A stretch of 64,000 nt of DNA from the NCBI RefSeq assembly GCF_027622945.1, contig NZ_JAPZVQ010000007.1, positions 124,001 through 188,000 of the forward strand. Direction: 5' to 3'. A program made the translations under genes and the position numbers. This stretch comes from Glycomyces lechevalierae. Its GTDB lineage: Bacteria; Actinomycetota; Actinomycetes; Mycobacteriales; Micromonosporaceae. Below are positions 1-64,000 of this stretch, piece after piece (position 1 is the stretch's first letter; the number at the start of each line of letters is the position of its first letter). The notes beneath the pieces are model-generated. The model made no database searches. It was given only the letters and a program-made list of their open reading frames with translations, and was not told the origin of the DNA.

Positions 1-795
1 CTCCAAGGCCTCGTATGCGATCGGCGTGTTCGGAGGCTGGACGCGGAGGAGCGCTTCGCATACGCCGATCGCGATGGCGATGGCCTGTTCGCGGCCCGGG
101 CAGGCGTGCGGGCCCGCGCCGAACGGGTGGGAGCCGTCGAGCCCGATCCGGGCGCGGTCGCCCGGTCGCAGACCGGTGCCCGCGATCCCGGTTGCGGCGA
201 TGCGGATCGTGGCCTTGACCGGAGGGTCGTCACGGAGCTGCGCGGCGACATCGGCACAGGCTGAACCGGAAGCGCCGTCGGCCAGAGCGTTGCCGATGAG
301 AGCCGCCGTCGCCTCGCAGGCCTGGACCAGAAGCCCGATGCCGGCTGCAGTGGGCTCGTCGGGGACGCCACCGAAGGCCGCGACGAGCGCCGCGACGGCC
401 GCGTCGGTCTCGGCGGTGGCCTCGCCGGCGAGATAGGCGGCGGCGATCGTGCGCACGGCGGCGACGTCCGGTTCGGGGAGTCCGGCGGATTCGGCGAGGA
501 CGCGGACCGGCACGTCGCGGGCGACACGGGTCATGACGTCAAGCGGCCCCTCGTCGAGGACGATGCACGTGAGGATCTCGGCGCGCAGCCGCAGCACGTC
601 AAGATCCATGGCGTCCAACAAGTCCGCGACCTGGGCGCGGCGACGCGCGTGCGCCCCGCCGGTGGCGAAGCGGGCGACGCCGGCGCGCAGCCAGTCGAGA
701 CCGCCGGGCGGGCCGGGCGCGACCGGAGGCGGAACGAGGCCCGGGTGGCCGAGCAGTTCGGCGGCGCGCTCGGCACCGAATGAAACGGTCGTCAT
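1..795 (-). CDS. Compact cytochrome P450-like protein, cut by left edge
   Basis: The reading frame runs from an ATG at 795 to the window edge (265 codons) and continues beyond it. It contains a heme-ligand loop FGAGPHACPGRE near residue 235 and an I-helix-like segment QACEATAALIGNAL, which resembles the AGHET region of bacterial P450s. The segment AAQLRDDPPVKATIRIA aligns with the usual EELLRYDPPV region but has Ala where the ExxR glutamate should be. The meander between K-helix and heme loop is almost absent, so the protein is much shorter than the usual 400 residues. It may be a degenerate or specialised heme protein. It diverges from the ArsR-type gene over 64 bp, so the regulator probably controls it. 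The family call rests on the heme loop and overall order. Activity is uncertain. Confidence 0.7.
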   Translation of the reverse strand, partial: MTTVSFGAERAAELLGHPGLVPPPVAPGPPGGLDWLRAGVARFATGGAHARRRAQVADLLDAMDLDVLRLRAEILTCIVLDEGPLDVMTRVARDVPVRVLAESAGLPEPDVAAVRTIAAAYLAGEATAETDAAVAALVAAFGGVPDEPTAAGIGLLVQACEATAALIGNALADGASGSACADVAAQLRDDPPVKATIRIAATGIAGTGLRPGDRARIGLDGSHPFGAGPHACPGREQAIAIAIGVCEALLRVQPPNTPIAYEALE

Positions 796-819
796 GCAGC
801 GACCGTAGAGCCGGGACGG

Positions 820-835
820 TTCGGCGACCGCCGAA
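820..835. promoter_or_regulatory. Palindrome between divergent P450-like and ArsR genes
   Basis: TTCGGCG-AC-CGCCGAA is a perfect 7-2-7 inverted repeat in the 64-bp divergent gap, 24 bp from one start codon and 24 bp from the other. Its position suits the operator of the adjacent ArsR-type regulator. That role is inferred. Confidence 0.5.
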
Positions 836-859
836 ATGTCGCAGGGGCACAATCGGCGG

Positions 860-1573
860 ATGACCGATCGTGCGCAAGGAACTCGGCTGGCAGCGGTCGC
901 GGCAGTGCTCGCAGACCCGACGCGGGCGACGTTCTGCGTCGCGCTCCTCGACGGACGCGCCTGGACCGCGAACGAACTGGCGACACTCGCGGGAGTGTCG
1001 GCGCCGACGGCGACCGGACATCTCCACCGGCTCGTGGACTCCGGCCTGTGCACCGAACGCAGGCAGGGCCGCCACCGGTACGTGCAGCTCGCCGACCCCG
1101 AGACCGCGGCGCTCATCGAATCACTCGCCGGTCACTCCCAGGCGCCCGCGGTGGCCCCGTCGGGACTGCGCGCGTCTACCGCGTCGGCCGCGCTGGCCCG
1201 CGGCCGGACTTGCTACGACCATCTCGCCGGGAGACTCGGCGTCGCGGTCACCGACGCGATGACCGACCGCGGGATCCTCGACCGGACGGCGGGTTTCGCG
1301 TTGAGCGACAAGGGACGCGACTGGATGACGACCGCGCTCGGCGTCGACACGGCGGCATGGTCGCGCGGCCGCCGCCCGGCGGTCAGGGAATGCCTCGACT
1401 GGACGGAGCGCCGCAGCCACCTCGCAGGCCTCGCCGGAGCGGCCGTCTGCGCCCGCTTCCTCGAATCGGACTGGGTCCGCCGGATCGGATCCACACGGGC
1501 GGTGCGCCTCACCGATACGGGCGCAGAAGCACTCGGCGAACTCCTGGCCCTCGACACGGCGACATTGCGTTAG
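860..1573 (+). CDS. ArsR-like winged-helix transcriptional regulator
   Basis: The protein has 237 residues counted from the ATG at 860. An in-frame ATG at 836 would overlap the palindrome and is less likely. The N-terminal half is a winged helix typical of ArsR regulators: LADPTRATFCVALLDG, then the recognition-helix region ELATLAGVSAPTATGHLHRL and a wing with RQGRHRYVQLAD. The C-terminal half (about residues 110-237) holds a second wHTH-like region with LSDKGRDWM, as in the longer ArsR proteins annotated next to metabolic genes. No metal-binding cysteine pair is evident, so the ligand is unknown. It diverges from the P450-like gene and probably represses it and itself. Confidence 0.8.
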   Translation: MTDRAQGTRLAAVAAVLADPTRATFCVALLDGRAWTANELATLAGVSAPTATGHLHRLVDSGLCTERRQGRHRYVQLADPETAALIESLAGHSQAPAVAPSGLRASTASAALARGRTCYDHLAGRLGVAVTDAMTDRGILDRTAGFALSDKGRDWMTTALGVDTAAWSRGRRPAVRECLDWTERRSHLAGLAGAAVCARFLESDWVRRIGSTRAVRLTDTGAEALGELLALDTATLR

Positions 1574-1703
1574 CGGTAGCTACGTCGCGTCCGGAGGTCA
1601 CCGTCACGAAGTCCCTGGGCCGAATCTGGGACTGGCAAAACCCCCGCCTCCCCTTCCAAACGGTCCGGTGAAGATCGGAACGGGCACCGTCAGCGCCGGC
1701 TGA

Positions 1704-1737
1704 CCGGCCGCGCGAAGCGAACGCAACGCGCGGCCGG
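1704..1737 (+). terminator. GC-rich hairpin between ArsR gene and nhaA
   Basis: An 11-bp perfect stem, CCGGCCGCGCG / CGCGCGGCCGG, with a 12-nt loop lies 130 bp after the regulator stop and 121 bp before the nhaA start. It has no T tract. It could be a terminator or an nhaA leader structure. The rest of 1574-1858 shows no gene. Confidence 0.45.
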
Positions 1738-1858
1738 CACCCGTGCCCGCACCGTGCGGTATCCGCCGCATCACAGGTGATGCTGTATCGTTCGCACCGG
1801 TGTGCCGGGAAGTCTGGTCGGCGAGCAATGTCCGTACCCTGGAGCGGAGCCCGTTCGC

Positions 1859-3241
1859 ATGCCGTCACCGTTGCACTCGCCGCCGAAAGAGCCCTGGAAC
1901 TCGTCGATCTGGCGCGACCGCCCGACCTTCCTCTACTCCCGCAGGCCGCTCGCCCGCTACGTCGGCCGCCCCGCCGCCGAGTTCCTCAAGATCGAACCGG
2001 CCGCCGGGATCGTGCTCCTCGTCTGCGCCGTCGCCGCGATGCTCTGGGGCAACTCCCCCTGGGCCGCCTCGTACGAATCCGTGTGGGGCATGGAGATCAC
2101 GCTGCACTTCGGCGACTTCGACCTCCACCACTCGGTGCGAGACTGGATCAACGACGGCCTCATGGCCGTCTTCTTCTTCGTCGTGGGCATGGAGATCAAG
2201 AGCGAGATCGTCTCCGGCCACCTGCGCAGTGCGCGCAACGCCGTCGCCCCGATCGCGGGCGCCGTCGGCGGCATGGCCGTCCCCGCGCTCATCTACACCG
2301 CGTTCAACGCCGGAGGCGACGGCGCGGGCGGCTGGGGCATCCCGATGGCCACCGACATCGCGTTCGCCGTCGGCGTCCTCGCCCTCTTCGGCTCCCGCAT
2401 CCCTTCGCCCGCAAGGATCTTCCTGCTCACCCTCGCGATCGTCGACGACCTCGGCGCGATCGCCGTCATCGCGGTCTTCTACACCGACCGCCTGTCCATG
2501 ACCTGGCTCGCCGCCGCCGGCGCCCTCATCGCGCTCGCGATCGTCCTGCGCCTCCTCAACGTCTGGTCCGGACCCGTCTACCTGGTCATCGGCGTGCTCC
2601 TGTGGGTCGCCATGCTCGAATCGGGCATCCACGCCACCATCGCGGGCGTCGTCATGGGCCTCATCATCTCCGCCAAGCCACTGCTCGACCCCGAAATCGC
2701 GCACGCCGAAGTCCAGGAGATGACCAAGGAAGGGCTCACCGCCGAGGAGACCGAGAAGGTGGTGCGGCTCAGCCGCGACGCCGTGCCGCCGACCGACCGG
2801 CTGCAAGAGCGCATCCACCCGTTCTCCTCGTTCGTGGTCCTACCGCTGTTCGCCCTCGCCAACGCCGGCGTCGCCCTCAGCGGCGACCTCGTCGCCACCG
2901 CCGCGACCTCCGCGGTCACCCTCGGGATCGTCCTGGGCCTGGTGGTCGGCAAGACGCTCGGCATCACCCTCACCACCTGGATCGTCGTGAAACTCGGCAT
3001 CGGCAGCCTGCCCAACGGCACCGGATGGCCCCTGCTCACCGGCATCGCCGCCGTGGCCGGGATCGGCTTCACCGTCGCCCTGTTCATCACCGAGCTGGCC
3101 TTCCGCGGCAACGGCACCGAACTGCTCACCGCCGAAGCCAAGATCGGCGTCCTCGCCGGATCCCTCCTCGCCGCGCTCCTCGGCGTCGGCATCGTCGCCC
3201 TCACCGCCCCTAAAACGAGCAAGTCAGTCGATAATGGATGA
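1859..3241 (+). CDS. nhaA: Na+/H+ antiporter NhaA
   Basis: This is an integral membrane antiporter that exchanges cytoplasmic Na+ for external H+. From the ATG at 1859 (preceded by GGAGCGGAG) it has 460 residues. Characteristic NhaA features are NDGLMAVFFFVVGMEIKSE in TM2, GWGIPMATDIAFAVGVL, and the paired aspartates in LTLAIVDDLGAIAVIA that form the ion site. The later helices include HPFSSFVVLPLFALANAGV and GIAAVAGIGFTVALFI. An upstream in-frame ATG at 1802 would add 19 poorly hydrophobic residues without a better ribosome site. The gene stands alone and converges with the MMPL exporter. Confidence 0.95.
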   Translation: MPSPLHSPPKEPWNSSIWRDRPTFLYSRRPLARYVGRPAAEFLKIEPAAGIVLLVCAVAAMLWGNSPWAASYESVWGMEITLHFGDFDLHHSVRDWINDGLMAVFFFVVGMEIKSEIVSGHLRSARNAVAPIAGAVGGMAVPALIYTAFNAGGDGAGGWGIPMATDIAFAVGVLALFGSRIPSPARIFLLTLAIVDDLGAIAVIAVFYTDRLSMTWLAAAGALIALAIVLRLLNVWSGPVYLVIGVLLWVAMLESGIHATIAGVVMGLIISAKPLLDPEIAHAEVQEMTKEGLTAEETEKVVRLSRDAVPPTDRLQERIHPFSSFVVLPLFALANAGVALSGDLVATAATSAVTLGIVLGLVVGKTLGITLTTWIVVKLGIGSLPNGTGWPLLTGIAAVAGIGFTVALFITELAFRGNGTELLTAEAKIGVLAGSLLAALLGVGIVALTAPKTSKSVDNG

Positions 3242-3439
3242 CTGCTCCCCATTTGAGACGCCCAGAGTGTTGTCGCCTGCGCAACCACCCGCTGATCCGT
3301 TCATCAACGGGCGCTTGGACATCGTGAGCCGGTGAGCCACCGCCACCGGGCTGCGTCGCCATGAGGCCGGGATCAGAGGGTGGGACCTCGCTCGCCTCCC
3401 GTGCGCCTCGCGCTCAGGCGGGATGAGCTGCCGGCGGTG

Positions 3440-5902
3440 CTACTGCTTCGCAGGTTCCTGCTGCGCTGCCGCTTCTCGGTGCGGGTGGCGGCGTTCGAGG
3501 GCGGCGCCCTCCACGTCGACGTCCGGCAGGATGCGGTCGAGCCACTTCGGGAGCCACCAGGCTCTGTCGCCGACGAGGTGCATGAGCGCCGGGATGATGA
3601 GCATCCGCACCAGGAACGCGTCCACGAGCACGCCGAACGCGAGCGCGAACCCGATGGGCCGGATCATCGCCGAGTGCGAGAACACGAACCCGCCGAAGAC
3701 GGCGATCATGATGATCGCCGCGGCGGTGACGACCGAGCGGCCGGCGCGCAGGCCGTGGACGACCGCGAGGCGCGCGGGGACGCCGTGGGCGTACGCCTCG
3801 CGCATGCCGGAGCCGAGGAACAGCATGTAGTCCATGGCGAGTCCGAACAGGATGCCGACCAGGAGCGTCGGCAGGAAGTTCAGGATCGGGCCGGGGCTGT
3901 CGACGCCGAAGACGCCTCCGAGCCAGCCCCACTGGTAGATCGCGACGACCCCGCCGAGCGCGGCGAAGTAGCTGAGGATGAACCCGAGCGTGGCGATCAC
4001 GGGCACGAACAGCGATCGGAACACGACGATCAGGATGATCAGCGAGAGGCCGACGACGACCATCAGGTACGTCGGGAGGGCGTCCGCGAGCTTGTCGGAG
4101 ATGTCGATGTTGCCCGAGGCGCTGCCGGCGACTCCGAGGTCGTCCACACCGTCGATCGACAGGCCCCGCAGCGCATGCACGAGCGCCTCGGTGGACGCCG
4201 TGGTCGGGCCGGCTTCGGGCATGACCTGGAACGCCGCGACGGTTCGGTCCTTTGAGGATCCGATGGGGGCCACGGCGGCCACGTCGTCCTGGCCCGCCAG
4301 GGTCTGCGCGATCGTGACCTGCATCGTCTGCAGTTCGGCCTCGTCGGGGCTGCCGGGCAGGTCCGCCACCACGAGCAGCGGCCCGTTCTGGCCCTCGCCG
4401 AACTTGTCGGCGATGGTGGCGTAGGCCTGGTACTGGGTGGAGTCGTGCGCCTCTGAAGAGCCGTCGGGCAGGTTGAGTCGCAGGTCCATGGCCGGGATGG
4501 CGACCGCCACCAGAACGCCGACGCCGATGAGGACCCGGGCCACGGCCCGTCCGGTCCCCATCGTCTTCGCGGCGGACTGCTTCTCGTCGTGGACCGCCGC
4601 GTCGCGGGAAGCGCGCTCGGGCTTGCGGAGAATGCGCAGGCCGACCAGTGCCAGCAGCGCCGGGACGAGCGTGACGGCGATGAGCACCGCGGTCGCGATG
4701 CTGAACGCGCCGGCGGAACCCATCAGCCCGAGGAACGGGATCCCGGTGAGATTGAGCGCCACCAGCGCGATGACGACGGTGAAGCCGGCGAACACCACGG
4801 CGTTGCCGGAGGTGCCGGTCGCCAAGGCGATCGACTCGTCGAGCTGCTGGCCCTCTTTGAGCTGCCGGCGGTGGCGGTTGACGATGAAGAGCGAGTAGTC
4901 GATGCCGACGGCGAGTCCGAGCATCAGGCCGAGGACCGGTGTCACCGAGGTCATGTCGATCACGCCTGACAGCGACAGCACGGCCATGGCGCCCACGCCG
5001 ACGCCGACGAGCGCGGTGACCAGCGGCAGGGCCGCGCCGATGAGGGTGCCGAGCAGGACGACCAGGACGATCGCGGCCACGACCAGGCCCACGATCTCGC
5101 CGGCGCCGAACAGGGCCGGGGTGGATTCGAGCATGTCGGAGGAGTAGTCGGCCTCGACGCCGTCCACAGGGGCGTCGTCGAACACGTCGGTCACGGCTTC
5201 CTTGGTCGCGGTGGCGACCGAGAGCTGCGGTTCGGTGAACGCGACGTTGACGACCGCGGCGCTGCCGTCCGCGGAGACGGTGGTGATGCCTTCGGCGAGT
5301 TCGAGCAGGGTCGCGCCCTGTTCGAGCGTCATCGCCTGGGCTTCGAGGTCGGCCTCCTGGGTTTCGAGGGCTTGGAGTCCGGCGTCGATTTCGGCCTGCT
5401 GGGCGTCGAGTTCGCCGGAGTTCCCGGCCTGCTCACGGGCGGCGTCCAATTGCGCCTGGGAGGCCTCCAGGTCCGCGCGGGCCTGGGCGATCTGGGCCCG
5501 GCCGGCTTCGATCTGCGTCCGCCCCTCCTCGATCGACTGCGCCTGGTCGGCGCGGTCGGCCTCGGTGGCGAACGGGTCGATGACCCGTTCGACGCCGTCC
5601 GCTTCGGCGGCGTCGGCGACGAGGGCGCTGATCGCGGCTTTCTGGTCGTCGGTGAACGGCTCGCCGTCGGTGGTGCTGAGCACGATGCGCCCGCTGCCGC
5701 CGGCCGCTTCGGGGAGCGCCTGCTGCAGCTGCTCGGTGACCCGCTCCGTCTCGGTACCGGGGATCGAGACCGTACTGGTCAGCGTCCCTCCGAAGACGAC
5801 GAATGCGGCGGCTGCGGCCGCGAGCACCAATACCCAGGCGGCGATGACTGTTCGTGCGCGTCGGGCGCTCCAGCGCCCGAGGCGGTACAGGAATTCAGCC
5901 AT
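3440..5902 (-). CDS. MMPL-family RND transporter
   Basis: This 820-residue inner-membrane exporter has the RND/MMPL double architecture. TM1 is near residues 15-38, followed by a large external loop, a TM block near 265-435, a second loop, and a TM block near 615-790. The GLAVGIDYSLFIVNRHRRQL and GLAMDYMLFLGSGMREA segments carry the conserved MMPL aspartate-tyrosine motifs for proton coupling. Residues about 120-200 of loop 1 are a long Gln/Ala/Glu-rich coiled coil, an insertion seen in some actinobacterial members. Substrates in the family are lipids, siderophores or drugs; none can be assigned here. It lies 65 bp downstream of a TetR gene on the same strand and probably shares its transcript. 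Confidence 0.92.
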   Translation of the reverse strand: MAEFLYRLGRWSARRARTVIAAWVLVLAAAAAAFVVFGGTLTSTVSIPGTETERVTEQLQQALPEAAGGSGRIVLSTTDGEPFTDDQKAAISALVADAAEADGVERVIDPFATEADRADQAQSIEEGRTQIEAGRAQIAQARADLEASQAQLDAAREQAGNSGELDAQQAEIDAGLQALETQEADLEAQAMTLEQGATLLELAEGITTVSADGSAAVVNVAFTEPQLSVATATKEAVTDVFDDAPVDGVEADYSSDMLESTPALFGAGEIVGLVVAAIVLVVLLGTLIGAALPLVTALVGVGVGAMAVLSLSGVIDMTSVTPVLGLMLGLAVGIDYSLFIVNRHRRQLKEGQQLDESIALATGTSGNAVVFAGFTVVIALVALNLTGIPFLGLMGSAGAFSIATAVLIAVTLVPALLALVGLRILRKPERASRDAAVHDEKQSAAKTMGTGRAVARVLIGVGVLVAVAIPAMDLRLNLPDGSSEAHDSTQYQAYATIADKFGEGQNGPLLVVADLPGSPDEAELQTMQVTIAQTLAGQDDVAAVAPIGSSKDRTVAAFQVMPEAGPTTASTEALVHALRGLSIDGVDDLGVAGSASGNIDISDKLADALPTYLMVVVGLSLIILIVVFRSLFVPVIATLGFILSYFAALGGVVAIYQWGWLGGVFGVDSPGPILNFLPTLLVGILFGLAMDYMLFLGSGMREAYAHGVPARLAVVHGLRAGRSVVTAAAIIMIAVFGGFVFSHSAMIRPIGFALAFGVLVDAFLVRMLIIPALMHLVGDRAWWLPKWLDRILPDVDVEGAALERRHPHREAAAQQEPAKQ

Positions 5903-5967
5903 GACGGCCTCCGGTTCTCATTGGTTGGCGACGCGGAACGGGCGCCGGGTGCGGGCCCGGCGGCGTT

Positions 5968-6600
5968 TCAGGAGCCGGGCTCGCGCAGCACGTCGATGAG
6001 CTTGGCGACGTAGTGGTCCCAGGCGCGGCGGGACTCGGGGGTGTCGTCGGCGCCGGTCTCGGTGCGCCAGCGTTCGACGAAGCCGAGCATGCCGCCCAGG
6101 AACGCCGCGACGACCAGATCCAGGCTGAGCGGGTCGAGATCGGGATGGCGCCCGGTCATCGCGGCGGAGATCCGCACAGTGAAGAGCGCCATGGCCCGCT
6201 GCATGAGCACGGCGTCCCGGTTGGAAGGCGGGCCGTCGACGCCGCCGAAGATCCGGACCAGGGAGGCGACGGCGGGCACCATGCGATCGGCGTCGGCGAT
6301 GGCCGCGAGGTCGGCCAGGACGGTCTCGGGCTCACTCGAAGGGCTTGCGGTCTGGGCCTCGATGTCGCCCATGAGGTCGCCGAACATCTCTTCGGCGACC
6401 GCGATGACCACGTCTTCCAGGGAGTCGAAGTGGTTGAAGACGGTGCGGCGGGAGACGTCGGCAGCAGCGGCGAGCTCATCTACCGAGAAACTCGTGCCGC
6501 CGCTCCGGTGCATCAGGTTCGCGGCGGCGTCCAGGATCGACCTGCGACTGCGGGCCTTCAGCGCCGCGCGGCGGTCGATCGGTGCGGGAGTCGCGGACAT
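5968..6600 (-). CDS. TetR-family transcriptional regulator of the MMPL exporter
   Basis: The protein has 210 residues. The N-terminal TetR helix-turn-helix is clear: ILDAAANLMHRSGGTSFSVD followed by ELAAAADVSRRTVFNHFDS (about residues 20-60). The C-terminal ligand-binding half is helical and not conserved. It begins 19 bp downstream of a perfect 21-bp palindrome and lies upstream of the MMPL gene on the same strand with a 65-bp gap. This suggests an autorepressed regulator-exporter operon. A -35-like TTGCAC inside the palindrome and a TAGTGT 18 bp further on would place the transcript start almost at the ATG, so the mRNA may be leaderless. Confidence 0.92.
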   Translation of the reverse strand: MSATPAPIDRRAALKARSRRSILDAAANLMHRSGGTSFSVDELAAAADVSRRTVFNHFDSLEDVVIAVAEEMFGDLMGDIEAQTASPSSEPETVLADLAAIADADRMVPAVASLVRIFGGVDGPPSNRDAVLMQRAMALFTVRISAAMTGRHPDLDPLSLDLVVAAFLGGMLGFVERWRTETGADDTPESRRAWDHYVAKLIDVLREPGS

Positions 6601-6619
6601 GATGATTACACTAGATGCT

Positions 6620-6640
6620 ACGTTGCACTAAGTGCAACGT
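6620..6640. promoter_or_regulatory. TetR operator, perfect 21-bp palindrome
   Basis: The sequence is ACGTTGCACT-A-AGTGCAACGT, with 10-bp perfect arms around one base. It sits 19 bp upstream of the TetR start codon and overlaps the presumed -35 (TTGCAC on the minus strand). Its length and symmetry are typical of TetR operators. Autorepression is inferred. Confidence 0.8.
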
Positions 6641-6840
6641 GACTTCGCTCATGAGATGTCGGCACGGGGCCAGGACCTCACCCGGTCCGTTCCAACTTCC
6701 AGGCGGCGGTGGTCAACTTCTACGACTCGACCGACCCGAAGGACCCCGAGGCTGCCGGCGTCTTGGAGGTCGATCCTCGACAGGGGAGCGCTCGCGTGCG
6801 CGAGAAAGCGCGTGCGCGCGGATGATCGAGGTTTCGCGGG
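6641..6840. other. Intergenic stretch with a short coding-like segment
   Basis: This lies between the TetR operator and the 3' end of the NlpC/P60 gene. One plus-strand frame (about 6700-6790) reads QAAVVNFYDSTDPKDPEAAG, which looks protein-like and has no start of its own. It could be a relic or chance. No terminator with a T tract is visible. Confidence 0.3.
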
Positions 6841-7872
6841 TCAAGCACGTACTCGTCTATAGCCGGAAACGGGCATGACGTCGATCGAGGCGATCTTCAC
6901 GATGTCGCCCGGTTTCGTGGCGTGGATCACCTGGTTCCCGCCGATGTAGAGGGAGCTGTGCCCTGACCCGTAGAAGAAGACCAAGTCGCCTGGGGACAGT
7001 TCGCTGCGACTGATCGGCACGGTATCGCTCCACTGCCCCTGGGACGTGCGGCTGAGAGACACGCCTGACTGGGAGTAGGCGGCCATCACCAGGCCGGAGC
7101 AATCGTAGGCCTCCGGTCCGGATTTGCCGAAGCCGTAGGGCTTCCCCAACTGGTCGTAGGCGAAACGAACCACCGCGTTCGCAGACCCCGGGCGATCGGC
7201 GGACCCTGTCGAATCAGGAGCCGTCTCGCTCCGTGCGGCGGCCTCGGCCTGTGCTTGAGCCGCCGCTTGTTCAGCCTCTTCCAGCGCGCGCCTGCTTCTT
7301 CCGATCTCGACGCCCAGCCCCTCGATCCTCTCGGTCCCCCGGGAGATCTCCGGCGCAACCGATTCAAGGCGCTCCGACGCTTGTTCGGAGGCCTCGTAGC
7401 GGTCGGCTTGCTCGACCCTGAACGCCGCCAGCGCCTCGAACTTGCCCGAAAGGTCGCCGTTCGCCTCGTTGAGGGCCTGAGTGGCCCGCGCGAGCTGGGC
7501 CTCAACCGTGCCGAAGTCGCCCTCGGCACCTTCGATCAGGGCCTCCAGGTCCGAGCGCTCGGTCTCGAGCACGTCGATCTTCTCCACTTCGGAACTGCGA
7601 CGCTGCCTGAGGTCATTCAGATACGAGCTGATCTCAACGGTGTCGGAGTTTTCGAGGTCGATCCCGTTGGCGTGCGCCGGTACCGCCGCGAGGCCGATTC
7701 CCGCGGACAGGTTGACCAGCGCCAGCGAGACGAACCCGAGGCTCCTCGCCGAGGGGGCGAGGCCGTGGATCCGGTGCGGGACATGACCGAGCCCGGTCCG
7801 GTTCGACACGTTCATCGGTCCAATCGCTGCTGCGGCAAGCGGCCGGCGTGTTCGGTCTCGACGGTTCTTCAC
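6841..7872 (-). CDS. Secreted NlpC/P60 peptidoglycan hydrolase with coiled coil
   Basis: The likely start is GTG 7872, preceded by AAGGGGAT, giving 343 residues. Upstream in-frame codons are Arg/Pro-rich and unlike a leader. Residues about 40-70 form a signal peptide or anchor ending near AVPAHA. Residues about 75-215 are a charged coiled coil as in RipA/PcsB-type hydrolases. The NlpC/P60 domain occupies about 230-343, with the catalytic Cys in YDCSGLVMAAY (residue 258), His in GSGHSSLYIG (305) and the third residue His in QVIHATKPG (317). The family cleaves D-Glu to diamino-acid bonds in peptidoglycan stems. The coiled coil probably restrains activity, as known for relatives. It diverges from the methyltransferase gene. 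Confidence 0.88.
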   Translation of the reverse strand: MKNRRDRTRRPLAAAAIGPMNVSNRTGLGHVPHRIHGLAPSARSLGFVSLALVNLSAGIGLAAVPAHANGIDLENSDTVEISSYLNDLRQRRSSEVEKIDVLETERSDLEALIEGAEGDFGTVEAQLARATQALNEANGDLSGKFEALAAFRVEQADRYEASEQASERLESVAPEISRGTERIEGLGVEIGRSRRALEEAEQAAAQAQAEAAARSETAPDSTGSADRPGSANAVVRFAYDQLGKPYGFGKSGPEAYDCSGLVMAAYSQSGVSLSRTSQGQWSDTVPISRSELSPGDLVFFYGSGHSSLYIGGNQVIHATKPGDIVKIASIDVMPVSGYRRVRA

Positions 7873-8258
7873 GAAATCCCCTTTGCTGTCGGTCTGGCGA
7901 TTGCCGCACCGCCGCAGGGGCGGAGCGACACTTCCGCCTTCACGATGGCGCGAGTTGCGCACAGCGGGAAGAGTTCTGGGAATGCCGCTACATTGGGCTT
8001 CGATGGACGTATTGTGGCCCAGGGCCAGTGCGCCAGATGGCGACTCGATCGCAGTCGGGCGGCCGCAACGCCGTCGAGACCGCCGGCATCGCCGAGGCGG
8101 ATGTCCTTGCGGCCATGTAGAAGTCCTCCGCTGTGCCGGTACCGGGGGCGGGGAAGACACCGACCGAGTCATCGCGGCCGGGGAACTCCCCTAACGGAGA
8201 GGCGACGACGCGCGAAAGTTCGTATTCCCGGATCGGGTTCGTGCCAGAATCGGGCGAT
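7873..8258. other. Divergent intergenic region, NlpC/P60 and methyltransferase
   Basis: This stretch is 386 bp. It must hold both promoters, but I see no convincing -35/-10 pair. A 27-codon plus-strand frame ends at 8120 (MATRSQSGGRNAVETAGIAE, then ADVLAAM) without a good ribosome site. It may be chance or a relic. A c-di-AMP riboswitch, known upstream of some actinobacterial wall hydrolases, was looked for and not found. Confidence 0.4.
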
Positions 8259-9065
8259 ATGGAACCGGAATCTGATGCTCAGGCGCAGCGCGATCTCATG
8301 TACGGCCAATTCGACCTCGGATCGCTGTCCATCTTCTCGGGATCGTTCATCAATTTCGGGTACTGGGGCGACCTCGAACCCGATCGTGAGATCACCGCGG
8401 AGGAGCGCGTCGAGAGCCATGCCGAGCTGTACCGGCAGGTCGCGACGAGTCTCGAACCCGAGCCCGGCGACCGCCTCTTGGAGCTCGGCTGCGGTCTCGG
8501 CGTCGGTACCGCACTGGTCGCCTCCGAATACGACGTACTCGTGTCCGGCATGGACCGTTCCGCAACTCAGCTCGAACGGGCCCTGACGATCAACGCCGAG
8601 GCGATCGAGGCCTTGGGCGGCGCGCTCTCGTTCGTCCAGGGCTCGGTCACCGACCTCTCCTGGGGCGACGCCTCCGTTGACGGTGTCTACGCCGTCGAGG
8701 TGCTTCAGCACGTCGACGACCTCGCCGCCGTGGCACGCGAGGTCTACCGGGTCCTCAGGCCCGGCGGGCGCTTCGCGACCGCGACGTTCTTCGCGCCCGA
8801 CGGCGCGGAGGCGGCTCCGGTCGCCGAGCTCCTCGAGACCGTCGCCTCCGGTGCCGACGTGATCCGGCCCGTGGGGGAGTTCGCCGCCGACCTGACCGCC
8901 GCCGGATTCGCTGACGTCGCCGTCGAGTCGATCGGCGAGCACGTGTGGCGCCAGCTCGACCGGTGGATCGCTCAGACCGAGTTCCGCGTCTCCTGGGCTC
9001 GGAACTGGCTGCGCTGCTATGAGAACGGCCTGATCGACTACTACCTCGTCACCGCCCGCCGGTAG
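8259..9065 (+). CDS. Class I SAM-dependent methyltransferase
   Basis: The protein has 268 residues from the ATG at 8259. The SAM-binding motif I is RLLELGCGLGVGTALVA (about 72-88), motif II lies near SGMDRSATQL, and the post-motif region has VEVLQHVDDL and REVYRVLRPGGRFATATFF. The N-terminal SIFSGSFINFGYWGD segment is typical of small-molecule methyltransferases of the type-11 group acting on phenolic, lipid or sugar hydroxyls in natural-product and glycolipid pathways. No partner biosynthetic genes are present, so the substrate cannot be named. The ribosome site is weak. Confidence 0.85.
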   Translation: MEPESDAQAQRDLMYGQFDLGSLSIFSGSFINFGYWGDLEPDREITAEERVESHAELYRQVATSLEPEPGDRLLELGCGLGVGTALVASEYDVLVSGMDRSATQLERALTINAEAIEALGGALSFVQGSVTDLSWGDASVDGVYAVEVLQHVDDLAAVAREVYRVLRPGGRFATATFFAPDGAEAAPVAELLETVASGADVIRPVGEFAADLTAAGFADVAVESIGEHVWRQLDRWIAQTEFRVSWARNWLRCYENGLIDYYLVTARR

Positions 9066-9367
9066 GGCGCGCCGATGCCGCGGGGCACGTTTCCGCCCTG
9101 AGCTGCGCGCGCCGCCGACACACTGCGCGGAGGTCGACCAGAGGGCCACGTCGCCGCAGACCTCTACTGAGCCGTCGCACGTATCGGCCGGCAACTCGGC
9201 GGCTTCTCTGAAGACGTTGTGACGCTTACCCGTCCGTCACCAGAGTTGCGGGTGGGGATGGCTTTGGTGCAGTCGCCGTGCCACGCCCAGCTTCTCGGCG
9301 GGCGTGATTTTTCAACTTTTTATCGTAACAATCATGATGCAAATGCCACATAAGGAGTATTCCTCGC
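9066..9367. other. Intergenic region upstream of galactan operon
   Basis: About 300 bp without a gene, GC-rich until about 9300, then an AT-rich stretch leading into the promoter at 9368. No terminator with a clear stem is visible after the methyltransferase stop. Confidence 0.5.
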
Positions 9368-9396
9368 TTGTATCAAGTGATACATGTCGCTATGTT
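9368..9396 (+). promoter_or_regulatory. Promoter of the galactan uptake operon with overlapping palindrome
   Basis: TTGTAT (9368-9373), a 17-bp spacer and TATGTT (9391-9396) form a good housekeeping-type promoter 66 bp ahead of the binding-protein ATG. The -35 is overlapped by a perfect palindrome, TGTATCA-AG-TGATACA, at 9369-9384. That could be a second regulator site besides the LacI operator next to it. Confidence 0.7.
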
Positions 9397-9397
9397 G

Positions 9398-9413
9398 CTG
9401 TAAACGTTCACAG
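9398..9413. promoter_or_regulatory. LacI-type operator O1 of the galactan operon
   Basis: CTGTAAACGTTCACAG differs by one base from the perfect palindrome CTGTGAACGTTCACAG and has the central CG usual for LacI-family sites. It starts 1 bp after the -10 and covers the expected +1, a repressor position. A second copy, also one mismatch from the palindrome, is at 16030-16045. Confidence 0.8.
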
Positions 9414-9461
9414 TCGCCGCGTACCGGCGGCGGCATCCCTCACTGAGACAAGGACACGCAC

Positions 9462-10772
9462 ATGCGACGCAGAGGAGCTCTCGCGCTCGCCGCGGCAGCG
9501 GCGCTCGGACTGACCGCCTGCGGCGGCCCCACTGAGGAGGAGCAGTCCTCCGAACTGGAGTGGGACGCCGAATCCCAGCAGTACGTCATCGAGGACGACA
9601 TCGCCTCCGGCGAAGTGCCGCTCAAGGTCTGGTTCGAGGAGGAGTACCTCGCCGAGGCCGCCATAGCGGCCTTCAAGGAGGAGTTCAAGGACGAGTACCC
9701 GGACATCGAGATCGAGTACGAGCTCGTCACCAAGAACGATGCGGTCGAGAAGATGTCCCTCGCCGGCGAGGCCGGGAACGGCGCCGATGTCTACATGAGC
9801 CTCTACGACCAGGTGGCCCGCGCCATCGACGACGGCACCGCCGCGCCCCTCGGCGAGTACACCGGCGTCCTCCGAGAGCGGATGAGCGACGCCGCCACCA
9901 GCGTCGTCTCCGTCGAGGACCAGATGTACGCCGTGCCGGTCACGACCGAGTCGCTCGCGCTCATCTACAACACGACCCTCCTCGAGGAGCTGACCGGTTC
10001 CGCCGAGCCGGCGCGCACGTGGGAGGAGATCAAGGCCCTCGCCGCGACCTACAACGACCCCGCCGCCAACCGCTGGACGCTGCGCATGTCCACCGCCGAG
10101 ATCTACCGCGCCTACCCGATCCTCTCCTCCATGGGCTGGAAGGTCTACCCCGACGGCAATGTGGACGATCCCGGCTTCGACGACCCGGCGCTGACCGCCG
10201 CGCTCGACTACTACGGCGGTCTGCGCGACATCTACGACGTGCCCAGCGCCGACAGCACCTGGGAGACCATCGAGGAGGGCTTCGCCAAAGGCGAGACCCC
10301 GTACGTCATCACCGGCCCCTGGAGCTTCTCGCTCTTCGACACCGGCGCTGCCGAGAACGGCTTCGAGTACGGCGTGACCACGCTGCCGGGGGTCGAGGGC
10401 GGCGGGACCGCCGGCTCCTTCGCGGGGATGCACGTCGCCGTCGTCTCCGGCTACTCCGAGTACCCTGCGGCCGCCCGTGTCTTCGCGAACTTCCTCGCCT
10501 CCGACGCCGGCGCCGCCGCCGTCTACGCCGCCACGGGTCAGATCCCGGCCGTCAACGCCGACCTCCTCGCCGGCATCGAAGGGATCGAGGACGACCCCCA
10601 CGTGGCCGGCATCGTGGCGCAGTCGGCCAATGCCGAACTGATTCCGCAAGTGCCCCAGTACTTCTGGGAGACCGGCAACACCATGGTCATCGACGTGTGG
10701 GACGACCTCTCGGACGCCGCCGCAGCTCAGGAGAAGGCCGTGACCACCTACAACGAACTGCACGGGCTCTAG
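9462..10772 (+). CDS. Sugar ABC transporter substrate-binding lipoprotein (galacto-oligosaccharide type)
   Basis: The protein has 436 residues. The signal peptide ends in the lipobox LTAC with Cys20, so the mature protein is membrane-anchored. The fold is the maltose/cyclodextrin-binding type (CUT1): PLKVWFEEEYLAEAAIAAF, then GADVYMSLYDQVARAI, and YVITGPWSFSLFD in the second lobe. It is followed after 12 and 3 bp by two MalF/MalG-type permeases and then by a GH53 galactanase. This is the order of Bacillus ganS-ganP-ganQ-ganB, so beta-1,4-galacto-oligosaccharides are the inferred ligand. No ATPase is encoded nearby; actinomycetes commonly share an MsiK-type ATPase between such importers. Expression should be repressed through the operator at 9398. 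Confidence 0.88.
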   Translation: MRRRGALALAAAAALGLTACGGPTEEEQSSELEWDAESQQYVIEDDIASGEVPLKVWFEEEYLAEAAIAAFKEEFKDEYPDIEIEYELVTKNDAVEKMSLAGEAGNGADVYMSLYDQVARAIDDGTAAPLGEYTGVLRERMSDAATSVVSVEDQMYAVPVTTESLALIYNTTLLEELTGSAEPARTWEEIKALAATYNDPAANRWTLRMSTAEIYRAYPILSSMGWKVYPDGNVDDPGFDDPALTAALDYYGGLRDIYDVPSADSTWETIEEGFAKGETPYVITGPWSFSLFDTGAAENGFEYGVTTLPGVEGGGTAGSFAGMHVAVVSGYSEYPAAARVFANFLASDAGAAAVYAATGQIPAVNADLLAGIEGIEDDPHVAGIVAQSANAELIPQVPQYFWETGNTMVIDVWDDLSDAAAAQEKAVTTYNELHGL

Positions 10773-10784
10773 GGACCGAGCGCC

Positions 10785-12212
10785 GTGACCACCATCGAGA
10801 CCACCGAACACCCCGTCCCGGCCCCGCGCCGCGCCCCGCGCGGCCCGGGCCGGACAGGCCCCGGACTTCCCGCACTGGCGCCCGGCCTCGCCTCGGCGCT
10901 GGTGTGGGGTGCGGGCCAGCTGCTCAACCGCCAGGCCGGCAAGGCCGCGTTCTTCTTCACGTTCTTCGCCGGCATGGTCGTCGGGGAGATCGCCACCGGC
11001 AACTACTACGCGGGCATGGAGTTCACCGCGCGATTGAACGGCGGGTTCTTCATCCGGGGACTATGGGGGCTCATCACACTCGGCACGCAGCCGCGCGAGA
11101 TGACCATGACCGGCCTCACCGAGGGCGACAACTCGATCGTCCTCATGGCCAACGGCCTCATCGCCCTCCTGACGCTGGCGCTGCTCGCCGTCATCTGGAT
11201 CTGGAGCATCCGCGACGCGGCCCGCTACCGGGCCGAGCGCAACGCCGGCCGCCGCGCCGAGACCTCGAGCGCCTACTTCAAGCGCCTGTGGGAAAGCGCC
11301 TTCGCCTACATCGCACTCTCACCCGGCCTGGTCCTCCTGGTCTTCATGTCGGTGTTGCCCGTGCTCTTCGGCATCCTCGTGGCCTTCACGAACTACAACC
11401 GCGACAACCTGCCTCCCAAGAACCTCGTCAGCTGGGTCGGCACCGACAACTTCGCGACGCTCTTCGCCGTCCCCTCCTGGACCGAGACGTTCGCGGGCAT
11501 CCTCGTCTGGACCGTGGTCTGGGCCGTGGTCGCCACGGTCACCACCTACGCCGCCGGAATGCTCCTGGCCGTGATGCTGGCGAGCAGGAGGGTCAGGTTC
11601 CCGCGCGTGTGGCGGTCGGTGTTCCTGCTGCCCTGGGCGGTCCCCGCGATCGTCTCAGCCCTGGTGTTCCGCTCCATGTTCAACGGCCAGTTCGGGCCCG
11701 TCAGCCAATGGCTGGTCGACATCGGGCTCACCGACGAGCGCGTCTACTGGTTCACCGACCCGACCAGCCCGAACCTCGCGCGGGCGGTCGCGCTCCTGGT
11801 CAACCTGTGGCTCGGCTTCCCGTTCTTCATGGCCCTCGTCGGCGGCGTCCTCGCGAACATCCCCGACAGCTACTACGAGGCCGCCCGCATCGACGGCGCC
11901 GGCCCGTTGCAGCAGTTCCGCTACATCACGCTGCCGATCGTCCAGCGGACGGTCACGCCGCTCATCATCCTGTCGTTCGTGCACAACTTCAACAACTTCG
12001 GGGTGATCTACTTCCTCACCGAAGGCGGTCCCGACAATGTGGACTACCGGTTCGCGGGGAGCACCGACCTGCTCGTCACCTGGCTGTTCAAGCTCACCCT
12101 CGACAACCGCCTCTACAACATCGGCGCGGTGATGAGCCTGGTCATCTTCGTCATCGTCGGCGCCATCTCGGTGCTGAACCTCAACCGCACCAAAGCGATC
12201 CGGGAGCTCTGA
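10785..12212 (+). CDS. Sugar ABC transporter permease, MalF/GanP type
   Basis: This 475-residue inner-membrane protein starts at GTG 10785, 12 bp after the binding-protein stop. The N-terminal 150 residues hold extra TM segments and a periplasmic-loop-like stretch, as in MalF. The core follows from about residue 180 (AFAYIALSPGLVLLVFMSVL). The EAA loop that contacts the ATPase is near SYYEAARIDGAGPLQQFRYI, and the protein ends with NLNRTKAIREL. It pairs with the next gene to form the translocation channel. Confidence 0.92.
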   Translation: MTTIETTEHPVPAPRRAPRGPGRTGPGLPALAPGLASALVWGAGQLLNRQAGKAAFFFTFFAGMVVGEIATGNYYAGMEFTARLNGGFFIRGLWGLITLGTQPREMTMTGLTEGDNSIVLMANGLIALLTLALLAVIWIWSIRDAARYRAERNAGRRAETSSAYFKRLWESAFAYIALSPGLVLLVFMSVLPVLFGILVAFTNYNRDNLPPKNLVSWVGTDNFATLFAVPSWTETFAGILVWTVVWAVVATVTTYAAGMLLAVMLASRRVRFPRVWRSVFLLPWAVPAIVSALVFRSMFNGQFGPVSQWLVDIGLTDERVYWFTDPTSPNLARAVALLVNLWLGFPFFMALVGGVLANIPDSYYEAARIDGAGPLQQFRYITLPIVQRTVTPLIILSFVHNFNNFGVIYFLTEGGPDNVDYRFAGSTDLLVTWLFKLTLDNRLYNIGAVMSLVIFVIVGAISVLNLNRTKAIREL

Positions 12213-12215
12213 CCC

Positions 12216-13103
12216 ATGTCCGCCACTACAGGGAGCGCCCGGACCCGCCGCAGCGGGAGCGTCGAGGGCCGCCAGCGCGTGCGCGACGGCGCCACCAGCG
12301 CCATCATGCACCTCGTCCTCGCCGTCGTCGCGATCATCGTGATCTACCCGCTCGTCTGGGTCGTCGGCTCCTCCTTCGGCCCCGGCGGCGGGCTGGCCAA
12401 CGCCACTCCCATCCCCGAGAACGCGACGTTCGACAACTACGTGCACCTCTTCACGCAGACGAATTACGGGCGCTGGTACCTCAACTCGCTCTACGTCGCC
12501 ACGATCAACATGGCCGGATCCGTCGCCCTCTCCGCCCTGTGCGGCTGGGTGTTCGCCCGCATCAGGTTCCGGGGCCGGAAAGCCAGCATGCTCGGGATCC
12601 TCATCCTGCAGATGTTCCCCAGCTTCCTGACCGCGATCGCCGTCTACATGCTGTTCCTCAACTTCGGCCTGCTCGACTCCCTCACCGGCCTCGCGCTGGT
12701 GAGCATCGCCGCGGCCCTGCCCTACAACACGTGGCTCATGAAGGGCTTCACCGACAACCTGCCCGCGAGCCTCGACGAGGCCGCCGCTCTCGACGGGGCA
12801 GGGAGGCTCACGATCTTCCGGAAGATCGTGCTCCCCCTCATGCGCCCCATGCTCACCTTCGTGGCGATCACGTCGTTCACGGCGCCGTGGATGGACTTCA
12901 TCCTCCCCCGGCTCCTGCTGCAGAGCAGCGGCAAGCAGACCGTGGCCCTGGGCCTGTTCCAGATGATCACCGACCAGTACAGCAACGACTTCACCACCTT
13001 CGCCGCCGGCGCGGTGGCCCTCGCCCTGCCCATCACGATCCTCTACATCGTCCTGCAGCGCCACCTGGTCACCGGGGCCATGGCGGGCGCGGAGAAGGGA
13101 TGA
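12216..13103 (+). CDS. Sugar ABC transporter permease, MalG/GanQ type
   Basis: The protein has 295 residues and starts 3 bp after the previous stop, consistent with coupled translation. It shows six TM segments and the EAA loop NLPASLDEAAALDGAGRLTI. It ends with LQRHLVTGAMAGAEKG, the usual MalG C-terminus. It forms a heterodimeric permease with the upstream gene. A run of three tandem hairpins follows before the galactanase. Confidence 0.92.
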   Translation: MSATTGSARTRRSGSVEGRQRVRDGATSAIMHLVLAVVAIIVIYPLVWVVGSSFGPGGGLANATPIPENATFDNYVHLFTQTNYGRWYLNSLYVATINMAGSVALSALCGWVFARIRFRGRKASMLGILILQMFPSFLTAIAVYMLFLNFGLLDSLTGLALVSIAAALPYNTWLMKGFTDNLPASLDEAAALDGAGRLTIFRKIVLPLMRPMLTFVAITSFTAPWMDFILPRLLLQSSGKQTVALGLFQMITDQYSNDFTTFAAGAVALALPITILYIVLQRHLVTGAMAGAEKG

Positions 13104-13111
13104 GCGTCCAA

Positions 13112-13177
13112 GGGCCGCAGCGGCCCGTACAAGCTCGGCGGCGCCTCTGCGCCGCCGCGACGGGCGCCCCGGCGCCC
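13112..13177 (+). terminator. Three tandem hairpins between permease and GH53 genes
   Basis: The stems are GGGCCG/CGGCCC (13112-13126), CGGCGGCGC/GCGCCGCCG with a CTCT loop (13136-13157), and GGGCGCC/GGCGCCC (13162-13177). The series sits between the transporter genes and the galactanase, 27 bp ahead of its start. It may act as an attenuator or an mRNA-processing or stabilising structure that sets transporter and enzyme levels separately. Confidence 0.6.
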
Positions 13178-13203
13178 GACCCACGATCGCAAAGGAGCGA
13201 CAC

Positions 13204-14829
13204 ATGAGACGGATGATCGCGGTGGCCCTCACGGCCGCCATGGGCTTCGTCGCGTTCGCCACGGCAGCCTCCCCGGCACAGGCCGTCAGAGACGACTTCT
13301 ACATGGGCGTCGACGTCGGCACCCTCGCCGAGGTCGAAGCCAGCGGTGAACGCTTCTACGACGGCGGCGTCCAAGGCGACGCCCTCGAGATCATGGCCGA
13401 GAGCGGTGCCAACCTGGTGCGGCTGCGGCTGTGGAACAACCCGTACAGCGCTTCGGGCCAGCCCTACGGCGGCGGCACCAACGACCTGGCGAAGACCATC
13501 GCACTCGCGCAGCGCGCCAAAGCCCTCGGCATGGACGTGCTCCTGGACCTCCACTACTCCGACTTCTGGGCCGACCCGGGCAAACAGATCAAGCCCAAGG
13601 CCTGGCAGAACATGTCCTACAGCCAGCTGACCACCGCGGTGCGCACCTACTCCCGCGACGTCGTCTCCCAGATGGCCGCCGCGGGCGCCAAGCCCGACAT
13701 CGTCCAGGTGGGCAACGAGATCACCAACGGGATGCTGCAGCCCACCGGCAGCACGTCGAACTGGTCGCAGCTCGGCGGCCTCCTCAAAGCCGGGATCGCG
13801 GGGGTCCACGAGGGCGGCTCCGACATCGAGATCGCGCTGCACCTCGACCGCGGCGGCAACAACGCCGCCTACCGCACCTGGTTCGACAACGCCCGCAACC
13901 AGGGCGTGCCGTACGACATCATCGCCATGTCGTACTACCCGTACTGGCACGGCACGATGAGCCAGTTGCGCACCAACATGAACGACGTGGCCGCGCGCTA
14001 CGGCAAGGACGTCATGGTCGTCGAGACCGCCTACGCCTGGACCCTCGCGGACGGCGACGGCCGGGGCAACATCTTCACCAGCAGCCATGCCAGTGAATCG
14101 GGCTACCCGGCCACGGTGGCGGGGCAGACGCAGTTCCTGCGCGACCTGCAGGACGCCATCGCGGACGTCCCGAACGACCGCGGCCGCGGCCTGGTCTGGT
14201 GGGAGCCGGCCTGGACCGGCGACACCTCCTGGGCCAAGCCGGCGGGCATGTCGTACATCAACGACCAGGCCGGCGAGAGCAACTCCTGGGACAACCAGAC
14301 CCTGTTCGACCACAACGGGAACAAGCTCTCGACGCTCGACTTCTTCGGCGAGGTCACCGGCGGCGGCGATCCCGGCACCGGCGAGAACGTGCTGACCAAC
14401 GGCAGCTTCGAGTCCGGCAGCGGCAGGACCGCGACCGGGTGGAGCGTGTGGGCGTCGAGCGACACGAACCTCGACGCGGCCTTCCGTGAGACGCGCGGGA
14501 CCTTCCACCAGGGCACCGCCAAGTTCACGCACTGGAAGGCCTCGGCCTACACCGTCTCGACCTACCAGTCGCGCAGCGTCCCGAACGGCACGTACACGCT
14601 CACCGCCTGGATCATGAACGGCGGCGGCCAGAACGCCGCGCGCATGTACGCCAAGAACCACGGCGGGACCGAGCGTCAGGCCAACCTGCCGGTCGCCTCG
14701 CAGTGGACGCAGGTGTCGATCACCGGCATCCAGGTCACCAGCGGCCAGATCGAGGTCGGGTTCTACTCGAACGCGAACGCGGGCAACTGGATCAACTTCG
14801 ACTCGGTGAGCCTCACTCGCACCGCGTGA
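13204..14829 (+). CDS. ganB: Secreted GH53 endo-beta-1,4-galactanase with CBM61-like module
   Basis: The enzyme hydrolyses beta-1,4-galactan side chains of pectin outside the cell. It has 541 residues, with RBS AAAGGAG and a signal peptide ending AAS-PAQA near residue 27. The GH53 barrel spans about 30-385, with FYMGVDVGTLAEVE, the acid/base Glu in VQVGNEITNGM (E172) and the nucleophile Glu in VVETAYAW (E274). After a short linker with GGGDPGTGEN, a beta-sandwich carbohydrate-binding module runs to the end (NVLTNGSFESGSG through GNWINFDSVSL). CBM61, found on other GH53 enzymes and galactan-specific, is the best match by architecture. It is the last gene of the uptake operon before a strong hairpin. 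Confidence 0.93.
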   Translation: MRRMIAVALTAAMGFVAFATAASPAQAVRDDFYMGVDVGTLAEVEASGERFYDGGVQGDALEIMAESGANLVRLRLWNNPYSASGQPYGGGTNDLAKTIALAQRAKALGMDVLLDLHYSDFWADPGKQIKPKAWQNMSYSQLTTAVRTYSRDVVSQMAAAGAKPDIVQVGNEITNGMLQPTGSTSNWSQLGGLLKAGIAGVHEGGSDIEIALHLDRGGNNAAYRTWFDNARNQGVPYDIIAMSYYPYWHGTMSQLRTNMNDVAARYGKDVMVVETAYAWTLADGDGRGNIFTSSHASESGYPATVAGQTQFLRDLQDAIADVPNDRGRGLVWWEPAWTGDTSWAKPAGMSYINDQAGESNSWDNQTLFDHNGNKLSTLDFFGEVTGGGDPGTGENVLTNGSFESGSGRTATGWSVWASSDTNLDAAFRETRGTFHQGTAKFTHWKASAYTVSTYQSRSVPNGTYTLTAWIMNGGGQNAARMYAKNHGGTERQANLPVASQWTQVSITGIQVTSGQIEVGFYSNANAGNWINFDSVSLTRTA

Positions 14830-14834
14830 GGCGG

Positions 14835-14867
14835 GAGGGAGGCCGCCCGGGCAGGGCGGCCTCCCTC
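14835..14867 (+). terminator. Strong terminator hairpin after GH53 gene
   Basis: A perfect 14-bp stem, GAGGGAGGCCGCCC / GGGCGGCCTCCCTC, with the loop GGGCA lies 5 bp after the GH53 stop. There is no T tract, which is common in high-GC actinomycetes. It separates the operon from the LacI gene, which may still be reached by read-through. Confidence 0.8.
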
Positions 14868-14912
14868 GACGGCGTCGATCAGACACTCGAATCCACGCGG
14901 GGACTGAGGAAC

Positions 14913-15914
14913 TTGGCACGGAAAAGACCCACGATCAACGATGTCGCTGCGGCCTCCGGCGTCTCGCGCGGCACGGTCTCGCGTGTCCTCAACGGCAAGA
15001 CGAACGTCTCGCTGGCCGCTGAACTGGCAGTGAGGCGGGCGGTCGCCGAGACCGGATTCGTCGTCAACCGTGCCGCCAGGAGTCTCAAGACGAGCCGGAC
15101 CGGCTCGGTCGTCATGGTGCTCTCGGAGCCGCAGGAGCGCTTGTTCGAGGACCCGAACTTCAGCGTGCTCATGCGTGCGGCGACCAATCAGCTGGCCGCA
15201 CACGACATGTCGCTGGTGCTCATGATCGCCGGTGACGACGGGGGCCGCGACCGGGTGGCGCGCTACCTGCGCGGCGGCCACGCCGACGGGGCGCTGCTGA
15301 TCTCGACGCATGCCGACGATCCGCTCTTGGAGGCCATCGAGCGCTCGCACGTCCCCTCTGTGGCGTGCGGAGCGGTGCTCGGGCGCGAGGGCGTGGTCCC
15401 CTACGCCGCGGCCGACGACCGGGGCGGGGCCAGGCAGGCCACGACGTACCTGATCGGACAGGGCCGCAGGAAGATCGGCATGATCGCCGGCCCCGTCGAC
15501 ACCCCGGGCGGGTCGCTGCGGATCGAAGGCTTCACGAGCGTGCCGGGCCGCAGGGTCACCAAGCGGATGGTGGTCCACGGCGACTACACCCAGGCCGGCG
15601 GCGAGAAGGCGATGCACGAGCTCCTGCGGCAGTTCCCGGCCCTCGACGCGGTCTTCGTCGCCTCCGACCTCATGGCCGCCGGCGCGCTCCAGGCGCTGCA
15701 TGCAGCCGGGCGCAGCGTGCCCGGGGAGGTAGCGGTCGCCGGATTCGACGACTCGGCGGTCGCCACCGCGACCAACCCGATGCTCACCACGATCCGGCAG
15801 CCGCTGGCAGAGGTCGCGAGTGAGGCGGTGCGCCTGCTGCTCGCTCTGCTCGACGAGCAGGAGGTCGAGTCCGTCATCCTGCCGACCGAGCTGATCGTCC
15901 GCGACAGTGCCTGA
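14913..15914 (+). CDS. LacI-family repressor of the galactan / RG-I regulon
   Basis: The protein has 333 residues if translation begins at TTG 14913, which gives the usual LacI N-terminus (M)ARKRPTINDVAAASGVSRG. AGGA lies only 2 bases upstream, so the start is tentative; an alternative CTG lies at 14904. The hinge is RAARSLKTSRTGSVVMV. The periplasmic-binding-like effector domain follows, with VFVASDLMAAGALQALHAAG and VAVAGFDDSAVATATNPMLT. It sits directly after the galactan operon and before the RG-I operon. Both carry near-identical operators, so it is the prime candidate for their common repressor, relieved by a galactose-containing sugar. Confidence 0.88.
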   Translation: MARKRPTINDVAAASGVSRGTVSRVLNGKTNVSLAAELAVRRAVAETGFVVNRAARSLKTSRTGSVVMVLSEPQERLFEDPNFSVLMRAATNQLAAHDMSLVLMIAGDDGGRDRVARYLRGGHADGALLISTHADDPLLEAIERSHVPSVACGAVLGREGVVPYAAADDRGGARQATTYLIGQGRRKIGMIAGPVDTPGGSLRIEGFTSVPGRRVTKRMVVHGDYTQAGGEKAMHELLRQFPALDAVFVASDLMAAGALQALHAAGRSVPGEVAVAGFDDSAVATATNPMLTTIRQPLAEVASEAVRLLLALLDEQEVESVILPTELIVRDSA

Positions 15915-15992
15915 ACGGCACCGTCGCGGACGGCGACCGTGTTCGACCGATGCCGATGCGGGGACACCGACCCGAACCATATATCGAAGTTC

Positions 15993-16021
15993 TTGACTAT
16001 AGAGAAATGTAACGATATATT
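15993..16021 (+). promoter_or_regulatory. Promoter of the RG-I degradation operon
   Basis: TTGACT (15993-15998), a 17-bp spacer and TATATT (16016-16021) form the strongest promoter in the window. It is flanked by 8-bp inverted arms ATATATCG (15979-15986) and CGATATAT (16013-16020). The 13-mer ACTATAGAGAAAT inside it recurs at 47508-47520, within the GH62 promoter but in the opposite orientation relative to its gene. Confidence 0.85.
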
Positions 16022-16029
16022 GATCCTCG

Positions 16030-16045
16030 CTGTGCACGTTCACAG
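16030..16045. promoter_or_regulatory. LacI-type operator O2 of the RG-I operon
   Basis: CTGTGCACGTTCACAG differs by one base from CTGTGAACGTTCACAG. It lies 8 bp after the -10, over the transcript start. It shares 14 of 16 bases with the galactan operator at 9398, which places both operons under one LacI protein. Confidence 0.82.
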
Positions 16046-16095
16046 TGATTTGCTCCGCATCAGCAACCCTCACGACTCTCCTTGAAGGAGCACTC

Positions 16096-17394
16096 ATGTC
16101 AATGCAACGACGGACCTTTCTCGGCCTGGGCATGGCCGGGGCCGTGGGAGTGGGCGCGTCCCTCTTCGGCGCAGGCTCCGCGCTCGCCGATCCGGCTCCG
16201 GCCAACCCGTTCGCCGTAGGCGTGCGCCGGTACGACTGGACCCGCGGCAGCCGCCCGTGCACGACGTACGTCTACTACCCCGCCACCGGCACCGCCGGAG
16301 GCAACCCGGTCACCGACGCCCCGGTCGCCAACGGGGTCTTCCCCGTCTACAACTTCACCCACGGCTTCGGCAGCAGCCCCCAGAACTCCCTCTTCATCAT
16401 CCGGCGGCTCGCCGAGGCGGGCTTCATCGTCCCGGCGCCGCACTTCAACCACAGTTTCGACGACGTCAACACCGGCAGGACCTCCCAAGACGTCTCGCAG
16501 ATCCTCACCAACACCCTCGCCCTCAACGCGAGCGGGCCGCTCGCCGGCCGCATCCGCACCGACATCGGCGTCGGCGTCTCCGGCCACTCCCTGGGCGGCA
16601 TGATCACCCACGGGCTCCTGACCTCCTGGCCCGACAGCCGCATCATCTCCGCCAACCCCCAGTCGTGCATCGACATGGGCAACCCCGCCGCATCGGTCTC
16701 CGCCAAGGTCCTGTTCGTCCACGGCGACAGGGACTCGACCACGTCCTACTCCTCGGCGCGGCAGGCGTACACCGAGATGACCTGGCCCAAGGCGTTCCTC
16801 ACCTTCGTCGGCGGCAGCCACACCAGCTTCTGGAGCGACCAGCGCTTCCCCACCACCGTCACCGACTGGGCCCGCTGGACCATGTACGGCGACACCGCCG
16901 CCCGCGACCGGCTCCCGGCCGACGCGTCCGGATCGGGCACCCGCTGGGAGTCCGCGCTCGGCGACACGCCCACCGAGCCGGGCACGTACCGCCTGGTCGC
17001 GCAGCACAGCGGCAAGTACGCCGACATCGACGGGATCTCCACCAGCGCCGGAGCGCTGCTCCACCAGTGGACCCCCACCGGGCGCACCAACCAGCAGTTC
17101 CAGTTCATCGACGCGGGTGAAGGCCACTTCAAGATCAAGGCCCGCCATTCCGGACTGGTCCTCCAGGTCGCGAGCAACAGCAACGGAGCGGACATCACCC
17201 AGCAGGCCGACACCAACGCTCCCAGCCAGCACTGGCGCCTGACCGACCACGGCGGCGGCGTCGTCAGCATCATCAACCGCCAGTCGGGCCTGGCAATGGA
17301 CGTGTACGAGCGGTCCACAGCCGACGGCGCCCGCATCTCGCAGTACACCTACAACGGCGGCACCAACCAGCGCTTCGCCCGCCAAGCGGTCTGA
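16096..17394 (+). CDS. Tat-exported alpha/beta hydrolase with C-terminal CBM13 (putative pectin esterase)
   Basis: The protein has 432 residues; ATG 16096 follows GAAGGAG. It has a Tat-type signal QRRTFLGLGMAG ending near ALA-DP (residue 32). The alpha/beta-hydrolase domain (about 38-275) resembles dienelactone hydrolase, PAF-acetylhydrolase and polyester hydrolases. The nucleophile is Ser165 in VSGHSLGGMI, Asp is in FVHGDRDS (about D211) and His in VGGSHTSF (H242). Residues about 297-432 are a ricin-type CBM13 with repeated QQF/QHW and SGL motifs. It is the first gene after the RG-I promoter and operator. An acetyl-, methyl- or feruloyl-esterase acting on RG-I or its side chains is inferred; the family alone does not give the substrate. 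Confidence 0.82.
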   Translation: MSMQRRTFLGLGMAGAVGVGASLFGAGSALADPAPANPFAVGVRRYDWTRGSRPCTTYVYYPATGTAGGNPVTDAPVANGVFPVYNFTHGFGSSPQNSLFIIRRLAEAGFIVPAPHFNHSFDDVNTGRTSQDVSQILTNTLALNASGPLAGRIRTDIGVGVSGHSLGGMITHGLLTSWPDSRIISANPQSCIDMGNPAASVSAKVLFVHGDRDSTTSYSSARQAYTEMTWPKAFLTFVGGSHTSFWSDQRFPTTVTDWARWTMYGDTAARDRLPADASGSGTRWESALGDTPTEPGTYRLVAQHSGKYADIDGISTSAGALLHQWTPTGRTNQQFQFIDAGEGHFKIKARHSGLVLQVASNSNGADITQQADTNAPSQHWRLTDHGGGVVSIINRQSGLAMDVYERSTADGARISQYTYNGGTNQRFARQAV

Positions 17395-17433
17395 ACCGCC
17401 GAGCGTTGAGAACGATTCAGTCCCACCCGCAGC

Positions 17434-17477
17434 GACGGCGTCGGCGGCCTTCCCCGGCACGCAGCGCCGACGCCGTC
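17434..17477 (+). terminator. Intercistronic hairpin before PL11 gene
   Basis: A perfect 13-bp stem, GACGGCGTCGGCG / CGCCGACGCCGTC, with an 18-nt loop lies 40 bp after the hydrolase stop and 37 bp before the next start. It is one of several hairpins between genes of this cluster. Partial termination or mRNA processing is inferred. Confidence 0.55.
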
Positions 17478-17513
17478 CCGGTCGGGTGCTCCCCCAACGA
17501 CTTCGGAGTGAAC

Positions 17514-19772
17514 ATGCACAAGTCAACCTCTCGACGGGCGAGACGCCTGCGAGCGCCCATGGCGGCGGTGACGGGCCTGGTGGCCGCGGCCGCGGCCACG
17601 ATGATGGCGATGAACGCCGCCGACGCGGCGACCACCCGGTACGAGGCCGAGACCGCCCCGGCCGTCTGCGACGGCGCGATCGAGTCGAACCACGCCGGCT
17701 ACTCCGGCAGCGGGTTCTGCAATTCCAGCAACGCGGTCGGGGCGTCGAGCCAGTTCACCGTCAACGCCGCGAGCGCGGGCACCGCCACCCTGGCGATCCG
17801 GTACGCCCACGGCGGCACGGACACCCGCTCGGCCGACATCCTCGTGAACGGCACGGCGGTGGAGGCGGCGAGCGCCTTCAGTGCGACCGGCGCCTGGACC
17901 ACCTGGTCGACCAAGACCCTCACGGTCCCGGTCAACGCCGGAAGCAACACGATCCGGCTCAACGCTTCCACTGCCGCCGGCCTGGCGAACATCGACTACG
18001 TCGAGCTCAGCGACGGCACCCCGCCGCAGCAGGGCGACGGCAAGTACGAGGTGGAAGCGCTCACCCGCGGGGTCACCGTGGTGCCCTCGGGCAGCGGCCG
18101 CCTCGTGTCCTGGCGGCTGCTCGGCACGGACCCGTCCAATGTGGCCTTCAACGTCTACCGGGACGGCACCAAGCTCAACTCGTCGCCGATCACCGGCGCG
18201 TCGAACTACCTCGACACCGGCGGCTCCTCGAGCTCGCAGTACACCGTCCGCAGCGTCGTCGGCGGCACTGAAGGATCGGCGTCCGGCACCGAGGTGACCT
18301 TCAACTCCAGCGGCTACTTCGACGTCGCGATCCAGCCCCCGGCCGGAGGCTCGAACCCCTCAGGCTCCTACACCTACGTCGCCAACGACATGAGCACCGC
18401 GGACCTCGACGGGGACGGAAAGTACGAGCTGATCGTCAAGTGGGATCCGACCAACGCCAAGGACAACTCGCAGTCCGGATACACCGGCAACGTCTACCTC
18501 GACGCGTACAAGCTCGACGGGCAGCGGCTGTGGCGGATCGATCTGGGCCGCAACATCAGGGCCGGGGCGCACTACACCCAGTTCCAGGCGTTCGACTACG
18601 ACGGGGACGGCAAGGCCGAACTCGCCGTCAAGACCGCCGACGGCACCCGCGACGGCCAGGGGACGGTCATCGGCAACGCGAGCGCCGACCACCGCAACTC
18701 CAGCGGTTACATCCTCACCGGACCCGAGTACCTGACGGTCTTCAACGGCCAGACCGGCGCCGCGATGGACACCGTGAACTACCAGCCCGCCCGCGGCAAC
18801 GTCGGCAGCTGGGGCGACACGTACGGGAACCGGGTCGACCGGTTCCTCGCCGGAACGGCCTATCTGGACGGTGCCACGCCGTCGATGATCTTCTCGCGCG
18901 GCTACTACACGCGCTCGGTGATCTGGGCCGTGGACTGGAACGGCACCGACCTGACCACCCGCTGGATCTTCGACTCGAACACGGCCGGGAGCCAGTACGC
19001 GGGGCAAGGGGCGCACAGCCTCTCGATCGCGGACTTGAACGGCGACGGCCGCCAGGACGTGGTCTTCGGCGCGATGGCGGTCGGCTCGGACGGCAACGCG
19101 CTGTGGAACACCCGGTTCGGCCACGGCGACGCGCTCCATGTGAGCGACTTCGTGCCGAGCCGTGCGGGCCAGGAGGTCTTCATGGTCCACGAAGCGGGCA
19201 ACCAGCCGTCCTCGCACCTGAACGGCTCGAACGGGCAGGTCATGTTCCAGACCGGCGCGAGCGGCGACAACGGCCGCGGCGTAGCCGCGAACGTGCTCGC
19301 GTCGAACCCCGGCGCCGAGTACTGGTCGGCGAACGTCGGCGGCCTGCTCAACGCGAGCGGGTCCAACATCGGGTCGAAGCCCGGCTCGATGAACTTCCTG
19401 TCCTGGTGGGACGGCGACGGCGAGCGCGAACTGCTCGACGGCACCCAGATCACCAACTACCCCTCCGGCACGCTCTTGAGCGGGTCGGGCGTGTCCTCCA
19501 ACAACAGCACCAAATCGACCCCCGGGCTGTCCGCCGACCTGTTCGGCGACTGGCGCGAGGAAGTCGTGTGGCGCACGAGCGACAACCGGGCCCTGCGGAT
19601 CTATGCGACACCGCACCAGACGAACCTGCGCATCGCCACCCTGATGCACGACGTCCAGTACCGGGTCGCCATCGCCTGGCAGAACACCGGGTACAACCAG
19701 CCGCCGCACCCGAGCTTCTACATCGGCTCAGACGTCACCGCCTATCCCTGGCCCGACATCCACACCCCGTAG
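17514..19772 (+). CDS. Secreted PL11 rhamnogalacturonan lyase with N-terminal CBM35
   Basis: The enzyme cleaves the rhamnose to galacturonic acid backbone of RG-I by beta-elimination. It has 752 residues; ATG 17514 follows CGGAGTG. The signal peptide ends near NAADA (residue 40). A CBM35-like module (about 41-167) begins TRYEAETAPAVCDGAIES. The PL11 catalytic beta-propeller (about 175-752) carries the calcium-binding acidic motifs DLDGDGKYELIVKWDPTNAK, DYDGDGKAELAVKTADGT and DLNGDGRQDVVFGA, and ends with the family signature IRIATLMHDVQYRVAIAWQN-like region and YNQPPHPSFYIG. Its position between an esterase and two CE12 acetylesterases fits stepwise RG-I breakdown. Confidence 0.95.
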   Translation: MHKSTSRRARRLRAPMAAVTGLVAAAAATMMAMNAADAATTRYEAETAPAVCDGAIESNHAGYSGSGFCNSSNAVGASSQFTVNAASAGTATLAIRYAHGGTDTRSADILVNGTAVEAASAFSATGAWTTWSTKTLTVPVNAGSNTIRLNASTAAGLANIDYVELSDGTPPQQGDGKYEVEALTRGVTVVPSGSGRLVSWRLLGTDPSNVAFNVYRDGTKLNSSPITGASNYLDTGGSSSSQYTVRSVVGGTEGSASGTEVTFNSSGYFDVAIQPPAGGSNPSGSYTYVANDMSTADLDGDGKYELIVKWDPTNAKDNSQSGYTGNVYLDAYKLDGQRLWRIDLGRNIRAGAHYTQFQAFDYDGDGKAELAVKTADGTRDGQGTVIGNASADHRNSSGYILTGPEYLTVFNGQTGAAMDTVNYQPARGNVGSWGDTYGNRVDRFLAGTAYLDGATPSMIFSRGYYTRSVIWAVDWNGTDLTTRWIFDSNTAGSQYAGQGAHSLSIADLNGDGRQDVVFGAMAVGSDGNALWNTRFGHGDALHVSDFVPSRAGQEVFMVHEAGNQPSSHLNGSNGQVMFQTGASGDNGRGVAANVLASNPGAEYWSANVGGLLNASGSNIGSKPGSMNFLSWWDGDGERELLDGTQITNYPSGTLLSGSGVSSNNSTKSTPGLSADLFGDWREEVVWRTSDNRALRIYATPHQTNLRIATLMHDVQYRVAIAWQNTGYNQPPHPSFYIGSDVTAYPWPDIHTP

Positions 19773-19849
19773 AAGCCCCGCGGGGCCCGGACGCCGTGCC
19801 GGAACGCCCGGGTCCCGCGGTCCACCCACGGTCCCCTTCCCTGTCCACG

Positions 19850-19873
19850 GGCCCCGGCGGCGACGCCGGGGCC
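19850..19873 (+). terminator. Intercistronic hairpin with GCGA tetraloop before CE12 gene
   Basis: A 10-bp stem, GGCCCCGGCG / CGCCGGGGCC, is closed by a GNRA-type GCGA loop. It ends 19 bp upstream of the next start codon, close to its ribosome site CTGGAG. It could stabilise the downstream mRNA or affect translation. Confidence 0.5.
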
Positions 19874-19892
19874 GATGCTTCCTGGAGCACCC

Positions 19893-21134
19893 ATGCGCAC
19901 TCCCGACACACCACGCCTGCTCGAATCCAAGTTCAGCCGCCGCACCCTGGCGGGCCTCGTCGCCGGCACGGCCGCCGGCAGCCTCTTCGGCGCCGCTCCC
20001 GCCCGCGCGGCCTTCGCGACCGACACCTGGTACGTCCTCCAGAGCCGCCACTCCGGCCTCGTTTTCGACGTCGAAGCGCGATCGACCGCCAACGGCGCGA
20101 TGCTGGTGCAGTGGAACCGCACCGACGCGACGAACCAGCAGTTCCGGTTCGTCGACGTCGGCGGCGGCTACTTCAAGATCCAGGCCCGCCATTCGAACCT
20201 CCTGCTCAGCGTCCGCGACAGCAGCCGCGCCGACGGTGCGGACATCGTCCAGTGGAGCGACACGGGCGGCGCGAACCAGCAGTGGCAGATCCTCGACGAC
20301 GGCACGTACCTGCGGTTCGTGAACCGCAACTCGGGCAAGGCACTCGACGTCTGGGAGAAGTCGACCACCGCAGGGGGCCGCATCTCCCAGTACACCTCGA
20401 ACGGCGGCACGAACCAGCAGTTCCGGGCACTCGCGGTCGGGGCGCCGCCCGGCGACGGGACGCCGACGATCTACATCGCCTCCGACTCCACCGCACAGAC
20501 CTACAACTCCGGCTACTACCCCCAGATGGGCTGGGGCCAGAAGCTCGCAGGCTACTTCGACGCGAACACGACGGTGGCGAACCATGCCATCGGCGGACGC
20601 TCTTCGCGCTCGTTCATCGAGCAGGGCCGCCTCACCACGATCCTCAACGCCATCCAGCCCGGCGACTACCTGTTCGTCCAATTCGGACACAATGACGCCA
20701 GCGTCGGCAACCCCGAGCGCTACACCTCCCCCACGGACTACAAGCGCTATCTGCGTGACAACTACATGGCGGGGGCGACCGCGCGCGGTGCCATTCCGGT
20801 GCTGCTCACGCCGGTCTCACGGCGCGACTACGACTCCAGCGGCCAGTTCCGGGTCTCGTTCCCCGACTACGTGAACAAGGTGTACGAGCTCGTCAACGAG
20901 ACCGGCGTGGCGATGATCGACCTGTCGAAACGCTCGCGCGAGTACCTCAACAGCATCGGGCCCGAAGCCTCGAAGCGGGTGTTCCTGCACCTCGCCTCCG
21001 GCCAGTACCCGGCCTTCCCCAACGGCGTCGCCGACAACACCCACTTCCAGGAGTACGGCGCGAACCAGATGGCGCGCATCGTCTCCGAGGGCGCGAAGGC
21101 ACTGCCGCTCCCGATCGCAGCACACGTCAAGTAG
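19893..21134 (+). CDS. CBM13-CE12 rhamnogalacturonan acetylesterase (first copy)
   Basis: This secreted SGNH esterase is predicted to remove acetyl groups from RG-I. It has 413 residues from ATG 19893 (CTGGAG upstream); an ATG 18 bp earlier is less well placed. The N-terminus has a Tat-like signal with SRRTLAGL ending near ARAA. A CBM13 trefoil (about 43-182) with three QQF/QQW repeats precedes the catalytic domain (about 190-413). Catalytic blocks are IASDSTAQTY (Ser199), the block-II Gly in NHAIGGRSSRS, FGHND (265-269) and DNTHFQEYGA with Asp381/His384. The usual GDS is ASDS here, a minor variation. Confidence 0.9.
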   Translation: MRTPDTPRLLESKFSRRTLAGLVAGTAAGSLFGAAPARAAFATDTWYVLQSRHSGLVFDVEARSTANGAMLVQWNRTDATNQQFRFVDVGGGYFKIQARHSNLLLSVRDSSRADGADIVQWSDTGGANQQWQILDDGTYLRFVNRNSGKALDVWEKSTTAGGRISQYTSNGGTNQQFRALAVGAPPGDGTPTIYIASDSTAQTYNSGYYPQMGWGQKLAGYFDANTTVANHAIGGRSSRSFIEQGRLTTILNAIQPGDYLFVQFGHNDASVGNPERYTSPTDYKRYLRDNYMAGATARGAIPVLLTPVSRRDYDSSGQFRVSFPDYVNKVYELVNETGVAMIDLSKRSREYLNSIGPEASKRVFLHLASGQYPAFPNGVADNTHFQEYGANQMARIVSEGAKALPLPIAAHVK

Positions 21135-21140
21135 ACCGCC

Positions 21141-21170
21141 GGGAGCGCCGCGCACCGGCCCGGCGCTCCC
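21141..21170 (+). terminator. Intercistronic hairpin between the two CE12 genes
   Basis: A perfect 10-bp stem, GGGAGCGCCG / CGGCGCTCCC, with a 10-nt loop lies 7 bp after the first CE12 stop. No T tract follows, and the next gene starts 51 bp later. Confidence 0.55.
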
Positions 21171-21220
21171 TCCGGACGCACTGCCCGAACCCATTCGACT
21201 CCCAAGAGATCGGAGCGCCC

Positions 21221-22726
21221 ATGCGCTTCTCCCCCGCACGATGGCTGCGGCGGTCGGCGGCCTTCCTGGCCGCCGCTGCAGCAGTCCTCGCCTTCCTCGT
21301 CATCTCCCCCGCCGGGGCCTCGGCCGCGCCGGACACCTCCGCCTGGTACGTCGTCAAGTCCCGGTCCTCCGGCCTCGTCTTCGAGATCGAGGGCGGTTCC
21401 ACCGCGACCGGCGCCGGCCTGGTGCAGAACACCCGCACCGACGCGCAGAGCCAGCAGTTCCGCTTCATCGACGCCGGCGGCGGCTACTACCGGATCCAGG
21501 CCCGCCACTCGGGTCAGGTCCTCGACGTCTGGGGGAAGAGCCTCGCGGACGGCGCGACCATCGCCCAGTACACCGACCAGAACTCCACCAACCAGCAGTG
21601 GCAGGTCCAGGAGAGCGGCGGCTATGCCACGTTCATCAGTCGGCTCTCGGGCAAGGCCCTCGACGTCTGGGAGCGCTCGACGACCCCGGGTACCCGCATC
21701 AGCCAGTACACCGCCAACGGCGGCACCAACCAGCAGTTCCAGCTCATCCCCGTCGACGACGACGGCGGATCGGGCGGCGGCCTCGAAGGCTGCACCGGCA
21801 CCTCGCCCGTCTCCTGCAGGTACGACGTGGCCCCTGGCACCTACGACGTCACCGTCGTCCTCGGCGGCGCCACCGCAGGTTCCACAACGGTCACCGCCGA
21901 GACCCGCCGCACCATGCTCGGCACCACCGTGACCGCCGCCGGGCAGCAGGTCACCAAGAGCTTCACCGTCAACGTGCGCACCCCCGAAGGACAACCGACC
22001 GGATCCACCGGCAACCCCGGACTGAACCTGTACTTCGGCGGCTCCGCGCCGCGGGTGAGCAGTGTGACCGTCACGCCCGCAAGGCAGCCGCAGCTGTTCC
22101 TCGCCGGGGACTCGACGGTCTGCGACCAGTCCACCCGCCCGTACACAGGCTGGGGCCAGCAGCTCCCGCAGTACTTCGACCAGGGCCTGTCCGTCGCCAA
22201 CTACGCCGACTCCGGCGACAGCTCCGGGTCGTTCCTGTCCGACTCGCGCCTGTTCCCGACGATGAAGCCGCTCATCCGCCCCGGCGATGTCGTCCTCATC
22301 CAGTTCGGGCACAACGACAAGCAGACCAGCGCCTCGACCTTCCGCTCGAACCTGACCCGGCTCATCGACGGCGTGAAGGCACAGGGCGGCGTCCCCGTCC
22401 TCGTCACACCGATCGTGCGCCGCTCGTTCAACTCGGACGGCACACTCAACAACGGCACCGCCCTGCACGTCAACGGCGTCGGCGTCGACCTTCCCCGCGA
22501 GATGCGGAATCTCGCCGCAGCGCAGGGCGTGGACCTCATCGACCTGACCGCGCTCACCAAGCAGTTGGTCGAACGGCTCGGCCCGGAAGGCTCCAAGGCC
22601 CTCTACCTGACCAACGAGGCGAGCGACAACACCCACACCTCCGAGTACGGCGCCGACCAGTTCGCGCAGCTCGTCCGCAACGACATGCGGAACCAGGGGA
22701 TCGTCCCCGCCGGCCTGTTCCGCTGA
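21221..22726 (+). CDS. CBM13-CE12 rhamnogalacturonan acetylesterase (second copy)
   Basis: The protein has 501 residues and a Sec signal ending near GASA (residue 35). A CBM13 (about 40-177) is followed by an acidic/Gly linker and a beta-sandwich of about 100 residues (CRYDVAPGTYDVTVVLGG to LNLYFGG) that many CE12 enzymes carry before the esterase. The SGNH domain (about 287-501) has LAGDSTVCDQ (Ser298), YADSGDSSGSF, FGHNDKQTS (363-366) and DNTHTSEYGADQ with the Asp/His pair. It differs from the first CE12 in having the extra sandwich and a canonical GDS. The two copies may therefore prefer different acetylation sites or chain lengths. Confidence 0.93.
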   Translation: MRFSPARWLRRSAAFLAAAAAVLAFLVISPAGASAAPDTSAWYVVKSRSSGLVFEIEGGSTATGAGLVQNTRTDAQSQQFRFIDAGGGYYRIQARHSGQVLDVWGKSLADGATIAQYTDQNSTNQQWQVQESGGYATFISRLSGKALDVWERSTTPGTRISQYTANGGTNQQFQLIPVDDDGGSGGGLEGCTGTSPVSCRYDVAPGTYDVTVVLGGATAGSTTVTAETRRTMLGTTVTAAGQQVTKSFTVNVRTPEGQPTGSTGNPGLNLYFGGSAPRVSSVTVTPARQPQLFLAGDSTVCDQSTRPYTGWGQQLPQYFDQGLSVANYADSGDSSGSFLSDSRLFPTMKPLIRPGDVVLIQFGHNDKQTSASTFRSNLTRLIDGVKAQGGVPVLVTPIVRRSFNSDGTLNNGTALHVNGVGVDLPREMRNLAAAQGVDLIDLTALTKQLVERLGPEGSKALYLTNEASDNTHTSEYGADQFAQLVRNDMRNQGIVPAGLFR

Positions 22727-22744
22727 CCCCCGAGAGGAACCTTC

Positions 22745-25117
22745 ATGAGACCTCCGCAACGCAGTGCCGCCGGTGCATCGGCGGCACTGGTACTCGCCGG
22801 GGCGCTGGTAGGCGCCCTCGGACCGGCCGCCCCGGCCGCGGCCCTCTACGGAGAGGCGGACCTCCAGCCCATCGAGAGCAATCTCGCCGCGAAGCCGTGG
22901 GTGGAGGCGACCGCCGCCAGCGGCGCCGAGACCGCCGGGATGGCGGTCGACCAGGACGCTGACACCGCTTGGCTGGCAACCGAATCCGGCCCGGGACAGT
23001 GGCTGCGGCTCGACCTGGGCGGCGCCTACGACAACCTCCGCAAAGTCCACGTGACCTTTCCCGATCCCGGCGCCGTCTACCAGTACGTCGTCGAGGCCTC
23101 CCCGGACGGCGAGTCCTGGACGGTCGTCGCGGACCGGTCGGCCAGCGCCGCACCGGGCTCGGGCGGCGTCGACCTGTTCACGCAGCCCGGAACCCGGTTC
23201 GTGCGCGTCGCCCTCACCGCGGCCTCTCCCGGCGCGACCGTGGGCGTCAGCGAGTTGGAGGTCTTCAACTACCTGCGGGACGACGTCGTGCTGGGCGCCG
23301 ACCTGTCTTGGATGGATGATCCGAGCGGCCGCCAGTACTGGATGCACCCGCAGGCCGAGGACCGCGGCGCGGGTCCGCACCTTCTCGACGTCATGCAGGA
23401 CCGCGGCCTGGAGTACACGCGCCTCCGCGTGTTCAACGAGCCCCGGAACGAGTCCACCGGCAATCCGAACACCGTGCCCTACCAAGGGCCCCAACGGACC
23501 CTGACCTCGGCGCAATGGGTCAAGGAGCGCGGCCTCGGCCTAGGGATCGACCTCCACTACGCCGACTCGTGGGCCGACCCGGGCAAGCAGCCCAAGCCGC
23601 GGGCCTGGGCCGAACTGGAGTTCGAGGAACTCACGGAAGCGGTCTACGACTACACGTACGACTACGTGGAGCAGCTCGTCGCGCAAGGGACCGTGCCGGA
23701 CAAGGTCGCGGTCGGCAACGAGATCGCCAACGGGTTCATGTGGGGCAGCGAAGCGATCGGAGCGCCGAACACCGAGGCGGTCCACGCGGGCGCGAACCCG
23801 CCGTACTTCCGCGACCAGGCGTCGGTCTACCAGTCGCAGCCCGGCGGCGGCATCCTGTGGCAGTACCGGTATGCCGAGGACCCGGCCGAACGCCAGCTGT
23901 ACCTCGACTCCTGGGACCGGTTCACGACACTGCTGGCGGCCGGCATCGCGGCGGTCCGCGACGCCTCGCCGGAGTCCGAAGTAGAGCTGCACTCGGTGGT
24001 CGGGCGGATCAGCGGCATGGGCAAAGCCGGCGAGTACTGGAAGCAGCTGACGACCCGGCTCAACGCCAAGGGCCAGGACTTCGACGTACTCGGGCTCTCC
24101 TACTATCCCGAGCACCACGGCAGCCTCGAGCAGATGGAATCGAACCTCCACACGCTCGCGACCACCTACCCGCAGTACCGACTGGAGATCGCCGAGACCT
24201 CGTACCCGGCCACCGGCGGCGGCACCCAGCCCAACTCGACCTTCCCGCGCACCGTCCAGGGCCAGGCCGACGCGATCCAGCACGTGTTCCAGATGGTCAA
24301 CGACGTCGTCGACAACCAAGGCGCCGGAGCGCTCCTGTGGGAACCCGCGAGCTGGCAGTCGATGTTCCGGTCGGTGCCCGGCATGGCGAACACCTCCGAG
24401 CCGAATGCCTCGATCGACGTCTACAACCGAAGCCGCGCAACGCATGTCGTTGAGGACACGGTCTACACGGCGGTCGAGACCGGCGGCGATCCCGCGCTGC
24501 CTGAGACGGTGCAGGTGCTGACCACCGCAGACGGCACCGAGGCGGCGGTCCCGGTGGCCTGGGCCGACCTGCCCTCGAACGCGACCGGCAGCGCCGGTCG
24601 GGTCGAGGTCACCGGCACGACCGAGTACGGCGAAGTGACGGCCGTGGTCGACGTCGTGGACGAGTTCGCAGCCGTCGCTTGCGACACGGAGGTGAGCGGC
24701 ACGCATTACGGGCCGCTCGCGGTCACCTCGGGAACGACCTGCCTAGGCGAAGGGTCGCGCGTGTACGGGCCGGTGAACGTCGCCGGCGGGGCCGCACTGG
24801 TCACGGACGGCGCGCGCATCACCGGCCCGCTCTCCGCGAACGATGCGGCGCTGATCGTGCTGTGCGGCACGCAGGTCAGCGGACCGGTGAGCCTCACCGG
24901 AAGTGCCTCGGTCACCCTGGGCGATCCCGTCCTGGGCTGCGAGCCGAACCAGGTCTCCGGTCCGGTGAGCGCGGTCGGCACGAACGGGTGGAACGTGATC
25001 GCGGGCAACGAGATCGACGGTCCGCTGTCGTGCAGCGAAAGTGAACCGGCCCCCGTGAACAACGGAACGGCCAACGAAGTGAAGGGCCCCAGGAGCGGGC
25101 AGTGCGCCGGCCTCTGA
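22745..25117 (+). CDS. Large secreted GH53 galactanase with F5/8C-type CBM and C-terminal repeats
   Basis: The protein has 790 residues; ATG 22745 lies 18 bp after the CE12 stop with GAGAGGAAC upstream. A signal peptide ends near AAA (residue 33). A discoidin-like (F5/8 type C, CBM32-related) module spans about 42-175. The GH53 barrel (about 180-560) begins VVLGADLSWMDD and has acid/base E326 in VGNEIANGF and nucleophile E484 in EIAETSYPAT. An Ig-like BIG domain covers about 575-640. The last 150 residues are Gly/Val-rich, with repeated SGP(V/L)S units and spaced Cys. This resembles a small beta-helix domain seen at the C-terminus of other actinomycete secreted enzymes; its role is unknown. 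It complements the smaller GH53 at 13204. Confidence 0.9.
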   Translation: MRPPQRSAAGASAALVLAGALVGALGPAAPAAALYGEADLQPIESNLAAKPWVEATAASGAETAGMAVDQDADTAWLATESGPGQWLRLDLGGAYDNLRKVHVTFPDPGAVYQYVVEASPDGESWTVVADRSASAAPGSGGVDLFTQPGTRFVRVALTAASPGATVGVSELEVFNYLRDDVVLGADLSWMDDPSGRQYWMHPQAEDRGAGPHLLDVMQDRGLEYTRLRVFNEPRNESTGNPNTVPYQGPQRTLTSAQWVKERGLGLGIDLHYADSWADPGKQPKPRAWAELEFEELTEAVYDYTYDYVEQLVAQGTVPDKVAVGNEIANGFMWGSEAIGAPNTEAVHAGANPPYFRDQASVYQSQPGGGILWQYRYAEDPAERQLYLDSWDRFTTLLAAGIAAVRDASPESEVELHSVVGRISGMGKAGEYWKQLTTRLNAKGQDFDVLGLSYYPEHHGSLEQMESNLHTLATTYPQYRLEIAETSYPATGGGTQPNSTFPRTVQGQADAIQHVFQMVNDVVDNQGAGALLWEPASWQSMFRSVPGMANTSEPNASIDVYNRSRATHVVEDTVYTAVETGGDPALPETVQVLTTADGTEAAVPVAWADLPSNATGSAGRVEVTGTTEYGEVTAVVDVVDEFAAVACDTEVSGTHYGPLAVTSGTTCLGEGSRVYGPVNVAGGAALVTDGARITGPLSANDAALIVLCGTQVSGPVSLTGSASVTLGDPVLGCEPNQVSGPVSAVGTNGWNVIAGNEIDGPLSCSESEPAPVNNGTANEVKGPRSGQCAGL

Positions 25118-25127
25118 CCTGACGGAC

Positions 25128-25158
25128 GCTGCGGCCGCCGATCTACGGCGGCCGCAGC
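25128..25158. terminator. Bidirectional terminator between convergent genes
   Basis: A perfect 13-bp stem, GCTGCGGCCGCCG / CGGCGGCCGCAGC, with the loop ATCTA lies in the 54-bp gap between the GH53 stop and the convergent LacI stop. Confidence 0.85.
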
Positions 25159-25171
25159 ACCATGTGGAAGC

Positions 25172-26173
25172 TCAGGCGGTGGATTCCCGCCGGACGACGG
25201 TGAACGGGGCGGTGAACTCGCGAGGAGGCAACTCGGGATCGGCGATCCGCGCGACGACGAGCTCGACGGCCTTGGCCGCCTTCCACCGGTGATCGGGGCT
25301 GACCGTGGACAACGAGGGTATGTAGACCGCGGACTCGGGGACGTCGTCGAACCCGATGACGCGCATGTCGTCGGGGACGCCGACACCCCGGTCCCGCAAG
25401 CCGCGCATGACCCCCATCGCGATGGTGTCGCTGAAGACCACCACACCGTCGATGCCCAGATCCGCGTCGGCGATCCGGCGGCCGGTGGCCCGGGCGCCTT
25501 CCCACGAGAGCGAATCCACCGCGAACCGCAGCCGCGGGTCCGGCTTGATCCCGCGGTCCTCCAGCGCGGCTCGGTAGCCGTTGTAGCGACGCGTGAACAT
25601 GGTGAGGCGGTTCAGATCGCCCCCGGTGACGACCGCGATGCGCTCGCACCCCTGATCGATCAGATGCTCGGTGGCCGCGGCGGTGCCGCCCTCGTTCGGC
25701 ACCGTGACGCGGTCGAAGCGGCCCGCCAGATCCTGCTCGCCGAGCAGCACGATCGGGTTGCCGCGGTCGGGCGTCAGCGACTCGATCTCCACTGCGGACA
25801 GGATCAGTCCGTCGAACTGAAGCCTCCGGGACTGCGCGATCGCCGCGACCTCGCCGGTGGCGAGGGCACCGGTCTGCTCGATCGCGACGTGGTAGCCGTG
25901 CCGCTGCGCCTCCTCGATGACCAATGTGGCGAGCATCCCGAAGTAGGCGTTGCCGATCTGGGGGACGGCGAGCCCGATGACCCCGCTGCGTCCCGACCTG
26001 AGATGCCGCGCCGCGGCGTTGACCTGGTAGCCGGATTCACGGATCGCGGCGAGCACCCGCTCGCGAACGCTGTCGCTGACGGGGACTCGATCATTGATGA
26101 CGTTGGAGACGGTCATCGGCGACACGCCGGCGAGCCGCGCAACGTCGCTCATGGTGACCTTGCCGCGATTCAC
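25172..26173 (-). CDS. LacI-family transcriptional regulator
   Basis: The protein has 333 residues from GTG 26173, preceded by GGAGG. The DNA-binding head is KVTMSDVARLAGVSPMTVSN, followed by VINDRVPVSDSVRERVLAAI. The hinge AARHLRSGRSGVIGLAVPQIG leads into the effector domain with VVFSDTIAMGVMRGLRDRG and MRVIGFDDVPESAVYIPSLS. It converges with the RG-I cluster. Its own target is not certain; the nearby palindrome at 26301 is a candidate. It may regulate genes outside the window. Confidence 0.9.
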   Translation of the reverse strand: MNRGKVTMSDVARLAGVSPMTVSNVINDRVPVSDSVRERVLAAIRESGYQVNAAARHLRSGRSGVIGLAVPQIGNAYFGMLATLVIEEAQRHGYHVAIEQTGALATGEVAAIAQSRRLQFDGLILSAVEIESLTPDRGNPIVLLGEQDLAGRFDRVTVPNEGGTAAATEHLIDQGCERIAVVTGGDLNRLTMFTRRYNGYRAALEDRGIKPDPRLRFAVDSLSWEGARATGRRIADADLGIDGVVVFSDTIAMGVMRGLRDRGVGVPDDMRVIGFDDVPESAVYIPSLSTVSPDHRWKAAKAVELVVARIADPELPPREFTAPFTVVRRESTA

Positions 26174-26475
26174 CGAACCTCCACCGCCCGTTTCCTGCCC
26201 GAATGCACCTGGTGCGCGCCACCGCAGCGCACATGGGGTCCCATACCGCGGCGGGCGCCACCCCATCGAATCCTATCGAACACCGCTGAGCGCACCGGAA
26301 GCCATCGATTGCCACCGACCGCAAACCGGGCAGCGCGGCGAGAGCAGGAACCAATGCCCGCGAACGCACTTTCCCCGGGATCCGAACGGACGCAGTGCGG
26401 TGGCGCCGCTCCCGTGCCGGCGGGATCGCCACCAGCCGGTTGGCAGGGTTGGTACACGCCCGGACGCGGGCTGGC
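26174..26475. other. Intergenic region with candidate LacI operator at 26301-26312
   Basis: This 302-bp stretch between two LacI genes on the same strand contains GCCATCGATTGC (26301-26312), a 10-of-12 palindrome with central CG, 128 bp upstream of the downstream LacI start. No gene or strong terminator is visible. Confidence 0.35.
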
Positions 26476-27486
26476 CTATGCGGCGGCTTGGACACTGCCC
26501 TTCGGCTCAATGTGCGGCGGCACGATCAGCCGCTTCTGCACCGGGCCGTCGGGAGAAGCGATCCGCTTGGCGAGCATCTCGACCGCGGTCTGGCAGACGG
26601 CCGCCGGCTCGGACTCGACCGAGGTGAACGACAGGACGTAGAGCCGCGCGAGCTCGGCCGCGTGCAGTGAGACGACGCTCCGGTCGGCGGGCACTTCGAG
26701 TCCGAGGTCATGGAGCGCGAACGGGAGCATCGCGACGGCGGCGTCGTTGTGGATCAGCAGCGCGCGCGGGTTCTCGGGGTCCTGGAGCACCGCGCGCAGG
26801 GTCGCGCGCACCTGCTCCGGCCCCACCGGCACGGCGATCGGGACGAGCCGCAGGCCGCGCTGTTCGGCCCGCTCACGGGCCGAGCTGGCGAACCGGTTCG
26901 CATAGGTGCTGCCCGCGGCGTACAGCTCTTCGGGCCATTTGACGAACACCGCTTCGCGGTGGCCCGCGTCGGCGAGGTGGTCGACCAGCATCGCGGCCCC
27001 GGCGGCGAAATCGAGGTCGACCGCGTCGACGCCGCGGGTGTCCTGGGGCATCCCGAGCAGGACCGCCGGATAGCGCGCCTTGTTGATCGGTTCCAGTCGC
27101 GGGTCGTCGTCGACCACGTTGAGCAGGATGAACCCGTCGACCTGACGGCCGGAGATCGCCCGCCGCACCGCCTCGACGCCGTCGGGCTCGGTCAGCAGCA
27201 CGACCGAGTAGCCCTGCTCGCGCGCCGCGTCGGAGAGAGCGATGAGGTACGCCGCCAGCGCCGGGCTGAACTCGGCCTCGTGGAAGCCGACGACGACTCC
27301 CAACGCCATGGTCCGAGAGGTCGCCAGTGCCCTGGCCCCGGCGTTGACGGAGAACTGGAGCTTGGCGACCGCCGCGTCGACCTTGGCCTGCGTCTCGGGG
27401 CTGACGTACTTGCGGCCGGTCAGGACCGAGGAGACGGTGCTGCGCGAGACCCCGGCCTCGCGCGCTACATCGCCGATCGTGGCCAC
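26476..27486 (-). CDS. LacI-family regulator of the GH39-like gene
   Basis: The protein has 336 residues from GTG 27486 (GGAGGGAG upstream). The head is VATIGDVAREAGVSRSTVSS, then VLTGRKYVSPETQAKVDAAV. The hinge is ARALATSRTMALGVVVGFHE. The effector domain has ALLIHNDAAVAMLPFALHDL but lacks the common GFDD loop (SVVSLHAAELARLYV instead), so its C-lobe is somewhat divergent. A 14-of-16 match to the perfect palindrome upstream of the GH39-like gene sits 35 bp upstream of its start. This suggests autoregulation and control of that enzyme. Confidence 0.9.
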   Translation of the reverse strand: MATIGDVAREAGVSRSTVSSVLTGRKYVSPETQAKVDAAVAKLQFSVNAGARALATSRTMALGVVVGFHEAEFSPALAAYLIALSDAAREQGYSVVLLTEPDGVEAVRRAISGRQVDGFILLNVVDDDPRLEPINKARYPAVLLGMPQDTRGVDAVDLDFAAGAAMLVDHLADAGHREAVFVKWPEELYAAGSTYANRFASSARERAEQRGLRLVPIAVPVGPEQVRATLRAVLQDPENPRALLIHNDAAVAMLPFALHDLGLEVPADRSVVSLHAAELARLYVLSFTSVESEPAAVCQTAVEMLAKRIASPDGPVQKRLIVPPHIEPKGSVQAAA

Positions 27487-27520
27487 GCCGCTCCCTCCGT
27501 TCCTCGCTCGAACCCGGTCC

Positions 27521-27536
27521 AGTGTACCGGTTCGCT
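27521..27536. promoter_or_regulatory. LacI operator in front of the LacI gene (site A)
   Basis: AGTGTACCGGTTCGCT matches AGCGAACCGGTTCGCT at 14 of 16 positions, with a perfect right half. It lies 35 bp upstream of the LacI start at 27486. Confidence 0.7.
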
Positions 27537-27558
27537 GTGGAGCGTCGATCGACTGAGC

Positions 27559-27587
27559 GGCGGCCGCCGGCTCAGCCGGCGGCCGCC
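27559..27587 (-). terminator. Terminator of the GH39-like gene
   Basis: A perfect 12-bp stem, GGCGGCCGCCGG / CCGGCGGCCGCC, with the loop CTCAG lies 11 bp downstream of the GH39-like stop, ahead of the LacI gene on the same strand. Confidence 0.8.
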
Positions 27588-27598
27588 ACAAGGGAGGA

Positions 27599-30500
27599 TC
27601 AGACGGTGATGCAGAACGTGGCGTCGGCGCGGTCGCCCGCGTCCTCGATGGGATCGAGCTGCAGCTCGAAGCCCGAGTGCCGCAGGTGCTGGGCCGGGAA
27701 GTTGTACGACTGGAACGACGTGCACCACTCGTCGGCCAGTCCTTCGGTCATCTTGAACGTGGCGTCCTTGTCGAACAGGGCCGTGCCGTCGTCGGGCGCC
27801 AGCACGAGTTCGAAGTACGAGTGCCGCAGGTACTGGCCCGGGTGGTTCACCGACTCGAACGACACGTACTCGGCCGAGCCGTTGGCCAGGCCCGGCACCA
27901 TCCGAAAACGCGCGTCGTCTTCGGGGGTGGGGTTCTGTTCCAGGCGGACATTCGAGTTCGCGTGCCGCACCAGACGATCCGGGTAGTTGAGCGATTGCAG
28001 TTCGCGCCAGGCGACGTCGCCGAACAGCGGCGTGACCGCGATCCGGTCGAGGTTGGGCGCGAACTGCGAGCGCAGCGGCACGCCCGGCCAGGTGTCGGAG
28101 GCGTAGCTTGTGCCGTCGAACTGCGGTTTCTCCTCGCCGCGCACGACGATCGAGTTGGCTCCGGCTCGGAGGTCGACCGGCACCGTGAGCTCCCAGAAGT
28201 TGTTCTCGTGGAACGAGTGCGGGAAGATCACGCGGACCGGCTGGGCGCCGTTGATCGACACCAGGGCGTACCGTGCCACGGGGTCGGGGTTGTAGTGCGT
28301 GGAGGGCGACTGCTCCTCGTTGGAGTACCGGAAGGTCAGCGCGTACTTGCCGGCTTTCGACACCTCGACGTCGTTGAACGTCAGGGTGTTCCCGTTGCCG
28401 GGGTCCCCGCCGATGCCGGTGACCGCGGCCCCGCCGGAGGCGAGGGACAGGCTCGTGGCCTCGGCGCTCCCGGCGACCGTGCCGTCCTCCGCTTCGTAGA
28501 CGGCCCCGGTGGCTTCACCGGAGGGCGTCACGACGAGTCGGTCGACCTCGAGTCCTTGGGCGCCTTTGACGGTGACCTGGTTGATGCCGCCGAGCAGGAA
28601 GGCGTCGACGATGCCGCCCTGTCCGGTGGTCACGGCCTGGCCGTTGACCTCGAGCTCGACCTTGCGGTCGCCGCGCGTGGCGACGTCGAGCAGCGCGGAC
28701 GCGTCGTCCGGGGAGTAGACCCAGAACGTCGCCTCGCCGCCGGCGGGCACGGCCGCCGCGCCCGGACCGGAGCCGTGGTGCGTGCTCGCGTAGGTGGGGG
28801 CCGCGCCGCCGTCGAGTTCGGCGAACTCGGCCTCGTACACGTCGCCGGTGAAGCCCGGGTGGGGCAGCGACAGGTCGATCTTGTCGAGGATGACGTCGCC
28901 GGTGATGGCTCCGGTCCCGTCGAGGCTGCGGGTGGCCAGGGTGATGACGTGGTCCCCGGCGGTGAGTTCGACCTTGGTGTCGGTGTGGTCCCACACCACC
29001 CACTTGTAGCCCAGGCTCAAGAAGAGCTCCTGCTCGGTGGCGGCGTCGCCGTCGACCCGCAGGAACATGTTCGTCGGCCCCTGGGCCTGCACGTCGGGGT
29101 CGGTGTTGAGCGAGCTGGCGAAGACGCTCAGGTCGTAGACGCCGTCCTGGGGAACGCTGACGTTGAACTCGATCGCGTTGTTCGCGCCGGTCCGCATCCC
29201 GCCGACGTTGTACCCGCCTGAGGTGTAGAACTTCGCCAGGGCAGAGGGGGAGCCCTCAGGGCCGTTGCGCTGCAGGCCCGTGCCGGTCCAGGTGGCGTTC
29301 TCGGCCTCGTACGTCGACTCCCACGCCGTCTGCGGGACGGCCGCATCCCCGGGAGCGACGCTCGGGGTCACGATGACCTCGTAGGCGGATTCCGCATCGA
29401 GCGCCGGCAGTCCGCCGGAGCCGAAGGCGAGTTCGGCGGTGCCGCCCGTGACGGCCAGGTCGACCTCGGCCACCGTGGAGGGTTGGGCCGAGTCGCCGAG
29501 CTGGCCGCTCCAGCCGATCTCGCGCACGACCGCGTGCACGTTCTGGCCGAAGGTCCCGGACGGGACGTTGTCGAGTGCGAGCGTGTACGCCCCGCTCGCG
29601 CCGCCGAGCAGGACGCGGGCCTGCCGCTTGTCGGTGTCGAGGGCCGCCACACCCTGCAGCGTGTAGCTCACGCCCGGCCGCGGCGGCGTGACCTTGACGG
29701 TCTGTCCACCATGCATCTGGCTGTAGGCGTTGAGGAGCCACCACTGGCCGTTGGCCCGGTTGGCCTGCACGGCCGAGTCCGACAGGTTGCCGTCGATGTT
29801 CCAGTAGGCGATGTCGCCGTAGACCTTGGAGTCCTCCAGCGCGGAGATCCACTGGATCATCTGGCCGGGCACCGAGGTGTGGTAGTTGTACGCGTACTCG
29901 GTGATGTTGATCGGCAGCTCGGTGCCCTCGTGCTCGGTACCGGCGAAGTGCTCGGCCTCCCAGCCGCGGTACTTGTCGACGTTGCTGCGGATCGTGGCCG
30001 GGTTCGACAGCTCGTGCCACACCATCGCGTCCGGCACCGTTCCCGCCTGGACGGTGTGTTCCAAGAAGCCCTCGACCTGGTTGTAGAGGGTGCTGGTGTT
30101 CGGACCGCCGATGCGTGCGTCGGGCAGGACCGAGTGGATCACCTCGTAGGCGCGGTCCCAGGCCGCGAAGAAGTACTGCGGATCGGTGTGCCAGCTGATG
30201 CCGTTGTAGCTCCAGGGGCCGGTGCCGAACATGTTCCCTTCGGGCTCGTTGTACGGAAGGAAGACGATGTTGTCCTGCTGTTCCACCGGTAGGGTCGCGA
30301 CCTGCTCGACCTGGACGCGGAGCTTGTCCATGTAGTCGTCGAGCTTCTCCTCGGGGGTGTCACCGGGCCACTGGTAGGGGAAGCCGCGGTAGATGTCCGT
30401 CGTGTAGATGTAGACGTCGCCGTTCGACGCCTCCACTACCGAGCCGAGGGCTTCGAGCGCGTCCGCGCCCGGGTGCTGCGGGCCGTCCTGCGCTTTGGTC

Positions 30501-30733
30501 GCGACCGTGGTCAGATCGATGCCGTCGATGAGGTTCTCAGAAGGGAGCCCCTCGTCGTACAGGCCGTACAGTGTGCCCGACGCTCCTCCGAGGAAGTCGC
30601 CGGTGGTCTGGCCGAGATCGGCCCTGATGACACCCGCCTCCTGGCCGGCGGCGGGCACCGCCGCCAAGGGGATGATCGCGGCAACCGCCACCACACTGCA
30701 TATTCGCGCGGCACGCCGTGCTCGTACGTTCAC
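27599..30733 (-). CDS. Secreted multimodular GH39-like glycoside hydrolase with CBM35 and AbfB modules
   Basis: The protein has 1044 residues from GTG 30733 (GAGGCG upstream); a GTG 45 bp earlier is also in frame. A signal peptide ends near AAG. The catalytic part (about 30-470) looks like a clan GH-A barrel, closest by eye to GH39, with acid/base Glu163 in FLPYNEPEGN and nucleophile Glu279 in INITEYAYNYH. Three CBM35/CBM6-like sandwiches follow, beginning TYEAENATW, VYEAEFAEL and VYEAEDGTV. A C-terminal AbfB (CBM42) beta-trefoil closes the protein, with YPDRLVRHANSNVRLE, GQYLRHSYFELVL and AQHLRHSGFELQL. AbfB binds arabinofuranose side chains, so an enzyme acting on arabinan or arabinogalactan-protein is inferred. 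The exact bond is unknown. Confidence 0.8.
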   Translation of the reverse strand: MNVRARRAARICSVVAVAAIIPLAAVPAAGQEAGVIRADLGQTTGDFLGGASGTLYGLYDEGLPSENLIDGIDLTTVATKAQDGPQHPGADALEALGSVVEASNGDVYIYTTDIYRGFPYQWPGDTPEEKLDDYMDKLRVQVEQVATLPVEQQDNIVFLPYNEPEGNMFGTGPWSYNGISWHTDPQYFFAAWDRAYEVIHSVLPDARIGGPNTSTLYNQVEGFLEHTVQAGTVPDAMVWHELSNPATIRSNVDKYRGWEAEHFAGTEHEGTELPINITEYAYNYHTSVPGQMIQWISALEDSKVYGDIAYWNIDGNLSDSAVQANRANGQWWLLNAYSQMHGGQTVKVTPPRPGVSYTLQGVAALDTDKRQARVLLGGASGAYTLALDNVPSGTFGQNVHAVVREIGWSGQLGDSAQPSTVAEVDLAVTGGTAELAFGSGGLPALDAESAYEVIVTPSVAPGDAAVPQTAWESTYEAENATWTGTGLQRNGPEGSPSALAKFYTSGGYNVGGMRTGANNAIEFNVSVPQDGVYDLSVFASSLNTDPDVQAQGPTNMFLRVDGDAATEQELFLSLGYKWVVWDHTDTKVELTAGDHVITLATRSLDGTGAITGDVILDKIDLSLPHPGFTGDVYEAEFAELDGGAAPTYASTHHGSGPGAAAVPAGGEATFWVYSPDDASALLDVATRGDRKVELEVNGQAVTTGQGGIVDAFLLGGINQVTVKGAQGLEVDRLVVTPSGEATGAVYEAEDGTVAGSAEATSLSLASGGAAVTGIGGDPGNGNTLTFNDVEVSKAGKYALTFRYSNEEQSPSTHYNPDPVARYALVSINGAQPVRVIFPHSFHENNFWELTVPVDLRAGANSIVVRGEEKPQFDGTSYASDTWPGVPLRSQFAPNLDRIAVTPLFGDVAWRELQSLNYPDRLVRHANSNVRLEQNPTPEDDARFRMVPGLANGSAEYVSFESVNHPGQYLRHSYFELVLAPDDGTALFDKDATFKMTEGLADEWCTSFQSYNFPAQHLRHSGFELQLDPIEDAGDRADATFCITV

Positions 30734-30794
30734 TTTCGCCTCAATCTCATCTTTGAGAAGTCCGCCTCTCGTCGGCACTTTGGGCAGTGCCGCG

Positions 30795-30814
30795 TCAGCG
30801 AACCGGTTCGCTGA
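30795..30814. promoter_or_regulatory. Perfect 20-bp LacI operator of the GH39-like gene (site B)
   Basis: TCAGCGAACCGGTTCGCTGA is a perfect 20-bp palindrome 62 bp upstream of the chosen start codon. It is followed at 30811-30836 by CTGATCA/TGATCAG inverted arms. It is the consensus of the three-site set with 27521 and 30852. Confidence 0.85.
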
Positions 30815-30851
30815 TCAACGTACCGGCTCTGATCAGCGAAGGCAAGAGCGT

Positions 30852-30867
30852 GGCGGACCGGTTCGGA
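30852..30867. promoter_or_regulatory. Degenerate LacI operator copy (site C)
   Basis: GGCGGACCGGTTCGGA matches the AGCGAACCGGTTCGCT consensus at 12 of 16 positions, centred 55 bp from site B. Five helical turns could allow looping. Confidence 0.5.
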
Positions 30868-30991
30868 TTCGTGGCCCCGGAGACGGACGAGGCGGTTGCG
30901 AAGCGTCCAGTCTGACTCGACCGCTTCGCGACACGGCCGCGTCAACCGCTCATGCGGATATCGTGGAGAGGCCGAAGGGAAGGGGCGGGCG

Positions 30992-31819
30992 ATGGAGAAC
31001 CTCGATGCCTCCGTGCTCTTGTTCGGCTGCGGGAAGGTCGGCATCCGACTCGGCGAAGTGCTCATCGAGGCGGGGCATCGGGTGTTCGCGGTGCGACGCG
31101 ACGTCGAAGTGCTCCCTCGGTCGTTCACGGGCATCGAGCTGGATTACCGCCGACCCTTCACCGCCGAGCTCCCATCGGTCGGCTCGATGGTCGTCACCCT
31201 GACGCCCGGCGCGTCCGAGCGCGAATCGCCCGACCTCGTGAACCCGCTGCGCCGGCTCGCGGCGGCCCTGCCCGCTCGGCCGCGGCGCGTGATCTTGGTG
31301 TCCTCGACCCGCGTGTTCGACGGCGACCCGGGCCTGCGGACGCTCACGGAGGACGACATCCCCAGTCCGGCGAGTCCGCGCGCGCAGGCCCTCCTGGACA
31401 GTGAAACCGAGGCCCGCCGCCTGTTCGACGCGGTCGTCGTCCGCCCGGCGGGGATCTACGGGCCGGGCCGCGATCATCTGATCCGGCAGGTTGAGCGCGG
31501 TGTCCCGATGGACCGGAAGCGGCGCACCAACCGCATCCATGAGACCGACCTGGTGCGCGCGCTGCGCGAACTGCTGCGTGCACCGAAGCCGCCGCAGACA
31601 CTGCATGCGGTCGACAACTACCCGGCCACCCGCGGCGAGGTGGCCGACTACATCGCGCGGCGACTGCAGATCCCGGCGCCGCCGGCGCTGCCCACCGAGC
31701 CGAGCGGGCACCTCATCTCGGGTGAGCGGCTCGCATCGCTCCTTGGAACGCTGCGATACCCCGACTACCGCTCAGGCTACGACGACATCATTGCGGCTCG
31801 AGGCCCCATGCGCTGGTGA
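30992..31819 (+). CDS. NAD(P)-binding sugar-nucleotide epimerase-like protein (atypical SDR)
   Basis: The protein has 275 residues from ATG 30992 (GAAGGGG upstream). The Rossmann start SVLLFGCGKVGIRLGEVLIE binds NAD(P). Later motifs are RVILVSSTRVFDGD, VVVRPAGIYGPGRDHL and the C-terminal HAVDNYPATRGEVADYIARR. The usual YxxxK is not obvious, as in the YeeZ/GalE-like atypical SDR group. It diverges from the GH39-like gene with the operators in between, so it may be co-controlled. Substrate unknown. Confidence 0.75.
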   Translation: MENLDASVLLFGCGKVGIRLGEVLIEAGHRVFAVRRDVEVLPRSFTGIELDYRRPFTAELPSVGSMVVTLTPGASERESPDLVNPLRRLAAALPARPRRVILVSSTRVFDGDPGLRTLTEDDIPSPASPRAQALLDSETEARRLFDAVVVRPAGIYGPGRDHLIRQVERGVPMDRKRRTNRIHETDLVRALRELLRAPKPPQTLHAVDNYPATRGEVADYIARRLQIPAPPALPTEPSGHLISGERLASLLGTLRYPDYRSGYDDIIAARGPMRW

Positions 31820-31886
31820 GCGAGGGCAAGGATCGGTTCCCGAACAGGGCCGTGCCGTCGAGGCAGTCACCCGAGGGGTGCCGAAG

Positions 31887-31917
31887 CCCGCCTCGGCGAG
31901 GGACACGCCGAGGCGGG
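31887..31917. terminator. Bidirectional terminator between convergent genes
   Basis: A perfect 12-bp stem, CCCGCCTCGGCG / CGCCGAGGCGGG, with the loop AGGGACA lies between the epimerase-like stop and the convergent dehydrogenase stop. Confidence 0.85.
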
Positions 31918-31969
31918 GTGACGCGGCTCCGATCACGAAGGCGAGCCGTTCGTGTCATGTTGGCAATGG

Positions 31970-33070
31970 TCAGAGGGTGCGAGCCGCCGGGTCCCATTGG
32001 TGCGGAAGGGAATCGGGCCGGGCCACCGTGCTCTGCGGTTCGACGGCGCTTCCTGACGCCGCGGCCTCCGCGATCGCGACCATGATGTCGAGGACGTGGA
32101 AGGCGACGGCGGCGGAGGCCCGCTCGCCGGTTCCCGAGCGGATGGCGCGGGCCAGGTCGAGCACGCCGGCGCCCCTGCCGTATTCGGGTCCGACGGCGTC
32201 GATCAGGTCCGGTTCGCCGCCGTCCCGCCACAGCCGCGAGGGGCCGTCGAAGCCGTTCGGGTCGGGCAGCGCGAGCGTGCCCGAGGTCCCGGTGATCTCG
32301 AGGAGGCCGGCCCGCGACAGGTGGGACTCGAAACTGAACATGGCCACCGCGCTCGCGCCGCCGGTGAACTCCAGCAGCGCGCTGTGCGCCGTCGGCACGT
32401 TCACCGGGAACTCGGTTCCGGCGCGCGGACCCGAACCGATGACGCGCGTGGCGCGCGACCGCGACGAGGTCGCGCTGACGCGGCGCACCGGGCCGAAGAC
32501 GTGGACGAGGGCGGTCAGGTAGTACGGGCCGATGTCGAACAGCGGGCCGCCACCCGTGTCGAAGAGGAACTCCGGGCTCGGGTGCCACGACTCGGGGCCG
32601 GGGGACTGCATGATCGCCAGGGCGGTGAGCGGTTCCCCGATCCGGCCGTCCGCGATCGTTCGCAGGCCGGTCTGGATGCCGGAGCCGAGGACGGTGTCCG
32701 GGGCGCAAGCGACCCTGAGACCGCGTCGCTCCGCCTCCTCCAACAGCGGCCGGCCGCTCTCGCGGTCCATCGCGACAGGCTTCTCGCTCCACACGTGCTT
32801 GCCGGCGCGCAGGATCTCGAGGCCGACCTCCACGTGCACGGCGGGGATCGTCAGGTTCACCACGATCTCGATGTCCTCGCGCGCGAGGAGCTCGGCCACC
32901 GTTCCCGATCCCGGGACGGCGAACGCCTCCGCCTGCGCTGCGGCCCGTTCGGTGTCGAGGTCGGCCACGAATCGCACGGCGAGATCGGGGAACGTCGTGA
33001 GGTTGCGCAGGTACTCGCTGCTGATGACTCCCGCGCCGATGACGCCGACGCCGACCGGCCCGCCGTTCAC
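31970..33070 (-). CDS. Gfo/Idh/MocA-family oxidoreductase
   Basis: This cytoplasmic NAD(P)-dependent sugar dehydrogenase has 366 residues, starting at GTG 33070. The GTGA overlaps the stop of the upstream isomerase by 4 bases, so translation is coupled. The Rossmann motif is GVGVIGAGVISSEYL, the family EKP motif is HVWSEKPVAMDRESG, and the C-terminal sandwich has FDIGPYYLTALVHVFGPVR with the catalytic-type Asp/His region. Together with the TIM-barrel isomerase it probably converts an imported sugar or its oxidised form. The substrate cannot be told from sequence. Confidence 0.88.
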   Translation of the reverse strand: MNGGPVGVGVIGAGVISSEYLRNLTTFPDLAVRFVADLDTERAAAQAEAFAVPGSGTVAELLAREDIEIVVNLTIPAVHVEVGLEILRAGKHVWSEKPVAMDRESGRPLLEEAERRGLRVACAPDTVLGSGIQTGLRTIADGRIGEPLTALAIMQSPGPESWHPSPEFLFDTGGGPLFDIGPYYLTALVHVFGPVRRVSATSSRSRATRVIGSGPRAGTEFPVNVPTAHSALLEFTGGASAVAMFSFESHLSRAGLLEITGTSGTLALPDPNGFDGPSRLWRDGGEPDLIDAVGPEYGRGAGVLDLARAIRSGTGERASAAVAFHVLDIMVAIAEAAASGSAVEPQSTVARPDSLPHQWDPAARTL

Positions 33071-33801
33071 GACGCCTGCCCGGAGACGAAGCGCAGACTC
33101 TGCGCGATCCCGTCGAAGATGTCCCCGGCATAGGCGTCGAACTCGATCACCCGCACCGCGTCCGGTGCGGCCGCCAGGATCTCCTTGACCGGCATGTCCC
33201 CCGCTCCCGCGGGCTGCTGCGCGGCCGCGTCGGTGCTGCGGGGTCCGTCCTTGACGTGGATCAGCCGCACCCGGTCGCCCAGACGGGCGAGAAGCGCGGG
33301 TGCGCTGGCGCCGCCGACCTCGGCCCAGTAGGTGTCGATCTCGAGGACCACCGCGGGGTCGAGTCGTTCCGCAAACACGTCGAAGGCGTTGCGTCCGTTG
33401 ATGTCGGACTCGAATTCCCAGGTGTGGTTGTGGTAGCCGACCTCGAGGCCGAGGGGTTGTGCTTGGGCGGCGATCTGCCCGAGTCGTGCCGCGATGGCGG
33501 ACACGCCGTGCTCGGTCTCCCATCCGTGGCGGATCATCGGCTCGATGAGCGTCCGCATGCCGAGGGCTGCCGCGGCGTCGAGTGCGCGCTCGGCATCGCC
33601 CTCGGCGATCGACGCGTGGCCCGAGAGCGCGGTGAGGCCCGCGTTCGCGAGCGCGGTGCGGTACTCGTCGACTCGGTCGACGAAGCCGAAGAGTTCGACG
33701 TTCGAAAAGCCGAGCTCCGCTATACGGTCGAGCGTTCCCGGCAGATCGGCGGCGAGCGCGTCCCTCACGCTGTAGAGCTGCACCGAAAGCTCGGCGGACA
33801 T
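33067..33801 (-). CDS. Sugar phosphate isomerase/epimerase (TIM barrel, xylose-isomerase-like)
   Basis: The protein has 244 residues from ATG 33801 with AAGGAG upstream. The barrel contains the metal-binding residues of the IolE/hydroxypyruvate-isomerase superfamily: Glu in RTLIEPMIRHG, GLEVGYHNHTWEFES with its His-Asn-His, VVLEIDTYWAEVGG, RLIHVKDGP and a final Glu in VRVIEFDAYAGD. It is the first gene of a two-gene unit with the Gfo/Idh/MocA protein and has its own leader with an inverted repeat. A role in catabolism of a released monosaccharide is inferred. Confidence 0.88.
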   Translation of the reverse strand: MSAELSVQLYSVRDALAADLPGTLDRIAELGFSNVELFGFVDRVDEYRTALANAGLTALSGHASIAEGDAERALDAAAALGMRTLIEPMIRHGWETEHGVSAIAARLGQIAAQAQPLGLEVGYHNHTWEFESDINGRNAFDVFAERLDPAVVLEIDTYWAEVGGASAPALLARLGDRVRLIHVKDGPRSTDAAAQQPAGAGDMPVKEILAAAPDAVRVIEFDAYAGDIFDGIAQSLRFVSGQAS

Positions 33802-33841
33802 GTTGGTCTCCTTCTGGTCGGGGGATCGGTATCGGTCGGAG

Positions 33842-33865
33842 GCGGATCGTGATAAGACGATCCGC
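33842..33865. promoter_or_regulatory. Inverted repeat upstream of the isomerase-dehydrogenase pair
   Basis: GCGGATCGT-GATAAG-ACGATCCGC is a perfect 9-bp inverted repeat, 41 bp upstream of the isomerase start and downstream of the GH74 terminator. It could be an operator or a leader hairpin. Confidence 0.5.
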
Positions 33866-33942
33866 TGGAGTTCGCAGCTTCGGCGCGGCTCGGCCCCAGG
33901 CGGGGACCTCGGTGAAGCCTTTCGGGGTGTCACGTCGGCGAG

Positions 33943-33971
33943 GAGCCGCCCCGCGTCGCGCGGGGCGGCTC
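33943..33971 (-). terminator. Terminator of the GH74 gene
   Basis: A perfect 12-bp stem, GAGCCGCCCCGC / GCGGGGCGGCTC, with a 5-nt loop lies 6 bp after the GH74 stop on the minus strand. Confidence 0.85.
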
Positions 33972-33977
33972 TTCGCA

Positions 33978-36353
33978 TCAGGCGGCGATGTCGCCGTAGA
34001 TGATGCCGCGGCCGTTCGTGGTGAGGTAGACGCGGCCGTAGATCTGCGGGTCGCCGGTGATGGACGATCCCGACCAGGCCCACTGGTGGTCGTCGTCATT
34101 GATGCGGGACCAGCGGTTGCCGCCGTCGGTCGAGCGGTAGATCGCGGCCTTGCCGTCCTTCACGGCCGAGGTGAAGATCGCGGGATAGCCGGATCGCTTG
34201 GCGGCCTTGCCGAAGCCCACCGACTCGGCCGTCTCGAACACCGTGATCTTCTTCCAGGTGGTGCCGCCGTCCTTGGAGCGCCACATGCCCCCGCCGATGC
34301 CCTCCTTCTCGTCGCCGCGCCCGGCGAGCCAGACGTGGTTCTTGTGGCCCGGAACGGCACGGAAGTTCTCCACCGCCCCGGTCGGCAGGCCGGTCGCACC
34401 CGTGTCGGCGAAGGTCTTGCCGCCGTCGGTGCTGCGGTAGAACACGCCACCGGAGAAGGCGTACAGGACCGAGGCCTTGCCGCGGTCGGAGCGGACCTTC
34501 GCCCCCGCCGGGAGTCCTTCGACCGGGTTCCAGGTCTCGCCCAGGTCGGTGCTGTAGACCGGAGTGACCTCCGTGTCGCTCGGCGACCAGACGATCTTGG
34601 ACCCGTCGGCGGTGACCGCGACGGTGCCGCCGTGGCCGTCGCCGGGGACGCCTTCAACGGGTGCGGCGTTCTTCCAGGTCTTGCCCCGGTCGGTGGAGAC
34701 GCCGACGTGGCCCTTCTCGTTGCCGTGCACGTTGCCCGTGCCGACGACGACGTCAGGCTTCGATTGGGCGAAGTCGACGCTGGTGCCCGTGGACCAGTCG
34801 GTGTCGATCATCGGCTCGGCGCGGCCGAGGTCGGTATGGACGAAGCCGCCGACGTCGCCGACAGCGGAGACGAGCGTGCCACCGATCGCGGCGAGGTCCA
34901 GGACCGCGCACTCCTCGACGCCTTCGGCGCGCACGCCGACAGTGAACTGCTCGATCGGCAGGGCGACGCGTCCGCCGTTCCCGTCCTCACCGATCAACTC
35001 GCCTTGGGCGTCCCACTGCGTCAGTTCCTCAGTGCCCCAGATCGTGGCCCCAGTGCCCCACATGAGGCGGTCGGAATTGTGCGGGTCGATCGCGAAGGCC
35101 TCGATCATCCACCCGTGCTTGACCGCGTACGCGGGCCCCTGGTCCTCGCCGTTCCACGACAGCCACGGGCTGCCCGAGCTGTCCATGACGAAGCGGTCGT
35201 GGCGATCCTGCCCCTCGGCGTAGTCCCAGCTCAGCGACCAGGTAGCGCCGGAATCCGTTGAGCGGTAGAGGATCTCGTCGGGGTACCAGTTGTTGCACGT
35301 GGAGGCCATCAGAGTGCCGGGGTTCTGGAGGTCGATGGTGATCCCGCCGAAGCCCGGAATCACGCCGCGCGGGTTGTAGGTCGGGGTGACGTCGGTCCAC
35401 TCGCCGGTCTGCGTGGACAGGCGCTGGATCTTGCCGCCGTTGCCCGAGGCGGGCGCGCCGTTATAAGGGCCGGGGTCGTAGCCGGTGATGACGTACAGGA
35501 ACCCGTTCGTATTGTCCACTGCGGACTGCTTGGGAATGGTGCGGTTGCCGTCGACCGAACCCAGCGCCGCGGCTGCGCCGGGGACGGCCTGCCAGGTCGC
35601 GCCGCCGTCTTCGGAGACGTACAGCGGATCGGCCGGGTCGGCCACGCCCACATAGATCTTCCCGCCGATCTGGTCGAAGTCGATCCAGATCACGCCCTGG
35701 TTGTCCGCGTTGTAAGGATTCGCGGGGTCGATGACGAAGTTGCCGGGGTTCGGGAACTCCTCGACCTTCGCCCAGGTGCGGCCGTAGTCCTTCGAGCGCC
35801 ACAACCCGTTGCCGCTGGGAGTGCCCAGGTACAGCTCGGCGTTGTCGGCCGGGTTGACGACCAGACGTTCGCCCATGCCGCGCCCGGGCATGTTGCCGCC
35901 CTGCTTGAACGGCAGCTCGGCGACACCCCAGGTGTCGCCCTTGTCGTCGGAGTAGAGGATCGCGCCGTTGTTGGTGTCCCAGTCCGTGGTGTAAGTCCCG
36001 ACGGCGGCGTAGACGCGGTTCGTCTCGACCGGGTCGGTGGCCATCGAGACCACGCCCGAGTAGCCCCACTTGTCGCGGCCGACCCAGTCGAGCAGAGGCT
36101 TCCAGGTCCGCGAGTCCTCCTGCCAGCGGTAGCATCCGCCGATGTCGGTGCGGGCGTAAATGAGATTGGCCTCAGTCTCGTTGAAGACGATGCCCGGCAC
36201 GAACCCGCCGCCGTTGATCGCAGCGTTCTTCCAGGTGTAGGCGTCGCCGCCCTGCCTGTTGCGTTCCTCGGCTCCTGCGAGGAGCGGAACGGACAGGGCA
36301 CCGGCCCCGACCACGGCCGCTCCTGCGGTCGCGGCGAATGTGCGTCGTCGCAC
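33978..36353 (-). CDS. Secreted GH74 xyloglucanase
   Basis: This endo/exo-acting beta-1,4-glucanase for xyloglucan has 791 residues; GTG 36353 follows AAAGGAG. The Tat-type signal MRRRTFAATAG ends near LLAGA. The mature protein is the double seven-bladed propeller of GH74, starting with the hallmark YTWKNAAINGGGFVPGIVFN. The two catalytic aspartates are Asp70 in IYARTDIGGCYRW and Asp593 in IVWSPSDTEVTP. Repeated BNR-like blades such as YRSTDGGKTF and WRSKDGGTTW continue to the end. There is no carbohydrate-binding module. It lies downstream of the importer scar, with a terminator-like hairpin in between. Its own promoter is not obvious. Confidence 0.96.
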   Translation of the reverse strand: MRRRTFAATAGAAVVGAGALSVPLLAGAEERNRQGGDAYTWKNAAINGGGFVPGIVFNETEANLIYARTDIGGCYRWQEDSRTWKPLLDWVGRDKWGYSGVVSMATDPVETNRVYAAVGTYTTDWDTNNGAILYSDDKGDTWGVAELPFKQGGNMPGRGMGERLVVNPADNAELYLGTPSGNGLWRSKDYGRTWAKVEEFPNPGNFVIDPANPYNADNQGVIWIDFDQIGGKIYVGVADPADPLYVSEDGGATWQAVPGAAAALGSVDGNRTIPKQSAVDNTNGFLYVITGYDPGPYNGAPASGNGGKIQRLSTQTGEWTDVTPTYNPRGVIPGFGGITIDLQNPGTLMASTCNNWYPDEILYRSTDSGATWSLSWDYAEGQDRHDRFVMDSSGSPWLSWNGEDQGPAYAVKHGWMIEAFAIDPHNSDRLMWGTGATIWGTEELTQWDAQGELIGEDGNGGRVALPIEQFTVGVRAEGVEECAVLDLAAIGGTLVSAVGDVGGFVHTDLGRAEPMIDTDWSTGTSVDFAQSKPDVVVGTGNVHGNEKGHVGVSTDRGKTWKNAAPVEGVPGDGHGGTVAVTADGSKIVWSPSDTEVTPVYSTDLGETWNPVEGLPAGAKVRSDRGKASVLYAFSGGVFYRSTDGGKTFADTGATGLPTGAVENFRAVPGHKNHVWLAGRGDEKEGIGGGMWRSKDGGTTWKKITVFETAESVGFGKAAKRSGYPAIFTSAVKDGKAAIYRSTDGGNRWSRINDDDHQWAWSGSSITGDPQIYGRVYLTTNGRGIIYGDIAA

Positions 36354-36417
36354 GTGGATCTCCTTTGAATCGGTTGTCGGAACTTGCGTCCCCGCGGTGT
36401 GACGGCGTGGGGGAAGC

Positions 36418-36450
36418 GGGCGTCCGGGCCCGGCACAGATCCGGACGCCC
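36418..36450 (-). terminator. Terminator-like hairpin between importer scar and GH74 gene
   Basis: A 10-bp stem, GGGCGTCCGG / CCGGACGCCC, with outer G-run/C-run pairing (about 36409-36456) lies 31 bp after the scar's stop codon. It is where a terminator of the lost permease gene would be expected. Confidence 0.7.
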
Positions 36451-36480
36451 TCCCCCTGCGGAACTTTCAGAGACCGCGGG

Positions 36481-36567
36481 TCAACCTTTCACAGCGCCGG
36501 TGATGCCGGCCTTCGTGAAGTGCTTCTGGGCCAACGGAAAGGGCGCGTTCATGGAGGGAACGGGCAT
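36481..36567 (-). pseudogene. Deletion scar of an ABC importer: binding-protein start fused to permease end
   Basis: A 28-codon frame runs from ATG 36567 to TGA 36481. It opens MPVPSMNAPF, matching the first ten residues of the intact binding protein at 42247 (MPVPSSNAPF) at nine positions. It ends QKHFTKAGITGAVKG, the typical C-terminus of a MalG/LplC-type sugar permease. The upstream leader (AAGGACC, then CTCC, then ATG) and the 15-mer at 36621 are also shared with the intact gene. The simplest reading is that a binding protein plus permease gene block was deleted between these points, leaving an in-frame remnant. It is too short to work as a transporter. Confidence 0.8.
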
Positions 36568-36620
36568 TGGAGGGGTCCTTTCCAGGATGCCGCCGGAAGG
36601 GCTGAAGTAGCGAAGGATCT

Positions 36621-36635
36621 TTAAATTTGGATATG
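36621..36635 (-). promoter_or_regulatory. Conserved CATATCCAAATTTAA element upstream of the scar
   Basis: The 15-mer is identical to 42298-42312 upstream of the intact binding-protein gene and lies at a similar distance from the ATG (53 versus 50 bp). It is AT-rich in a GC-rich genome, so it is a promoter or operator candidate retained from the deleted importer. Confidence 0.65.
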
Positions 36636-36669
36636 CCTACAAACTAACAATATGCCGAGAGCCCTTCCT

Positions 36670-36686
36670 CGCACAAGCCTTGTGCG
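36670..36686. promoter_or_regulatory. 17-bp palindrome downstream of GH36 / upstream of scar
   Basis: CGCACAAG-C-CTTGTGCG is perfect. It may be an operator for the scar/GH74 transcript, or a weak terminator after the GH36 gene, whose stop is about 90 bp away. Confidence 0.45.
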
Positions 36687-36777
36687 TGAAAAAGATCAGA
36701 TGAATAACTGCAAACCTTCCCGGCCCTCAGCGTCCGCCACTGGAGTTCTCGTAGGCCTTTGACAGCTGGACTCCGGA

Positions 36778-38847
36778 TCACCGCTGCACTGTGAATATCC
36801 TGGCGGCGGGCCCCGCCGGCAACTCGACCACCGGCGTCTCGCCGTCGGTGCGGATCGTCCACTCCGGCAAGGCGACCGGGTACGCCTGCTTCAGGTCCCG
36901 CCCGCGCAGCCCGGGCAGCGCGACCTCCGCGGCCTCACCGCGCGACCACAGCGCCAGCAGCGACTCGGACTCGGTGTCGAGCTGCAGCGCGATCACCTCG
37001 TCCCCCCAACCCGGCAGCCCCAGCGGCCACACCGGATGCGACCTGGCGATACGGTGCCGCCAGTCCTTATGCAGCGCAATGGCTTCGCGTACCAGCGCGG
37101 ACTGCTCCGCGCTCAACTCGTCAAGGAACCCGGAGAGGTACAACCGACCCATGGCGCCCGCCGTCATCGCGAACGCCGTCTCCTCCAGGGTCATCGACGC
37201 GGCCGGATACGCCCAGTTCCCCGCCTGTTCGGGAAGGACGCTCGCGGGCGCGGCCGCCGCGATCGGCGCGTACTTCCGGAAGTCCTCCTGGTCTGAGGTC
37301 GACTGCAGATGCGCCACCGAAAGGAGGTTGTAGTCCATGCGCAGCGCACCCGAACCGCAGTTCTCGAACAGCACTCCCGGATGCCGGGCGTGCACGCCGC
37401 GCAGCCAGTCGCGGAAGGCACGGGTGTGACCGAGCAGCCCTGCCGCTGGCGTGTCGGCGTCCACTTCAGTCCCGCCGCCGATGTTCCTGTTGTAGTCGAG
37501 CTTGATGAACTCGAGCCCGAACTCGCCCACCAGCCGGTCCACCGTCTCGTCCAAGTGCGCGCGCGCCGCCGGATGCCGCAGGTCGAGCTGGAAGTTCCCC
37601 GCCACGATCACCCGCTCGCCGAACCGCTGGAAGAACGCCTCTTCCGGCAACCGCTCCGCTAGCGCCGACTCGACCCCGACCGATTCCGGCTCCAACCACA
37701 GCCCGGGCCGCATGCCGTTGGCGCGGATGGCGTCGGTGACCGACGACAAGCCGCCGGTGAACCGCTCGGGAGCCTCGAGCCACTCCCCCGCGCCGACCCA
37801 CCAGGCGCTGCCGGGCGTGGCGTACCACCCGGCGTCGATGCAGAAGTACTCCGCGCCCGCCTCGGCCGCGGACTCGATGAGCGGCAGTAGCTTCTCCGTC
37901 GACGGCTCGCCCATGAGCGTGTTCATGTAGTCGTTGTAGACCACCGGAAGCCGCGCGTCGACCGGGCGCACCTCACGGATCGCGCGCCGGTAACCGGTGA
38001 GCGCCGCGAAGGCCGCGTCCCGGCCGCCATCGGCGACGCAGAGTCCTGCCGGCACCGAGGTGAACTCCTCGCCCGGCGCCAGCCGCGCGGCGAACTGGTG
38101 GTGCCTGTCGGTCGCGCCGTACACGCCCACGGTCACCGTGGCCCCGGTCTGCGCCACCTCCCAGTGCCAGCTGGCGCTGGTCTCGACCTGCCACGCGATC
38201 GAATGGACGGTCTCGCCGGCGAGGACCCCGGTCGGCAGGAACGAACCGGTCGACCAACTCCCATGGCTGGTCAGTGAGAAGAGCCCGCGCGGGTGCTGGC
38301 CGCCGTGCATCGGGGGATCGATGTCGGGCAGCAGCTCGCTCAATGGGCGCTGCCGCCAGCGCCCCTCGGCCCGCCATTCGCTCTCGGCCCAGAGGAGGTC
38401 GTGCGCACCGTCGGCGGACACGGCCACGAGCGCCGAGCTCACTGAGAGCAGTACGAGACTCCGGTCGGCGTTATTGCGAACGGTGTGACGGATCTGGAGG
38501 CCCGGCCCAGCGGCGCGGAAGACGCTGAGCACCTCGACGCCGAACTCCGGTGCCCGCTGGCGGATCCGCAGCTCGGTCTCGTCCGATTCGTGGCCCGCGT
38601 AGCGGAGCCGCTGCCCGGCGCTCGAGTAGAGGAGGCCCTGGTCGTCGCTGTCGCGGTGCTCGACGCCGGCGGTGACGACGTCGACGACCGCACACGGCGC
38701 GACCGCCGAGGGCGCCTCGGGTGCCGTCGCGAGGCGCACGAGCTGCACGGGGCGGTCGTCGCGGTGGTCGAATCTCAGGTGGAGCCCAGGGAGGGCCCAC
38801 TCGAATACTGGATCCTCGTCACCATGCGACGGGACTTGCGATGCCAT
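36778..38847 (-). CDS. GH36 alpha-galactosidase
   Basis: This cytoplasmic enzyme removes terminal alpha-galactose from oligosaccharides. It has 689 residues and no signal peptide; ATG 38847 follows GCGGAG. A large N-terminal beta-supersandwich (about 1-300) precedes the barrel. The nucleophile is Asp451 in GLEFIKLDYNRNIGG and the acid/base is Asp519 in LQSTSDQEDFRKYAP, with the ENCGSGALRMDY motif between them. A short C-terminal sandwich ends in ARIFTVQR. It starts 47 bp downstream of the DUF5605 gene on the same strand, so the two probably form an operon acting on imported oligomers. Confidence 0.94.
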   Translation of the reverse strand: MASQVPSHGDEDPVFEWALPGLHLRFDHRDDRPVQLVRLATAPEAPSAVAPCAVVDVVTAGVEHRDSDDQGLLYSSAGQRLRYAGHESDETELRIRQRAPEFGVEVLSVFRAAGPGLQIRHTVRNNADRSLVLLSVSSALVAVSADGAHDLLWAESEWRAEGRWRQRPLSELLPDIDPPMHGGQHPRGLFSLTSHGSWSTGSFLPTGVLAGETVHSIAWQVETSASWHWEVAQTGATVTVGVYGATDRHHQFAARLAPGEEFTSVPAGLCVADGGRDAAFAALTGYRRAIREVRPVDARLPVVYNDYMNTLMGEPSTEKLLPLIESAAEAGAEYFCIDAGWYATPGSAWWVGAGEWLEAPERFTGGLSSVTDAIRANGMRPGLWLEPESVGVESALAERLPEEAFFQRFGERVIVAGNFQLDLRHPAARAHLDETVDRLVGEFGLEFIKLDYNRNIGGGTEVDADTPAAGLLGHTRAFRDWLRGVHARHPGVLFENCGSGALRMDYNLLSVAHLQSTSDQEDFRKYAPIAAAAPASVLPEQAGNWAYPAASMTLEETAFAMTAGAMGRLYLSGFLDELSAEQSALVREAIALHKDWRHRIARSHPVWPLGLPGWGDEVIALQLDTESESLLALWSRGEAAEVALPGLRGRDLKQAYPVALPEWTIRTDGETPVVELPAGPAARIFTVQR

Positions 38848-38894
38848 CTACTACTCCGCTCTCGATAGGGGGGTTTCCTTGCCCTGGTTCCTCG

Positions 38895-40352
38895 TCATTG
38901 CTCGGCGAGGATGCGGATGGCCATGTGTTCGCGGCCGGGGAGAGGGACACGGACGGTGCCCTCGGCGTGGTCGGCGACGCGTTCGACGGTCATGTTCCAG
39001 GTGTCGATCACGTCGACCGCCCAGCGCCTGCCTTCGGGGAGTTTGAGTTCGCGGAAGCGTGGGCGGCTGAACCCGAGGTAGGTGACCTCGTATTCGCCGG
39101 CGACCCCGCCGACTGGTGCGTCCCAGTTGGAGGGGAGCGGATCGAGGACCCCGGTCGGCGACGCGGCGATGACCTCGCGCAGGAAGGCCATGCGGGCCGG
39201 GCTGGAACCGATGAGGTCGCCGCCCTTGGACCACCAGAGTTCCTCGGCGTCGTTGAGGTAGGTCTCGCCGTGCGCGACGTAGCCGCCCCGTACCGCGCCC
39301 TCCCAGCAGCGCCGGGTCAGCTCCTCACCGGAGATGTTCCCCCAGCCCTGGTCGATGTCGCCTTCGTAGGCGCATTCGTCGATCACGACCGGCTTGCCCC
39401 AGCGTTCGCGCCACTCGTCGGTGAACTCGGCGGTCCGGTAGGCGTCCTGGCGCTGGATGCTGGCGTGGGTGATCCACGGTTTGGCGTAGTCGTAGAACGG
39501 GCCGCAGTTGTGGATCGAGTTGAGGTGCCCGTGCGGGTCCTCCTCGGTCACGACGGCGGCCAGGCGCTCCCAGTCGTCCTCGGTCTTGGCGCCCATCATG
39601 TCGTACTCGTTGGCCATGGACCACCACACGTTCGCGTAGGCCGCGAGGCGCCGGACGGTGTAGCGGATCAGCCGGTCGTCGGCTTCGGGGCCGAGGTCGG
39701 CGAATCCCCACCGGTCGTAGGGGTGGAGGAGGATGACGTCCGCTTCGATCCCCATGCCCTGCAAGGCGGCTACTTCCTGCTCGAACCGGCGGAAGAACGC
39801 CGGGTCGAACCGGGTCGTGTCCCAGCCGTCCTCGGCCGAGCCGGGGAAGGGGTAAAACTCGGGCTCGACGTGGTTGTACTGGTACCACTTGGGCAGCAGG
39901 CACATCCGCACCTTGTTGAACGGCCCCGCGGCCAGCGTCCGGCGGGTCTGGTCCCGCAGACGCCCGACCTGGTGGGTCCACGCGTAGGCCGTGGTGCCGA
40001 CCGGGAGGTAGCGGGTGCCGTCGCTGTGCGCGAAGTGGAAGCCTTCGGCCCGGACCGGACCATGCGCGCCCGGAGCCGGTGCGGTGCAGGTGAACCCGCC
40101 GGTCACGCCGTCGAGAACGGGGACGTTCGAGTCCGTCGTGAAGGTCCACCGTCCCTCAGCGTCGGGCATGAAGCGGATCCGGTAGGTCCCGTCGCCGTCG
40201 TAGAACCCCCCGACGCGCATCTCCCGCTCACCGTCGTTGAAGACCGCTGCCAGGTCGACGTCGGTGAACGGGTTGCCGTCGGCGGGGCCGTGGAGCGCGA
40301 CTTCGTACACGCCCCAGCGGGTGCAGCTCTCAGGTGCAGCGGGCTGGTTCAT
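38895..40352 (-). CDS. Putative cytoplasmic glycoside hydrolase, DUF5060/DUF5605 type
   Basis: The protein has 485 residues, with GAGAGGAA before ATG 40352 and no signal peptide. The N-terminal DUF5060-like sandwich (about 8-75) has GDGTYRIRFMPDAEGRWTF. A GH-A-like barrel follows with YLPVGTTAYAWTHQ, KVRMCLLPKWYQYNH and candidate catalytic glutamates in WWSMANEYDMM (E249) and VVIDECAYEGD (E326). The C-terminal DUF5605-like sandwich (about 400-485) ends in HMAIRILAEQ. To my knowledge the substrate of this group is not settled. Its operon with GH36 and its place next to an orphan binding protein suggest a role in oligosaccharide breakdown. Confidence 0.78.
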   Translation of the reverse strand: MNQPAAPESCTRWGVYEVALHGPADGNPFTDVDLAAVFNDGEREMRVGGFYDGDGTYRIRFMPDAEGRWTFTTDSNVPVLDGVTGGFTCTAPAPGAHGPVRAEGFHFAHSDGTRYLPVGTTAYAWTHQVGRLRDQTRRTLAAGPFNKVRMCLLPKWYQYNHVEPEFYPFPGSAEDGWDTTRFDPAFFRRFEQEVAALQGMGIEADVILLHPYDRWGFADLGPEADDRLIRYTVRRLAAYANVWWSMANEYDMMGAKTEDDWERLAAVVTEEDPHGHLNSIHNCGPFYDYAKPWITHASIQRQDAYRTAEFTDEWRERWGKPVVIDECAYEGDIDQGWGNISGEELTRRCWEGAVRGGYVAHGETYLNDAEELWWSKGGDLIGSSPARMAFLREVIAASPTGVLDPLPSNWDAPVGGVAGEYEVTYLGFSRPRFRELKLPEGRRWAVDVIDTWNMTVERVADHAEGTVRVPLPGREHMAIRILAEQ

Positions 40353-40511
40353 CGGTTCCTCTCGGAGGGGAATCGCAGCTTTAATTCTTACGGATGCCCC
40401 AACTTACTACGCGGAGCGCGGTTGTCCAAGGCCGGATTACGCCAGGGCGGCCGACTACGACTCGGCCGACGTGGTGAGAGCGTGCTGTGGTCGATGGCGG
40501 GAGCGCGGCGA
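40353..40511. other. Intergenic region upstream of DUF5605 gene
   Basis: This stretch holds the leader of the minus-strand DUF5605 gene. TTAATTCTTACGGATG near 40381 loosely resembles the TTAAATTTGGATATG element at 36621 and 42298 (same orientation), so a diverged copy is possible. No gene is seen. Confidence 0.35.
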
Positions 40512-40542
40512 CCGGGCGGCCCGTGCTCGAAGGGCCGCCCGG
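40512..40542 (-). terminator. Terminator of the orphan binding-protein gene
   Basis: A perfect 11-bp stem, CCGGGCGGCCC / GGGCCGCCCGG, with a 9-nt loop lies 10 bp after the stop at 40553. It shows that the binding protein is a single-gene unit without permeases. Confidence 0.85.
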
Positions 40543-40552
40543 ATCGAAGGCG

Positions 40553-42247
40553 CTACTCGCCGTGAACGCTCTTGTACGCCTCCGTGTAGTACTCGCGGGC
40601 GGCTTCGCCGCCGTTGTCCAGGAAGGTCTGGACGATGTCCGGGATGGTGGAGAGGTCGGCGCGGCCGTAGGCGATGTCGTTCTGCTGGTCCCACAGCGTC
40701 GAGGCGGCGGCCTTGAAGTCGGCGGGGCCTTCGATCCGCATGCCCTCGAACATGTTCTTGCTGCCGTACTGCTGGATCGCGGCGTTGTAGTCGAACCGGG
40801 CCTGGACCGTCTCGGGGTCGCCGGTGAGGAAGTTCTGGACCTGGCCGCACAGCGCCTTGTAGTTGACCGGGGCCCCGACGATGGTGCTGCCCGACTCGGT
40901 GAGGACGGGGGTGCCGTCCTCGCCGAGGTCGAAGTGCTCGCCTTCGACGCCGTACTGCAAGAGCTCATACTCTTTGGTCCCATAGGGGGACGCGCACCAG
41001 TTCGCGACGTCGAGGATCTCCTCGACCTGCTCCTTCTTGAGATCCTTGTTCAAGAACGTCCAGCCTTCGACGGCGGGGTTCATCGAGACGATCGGCGTCC
41101 GGCCCTTCGCGGCCAGGGGCGGCAGCGGGGCGATCGCGCCCTCGACCTCACCGGTCTTGACCTGGCGCGCGAACTCGCCCCACCAGATCATGCTGTCCTG
41201 AGTGAACAGGACGCTCCCGGCCGCCTGCATCGCGTGGGTGTCGAGGGTCCCGCTCGGGGCGTCGGGGTGGATGAGCTGCTCGTCCCACAGCGTGCGGCGG
41301 AACTCCAGCAGCTCGGTGAACTCGGGCAGCTCGCTGGTGTGGTACATCTTCTTCTCGTTCTCGTCCCACTTCCAGCCCTCGGTGTCTCCCGTGGAGAACC
41401 ATTCGCCGACGAACCAGTCGAGGGTGGCGAAGGCCCACTTGCCGTTCGCGTCGTCGGACCAGGCTCGGCAGACCTCCAGAAGCTCCTCGACCGTGGTCGG
41501 CATCGCCAGGTTCGCCGCTTCCAAGTAGTCCGTGCGGACGAACACGGCGTTGCCCTGACCGCCGCTGAGGGTGCCTGGGATGCCGTAGATGCGGGCGGTG
41601 GCGGGGTCGGCGACGTCGGTCGACCAGACCGACTGGCCCCACGACGCGGTCGGGAGGCCGGCCAGGAGCGGCCAGCGCCCGGCGATGTCGCCCTTCACGA
41701 TGTCGGTCAGGTCGTAGAAGCCGTTGACGACCGTCTCCTGGAAGTTGACGTGGGAGCCGAGCATCCAGCTGGACATCATGATGGCGTCGCCGTACTCGTT
41801 GGCCTTGAGCCACTGCACCGAGGTGTCGGCGTAGGTGTTGCCGTCGGCGTGGCGGAGGTTGATGACGGTCCCGCCCCAGGCTTCGGAGACGGCCGCGAAG
41901 TACGGGTCGTCATTGGACGGGTTGGCGCCCCAGTTCGGCACGGTCATCTCGTAAGTGCCGCTGCCCGAGGGGAGTTCGGTGACGGCTTGGACCGGCTCCG
42001 GGTACGAGGTGAAGCCGGAGGGGTGGTTCGGCGGCTCGCCGACGAGGTCGGGCTGGACCGGGAGCGGCCACTCCTGGTACGTGGGCAGGAAGTCGAACCC
42101 CTCGGTGGACTGCACGGCGCCTTCGCCGGACTCGATGTCGCTGCAGGCGGCGAGGACGGGCAGCCCGGCGGCTCCGGCGGCGCCGAGGCCGGCGACCTTG
42201 AACAGTGAGCGGCGGTTGAAGGGCGCGTTGGAGGAGGGAACCGGCAT
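40553..42247 (-). CDS. Orphan ABC transporter substrate-binding lipoprotein (LipO/YtcQ type)
   Basis: The protein has 564 residues; ATG 42247 follows AAGGACC. The signal has the Tat-like NRRSLFKVAG and a lipobox LAAC with Cys35. The large size and motifs such as WGANPSNDDPYFAAVSEAWG, GIPGTLSGGQGNAVFVRTDY and a C-terminal GMRIEGPADFKAAASTLWD fit the large CUT1 binding proteins of the LipO/LplA group, which handle oligosaccharides from complex polysaccharides. No permease genes are adjacent. The scar at 36481 preserves its first ten codons joined to a permease tail, so a paralogous importer once existed nearby. It must use permeases encoded elsewhere or be non-functional. Confidence 0.88.
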   Translation of the reverse strand: MPVPSSNAPFNRRSLFKVAGLGAAGAAGLPVLAACSDIESGEGAVQSTEGFDFLPTYQEWPLPVQPDLVGEPPNHPSGFTSYPEPVQAVTELPSGSGTYEMTVPNWGANPSNDDPYFAAVSEAWGGTVINLRHADGNTYADTSVQWLKANEYGDAIMMSSWMLGSHVNFQETVVNGFYDLTDIVKGDIAGRWPLLAGLPTASWGQSVWSTDVADPATARIYGIPGTLSGGQGNAVFVRTDYLEAANLAMPTTVEELLEVCRAWSDDANGKWAFATLDWFVGEWFSTGDTEGWKWDENEKKMYHTSELPEFTELLEFRRTLWDEQLIHPDAPSGTLDTHAMQAAGSVLFTQDSMIWWGEFARQVKTGEVEGAIAPLPPLAAKGRTPIVSMNPAVEGWTFLNKDLKKEQVEEILDVANWCASPYGTKEYELLQYGVEGEHFDLGEDGTPVLTESGSTIVGAPVNYKALCGQVQNFLTGDPETVQARFDYNAAIQQYGSKNMFEGMRIEGPADFKAAASTLWDQQNDIAYGRADLSTIPDIVQTFLDNGGEAAREYYTEAYKSVHGE

Positions 42248-42297
42248 GGAGAGGTCCTTTCGAGAGTGCTCCCGGGGAGGTATGGGAGCGATCGTCA

Positions 42298-42312
42298 TTA
42301 AATTTGGATATG
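42298..42312 (-). promoter_or_regulatory. Conserved CATATCCAAATTTAA element upstream of orphan binding protein
   Basis: Identical to 36621-36635; both are about 50 bp ahead of MPVPS start codons. GTTTATTTA precedes it here and GTTTGTAGG precedes it at the scar. Promoter/operator function is inferred from conservation. Confidence 0.65.
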
Positions 42313-42329
42313 TAAATAAACGAACGAAT

Positions 42330-42359
42330 GAACGGGCCTCCTTTGCGGGAGGCCCGTTC
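42330..42359 (-). terminator. Terminator of the GH43/CBM6 gene
   Basis: A 12-bp stem, GAACGGGCCTCC / GGAGGCCCGTTC (one extra G in the loop side), lies 8 bp after the stop at 42368. Confidence 0.85.
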
Positions 42360-42367
42360 CCTTCGGG

Positions 42368-43759
42368 CTAAACGGCGAAGCGCCACCAGTCCACATTGAA
42401 CAGGAAACCGCTGCCGCCGGTGAAATTCAGGTACAGGTCGCGGGTGCCGGTCGCACCGCCGACCGGGCAGGAGACGTCCGCCCAGGTCTGCCAGCCGCCG
42501 GTGCCCGAGACGGTGCACCTGCCCACGACCGGGCCGTTCGGGCCGTCGACCCGCAGCTCGATGGTGCCGCCGCTGGTCGCCGAGGCCACCCGTGCGCTGA
42601 ATGTCCGTGCGCCGGTGCCGAAGGCCACGCCCTTGACCTTGATCGAGTCGCCGTTCTCGATCCAGCTGACGTTCATCCCACCGGCGGCGGTCCACTCGGT
42701 CTCGACCCCCGTGGCCCAGGCGATCGTCTCGGCCTCTTGGCGCACATAGGGATTGAGGGTCCCCACTTGCGGCGGCCCGGCTGTGGTCATGTTCATCTGG
42801 GGGATCGTGCCGTCGGCGTTGTAGGTGAACTTCTCGACGGCCACGGACCTGGTGAAGCCGCCGCCGCCCGGCAGGGCGCCGTTGTGGTAGAAGAAGTACG
42901 ACGATCCCTTGAAGTCGATCACCCCTGGGTGGTTGGTGAAGGCGTTGCCCTGTGCCGGCATGACGGTGCCCCGGTAGGTCCACGGCCCGGTCGGGCTCGG
43001 GGCCGTGGAGTAGCCGATGAACTCCTGGCAGCACTGCGCCGCGAACACGTTGTAATACAGCGATCCGCGCTTGTAGACCCACGGCCCCTCCTCGTAGAGG
43101 GTCGGGCGGTCGGTGCTGCCGGGGCGGGTGCCGAAGCCCTCCGTGGTGAGGGGGATCTTCGTGGGCGAGCCCGAGTAGGAGATCATGTCGGCGTTGAGCT
43201 TCACGTACCACAGGTTCGGGTTGCCCCAGTAGAGATAGGCCTGCCCGTCCGTGTCGATGAAGACCGTGGGGTCGATCTCGCCGTTCATGACGAGCGGGTG
43301 CCCGAGGGCGTCCCAGAACGGACCGGTGGGACTGTTCGAGACGGCCACGCCGATCGCGAACTGGCCGGTGGTCCGCTCGGATGTGGGGACGTACCAGTAG
43401 AACAAGCCGTTTCGTTCGATGGCCTGGCCCGCCCAGGCGTTCGCGCCCGCCCAGCTGAACGTGTCGAGGCTGAGCGGCGAGCCGTGGTCGGTCCAGTTGG
43501 CCATGTCGTCGGAGGAGTAGACCCGCCAATCCTTCATATTGAAGGAGGAGGTCGAGCCGTCCTCGTCGTGCCCGGTGTAGAGGTAGACGCGGCCGTTGTG
43601 GACCAGCGGCGCGGGGTCGGCGGTGTAGATGGTCTGGACGATCGGGTTGTCGGCCTGCGCAGGGTCGGGAGACGGATCGGCGGCCGTGCTCAGCAGGGCC
43701 GCGACGAACGCCGCGACCAGCGCCGCCGCCAGGCGGCGTCTCAAATGGGGTGTCTTCAT
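42368..43759 (-). CDS. Secreted GH43 arabinofuranosidase/xylosidase with CBM6
   Basis: The protein has 463 residues; ATG 43759 follows GAGAGG. The signal peptide ends near AQA. The five-bladed GH43 propeller (about 36-330) has the base Asp48 in YTADPAPLVHNG, the pKa-modulating Asp163 in NGEIDPTVFID and the acid Glu224 in YEEGPWVYKRG. The segment MKDWRVYSSDDMANWTDHG is typical of arabinofuranosidase/beta-xylosidase subfamilies. A CBM6 (about 340-463) begins QEAETIAWATGVETEWTAAG and ends NVDWWRFAV. It follows another GH43 gene 81 bp upstream on the same strand. Substrate: arabinoxylan or arabinan side chains (inferred). Confidence 0.92.
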   Translation of the reverse strand: MKTPHLRRRLAAALVAAFVAALLSTAADPSPDPAQADNPIVQTIYTADPAPLVHNGRVYLYTGHDEDGSTSSFNMKDWRVYSSDDMANWTDHGSPLSLDTFSWAGANAWAGQAIERNGLFYWYVPTSERTTGQFAIGVAVSNSPTGPFWDALGHPLVMNGEIDPTVFIDTDGQAYLYWGNPNLWYVKLNADMISYSGSPTKIPLTTEGFGTRPGSTDRPTLYEEGPWVYKRGSLYYNVFAAQCCQEFIGYSTAPSPTGPWTYRGTVMPAQGNAFTNHPGVIDFKGSSYFFYHNGALPGGGGFTRSVAVEKFTYNADGTIPQMNMTTAGPPQVGTLNPYVRQEAETIAWATGVETEWTAAGGMNVSWIENGDSIKVKGVAFGTGARTFSARVASATSGGTIELRVDGPNGPVVGRCTVSGTGGWQTWADVSCPVGGATGTRDLYLNFTGGSGFLFNVDWWRFAV

Positions 43760-43840
43760 GGGGAACCTCTCCGGCGCTCGCGCGCCATGGGTGTCATTCA
43801 GGATGCATGGAACGGGTAGTGGATCGGGTGTCGCGACTCG

Positions 43841-45448
43841 TCACGCGGTGACCGAGAAGCGTTTGACGGTGACGGCGCCGCCGAGGGATCGGGTGGCGTG
43901 ATTGAAGACCGCGAACCGGGGGCCCATGAAGAACGCGGGGCTGGTGCCCAGGGTGTGCGCGGTCCCGAGCGGGATGAAGTTCGATCCGTCTTCGCTGTAA
44001 GAGAAATGCGCCTGACGTTCGGCGCCTGGTCGGATGTCAGCGGTGACCCGCAGCCAGACGGTGGACGCGCACAGGTCGGCGCTCGCGCGTTCGATGCCCT
44101 TACCGACGGTGTTGAATCCCGAGTCCATGGTGTGGCCGTCGGTCATGGAGATGCGGGTGACGCCGTTCTCGCGGCGCAGGCCGATCCAGGCAGAGTCGTT
44201 GCGGAGCATCGCCAGGCCGGCGCGGTCGCCGTCCGCCATCTGGGCCGGGTCGAGTTCGATGGTGGCCGTGGAAGCAGGGCCTTGGACGCGGTGGGTGAGC
44301 GTATTGCGGGCCCGGTAGAGGTCGTCCGTGACCGTCGCGGTCTGGAGCCTGAGGCCGTTCCCGGTGGACCACTTGGTGTCGTCGGGGTTGTGGTTCCATT
44401 CCCACTTGGCGGCGAGCGTCGCGGTGGTGAACGTGTCGGTGCCGATCATGGACGGCACGGGATGCGGGGTGAGGTTCGGGAACGGGTACGTCTGCCCCCA
44501 GGCGCCGTTCACCGTCTGCACCTGCGGCCAGCCGTCCGCGGTCCAGCTGATCGGCGCGAGCGCCGGCACCCGCCCGCCGGGATAGGCGTCGACGAACCCC
44601 ATGTAGTACCAGGCACCGTCGGGTGTGGAGACGAGACCGCCCTGGTGCGGGATGCCGCCGCCGGGGATCGGTCCGGGCATGTCGAGCAGCACCTCCCGGA
44701 TTTCGTAAGGGCCCCAAGGCGACGAGGACTTGAGGATGTACTGGCCGTTCGGGGGCTTGGTGAGGAACATGTAGTAGCTGCCGTTGATCTTGTAGAACCT
44801 GGCGCCCTCCATGCCGCCGATCTCGGGCGGACTGGAGAAGACGTGCTCGTTGCGAACCTCGGTCTTGCCGTCGGCCGAGAGCTGCGCGACGTAGAGCTCG
44901 GTGTTGCCGTAGGCGACGTACATGGTGTCGTCGGTGTCGACGAGCATCCCGGCGTCGTAGTAGGAGCGGGGAAACTCGGTGTGGCGGGTCCAAGGTCCGG
45001 CCGGATTGGTGGCGGTGTACATGAACGAGCGGTGGAAGTCGATCTGGCCGAGCCAGTAGAAGCGGTTGTCGCCGGCGCGGTGGGTGAGCGAGGAGGCCCA
45101 GATGCCGACGATGTAGCGGTGGCCGCCGTTCAGGTCGTACCAGTCGCTGAAGTCGAGTCTCGGCACGGAGTGGCCGATGAACTCCCAGTTGACGAGGTCC
45201 CTGGAGTGCAGGACCGGGGCTCCTGGCGAGTAATGCATCGTGGACGCGGTCATGTAGAAGTCCGAGCCGACGCGGATGATCTCGACGTCGGCGAAGTCCT
45301 GCCAGATGACGGGGTTCGTGAAGCTCGTCTGCTGGGCTTCGGCTGCGGTGAACGGGTTGAGCGCGCTTGCGACGGCGGCGCCGGCGAGCACGCCGGCTCC
45401 GCCGATGAGGATGCGTCGGCGGCTCTTGGGGGTTTCCATCCAGGCCAT
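43841..45448 (-). CDS. Tat-exported GH43 with C-terminal beta-sandwich (DUF1349/GH43_C2)
   Basis: The protein has 535 residues; ATG 45448 follows AAGGAG. The Tat signal KSRRRILIGGAG ends near AEAQQ (residue 40). The GH43 propeller (about 42-330) starts NPVIWQDFADVEIIRVG (base Asp in this block), with YYDAGMLVDTDDTMYVAYG and acid Glu in GGMEGARFYKING. A concanavalin-like sandwich (about 345-535) follows. This is the layout of the GH43 beta-xylosidase/arabinofuranosidase groups with a C2 domain. The first 40 codons and the leader are duplicated in inverted orientation at the GH62 gene at 49830. Confidence 0.92.
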   Translation of the reverse strand: MAWMETPKSRRRILIGGAGVLAGAAVASALNPFTAAEAQQTSFTNPVIWQDFADVEIIRVGSDFYMTASTMHYSPGAPVLHSRDLVNWEFIGHSVPRLDFSDWYDLNGGHRYIVGIWASSLTHRAGDNRFYWLGQIDFHRSFMYTATNPAGPWTRHTEFPRSYYDAGMLVDTDDTMYVAYGNTELYVAQLSADGKTEVRNEHVFSSPPEIGGMEGARFYKINGSYYMFLTKPPNGQYILKSSSPWGPYEIREVLLDMPGPIPGGGIPHQGGLVSTPDGAWYYMGFVDAYPGGRVPALAPISWTADGWPQVQTVNGAWGQTYPFPNLTPHPVPSMIGTDTFTTATLAAKWEWNHNPDDTKWSTGNGLRLQTATVTDDLYRARNTLTHRVQGPASTATIELDPAQMADGDRAGLAMLRNDSAWIGLRRENGVTRISMTDGHTMDSGFNTVGKGIERASADLCASTVWLRVTADIRPGAERQAHFSYSEDGSNFIPLGTAHTLGTSPAFFMGPRFAVFNHATRSLGGAVTVKRFSVTA

Positions 45449-45604
45449 GGTGGTCTCCTTGGTCGAGGTTCGCTTTCCCGACGTTGGCGATGCGTCGGGT
45501 CATGGAGATGCGGGCTCTTGCCAGGGGCGGGACCGGACCGGGCGGTCGCGGACCGGCGGGTGCGCCGCCTGGTCCGGTCCCGGTCGTCAGTCGACGGAGG
45601 CCGC
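45329..45604 (-). repeat. Inverted duplication, left arm
   Basis: This segment runs from the last codons of the CBM13 lectin gene (..ASVD stop) through the 138-bp gap into codon 40 of the GH43 gene. Its reverse complement matches 49671-49949 at roughly 85 percent by eye, including the ribosome site and the Tat signal (35 of 40 residues identical). A further short match of 46143-46175 to 49641-49670 lies inside the lectin gene. Confidence 0.85.
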
Positions 45605-46207
45605 CGCGATGTCGGCGAGGACGGTGTCCGCGCCGCAGGTGGCGCCCACGGGGACGAGCGAGAACTGCTGGTTCGCCGCGCCCGTCGGGGTCCACTGGCG
45701 GATCGGATCACCCGCTGTTGTCGACCAGCCGTAGACGTCGAGTGCCTTGCCCGAGTTGCGGTTGATGAAGGAGTAGTAGCCGGCCGAGTCCTTGTTGACC
45801 TGCCACTGCTGGTTGGTGCCGTTCAGGTTGGTGTACTGGGCGACGGTGGCGCCGTCGGCGGTGCTGAAGTCCCAGACGTCGAGCACCAGCCCGGAGTGGC
45901 GGGCCTGGATCCGGTAGTAGCCGTTGCCGCTGTCGATGAAGCGGAACTGCTGGTTCGGGTTCGCCCAGTTGGTGTACTGGGTGAGGGCCGCCCCGGTCGC
46001 GGTCGAGACGCCCTGGATGTCGAAGGCCAGGCCGGAGTGGCGGGAGACGATCGTGTACCAGTCGCTGGTGCTCGGCGGCTGCGCCTCGGCGCGGTCGGTG
46101 TGGAAGGCGACCAGTGCGGCGGTCGCGATCACGATCGCCACAGCGAGCGCTGCCATGCCTCGGGTCCAGCGGGACAGGATCGAGATATCGGGTGCGTCCG
46201 ATGCCAT
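45587..46207 (-). CDS. Secreted stand-alone CBM13 (ricin-type) lectin
   Basis: The protein has 206 residues; ATG 46207 follows GAGGAG. After an N-terminal hydrophobic segment (about 17-40) ending near AEA, the rest is a single beta-trefoil with three repeats: NPNQQFRFIDSGNGYYRIQA, TNQQWQVNKDSAGYYSFINR and AANQQFSLVPVG. There is no catalytic domain. It sits between GH62 and GH43 genes on the same strand and may hold enzymes or cells to substrate. Alternatively it is the detached CBM half of a former CBM13-GH62 enzyme like the one at 49830. A deleted copy of its gene remains at 49639-49689. Confidence 0.85.
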   Translation of the reverse strand: MASDAPDISILSRWTRGMAALAVAIVIATAALVAFHTDRAEAQPPSTSDWYTIVSRHSGLAFDIQGVSTATGAALTQYTNWANPNQQFRFIDSGNGYYRIQARHSGLVLDVWDFSTADGATVAQYTNLNGTNQQWQVNKDSAGYYSFINRNSGKALDVYGWSTTAGDPIRQWTPTGAANQQFSLVPVGATCGADTVLADIAAASVD

Positions 46208-46304
46208 CGGGTGCTCCTCAGCGGATGCGCGGACAGGGAATGAGGGTTTCGCGGGGGTCAGCACGGGGCGCTTCCTCCAAGTGCCGGAGGGAGGTTCAGG
46301 ACGG

Positions 46305-47414
46305 TCAGCACGAGGCGCCGCTCTTGAGGGTCAGGAGCCCGAGGCGGTACGGGAGCTGTGAGTACTCCATGCCGTCGGTGCTCGGGTCGCGGCCCTGGTA
46401 GAGGAACTGGAGGTTGCCGGTGTCGATCTGCATGGTCTGGTCGTTGCCTTGCCGGATGAGTTCACCGTGGCTGATGTCCGCCGTCCACTTGCCGTCGGGG
46501 AACGTCACGTTCGCGATCCCGGCGAACGGAGCGCTCTGGTCTCCTGCCTGCAGCTGCCACTGCCCGGTGAGACCGTCGGCGAGGTACGAGCGGTAGTAGC
46601 GGCCGTTGGAGCCCATCGCCTCCCAGATCAGCAGGTACTGGTCGGTGTTGTCGACCTTGTAGACCGCGCCGCCCTCGAAGAGGAGGTCGCGCGTGTCCTG
46701 CAGGACGATCTGGGTGTTGCGGAAGCCGTTCGGGAACTCGCCGATCGTGGTCTCGGAGCGGTACACGCGCCCGTCGTCGTCGGCGGCGAACAGGTAGCAC
46801 ATGCTGTCGTCGCAGATGTTCCAGAAGTCCAGCCATCCGCCGCTGTTCTCTTCGACGATGGGAGGCGTTTCGTCGATGAAGTTCTTCGGCGCCGACCAGC
46901 TCATCGGGTCGGCGGGGTTCTTGCTGGTGGAGTACGAGGGCGGCCCGGTCTGGTAGACGAGGTACCACTCGTCGTCCGGCGCGAAGTGGAACAGCTGCGG
47001 AGCGGCGGCGTACCGGGAGCCGATGTTCGGGTTGGTGTCCAGATAGGTCACTGGCGCGTTCGCGGCCTGGGACCAGTCGGAGAAGTGGGTGAAGGCCAGG
47101 CTCCAGTGCCCTTCGGGAGTGTTCGCCACGGTGTTGTAGACGAGCCACTCGTCGTTGTAGCGGACCACGGTGGGGTCCTTGGCGGAGACGACGTCGTGCG
47201 TCGCGTCCGGCTTGGGGCCGATGAGCGGCCCAGTGGACTCCCACTGATAGGTGGTCGGCAGGGCCTGCGCCCCGACTTCGTCGGCGCCGCCGTCTCCGGT
47301 GGTCCCGCCGTCGGTGGTCTGGGCGTTGGCGATGAGCGCGCTCGAGGCCAGCGTGGTGGCCACGGCGAGCACTGTCGCCGCTCCCAGCACGCGATTTCGC
47401 AGTGTTCGTTGCAT
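46305..47414 (-). CDS. Secreted GH62 alpha-L-arabinofuranosidase, catalytic domain only
   Basis: The enzyme removes arabinofuranose from arabinoxylan (family knowledge). It has 369 residues; ATG 47414 follows GAAGGGAAA. The signal peptide ends near ANA-QT (residue 32), followed by a short Gly/Asp/Thr linker. The GH62 propeller starts LPTTYQWESTGPLIGPKPD; the base Asp80 lies in SAKDPTVVRYND and the acid Glu in LLFEGGAVYKVDNTDQYLLI. It ends [20 protein letters not shown] and LPYRLGLLTL, the family C-terminus. It is the first gene of a four-gene minus-strand series driven by the promoter at 47508-47536. Confidence 0.94.
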   Translation of the reverse strand: MQRTLRNRVLGAATVLAVATTLASSALIANAQTTDGGTTGDGGADEVGAQALPTTYQWESTGPLIGPKPDATHDVVSAKDPTVVRYNDEWLVYNTVANTPEGHWSLAFTHFSDWSQAANAPVTYLDTNPNIGSRYAAAPQLFHFAPDDEWYLVYQTGPPSYSTSKNPADPMSWSAPKNFIDETPPIVEENSGGWLDFWNICDDSMCYLFAADDDGRVYRSETTIGEFPNGFRNTQIVLQDTRDLLFEGGAVYKVDNTDQYLLIWEAMGSNGRYYRSYLADGLTGQWQLQAGDQSAPFAGIANVTFPDGKWTADISHGELIRQGNDQTMQIDTGNLQFLYQGRDPSTDGMEYSQLPYRLGLLTLKSGASC

Positions 47415-47507
47415 GAATTTCCCTTCCGTGAGCAGGCAGAGCCGCCTGTTATCGCTCACATGACATGGGTTGGATCCGAAACATCTGATGACTGTTCGGA
47501 GATTCGA

Positions 47508-47536
47508 ACTATAGAGAAATCTCGATATACAGTCAA
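47508..47536 (-). promoter_or_regulatory. Promoter of the GH62/CBM13/GH43/GH43 series
   Basis: On the minus strand TTGACT (47531-47536), a 17-bp spacer and TATAGT (47508-47513) form a near-consensus promoter. The -35 is covered by GTCAAC-GG-GTTGAC (47532-47545), a 6-2-6 inverted repeat suitable for a repressor. The plus-strand 13-mer ACTATAGAGAAAT is shared with the promoter at 15993. Confidence 0.85.
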
Positions 47537-47545
47537 CGGGTTGAC
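47532..47545. promoter_or_regulatory. Operator candidate overlapping GH62 promoter -35
   Basis: GTCAAC-GG-GTTGAC is a perfect 6-bp inverted repeat on the -35 hexamer. No regulator gene is adjacent, so the protein is unknown. Confidence 0.55.
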
Positions 47546-47572
47546 GAAAAGTTTGTTGGTACACCCAGCGTT

Positions 47573-47580
47573 AAGCGCTT
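47573..47580. promoter_or_regulatory. AAGCGCTT LacI-like half-site core in the divergent region
   Basis: TTAAGCGCTTGC contains the 8-bp palindrome AAGCGCTT with central CG, a common LacI-family operator core. It lies about 37 bp upstream of the GH62 promoter -35. Confidence 0.35.
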
Positions 47581-47688
47581 GCTTTCGAGTCTCGTCTTCA
47601 CGTTCGCTTCCCCAAGGCCTGCAGGCAATCTCGGAACGCGCCTGCGCTGCGGCAGGCGGCCGACGAGGCCGTATCGAGGATCAACCTA

Positions 47689-47718
47689 TTGACAAAGTTT
47701 GATCGTTCAACTTAATGT
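47689..47718 (+). promoter_or_regulatory. Promoter of the GH5 endoglucanase gene with internal palindrome
   Basis: TTGACA (47689-47694), an 18-bp spacer and TAATGT (47713-47718) lie 79 bp before the GTG start. The spacer holds TTGATCGTTCAA, a 10-of-12 palindrome with central CG that fits a LacI-type operator. Confidence 0.75.
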
Positions 47719-47796
47719 GGGGGCGCACAAGGAGATCGACCCCCCTCCAGCGGCCAACGCCGCGCCCTCACGGTACCCACCCTCACAAGGAGAACC

Positions 47797-49578
47797 GTGA
47801 CAAGTTCAGTCACTGTCCATAGAAGACGACTGCGCCTCGGCGCGATCGCCGCAGCAATCACCGCCCTGACCGCGGGCCTGATCGGCGCCGCCAGCGCTCA
47901 AGCAGAAAAGCCGACCGCCCCGCCGGACCATGCGGTCACCGCCATGGAGCAGGTCGCGGCCATGCAGCCGGGCTGGAACGTCGGCAACAGCCTCGACGCC
48001 TTCGGCGGCGACACCGGCGGTGAGACCGCCTGGGGCAACCCGCTGATCACCGAGGAACTCCTCCAGACCATCAAGGCCGAGGGCTACAACTCGATCCGCC
48101 TCCCGGTGGCCTGGGACTACGAGCACACCGGCCCGGGACCGGACTACACGATCTCCTCCGAGCGCATGGAGCGTGTCGCGCAGGTCGTCGACTGGGCGAT
48201 CGCGAACGACCTCCAGGTGCTGGTCAACATCCACGACCAGATGTTCACCAAGGCGCTGCCGGACGACCGCGAGAACGTGCTCGCGAAGTTCAACTCGATG
48301 TGGCGCCAGATCGCCGAGCGGTTCAAGGACTACCCGTCCGAGCTGTCGTTCGAGAGCATCAACGAACCGCAGTTCCCCACTGACACGGCCAACCAGGACG
48401 CCCACACCGCCACGCTCAACGTCAACTTCTACGAGACCGTCCGCGCCACCGGCGGGAAGAACGCGGACCGGCTCCTGGTGCTGCCGACGTGGGTCACCAA
48501 CTCCGAGCAGCCGCACCTGGACGCGCTCAAGGCCACCATCGACGAGCTCGACGACGACATGATCGCCGCGACCGTCCACTTCTACGGGTTCTATCCCTTC
48601 AGCGTCAACGTCGCCGGGGTCACCACCTACGACGAGGCGACCCAGCAGGACCTCGAGAACACCTTCCAGCGCACCAATGACACCTTCGTCGACAACGGCG
48701 TGCCGGTCATCGTCGGGGAGTGGGGTGTCCTCGGCTACGACTACACCCGCGGCACCGTGCCCAACTCGCCGCAGTACGGCGAATTGCTGAAGTTCTTCCA
48801 GGCCACCGCGCACCAGGCCGTCGAACAGCAGCTGACCTTGATGCTGTGGGACGCCGGTTCGTACCTCAACCGCCACACCCTGGAATGGCGCGACCCGCTC
48901 CTGAAGGCGTACATGGACTCAGGTTTTACGACGCTTTCGGGCACCGCCTCGTTCGACTCGATCTACCTCGAGAAGGCCGGGACCATCGCCGACGAGTCGC
49001 TCACCCTCAACCGCAACGGCCTTGACTTCGAGGGCCTGTGGCAGGGGGACACCGCACTTACCGAGGGCGCTGACTACACCGTCTCCGGTGACACGCTCAC
49101 CCTGACCGCCGCCGCGCTCACCCGTCTCGCGGGCGACCGCGCCTACGGCACCAACGCGACCATCGAAGCCCGCTTCTCGGACGGCCTGCCTTGGGCGATC
49201 CACATCATCTCCTACGACAAGGCGCAGCTCTCGGATGCGTCCGGGACCCTGGACGGCGAACCCTGGTCCGGGTGGGAGCCCTGCAACTCCTCGTGCTTCG
49301 CGATCCCGACCGAGTTCAACGGCGACCAGATCGCCACGATGGAGGCCAAGTACGCCGACGGCACCAACGCCGGGCCCCACACGTGGACCGCGTTCAAGGA
49401 GTTGTGGGCGACCTACCGGCCCGACTACGACGCCGGCACGATCAGCCTCACCCCTGACTTCTTCAACGAGGTCAGGGACGACGAGCCCGTCACCCTCACG
49501 TTCCACTTCTGGGGCGGCGGCACGATCGACTACACGATCACCAAGACCGGCTCGACCGTGACAGGTACCACCGCTTAA
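47797..49578 (+). CDS. Secreted GH5 (subfamily 4-like) endoglucanase/xyloglucanase with X2/Ig and CBM46
   Basis: The protein has 593 residues; GTG 47797 follows AAGGAG. The signal peptide ends near ASA-QA. The GH5 barrel (about 45-370) begins [17 protein letters not shown] with ETAWGNP, typical of GH5_4. Acid/base Glu190 is in ESINEPQFP and nucleophile Glu308 in [12 protein letters not shown]. An Ig-like X2 module (about 375-460) has [14 protein letters not shown] and [15 protein letters not shown]. The C-terminal about 130 residues match CBM46, which in known enzymes completes the xyloglucan-binding cleft. It faces the GH62 gene across a shared 382-bp divergent region. Xyloglucan or mixed beta-glucan is the inferred substrate. 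Confidence 0.93.
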
Positions 49579-49593
49579 GCGGCGATCTGCAAG

Positions 49594-49623
49594 GCGGTGT
49601 GGGCATCCAAGTGCCCACGCCGC
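49594..49623 (+). terminator. Terminator of the GH5 gene
   Basis: A 12-bp stem, GCGGTGTGGGCA / TGCCCACGCCGC (one G-U pair), with a 6-nt loop is followed by TTT. It lies 15 bp after the stop. Confidence 0.88.
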
Positions 49624-49638
49624 TTTGCTGCCGTGGAC

Positions 49639-49689
49639 CTCCCGCTGACCCGAGGCATGGCCGCGCTCGCGCCGGCCTCCGTCGACTGA
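49639..49689 (+). pseudogene. Internally deleted copy of the CBM13 lectin gene
   Basis: TCCCGCTGACCCGAGGCATG and the following bases match the start of the lectin gene (its [10 protein letters not shown] region, 46143-46175) with one base missing. After codons for MAALA the sequence jumps to the lectin gene's last codons, ..ASVD and the same TGA. All of the trefoil is gone. It marks the left end of the inverted duplication's right arm. Confidence 0.7.
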
Positions 49690-49949
49690 CCGATCCGGGA
49701 CCGGACCGTGGCGGCGCACCCCCAGTCCGCGACCGCCTGTCCGGTCCCCCCCTAGCAATGAACCCGCATCTCCATGATCCGACGCATCGGCGACTTCTGG
49801 GGAAGCGAACCTCGACTAAGGAGACCAGCATGGCCTGGATGGAAACCCCCAAGAGCCGCAGGCGGATGCTCATCGGCGGAGCCGGCGTGCTCGCCGGGGC
49901 CGCCGCCGCGACCGTACTCAACCCGTTCACCGCAGCCCAAGCACAGCAG
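49671..49949 (+). repeat. Inverted duplication, right arm
   Basis: This is the counterpart of 45329-45604: lectin-gene end, about 140-bp gap, ribosome site, and the first 40 codons of the Tat signal. Here the signal is fused to CBM13-GH62 instead of GH43. The two arms enclose about 4 kb with GH62, lectin and GH5 genes in opposite orientation, so recombination between them could invert the segment. Confidence 0.85.
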
Positions 49950-51326
49950 TCGACCGACCCCACCGCCTGGTACGTGCTGCTGAACCGCAACAGCGGCAAG
50001 GCCCTGGACGTCAGCGGCGTGTCCACCGCCGACGGCGCCCAGCTCCACCAATGGACCCGCACGAACGCCCAGAACCAGCAGTTCCAGTTCATCGACGCCG
50101 GCAACGGCTACTACAAAATCAAGGCGCGACACTCAGGCAAGCTGCTCGACGTGTCCAGCTGGTCCACGGCCGACGGTGCCCCCATCCACCAGTGGACCGA
50201 CACCGGCGGCGCCAACCAGCAGTTCCGGCTGGCCGACTCCGGCGGCGGCTATGTCCGGTTGATCAACCGCAACAGCAACAAGGCGGTCGAGGTCCAGAAC
50301 GCGGCGACCAACGACGGCGCCACCGTCGTGCAGTACAGCGACTGGGGCGGCAGCAACCAGCAGTGGCAGCTCGTCCGCGTCGACAGCGGCAGCGGCGCCT
50401 GCGCGCTTCCGTCGACGTACCGCTGGACATCGACCGGCCCCCTGGCGCAACCCAAGGCGGGGTGGGCATCGCTCAAGGACTTCACCGCCGTCGTCCACAA
50501 CGGCCAGAAGATCGTCTACGCCACGACGCACGGCGCGTTGCCCTATCCCGACGGCAACTGGGGACTGATGTCCTTCAGCCCCTTCACGAACTGGTCCGAC
50601 ATGGCCACCGCCCCCCAGAACACGATTCCCTTCGACGGCATCGCACCGACGCTGTTCTACTTCGCGCCGAAGGGCCTCTGGGTGCTCGCCTACAACGGGG
50701 CTTGGCCATATAGCTTCGGCTACCGCACCTCGACCGACCCCACCAACCCCAACGGCTGGTCCGCGCAGCAGGAGCTGTTCACGGGCACCCTCCCGAAGGG
50801 AGGCCCCCTCGACGTGACCCTCATCGGCGACGACACGAACATGTACATGTTCTTCGCCGACGATGAGGGCGGCATCTACCGCGCCAGCATGCCCATCGGC
50901 AACTTCCCGGGCACCTTCGGTTCGTTCACGGAGATCATGCGCGACACGCCGCTCAACCTGTTCGAGGCGGTCGAGGTCTACAAGGTCCAGGGGCAGAACC
51001 AGTACCTCATGATCGTCGAGGCCCAGAACTACACAGGGTTCGGTCGCTACTTCCGCTCGTTCACGGCCCCCACTCTCGACGGCACGTGGACACCCCAACC
51101 CGAGGCCGAGACCGCGAACAGCCCGTTCGCCGGGAGTGCCAACAGCGGCGCGACCTGGACCCGGGACATCAGCCACGGCGATCTGGTTCGCACCAACCCC
51201 GACCAGACCAAGACCATCGACCCGTGCAACCTGCAGTTCCTCTACCAGGGACGCGACCCCGGCACCGACGGCGGGGAGTACAGCACGCTGCCCTACCGGC
51301 CGGGTCTGCTGACCCTGCAGCGCTAA
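49830..51326 (+). CDS. Tat-exported CBM13-GH62 alpha-L-arabinofuranosidase (chimeric leader)
   Basis: The protein has 498 residues; ATG 49830 follows AAGGAG. The Tat signal [12 protein letters not shown] (ends about residue 40) is 35 of 40 residues identical to that of the GH43 at 45448. A CBM13 trefoil (about 45-185) with [40 protein letters not shown] and [13 protein letters not shown] comes next. The GH62 propeller (about 190-498) starts [17 protein letters not shown], with the base Asp in [12 protein letters not shown] and the acid Glu in [13 protein letters not shown], and ends [16 protein letters not shown]. It is a paralogue of the GH62 at 46305 but with its own binding module. Confidence 0.94.
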
Positions 51327-51365
51327 CAGCACGACGCAGATCCGGCTCGGGCGTTCCCGAGACAG

Positions 51366-51398
51366 CGGGCGGGCTCGGCACGAGACCGAGCCCGCCCG
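51366..51398 (+). terminator. Terminator of the CBM13-GH62 gene
   Basis: A perfect 13-bp stem, CGGGCGGGCTCGG / CCGAGCCCGCCCG, with the loop CACGAGA lies 39 bp after the stop. 51399-51593 holds nothing else that I recognise. Confidence 0.85.
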
Positions 51399-51593
51399 AA
51401 TCCCTGCGGCCATCTGGAACGGAAAAGATCCAATGGATTCAAGGAGTAAGAGATGCGAACAAGAGCAAGACGTATGACAGGCACGGCAAGAAGCTCACCG
51501 CCGAGGTCACCTCAGCGTGAAAGCCTTGCGCCTCCGGTGCGTTGCGACAGGTTCGACAGCTTCCTGTACCAGCAGCCCGGCTCGATCTGACTT

Positions 51594-51826
51594 CGTTGCA
51601 GGACAGGCTGATACGCCACGACTGGGGGCAGCTTTTGCTTCGAGCACGTCTCGCTCTTCGTCGCCGCGGTGCTGGAGCCGCTCGGGTTCCGCTTCGCCGC
51701 CGCCTCGGGGCGGGTGCAGCTGGGCGCCGACCCGCGGAAGCCTCGTCCGGCGACGCACGCATGCCGCTCGTGGAGCTGGACGGCATGCGCTGGTTGAGCG
51801 ACGTCGGTTTCGGCGCCAGCCCTTGG
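51594..51826 (+). pseudogene. Relic of an arylamine N-acetyltransferase gene
   Basis: No open frame spans this stretch, but successive frames read SLQDRLIRHD, then GGSFCFEHVSLFVAAVLEPL with GFRFAAASGRVQLGADP, then MPLVELDGMRWLSDVGFGAS. These match, in order, the N-terminal half of NAT enzymes: the RGGxCFE catalytic-Cys block, the LGF...RV.LGA stretch, and the VELDG.RWL.DVGFG block. At least two frameshifts separate them, and the C-terminal half is missing. It is therefore a decayed fragment just upstream of the Roco gene. Confidence 0.72.
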
Positions 51827-51960
51827 AACTCATTGAGCTGGTCAACGGCGCGATAAGCGAGGCGGGTCCCCGTGGCGAGGCTGACTCAGCAGAACCCCAT
51901 GAGATTGCAGGATGTGCCATAATCAGGTCCAGTCATCCCTCAGTAGGACAAGGACCCCCG

Positions 51961-54918
51961 GTGCCTCTGAATCTTCGCGCACGCATCGACCGAAGCGGCC
52001 GCCTGAATCTCTCGAACCTCTCACTCAAGGAGGTCCCTGAAGAGATCAAGGATCTCCCCGAGATCAATCAAGTGGACCTATCACAGAATAGCATCGAGGT
52101 CATCCCTGATTTCTTCAGTGAGTTGAATTTTTCGTACATCAATCTCACAATGAACAGCATTCGAAGAATTCCAAGCAAACTACTGAGCGCCCCCAACAGG
52201 AAGATGGTCAACCTGTCATGGAATCATCTTGAGGTTCTACCAAAAATAACCGAGGACGAATCCTCGATCGCCTGGATTGACTTGACGAACAACCATCTGA
52301 GATACATTCCAGATTCCATCTCTAAACTGCGCAATCTGCGCACGCTGAGTCTGAAAAAGAACCAGATATCCGACATCCCTCATTCTATCGGTGAACTCAC
52401 TCGACTCAATGATCTCGATCTTTCATCGAACTGCCTCAAGTCACTGCCCGGATCGATCGGTGCCCTGACGGAACTCCTGTCACTGGATCTCTCAAGAAAC
52501 AACCTGACTGGGATACCACATGAGGTTGGGAAGCTCGTCTCACTTCACAGCCTCAATCTTGAAGAGAACCCTCTGCCCCCCGAATTGCTGGCTGCCCACT
52601 ACAACGGCCTACCCACGTTGCGGCAGCTCTTGAACCTGCTGGAAGTGGAAGGCACACCGCTCAGAGAAGCAAAGTTGGTCCTCGTCGGCGAGGGCGAGGT
52701 CGGGAAGAGCACTTTGCTGGCCGCCCTGCGAGGCGATCCCTTCAAGATCGGCCGCAACTCGACCCATGGAATCGAGGTCAAACAACTCGTAGTCGAGACG
52801 GGCACCAACCCTCGCGACTCCGTCTCGCTCAACGCATGGGACTTCGGCGGGCAGGATGTCTACCGCCCCACACACCAGCTCTTCTTCACCGCCCCGGCCA
52901 TCTACCTGGTCGTGTGGAAACCCAGGCAAGGGCCGGAACTAGGGTTCGTCGAATACTGGACCAGCTTGATCAGGCGCCGAACCGGAACGGGCATCAAGAT
53001 CCATATCGTCGCCACCCATGGGGACCGGCAGGGACGATACGCTCACTTCGACGATACGCGCCTCCGCCAGCAGTACCCCGGCATCATAGACGGCGTCCAC
53101 CATGTCGGCAGTGAGACGGGCAGGGGTATCGATGACCTCAAAGTTGCGATTGCGACCACCGCCGCGCAGTTCCAGCACTTGCACCGCAAGCTTCCGGCGA
53201 GTTGGTTGAGATTCCAAGCGGCTCTGAAGGAAAGCGGAGAGCCCTATCTCGAATTCGGAGAGTACGTCGAGCGAGCGGCCGAGTTCTACCTCACTCAGGA
53301 TTCGGCTGAGTCGCTGGCACGTGTGGCGACTGAACTTGGATACTGGTGCTACTACCCCGAAACCAGCGGTCTGGATGATCTTGTCGTGCTCCAACCCGAC
53401 TGGCTCAGCACTGCGGTGAGCCTGGTGCTGGACGACGACGAAACCAATCGACGGAACGGGCTCATCGAACACCGTCGACTCCTGGACGTATGGCATAACC
53501 CTGAACGCCCACGACACCTGCGGTACAAGCCCAGAGTCCACCGCGTGCTACTGCGACTCATGGAGAAATACGAGATCTCATACCGCATCAGTTCCGAGGA
53601 CACCAGCCACCAGCCGACCAGCCTCATCACACAGCTGGTCCAGGAACAGCCTGCTTCGCTGGAAGCCTGGACCGAGTACGGATGGAACCTCAAAGAGCAG
53701 GTCCGTATCTGCGAGTTCATCGACAGCAGCGGCCTGAAGGTCATTCCTGAGGACTTGATCAACCGGTTGATCGTCCGAATGCACCGGTTCTCCCTTGGGC
53801 GGGAACGCCACCACGAAAGCGTGCACTGGCGCACCGGACTGGTCATCGATCGTGGACTCCACGGAAGGGCATTGATCCAGGTCGAGCGCGACCAGCTCAT
53901 CGTCAAGGTCAAAGCGGCCTACCCTCAGTTCTTCCTCGACCAGATCACGGAAGACATCAGGGATTACGCCAAGAATTATTGGCCGGGACTCGAATTCAAG
54001 AACCTCCTCCCTTGCCGCAGCACCTGTAAGGACCCGAACTGCTCGCGCGCGGGGCAATTTGAGATCAAACGACTGTTCGCAAGAGCGGCCCGCGGAAGAC
54101 TGCACACTGAATGCGGCCATTGCGGCGAAGACGTCCCGATCGACCACCTGGTGACCGGCGTCAGCAATACTTCCGAGGTCGCGCAGGGTCTCGCGAGCGT
54201 TGTGGAGTCCGCGTTGCAGCCGAAGTTCCTTGAGCTGATCGAGATGATGAACAGCCAGCGAATCCAGACAGTGGCCGCGCTTTCGGTTTCGATGAAAGAT
54301 GTGGCGAGCAGGACCGAGGAACGCCTTCAGGATATTCTTCGTGCTCTGGCCGACGAGTCCTCCTCGGGCCCTCGGCTGTTCACGGCGGAGCTCTCGGACG
54401 AGTATCCGTGGTACCGCAAGGCCACCCACCAGCGCGTTAAGATCTCGCTGTGGTGCGAGCACTCCCGGCTTCCGGTCCACATGCTCGGCGACAAGCGCCA
54501 AGGCGTATACGAGATCGAGATCCCCAAGGGATGGATCGTGAGCGCCGCGCCCTGGATCCGCGCCTGCACAACGCTCCTGCGGAGCGCGCTCCCGATTGGC
54601 ATGGGTATCGCCAAGCTGGAGATCGCTCCCCAGCGGTGGGCGGAGCTGGAGAGCAGCCTGAAGCTGACCGAAGACACCATGAAATCCGTTGCCGAGCTCG
54701 GGGCCCAGTTCGTCGAGGAGATCGACGGCGACCCGCAGAACCTCGTCGTAGACAAGTTCGCTGAACCGAGCCCGGCCCAACTCAGGTTGCTGCAGCAGTT
54801 CCTCCGAATAGAAGATCCTACGTTCGGCGGGCTGCATCGCGTACTGGACCGCGGCCGATACCTCTGGGTCCACAGCCAGTTCGTAGGCGAGTACGATCCG
54901 GGACTCCCCGAGCTCTAG
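51961..54918 (+). CDS. Roco protein: LRR-Roc-COR GTPase with Cys cluster
   Basis: This large bacterial G protein has 985 residues from GTG 51961 (ACAAGGAC upstream). Leucine-rich repeats fill about 10-215 (VNLSWNHLEVLP, LRTLSLKKNQISDIP, LLSLDLSRNNLTGIP). The Roc GTPase domain (about 235-410) has a P-loop in VGEGEVGKSTLL (about 243-252), switch-II WDFGGQDVYRPTH (about 293) and ATHGDRQGR in place of the N/TKxD motif. The COR domain covers about 430-620. Residues about 684-723 hold a CxxC-like cluster (CRSTCKDPNCS ... CGHCGEDV) that may bind zinc. The C-terminal 200 residues are not recognised. There is no kinase domain. Base composition of the LRR part is notably AT-richer than its neighbours, suggesting transfer. 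Function is unknown. Confidence 0.9.
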   Translation: MPLNLRARIDRSGRLNLSNLSLKEVPEEIKDLPEINQVDLSQNSIEVIPDFFSELNFSYINLTMNSIRRIPSKLLSAPNRKMVNLSWNHLEVLPKITEDESSIAWIDLTNNHLRYIPDSISKLRNLRTLSLKKNQISDIPHSIGELTRLNDLDLSSNCLKSLPGSIGALTELLSLDLSRNNLTGIPHEVGKLVSLHSLNLEENPLPPELLAAHYNGLPTLRQLLNLLEVEGTPLREAKLVLVGEGEVGKSTLLAALRGDPFKIGRNSTHGIEVKQLVVETGTNPRDSVSLNAWDFGGQDVYRPTHQLFFTAPAIYLVVWKPRQGPELGFVEYWTSLIRRRTGTGIKIHIVATHGDRQGRYAHFDDTRLRQQYPGIIDGVHHVGSETGRGIDDLKVAIATTAAQFQHLHRKLPASWLRFQAALKESGEPYLEFGEYVERAAEFYLTQDSAESLARVATELGYWCYYPETSGLDDLVVLQPDWLSTAVSLVLDDDETNRRNGLIEHRRLLDVWHNPERPRHLRYKPRVHRVLLRLMEKYEISYRISSEDTSHQPTSLITQLVQEQPASLEAWTEYGWNLKEQVRICEFIDSSGLKVIPEDLINRLIVRMHRFSLGRERHHESVHWRTGLVIDRGLHGRALIQVERDQLIVKVKAAYPQFFLDQITEDIRDYAKNYWPGLEFKNLLPCRSTCKDPNCSRAGQFEIKRLFARAARGRLHTECGHCGEDVPIDHLVTGVSNTSEVAQGLASVVESALQPKFLELIEMMNSQRIQTVAALSVSMKDVASRTEERLQDILRALADESSSGPRLFTAELSDEYPWYRKATHQRVKISLWCEHSRLPVHMLGDKRQGVYEIEIPKGWIVSAAPWIRACTTLLRSALPIGMGIAKLEIAPQRWAELESSLKLTEDTMKSVAELGAQFVEEIDGDPQNLVVDKFAEPSPAQLRLLQQFLRIEDPTFGGLHRVLDRGRYLWVHSQFVGEYDPGLPEL

Positions 54919-54979
54919 CCTTGCAGCTGAGCATGTATAGCGCCCTCGTCACGATCGGACCGGAGGCCGGCCGTAGCAG

Positions 54980-55117
54980 GTGAGAAGCCGGTTCCTATCC
55001 AGGAACCGCGTGATCGCGGCACTGACGGCCGGGACGATCGTCGTCGCACTGACCAGGCTGCTTGGCCAGGCGTCCCGCATGGCGACAATGAAGGACAATG
55101 CCGGTTTGAAGCGGTGA
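54980..55117 (+). CDS. Possible small membrane protein
   Basis: A 45-codon frame starts at GTG 54980 and has one hydrophobic stretch, VIAALTAGTIVVALTRLLG. GGAGG lies 13 bp upstream, which is too far for a good ribosome site. It lies between the Roco gene and the terminator. It could be a real small protein or a relic; I cannot decide. Confidence 0.25.
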   Translation: MRSRFLSRNRVIAALTAGTIVVALTRLLGQASRMATMKDNAGLKR

Positions 55118-55139
55118 CGATCGGCTGCGAGGACTCGGT

Positions 55140-55174
55140 GCGGTGACCGCCGCCTTGCCGGCGGCGGTCACCGC
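55140..55174. terminator. Bidirectional terminator between Roco and surface-protein genes
   Basis: A perfect 15-bp stem, GCGGTGACCGCCGCC / GGCGGCGGTCACCGC, with the loop TTGCC lies 5 bp beyond the surface-protein stop. Confidence 0.9.
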
Positions 55175-55179
55175 CACTG

Positions 55180-58100
55180 TCAGATCTGGCTGCGTCGCAT
55201 GCGGGTCAGCCACTGTGCGGCCACCAGGGCTGAGCCCAAAGCTACTGCCAGAAGGCCGATTTGGACCATCGGTGCCGTCGTCGCGCCGGTGACCGCCAGG
55301 GACTGGTCCTGGGTCTGGGTCTGGGTCTGGGCCGCGCAGTCGCCGCCGGCCGGCACGCTGGTATCCGCAGCTGCGGTATTGTCCGACGCGGCCATGTCGA
55401 TGCCGCCCTCGGTCGGCGCCACGAACACTGCGACGGTGCCCGCGTCCGAGTCCGCACGGCAGCCCGATGGCACCCGCACCGGAATAGAGACTGTCGCTGC
55501 TGCCACCAACGCCTCGGCCGCGCCCGCTTCTGCGACGACACCGGCTTCCGCCTCGGTGTTCGCGGATTCACTCCTGTCGATCTGGTCTTCGATACTGCAG
55601 ATGAGCGTGGTGGTGCCGGTGCAGTCGGCGCCCTCGGCGGGCCCAGCGAGCTCCAGGATCCTCGGCAGGTTGAGCATGAACTCGGCCCCGGGAGCGACCA
55701 TCGGGCCGCTGTTCGAGATCGTGACGGTCACGACGCCCCTGTCGGTGATGTGCAGCGGCAGAGCGATGTCGACGTCCAGGTCGGTGGCGAGCACCGAGAC
55801 GGGCTCGCTGGTGTTCCCGACCGGGTCGGTCTCGGTCACCATGAGCGGACCGCTGCCCACGATCTCGCCGTGGCAGGACCAGGATCCGTCGGCCGCGACC
55901 TGCGCAGTGCAGACCAGAACGCCGGTGGGTCCGTCCACGGTGACCGTGTCACCGATTTCGCCGGAACCCATCACGGTGACGCCACTGCCGTCGAGGTCGC
56001 CGACGACCCTGATCAAGCTCGGCGGCGGCGGCGCCTGGGTGTCGACCGTGATCTCGACCGGCGTCCCCGCGATCGTCCCGCCGGTCCCGTCATCGGCGAC
56101 CGGCGTGTAGGAGTCGGTGCCGTCGGCGAGCGGCGCCGTCGGCGTGCAGGTCCAGGTACCACCCGCTTGCACGGCGCCGGTGCACACCGGCTCGGCGTTC
56201 CCGATGACGACGGTCACCGAGTATCCGAGCACGCCGGTGCCTGTGAAGGTCGGCGTGTCGTCGCCGGTGGTGGTCCCGTCGGCCGGATCGGTGATGGTCG
56301 GTCGATCGGTGACGCCGCCGTTCGGCGTGACCCCGGGCGCCGGGTTGGCGTCGTTCCCGGGGTTCGGGTCGTCGGTGTCGGCATGGGCCGTGGCGATGTT
56401 GCCCAGGTCCGAACCGTCGCCGGTGTATGCCGGGTCGATCTGGACGGTGAACGTCCAGACCACACTGCCGTTGGGAGCGAGCGTGGCCTGCGGACCGCAG
56501 GTGACGGTCTGACCCGACGCCGAGCAGCCCGTGCCCTGGCTGAAGAGCAGACCGATCGGCAGGTCGTCCGTGGCGGTCACGTTCGCCGCGTTGGACGGGC
56601 CCGCGTTGGTGACGGTGACCCGGTAGTCGAAGAAGCTGCCCGCCGCCACCGGTGCGGTGTTGAGCGCGACCTTCGCCGTCGACAGGTCCGCGCTCGGGTC
56701 GCCGGCCGTACCACCGGGAAGGCCCCCGTCGGGGTGGCCGTCGTTGTCGTCATCGGCATTCGGGTCCGACGCGTTGTTGTCCGGATCGGGGTCGATGGTG
56801 TCGCTCGAGGCCGTCGCGACGTTGCGGATCTCGGAGCCGTCGCCGGTGTAGGAGGGGACGAGCTTGACCGTGATCGTCCATGAGGCGCTGGCTCCGGCCA
56901 CCAGTGTGGCCCGCGGGCCGCAGGTGACGGTCTGGCCCGAAGCGGTGCAGCCGGCACCGGAGACGAATGCCAGCGTCGCCGGGAGGACATCGGTGGCCTT
57001 GATGTTCGCCGCGTCCGAAGGCCCGTTGTTCGTGACCGTGATCAGGTAGTTGAAATCGTTGCCCGGGACGACCGGCCCCGAGCCCTGCACCTGCTTGGTC
57101 GTGGACAGGTCCGACTCGGGATCGGCGACCGTGCCGCCGGGGAGGCCGCCGTCGGGGTGGCCGTCGTTGTCGTCATCCGCGTTGGGGTTGGACGAGTCGT
57201 TGTCCGGGTTCGGGTCGTGGACATCGCTGGAGGCGGTCGCGACGTTGCGGATGTCCGAACCGTCGCCGGGATAGGCCGAGCTGAGCTTGACCGTGATCGT
57301 CCACGAGTGGGAGTCGTTCGCATCGAGCGTGGCCTGCGGGCCGCAGGTCACGGTCTGGCCGTTCGCTGAACAGTCCTGACCGGACACGAACGTCAGCGCG
57401 GCGGGCAGGACGTCGGTGGCGGTCACGTTGGTCGCCTGCGACGGTCCCTCGTTCGCAATAGTGATCACGTAGTCGAATGTCCGCCCGGGCACGACCGGAG
57501 TAGAGCCCTGCACCTGCTTCGTTGTCGCCAGATCAGCCGCGGGCTCGATCGCGGTGTCCACCGAGTCGCTCGCGGTGCCGTTGTTGGTGAACCCGCTCGG
57601 CATGGAGACGCTCGCGGTGTTGGTGATCGTCGTGCCGGCGGCGGCGTCCGCGACGGTTCCGGTGATGGTGACCGTGATGACCCCGCTGGGCGCGACGCTG
57701 CCGGTGAGGCTGACGCCGTTGCCGCTGCCCGAGGCGGTGCCGCAGCTCGAACCCGAAGTGGCCGTGCAGGTCCAGGTGACGCCGGTCAGGCTGCTGGGCA
57801 CCGTGTCGGTGATGGTCATGCCGTTCACCTTGGCCGTGCCGCTGTTCGTCGCCGTGACCTGGTAGGTGACCGTGTTGCGGATGGTGCCGGTGGTCGGTCC
57901 TTGCTTGGCCATCGCGACGTCGACAGTGGCCGACACGTTGACGGCCTCGGTGGTGCTGTTGTTGGCGGTGTTGCTGTCGGTCCATCGGGTGCCGGAGGTG
58001 CTCGCCGAAGCCGTGACATTGCCGAGCGTGGTGCCCGCGTCGGATCCGACGGCGATGGTGCCCGAGACGGTGAAGGCCGCAGTGGCTCCGGCGGCGAAGT

Positions 58101-59796
58101 TACTCGAGTAGGTGCACAGGAGCGCAGCGGTGTTGCACGCCCAGCCCGAAGGTCCGCTGATGCCGGTGATGGTGTAGCCGCTGGGCTCGGTGAAGGAGAC
58201 GAGCGGGTTCTGGGCGTAGTCGAGGGCGTCGGTGGCGAGGTTGTCGAGGGTGAAGGTGGTGTCCACATTCGAACCGGCGTCGCCGGTCACGCTCGCCGAC
58301 CCGGCAGTCATCTTCAAGTCCGGGGCGGCCGGGATCACCGTGACCGTCGCGCAGGCGCTGTCGTTCGTGCTCACGGTGTCGACCGTGACGGCGGCGACGC
58401 TGGTCCCGCAGACGTTGTAGACCGTGCCGGGCGTCGCGCTCGCGGGGATCGTCCCGGTGACGGCCACCAGACCGGAACCGTCGCCGTTGTGGGCCGAGGT
58501 ACCGGTGTCGGTGAACCAGACATTGCTCGAAGTGGGGCAGGTGGCGGTGGTCGCCGAATTGATCGTGCAGGCGTTGTAGCCCACGCTGGCCGCATTCGTG
58601 CGCGCGGCGCTCGTCATGGCGAAGCCGCTGCTGCCGGTGATGTTGAGGCTCTGGCCGATCGAAGGCTGGGGCCCGAGGTTGCGCACTTTGACCTCGGGCG
58701 TCACCGACGCCCCGGGCTTGCCGGTCACATTGGTCTGCGCGGAGGCGGCGAAGTCGGCGGTGCCGACCGAGAAGGTCTGGGACGCTCCGGCGTTGCAGGT
58801 GAACGTCTGGAGCACCGCCCCTGCCGTGTACACACCGTTTCGCACGTCCGCACAGAGGTTCACGAACGTGTTGACGAAGGCGCCGGCCCGGTAGGTCCCC
58901 GTCGCCGTCTGGTACGGCCAGGTGGCGTTGGTCGCGCCCGAGGTGCAGGTGCTGCCCAATTGCAGCTGCTGGCTCAACGCCGTGCTGTTGCCGGCGTTCT
59001 CGACGCATCGAGCGTTGTTCGAGTTCAACAGGATCCGGTCGTCGGTGGTGACGTCCCACTTCTGCATCGACCTCGTCGCGGAGCAAGTCTGCAGTGTCAG
59101 CTTCGCGCCGATGCCGTTGCTGGCCGCCTCCCAGCACATGCCCGAGGCGGCTACCGGTCGGATCTGCACGCCGGTCAGCGTTCCGACCGCCGACTCCGGG
59201 TCGCTCTCCCGCGCCGCCGGCTCGGCTTCGCCTCGCGATGCGTCTTCATCGGCGTCCGGCTCGGAGGCGTCCGGTTGCGGATCTTCAGTCGACCCGGCGT
59301 CGTCCGCCGCGCCGCAGTCAGTGCTCGTCGCGGTGGTCACCACGTCGAATTCCGTGCTTGAGACGGGATCGGACTCGGGGTCGTCGGGCGTGTCTGCTTC
59401 GAGGTCGCTGAGGCGGTAGGTCACCTTGGCCTCGTCACCGGCGCTCAGGTCGCCGGACCAAGTGAAGGTCTCGCCGTCCAGGCGCACCCGTCCACCGCCC
59501 GGCCCCTGCACCCCTCCCCAGGCGGTGTCGTCGAGCACCCCCGACAAGTCCTGCTCCACAGTGATGCCCGAAAGGACCCGGTCGCCACGGTTGCCGATGG
59601 TGAACATCGCCGTTCGGGTTCCAGAATCGGCGTCGGGTTCACTGAAGGCGGTCTCGCCGACCTCGAGGCCGGGGACGCCTTCGGAGCAGTCGAGCACTTC
59701 GCCGGCCATCGCCATGCCGAGGCCGGGCCCGTGTGCACCGACGACAAGCCCTGCCACTGCCGCAGCGCACAGCTTCCGCCAATTCCGTATGAACAC
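55180..59796 (-). CDS. Large sortase-anchored surface protein with CBM13 and DUF11 repeats
   Basis: The protein has 1538 residues from GTG 59796 (CGGGAG upstream). A signal peptide ends near AMAG. An acidic Asp/Glu/Pro/Ser region precedes a Cys-containing CBM13 trefoil (about 210-345, GMCWEAASNGIGAKLTLQTC, NARCVENAG). A chain of Thr/Ser/Ala-rich Ig-like domains follows, including three near-identical DUF11 repeats of about 140 residues. The linkers between them are DPNPDNDSSNPNADDDNDG-like and could bind calcium. Two bacterial Ig domains and a Cys pair region come next. The C-terminus has LAVTG, a hydrophobic helix and MRRSQI, a sorting signal of the LAXTG type used by actinobacterial class E sortases. 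A surface adhesin that binds glycans is inferred. Confidence 0.88.
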   Translation of the reverse strand: MFIRNWRKLCAAAVAGLVVGAHGPGLGMAMAGEVLDCSEGVPGLEVGETAFSEPDADSGTRTAMFTIGNRGDRVLSGITVEQDLSGVLDDTAWGGVQGPGGGRVRLDGETFTWSGDLSAGDEAKVTYRLSDLEADTPDDPESDPVSSTEFDVVTTATSTDCGAADDAGSTEDPQPDASEPDADEDASRGEAEPAARESDPESAVGTLTGVQIRPVAASGMCWEAASNGIGAKLTLQTCSATRSMQKWDVTTDDRILLNSNNARCVENAGNSTALSQQLQLGSTCTSGATNATWPYQTATGTYRAGAFVNTFVNLCADVRNGVYTAGAVLQTFTCNAGASQTFSVGTADFAASAQTNVTGKPGASVTPEVKVRNLGPQPSIGQSLNITGSSGFAMTSAARTNAASVGYNACTINSATTATCPTSSNVWFTDTGTSAHNGDGSGLVAVTGTIPASATPGTVYNVCGTSVAAVTVDTVSTNDSACATVTVIPAAPDLKMTAGSASVTGDAGSNVDTTFTLDNLATDALDYAQNPLVSFTEPSGYTITGISGPSGWACNTAALLCTYSSNFAAGATAAFTVSGTIAVGSDAGTTLGNVTASASTSGTRWTDSNTANNSTTEAVNVSATVDVAMAKQGPTTGTIRNTVTYQVTATNSGTAKVNGMTITDTVPSSLTGVTWTCTATSGSSCGTASGSGNGVSLTGSVAPSGVITVTITGTVADAAAGTTITNTASVSMPSGFTNNGTASDSVDTAIEPAADLATTKQVQGSTPVVPGRTFDYVITIANEGPSQATNVTATDVLPAALTFVSGQDCSANGQTVTCGPQATLDANDSHSWTITVKLSSAYPGDGSDIRNVATASSDVHDPNPDNDSSNPNADDDNDGHPDGGLPGGTVADPESDLSTTKQVQGSGPVVPGNDFNYLITVTNNGPSDAANIKATDVLPATLAFVSGAGCTASGQTVTCGPRATLVAGASASWTITVKLVPSYTGDGSEIRNVATASSDTIDPDPDNNASDPNADDDNDGHPDGGLPGGTAGDPSADLSTAKVALNTAPVAAGSFFDYRVTVTNAGPSNAANVTATDDLPIGLLFSQGTGCSASGQTVTCGPQATLAPNGSVVWTFTVQIDPAYTGDGSDLGNIATAHADTDDPNPGNDANPAPGVTPNGGVTDRPTITDPADGTTTGDDTPTFTGTGVLGYSVTVVIGNAEPVCTGAVQAGGTWTCTPTAPLADGTDSYTPVADDGTGGTIAGTPVEITVDTQAPPPPSLIRVVGDLDGSGVTVMGSGEIGDTVTVDGPTGVLVCTAQVAADGSWSCHGEIVGSGPLMVTETDPVGNTSEPVSVLATDLDVDIALPLHITDRGVVTVTISNSGPMVAPGAEFMLNLPRILELAGPAEGADCTGTTTLICSIEDQIDRSESANTEAEAGVVAEAGAAEALVAAATVSIPVRVPSGCRADSDAGTVAVFVAPTEGGIDMAASDNTAAADTSVPAGGDCAAQTQTQTQDQSLAVTGATTAPMVQIGLLAVALGSALVAAQWLTRMRRSQI
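56310..57541 (-). repeat. Three tandem DUF11 coding repeats of about 420 bp
   Basis: Repeat units begin near 57541, 57115 and 56700 on the minus strand. Each encodes a DLSTTKQVQGS-like opening, DVLPAALTFVSG, NGQTVTCGPQATL and GDGSDIRNVATASSD; the first two are followed by an acidic linker and GHPDGGLPGGT. DNA similarity is high, so unit number could vary by recombination. Confidence 0.85.
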
Positions 59797-60068
59797 CGAC
59801 AACTCCCGACGTCGACCGAATGTCCATTGAGAACAGGACGCTGTCCTGTGTAACACGGTGTGGCGGCGAGGTTGCGATCATTCCCGCAGTGTCGTCGCCG
59901 GATACCTGCAACCGCCACCGGGCACCCGCGGCCGCACGTCGGCGCAGCGACCATCCGAAGCCTTCCTCACATTCGAAGGAACCACTTCGATATCCACCAG
60001 GTGTAGTTGAATAAGGACTGTCTTTCCTGACAATAGGCCGTTCGGTCTCTACTGCAAAGGAAGTCCTG
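59797..60068. other. Divergent region, surface-protein and FG-GAP genes
   Basis: This 272-bp stretch must drive both secreted-protein genes. TTGAAT (60007-60012) and CAATAG with an 18-bp spacer are a weak plus-strand promoter candidate. Nothing else is recognised. Confidence 0.35.
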
Positions 60069-61016
60069 ATGGAGCACAGCTCACACGGCGGGTGTCTCGT
60101 CCGGATCCTTCGACGGGTCGCCGCTGCAAGCGCGGGCGTCGTGTGCGCCGCCATCGCCGTCACCCCAGGCACGTCCTCGGCGCAGTCCCCCACCGACGAG
60201 GCCACCGGCACCGGCCCAGTGGAACTCGTGGCCGCCGGGAACTACGACTACAACGGCGACGACCTCGACGACGTCCTGGCCCGCCGGAACCCGGGCGGAA
60301 CCCTGGAGCTCTGGTCGGGCGACGGCTCAGGCGGCTTCATTGACCATGTCACGATCGGTTCGGGCTGGGGCGTCATGAACCTCATCGAGACCGCAGGCGA
60401 TCTCAACGGTGACGGCAAGGCGGACCTCATCGCCCGCGAAGCGTCCACCGGCGCGCTGTACTTCTATGCGGGGACCGGAAGCGGCTTCAGGCCGGCCGTG
60501 CGCATCGGCCGCGGATGGGAAGTCATGAGCGCCATCGTCTCCGGGCACGACTACAACGGCGACGGCAAGACCGACTTCCTCGCCGTCGACGCCACCACCG
60601 GATACCTCTGGCTCTACCCCGGCACCGGCACGGGCACGCACGGCGTCCGGGTCAAGATCGGCTCGAGCTTCAACGAGGTGCGGGAGCTGACCGCAGTCGG
60701 TGACCTCAATGAGGACGGCCTCGCCGACATCGTCGCCGTGGGCAAGAACGACGAGTGCATGTACTTCTACGCGGGACCGGGCAACCAGGGCTTCGAGCCC
60801 CGGGTCCTGTTCGACTGCGGCTGGAGCGTGATGGATTCGGCGGCCTCCGTCGGCGACTTCGACGGCGACGGCCACGCGGACTGGATCGGCCGCGAGACGG
60901 CCACCGGTGTGCTCTACCTGTTCAAAGGCAACGGCACGGGCAGCTACGGCGCCTCACCCGCCCTCGACAGCGGCTGGAACACGATGACGATCGCCTTAAC
61001 AACGCCGCCGCGCTGA
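60069..61016 (+). CDS. Secreted FG-GAP/VCBS beta-propeller protein
   Basis: The protein has 315 residues; ATG 60069 follows AAAGGAAG. The signal peptide ends near SSA-QS (residue 39). The rest is five to six FG-GAP/VCBS blades with calcium-binding DxDGDG loops: DYNGDDLDDVLARR, DLNGDGKADLIAREASTGAL, DYNGDGKTDFLAVDATTGYL, DLNEDGLADIVAVG and DFDGDGHADWIGRETATGVL. No enzymatic domain is present. Such proteins are common in actinomycete secretomes and are often adhesive or of unknown use. It diverges from the sortase-anchored protein, and the broken IS element begins right after it. Confidence 0.85.
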   Translation: MEHSSHGGCLVRILRRVAAASAGVVCAAIAVTPGTSSAQSPTDEATGTGPVELVAAGNYDYNGDDLDDVLARRNPGGTLELWSGDGSGGFIDHVTIGSGWGVMNLIETAGDLNGDGKADLIAREASTGALYFYAGTGSGFRPAVRIGRGWEVMSAIVSGHDYNGDGKTDFLAVDATTGYLWLYPGTGTGTHGVRVKIGSSFNEVRELTAVGDLNEDGLADIVAVGKNDECMYFYAGPGNQGFEPRVLFDCGWSVMDSAASVGDFDGDGHADWIGRETATGVLYLFKGNGTGSYGASPALDSGWNTMTIALTTPPR

Positions 61017-61073
61017 CGCAGGACGTGGCCGACGAGGCAGGCAACGCCGCCTAGGCCGTGTTTGAGAATTGAG

Positions 61074-61125
61074 GAAGCCTCCGGTTGACTCTGTTGTGCT
61101 GCAACAAGGTTCACCCGGAGGCTTC
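61074..61125. repeat. Subterminal hairpin at the IS left end
   Basis: GAAGCCTCCGG (61074-61084) and CCGGAGGCTTC (61115-61125) are perfect 11-bp inverted arms just ahead of the transposase start. Such structures often shield IS transposase genes from outside transcription. Confidence 0.6.
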
Positions 61126-61127
61126 AA

Positions 61128-61860
61128 TTGTCGAGCGTGACAGCACGCAGGGACCTGACCGACCGCCAGTGGGAACGGCTGCGCCGGTGGCTGCCCGAGC
61201 CGAACCGGCTCGGCCGACCGATATCCAGAAGCCGCCGAGTCCTGGTCGACGGCATCGCCTGGCGGGTGCGGACCGGATCGCCCTGGCGCGACCTCCGAAC
61301 CGCTACGGCCCCTGGACCACGGCCTACTGGCTGTTCTGCGCCTGGCAACGATCGGGAGCATAGACGCCGATCTGGCGCTCGCTGCAGGCCCTCGCCCGCG
61401 CCGAACAGCGCCTGAGCTGGACCTTCAGCATCGATTCGACCACCGCCCGGGCACACCTGGCCACAGTCGGCGGGACCGGCAGCACCCCGTCCACGTCATG
61501 GCCGACCGGGCCTACTCCAGCCGGGCCAACCGCGCCTGGCTCCGTGAACACCAGATCAGAGCGACCATTCCAGAGCCTGCCGACCAGATCGCCAACCGAC
61601 GGCTGCGCGGCGCGACAGGCGGTAGGCCACCGGCATTCGACGCTGACCGATACAAGGAACGCTCGACCACCGAGCGCACTATCGCCCGCCTCAAGCAACA
61701 CCGCGCCCTCGCGACCCGATACGACAAACTCGCCGTCCGCTACCTGGCCACCGTCCAGATCGCCGTCAACCACCAGACCCAAAGCCGTCCCGGCGCTCCG
61801 CCAACTGACCCTCGACTACCAACCCACCGGCAAACCCAAAGAACCCACCAGACCTGCATA
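61128..61860 (+). pseudogene. IS5-family transposase, frameshifted and internally deleted
   Basis: The start SSVTARRDLTDRQWERLRRW and VDGIAWRVRTGSPWRDL (about 61128-61275) is in one frame, and RYGPWTTAYWLFCAWQRSG in another. After a stop at 61361 comes WRSLQALARAEQRLSWTFSI and DSTTARAHLATVGG. The catalytic-core middle is missing (roughly 80-100 residues expected). The 3' part reads HVMADRAYSSRANRAWLREH and KERSTTERTIARLKQHRALA, with the second Asp and the Glu of the DDE triad. Several frameshifts plus the deletion make it inactive. Confidence 0.8.
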
Positions 61861-61949
61861 GCAAAACGGGCCGAACCTTTGCAGGTTCGACCTGTTTCCG
61901 ATCTCTCGAGAGATCACACGGTCGGCCCAACACTCGCTTATTCAAACCC

Positions 61950-62155
61950 AACCCCCAGCTAGACGGCCTGCTAGAACGTCTATCCGACCCGTTGCCCGCC
62001 CGGGGCCCCGAAACCGGCCTGTTGGCCCCCGACTCGGGTGGCAGCTCATGCACTATGTGGATCGGATGGAATGAGCCGCGCGCCACGCCGAGAGCCAGAC
62101 GCCCAGTGTCCTTCGTGGTCTTGTCAACGCTGGGTACGGTCCAGGTCCAGCGTCC
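61950..62155. other. Intergenic region right of the IS relic
   Basis: No gene, repeat or clear terminator is recognised here. Confidence 0.4.
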
Positions 62156-64000
62156 TCAGAAGGTCCTCATCGTGAACCTCGCTGGCACTGGCGCGCCCAT
62201 CGCCGCGTAGATCTGCTCCACTTCGCGCCAGTGCCGGCGGGCCGTGACCTCGTCGCCCTCGTCCCGCGCGGCTGATCCCAAGATCCAGAGCGACCAGGAC
62301 TCTCCCCCGCGATGACCGAAGGAGCGGTGACTGTCGAGGGCCTGCCCCGCGAGTTCGCGGGCGCCGTCAGCGGCGCCGCGGCGTAGACGCACCTCGGCCA
62401 GGAGGTTGAGCGCCATGGCCGCGCTGGTCCGGTACTCGCCTTCCCGAGCCAGACTGAAAATCAGATCCGCGTCCACCTCGGCGGCCTCGAGTTCACCGAG
62501 CCCGATCCTCCCGACGGCCCGCTCGATCAGGGCATCGATCCTGACTCTGGTCAATTCGCCGTTCACCACCAACAGCGACTGCGCCGCGGCGGCCACCGCT
62601 CCCTCGTGGCGCCCGAGTCCATTGAGTGCGACAGCGACCGCAATGAGCCCGATTGCCTTGCTCATTCTGTCGCCCCTCAGATCCGCCTGACGGACGACCA
62701 CGTCCGCGTATGCCAGTGCGTCGTCGTACCTCCCCTGCGCGGAATAGAATTCCGACCTGAATTCGGCCGTAGACGCGTCGAGTTTCCGTTCTCCCGCATG
62801 CACCTCGATATCCATGACCTGACCCAGGTAGTCGGCCGCTCCCACCAAACCCAGGCGGGTCGAAACCGAGGCGAGCCTTCGCAGATGTGATGCCTGAAGG
62901 GAGATGTCTCCGATCTCCTCTGCCATTTCGAGCGCCTCTGCGAGCAGTCGCATTTCGACCTGCAATTCACCCATGTCGCCGTGGACGACCGCCAGCGCCC
63001 CGAGGTTCACGCTCGCCGCACGCACCTTGCCGAGAGCGCGATTCATCGCGAGCGCCATCTCGCCTTGCTCGAGTGAGGTCCGTAGCCTCCCTAGGTTCCA
63101 GCAGGCGAGCGCCAAGTCATGGTGCGCCGCTGCCTGGCCGTCCTCCCATCCGACCCGGCGCGACCGTTCGATCGCGCGTTCGGCGTGGCGGACCACGTCC
63201 GTGAAGTCGCGAGCCTTGATGTACGCCGTGGACATGCAGAGTTCGGAGACCGCCTCCCCAGGGAGATTGGCTTCCGCCAGCGCGCCGTTCAACGCCGATT
63301 GACCGAGTGCGAGGAAGTCCGAGGCGCTCATCTCCATCCAGGCGTGGCCGCGGAGCGTATCGGCGAGCCTCCAGGCCACCGAACCGAAACCGTGCTCGCC
63401 GGCGTACCGCGCGACGGCGACGAGGTTTTCCCGTTCGTCGTCGAGCCACTGCGCGGCCTGTACTTCGTCGAGTCTCGGGACACCGGTGGAGCCGTCGGGA
63501 GCCGACAGCCTCGCGTAACGCGGATACCGAGCGCTGCAAGCCGCATCGGCCGTGCCGAGATACCAGTCGAAGAGGCGATTGAGGGCCTCGACTCTCACGG
63601 GGCCCTCAGCTTCGACCAGATCGTTTGCGTAGTCCCTGATCAGATCGTGGAGATAGAGTCTGCCGCGCCCGTCACGATTGACCATGTGCGCGTGCACGAG
63701 CTGTTCGACCGCACGCTCAGTCGCAGCCGTGGACATGTCCGCCAGCACGGTTGCGGCTTCGACGGCAAGGGACCTGACCGGGACGATGCCGAGGAGCCGG
63801 AGCATGCGGCGCGCGTCGTCAGCCAGGGCCTTGTAGGAACCGTCGAATGTGGCCTTGAGCGCGGCATGCGGTCCATCGCCGTGGGGAGGGACCACATGAC
63901 CGCCGGCCTGGTTCGCCGCCGCGATGCGCAGCGCCAGCGGCAGGTATCCGCTGCTGCGGGCCAGCTCGTCCAGTTCCGGATGATCCGACGAGCGGGGGAT
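62156..64000 (-). CDS. NB-ARC/TPR regulator (AfsR/SARP-like), C-terminal part, cut by right edge
   Basis: 614 codons are present and the frame continues past the right edge. The first visible residues include SSGYLPLALRIAAANQAG, the GLPLAL-type block at the end of an NB-ARC ATPase domain. A winged-helix-like stretch follows (ALADDARRMLRLLGIVPVRS ... LYLHDLIRDYANDLVEAEG). The remaining about 450 residues are TPR-like helical repeats. This is the usual C-terminal half of AfsR/BTAD- or LuxR-type pathway regulators. The N-terminal DNA-binding domain lies outside the window, so its class is not determined. Confidence 0.85.
   Translation of the reverse strand: MPRSSDHPELDELARSSGYLPLALRIAAANQAGGHVVPPHGDGPHAALKATFDGSYKALADDARRMLRLLGIVPVRSLAVEAATVLADMSTAATERAVEQLVHAHMVNRDGRGRLYLHDLIRDYANDLVEAEGPVRVEALNRLFDWYLGTADAACSARYPRYARLSAPDGSTGVPRLDEVQAAQWLDDERENLVAVARYAGEHGFGSVAWRLADTLRGHAWMEMSASDFLALGQSALNGALAEANLPGEAVSELCMSTAYIKARDFTDVVRHAERAIERSRRVGWEDGQAAAHHDLALACWNLGRLRTSLEQGEMALAMNRALGKVRAASVNLGALAVVHGDMGELQVEMRLLAEALEMAEEIGDISLQASHLRRLASVSTRLGLVGAADYLGQVMDIEVHAGERKLDASTAEFRSEFYSAQGRYDDALAYADVVVRQADLRGDRMSKAIGLIAVAVALNGLGRHEGAVAAAAQSLLVVNGELTRVRIDALIERAVGRIGLGELEAAEVDADLIFSLAREGEYRTSAAMALNLLAEVRLRRGAADGARELAGQALDSHRSFGHRGGESWSLWILGSAARDEGDEVTARRHWREVEQIYAAMGAPVPARFTMRTF

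Follow-up and report, generated by a model that had tools for sequence, protein, structure and literature searches.

A fused reading frame in Glycomyces lechevalierae, the probable relic of a lost ABC importer operon

Deletion pseudogenes and fusion relics are a known outcome of partial operon loss, and the loss of one among several redundant paralogous importers is likewise familiar. A short frame in the 64,000-nucleotide stretch of the Glycomyces lechevalierae genome analysed here (the window; G000:C31:124001-188000 of an assembly of 5.6 Mb in 33 contigs) resembles such deletion relics. The start of a first gene is fused to the terminus of the last of the lost genes, and the flanks and the leader are kept. 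Further points of likeness are a neutral substitution pattern and an intact counterpart in a relative. The locus differs in that the join happens in frame and in that its right side may be that of another operon type.

Comparison can also be made with ABC importer operons that have two BPD_transp_1 permeases. The intact relatives of the locus carry a binding protein and two PF00528 permeases, whereas the relic retains two ends only, so that it is no importer. The importer class that was lost is presumably that of the CUT1-type carbohydrate importers. With regard to the GH74 xyloglucanases, the next gene appears to code for a full-length homologue, but the relic is just the neighbour of that gene. 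The locus opens no new kind of system and is a case of ordinary gene loss, here well documented. It provides a clean example of how an actinobacterial genus sheds redundant importers and keeps the leader and the enzymes next to it; congeners supply an intact counterpart, the same scar and further losses that differ from it. It is also a warning that short fused frames can be relics, whose annotation as small proteins is to be avoided.

The fused frame and its intact counterpart

The frame lies on the minus strand from 36567 to 36481 and codes for MPVPSMNAPFPLAQKHFTKAGITGAVKG in 28 codons followed by TGA. As a sequence-only reading of the window had proposed, it consists of the start of an importer binding protein fused to the end of a permease. 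The initial ten codons (36538-36567, minus strand) are those of the lost binding protein, and the terminal 18 codons with the stop (36481-36537, minus strand) are those of the lost second permease. Homology to the intact loci L088 and L089 and to the relic L086 stops at 36539; alignments of permease ends start at 36537 in 11 of 14 stretches (13 intact ends and one relic, L098) and at 36528-36529 in the three others. The binding protein starting at 42247 shares nine of ten residues with the relic start (MPVPSSNAPF vs MPVPSMNAPF), exactly as first noted. A search of the genome with the tail, suggested by the same reading, retrieved permease C-termini at several places, the best match after the tail itself having an E value of 2.3e-4 and 75% over query residues 10-29. 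In intact operons the binding protein comes first, followed by permease 1 and permease 2, and the fusion is thus colinear with them: both of its ends are homologous to operon genes and follow each other in operon order. Compared by eye, the junction ends have one base (C) in common and a loose CCC-TTCA / CCCGTTCA likeness, and for this reason no homologous mechanism is proposed.

An intact set in a close relative had been predicted and was found in G. harbinensis, where binding protein and both permeases stand between the same neighbours as the relic. The order in this species is DUF5060-family protein, Melibiase-family glycosidase, binding protein, permease 1, permease 2, GH74, isomerase-like protein and Gfo-type oxidoreductase; the window has these neighbours too, but the relic where the importer would be. 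Its alignment to G. harbinensis runs to query position 262 and resumes from 264, 3.64 kb further on. This break at the junction on both sides bears out the supposed loss of a binding protein-permease block. The presence of a complete importer at this place in a related species makes the case one of clear but ordinary gene loss. The partner segments are 3.63 kb apart in G. algeriensis, which has an importer with the same leader but at another place.

Both permeases of the intact sets carry PF00528. The binding protein had no match among Pfam, NCBIfam or PDB sequences at E 0.001, so the substrate was deduced from the neighbouring genes and would be a carbohydrate. The left neighbour (36778-38847, minus strand; PF02065) is a Melibiase-family, GH27/36-type glycosidase gene that is also found in G. 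harbinensis, G. buryatensis and G. luteolus. Next downstream of the relic is the GH74-type xyloglucanase gene (33978-36353, minus strand), whose product matches PDB 5jwz over residues 37-788 and 6p2o over 37-789. Close homologues of the DUF5060 gene occur in 7 of 22 genus genomes (E up to 1e-150) and those of the Gfo gene in 5 of 22 (E up to 1e-120), the own genome included each time; by these counts the locus appears confined to part of Glycomyces. Additionally, a record of Promicromonospora soli (L102:10001-12067) contains a Melibiase-family glycosidase 94% identical to that of the window, with a GH5-like neighbour also at 94%, which suggests a transfer between genera or a mislabelled contig.

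Paralogous importers and related losses in the genus

The genome of G. lechevalierae has 12 binding-protein matches, six of them at 60-100% identity with the window's own included. Two binding protein-permease-permease sets are complete by homology (L011, L012) and two more are seemingly cut at contig ends inside permease 1. The contigs concerned, C11 and C1 (L009, L010), end there in the same 127 bases, so that importer operons were split by the assembly. The retention of closely related importers would explain why the loss was tolerated, provided that the remaining importers overlap in function with the lost one. At 40553-42247 (minus strand) an intact binding protein is encoded as an orphan, behind a related leader and with no permease gene beside it. 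It is missing from the corresponding place in G. niveus and G. harbinensis, and it may use the permeases of a paralogous operon. That it is the piece lost from the relic locus in a new position was considered but not adopted. Tandem GH74 genes are located behind a permease pair at the start of contig C31 (L092:1750-6569).

The junction was aligned well across in at least two of 22 genus genomes, those of the window and of G. luteolus; this is a lower bound because 27 of 41 to 107 first-look candidates were scored per genome. The relic frame of G. luteolus reads MPAPSSSAPFLFIQKHFTKAVITGAVKG, and its contig stops about 300 bases into GH74. At the same place, G. buryatensis retains the leader, then about 107 codons of a binding-protein gene that is frameshifted near codon 74, and then GH74. 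Its locus lacks the permease end kept in the window and the window lacks its binding-protein piece; the different pieces kept imply two different loss events. The GH74 gene beside this importer relic (L086:9013) has ATC where eleven other copies have ATG or GTG, and may have lost its start codon. In G. niveus, homology behind the Melibiase-family gene covers only 113 positions of a 550-base query, and the importer-GH74 operon is on another contig.

A second relic was encountered in G. buryatensis at L098:4150-4275 (G006:C80, about 66.2 kb). The terminal 26 codons or so of permease 2 stand behind a leader-like CATCTAAATTTAG, a likeness that is short (26 bases, 77%, E 3.3) and was read by eye. 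No in-frame start codon was found for this relic, and stop codons lie upstream. An intact permease pair is located 38 kb away on the same contig. From this relic it follows that importer loss leaving a leader and a permease end happened more than once in the genus. No published account of the locus, the importer or such a Glycomyces relic was found in the titles and abstracts searched, which included few subscription journals.

The sequence-only reading had held that a short gene conserved under selection in relatives with no importer at this place would speak for a real small protein. The copy in G. luteolus, the one other species in which the short frame was found, shows no sign of selection. 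It differs from that of the window at 13 of 87 bases and 7 of 28 residues, with nine non-synonymous and two synonymous changes (pN 0.14, pS 0.10); the synonymous excess expected of a functional small protein is absent from this pair. The yardstick was taken from the permease part only, where 13 intact ends (78 pairs) gave a pN/pS of 0.076; these ends exclude L098, a relic with no permease 2 match at 1e-10, and L251. For this one sequence pair and its 11 changes, at least nine non-synonymous changes have a probability of 0.48 if selection is absent and of 1.3e-5 if the frame is constrained like intact permease ends. The 9:2 ratio is that expected without selection and points to a relic rather than a maintained small protein. 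Residues F, I and V, kept across the 13 intact ends, are altered in the window copy. There is no indel within the 87-base frame, the single alignment gap at the stop being a choice of alignment; the lack of indels would also fit mild constraint.

The retained leader and the hairpin after the frame

The leader of the lost operon, with a putative promoter, operator and ribosome site, lies at 36568-36702 (minus strand). It is 87-92% identical to the leaders of G. luteolus, G. buryatensis, G. harbinensis and G. algeriensis. Retention of the promoter had been claimed beforehand: the leader sequence was indeed retained, and the promoter within it is putative. A simple scan of the stretch gave no sigma-70-type match. 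The window and G. luteolus share 87% of leader positions and 66% of positions in the spacer between relic and GH74. The identity of the leader was set against that of fourfold sites from two left-neighbour genes, giving 0.873 vs 0.838 for G. luteolus, 0.919 vs 0.862 for G. buryatensis and 0.873 vs 0.877 for G. harbinensis. On average the leader is thus about as conserved as fourfold sites, so constraint on the leader as a whole is unsupported and its present function is putative.

The 15-mer CATATCCAAATTTAA, part of the putative operator, is located at 36621-36635 (minus strand) and again at 42298-42312 in the leader of the orphan binding protein; its presence upstream had been reported correctly, as had that of the ribosome-site-like GGAAAGGA at 36576-36583 (minus strand). 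With Y allowed at position 7 and up to two mismatches, CATATCCAAATTTAA occurs at 3 places in the 5.6 Mb genome (a control pattern at 1), all of them upstream of the relic or of binding proteins of this family. A block around TGTTMGTTTGTRGRCATATCYAAATTTA is kept among five leaders and partly in more distant paralogues. Together with the 15-mer, it constitutes a putative operator or promoter. We take the labels CUT1 for the importer, ROK-type for the operator and Tat for the signal as assumptions. The ribosome site is changed in the G. luteolus copy (GGAAAGCA vs GGAAAGGA), and AAAGGA is found in the five other leaders compared. The leader is now nearest to the GH74 gene, which it would presumably drive.

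The hairpin between the relic and GH74 (36409-36456, minus strand) had been described as terminator-like. It does fold, modestly better than shuffled sequences (z -2.05, with 7 of 200 as good). Nevertheless, the terminator scan returned nothing at 36409-36456, where no T run follows the stem. The only site in that scan is a weak one in the leader (36656-36671), with 0.5 expected by chance. As the same stem is present 3' of the permease in intact operons, the hairpin predates the junction and the description as terminator-like is doubtful. It is probably not a terminator.

Origin of the junction

We consider it probable that the frame is the relic of an importer operon lost through a deletion of about 3.64 kb, which left the leader before GH74 and was tolerated through paralogues. 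An ancestral operon of binding protein, permease 1 and permease 2 would have stood between the Melibiase-family gene and the GH74 gene. The deletion, with practically no homology at its ends, would have joined codon 10 of the binding protein to the final 18 permease codons in frame. The join can be read from the compared sequences, and plain deletion would be the route to it. The leader and the putative operator would have stayed, now directly before GH74, which they probably transcribe through the relic. Closely related importers were kept, and an overlap of their function would have made the loss tolerable.

The right side of the junction is of another kind than in G. harbinensis. The permease end and spacer are 89% identical to a paralogous operon of the same genome (G000:C31), 81% to G. 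algeriensis and 77% to G. harbinensis, and the whole right segment (permease end, spacer and 5' part of GH74) is nearer to G. niveus and other operon types than to G. harbinensis. Hence, no intact operon seen carries both sides as they stand. The GH74 signal peptide at both relic loci is VRRRTFAATAGAAVVGAGAL, that of the G. niveus operon, while in G. harbinensis, G. buryatensis and G. algeriensis it is RRRTFTATASVG. In a GH74 tree of the first 330 aligned bases, the two relic loci together with G. niveus are set apart from the nine remaining sequences by a 97% node. GH74 copies are mosaic, with 300-base blocks 0.81 to 0.96 identical to one own paralogue. In the left-flank tree (5 genomes), a split (100%) sets the window and G. 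niveus apart from G. luteolus, which falls with G. buryatensis and G. harbinensis. In conflict with it, the rpoB tree has a clade (99%) made up of the window, G. niveus, G. luteolus, G015 and G. algeriensis. The rpoB genes were chosen by motif in 21 of 22 genomes, G017 being left out for its partial rpoB; gyrB was unused because none was found in the G. lechevalierae genome. The type of the right side and this conflict indicate that the locus recombined between lineages.

These observations bear on a rival that we find rather unlikely, although far from negligible: the permease end and GH74 of a paralogous operon replaced the locus by ectopic recombination, or a longer deletion spanned two tandem operons, the halves of the relic stemming from different operons in either event. 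The shared signal peptide, the 97% node, the 89% vs 77% identities, the mosaic GH74 copies and the tandem GH74 pair at G000:C31:1750-6569 all favour it. However, GH74 gene conversion, earlier or later than a plain deletion, accounts for this pattern too, the halves follow each other in the order of a single operon, and the permease part of the relic has only 54 bases, too conserved for firm typing. Plain deletion with or without gene conversion, deletion across tandem operons and ectopic replacement are each compatible with the data, and the likeness of the right side to another GH74 operon type makes plain deletion indistinguishable from ectopic replacement. That the 28 codons are a real small protein or a translated leader peptide controlling GH74 is highly improbable. 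The copies of two species, about 85-87% identical in DNA, agree in frame, length and position of the stop, but nine of 11 codon changes in this one sequence pair are non-synonymous, the ribosome site is altered in G. luteolus, and known genes explain both halves of a junction that was aligned well in at least two of 22 genomes. An assembly error or a chance resemblance has almost no likelihood left. Permease copies are alike enough to break the assembly, as at the ends of C11 and C1, but the independent G. luteolus assembly has the same junction with substitutions of its own, and homology explains both sides in the expected order.

Alongside the deletion reading, a hand-over of the promoter may be envisaged from these comparisons, if doubtfully: the secreted xyloglucanase would have come under the sugar-responsive leader of the importer, the joined piece would have spread by recombination, and the relic would serve as 5' leader. 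Two observations lend part of this proposal support: the same junction is shared by two species that the left-flank genes place apart, and joins of a leader to a permease end are found at two loci in the genus.
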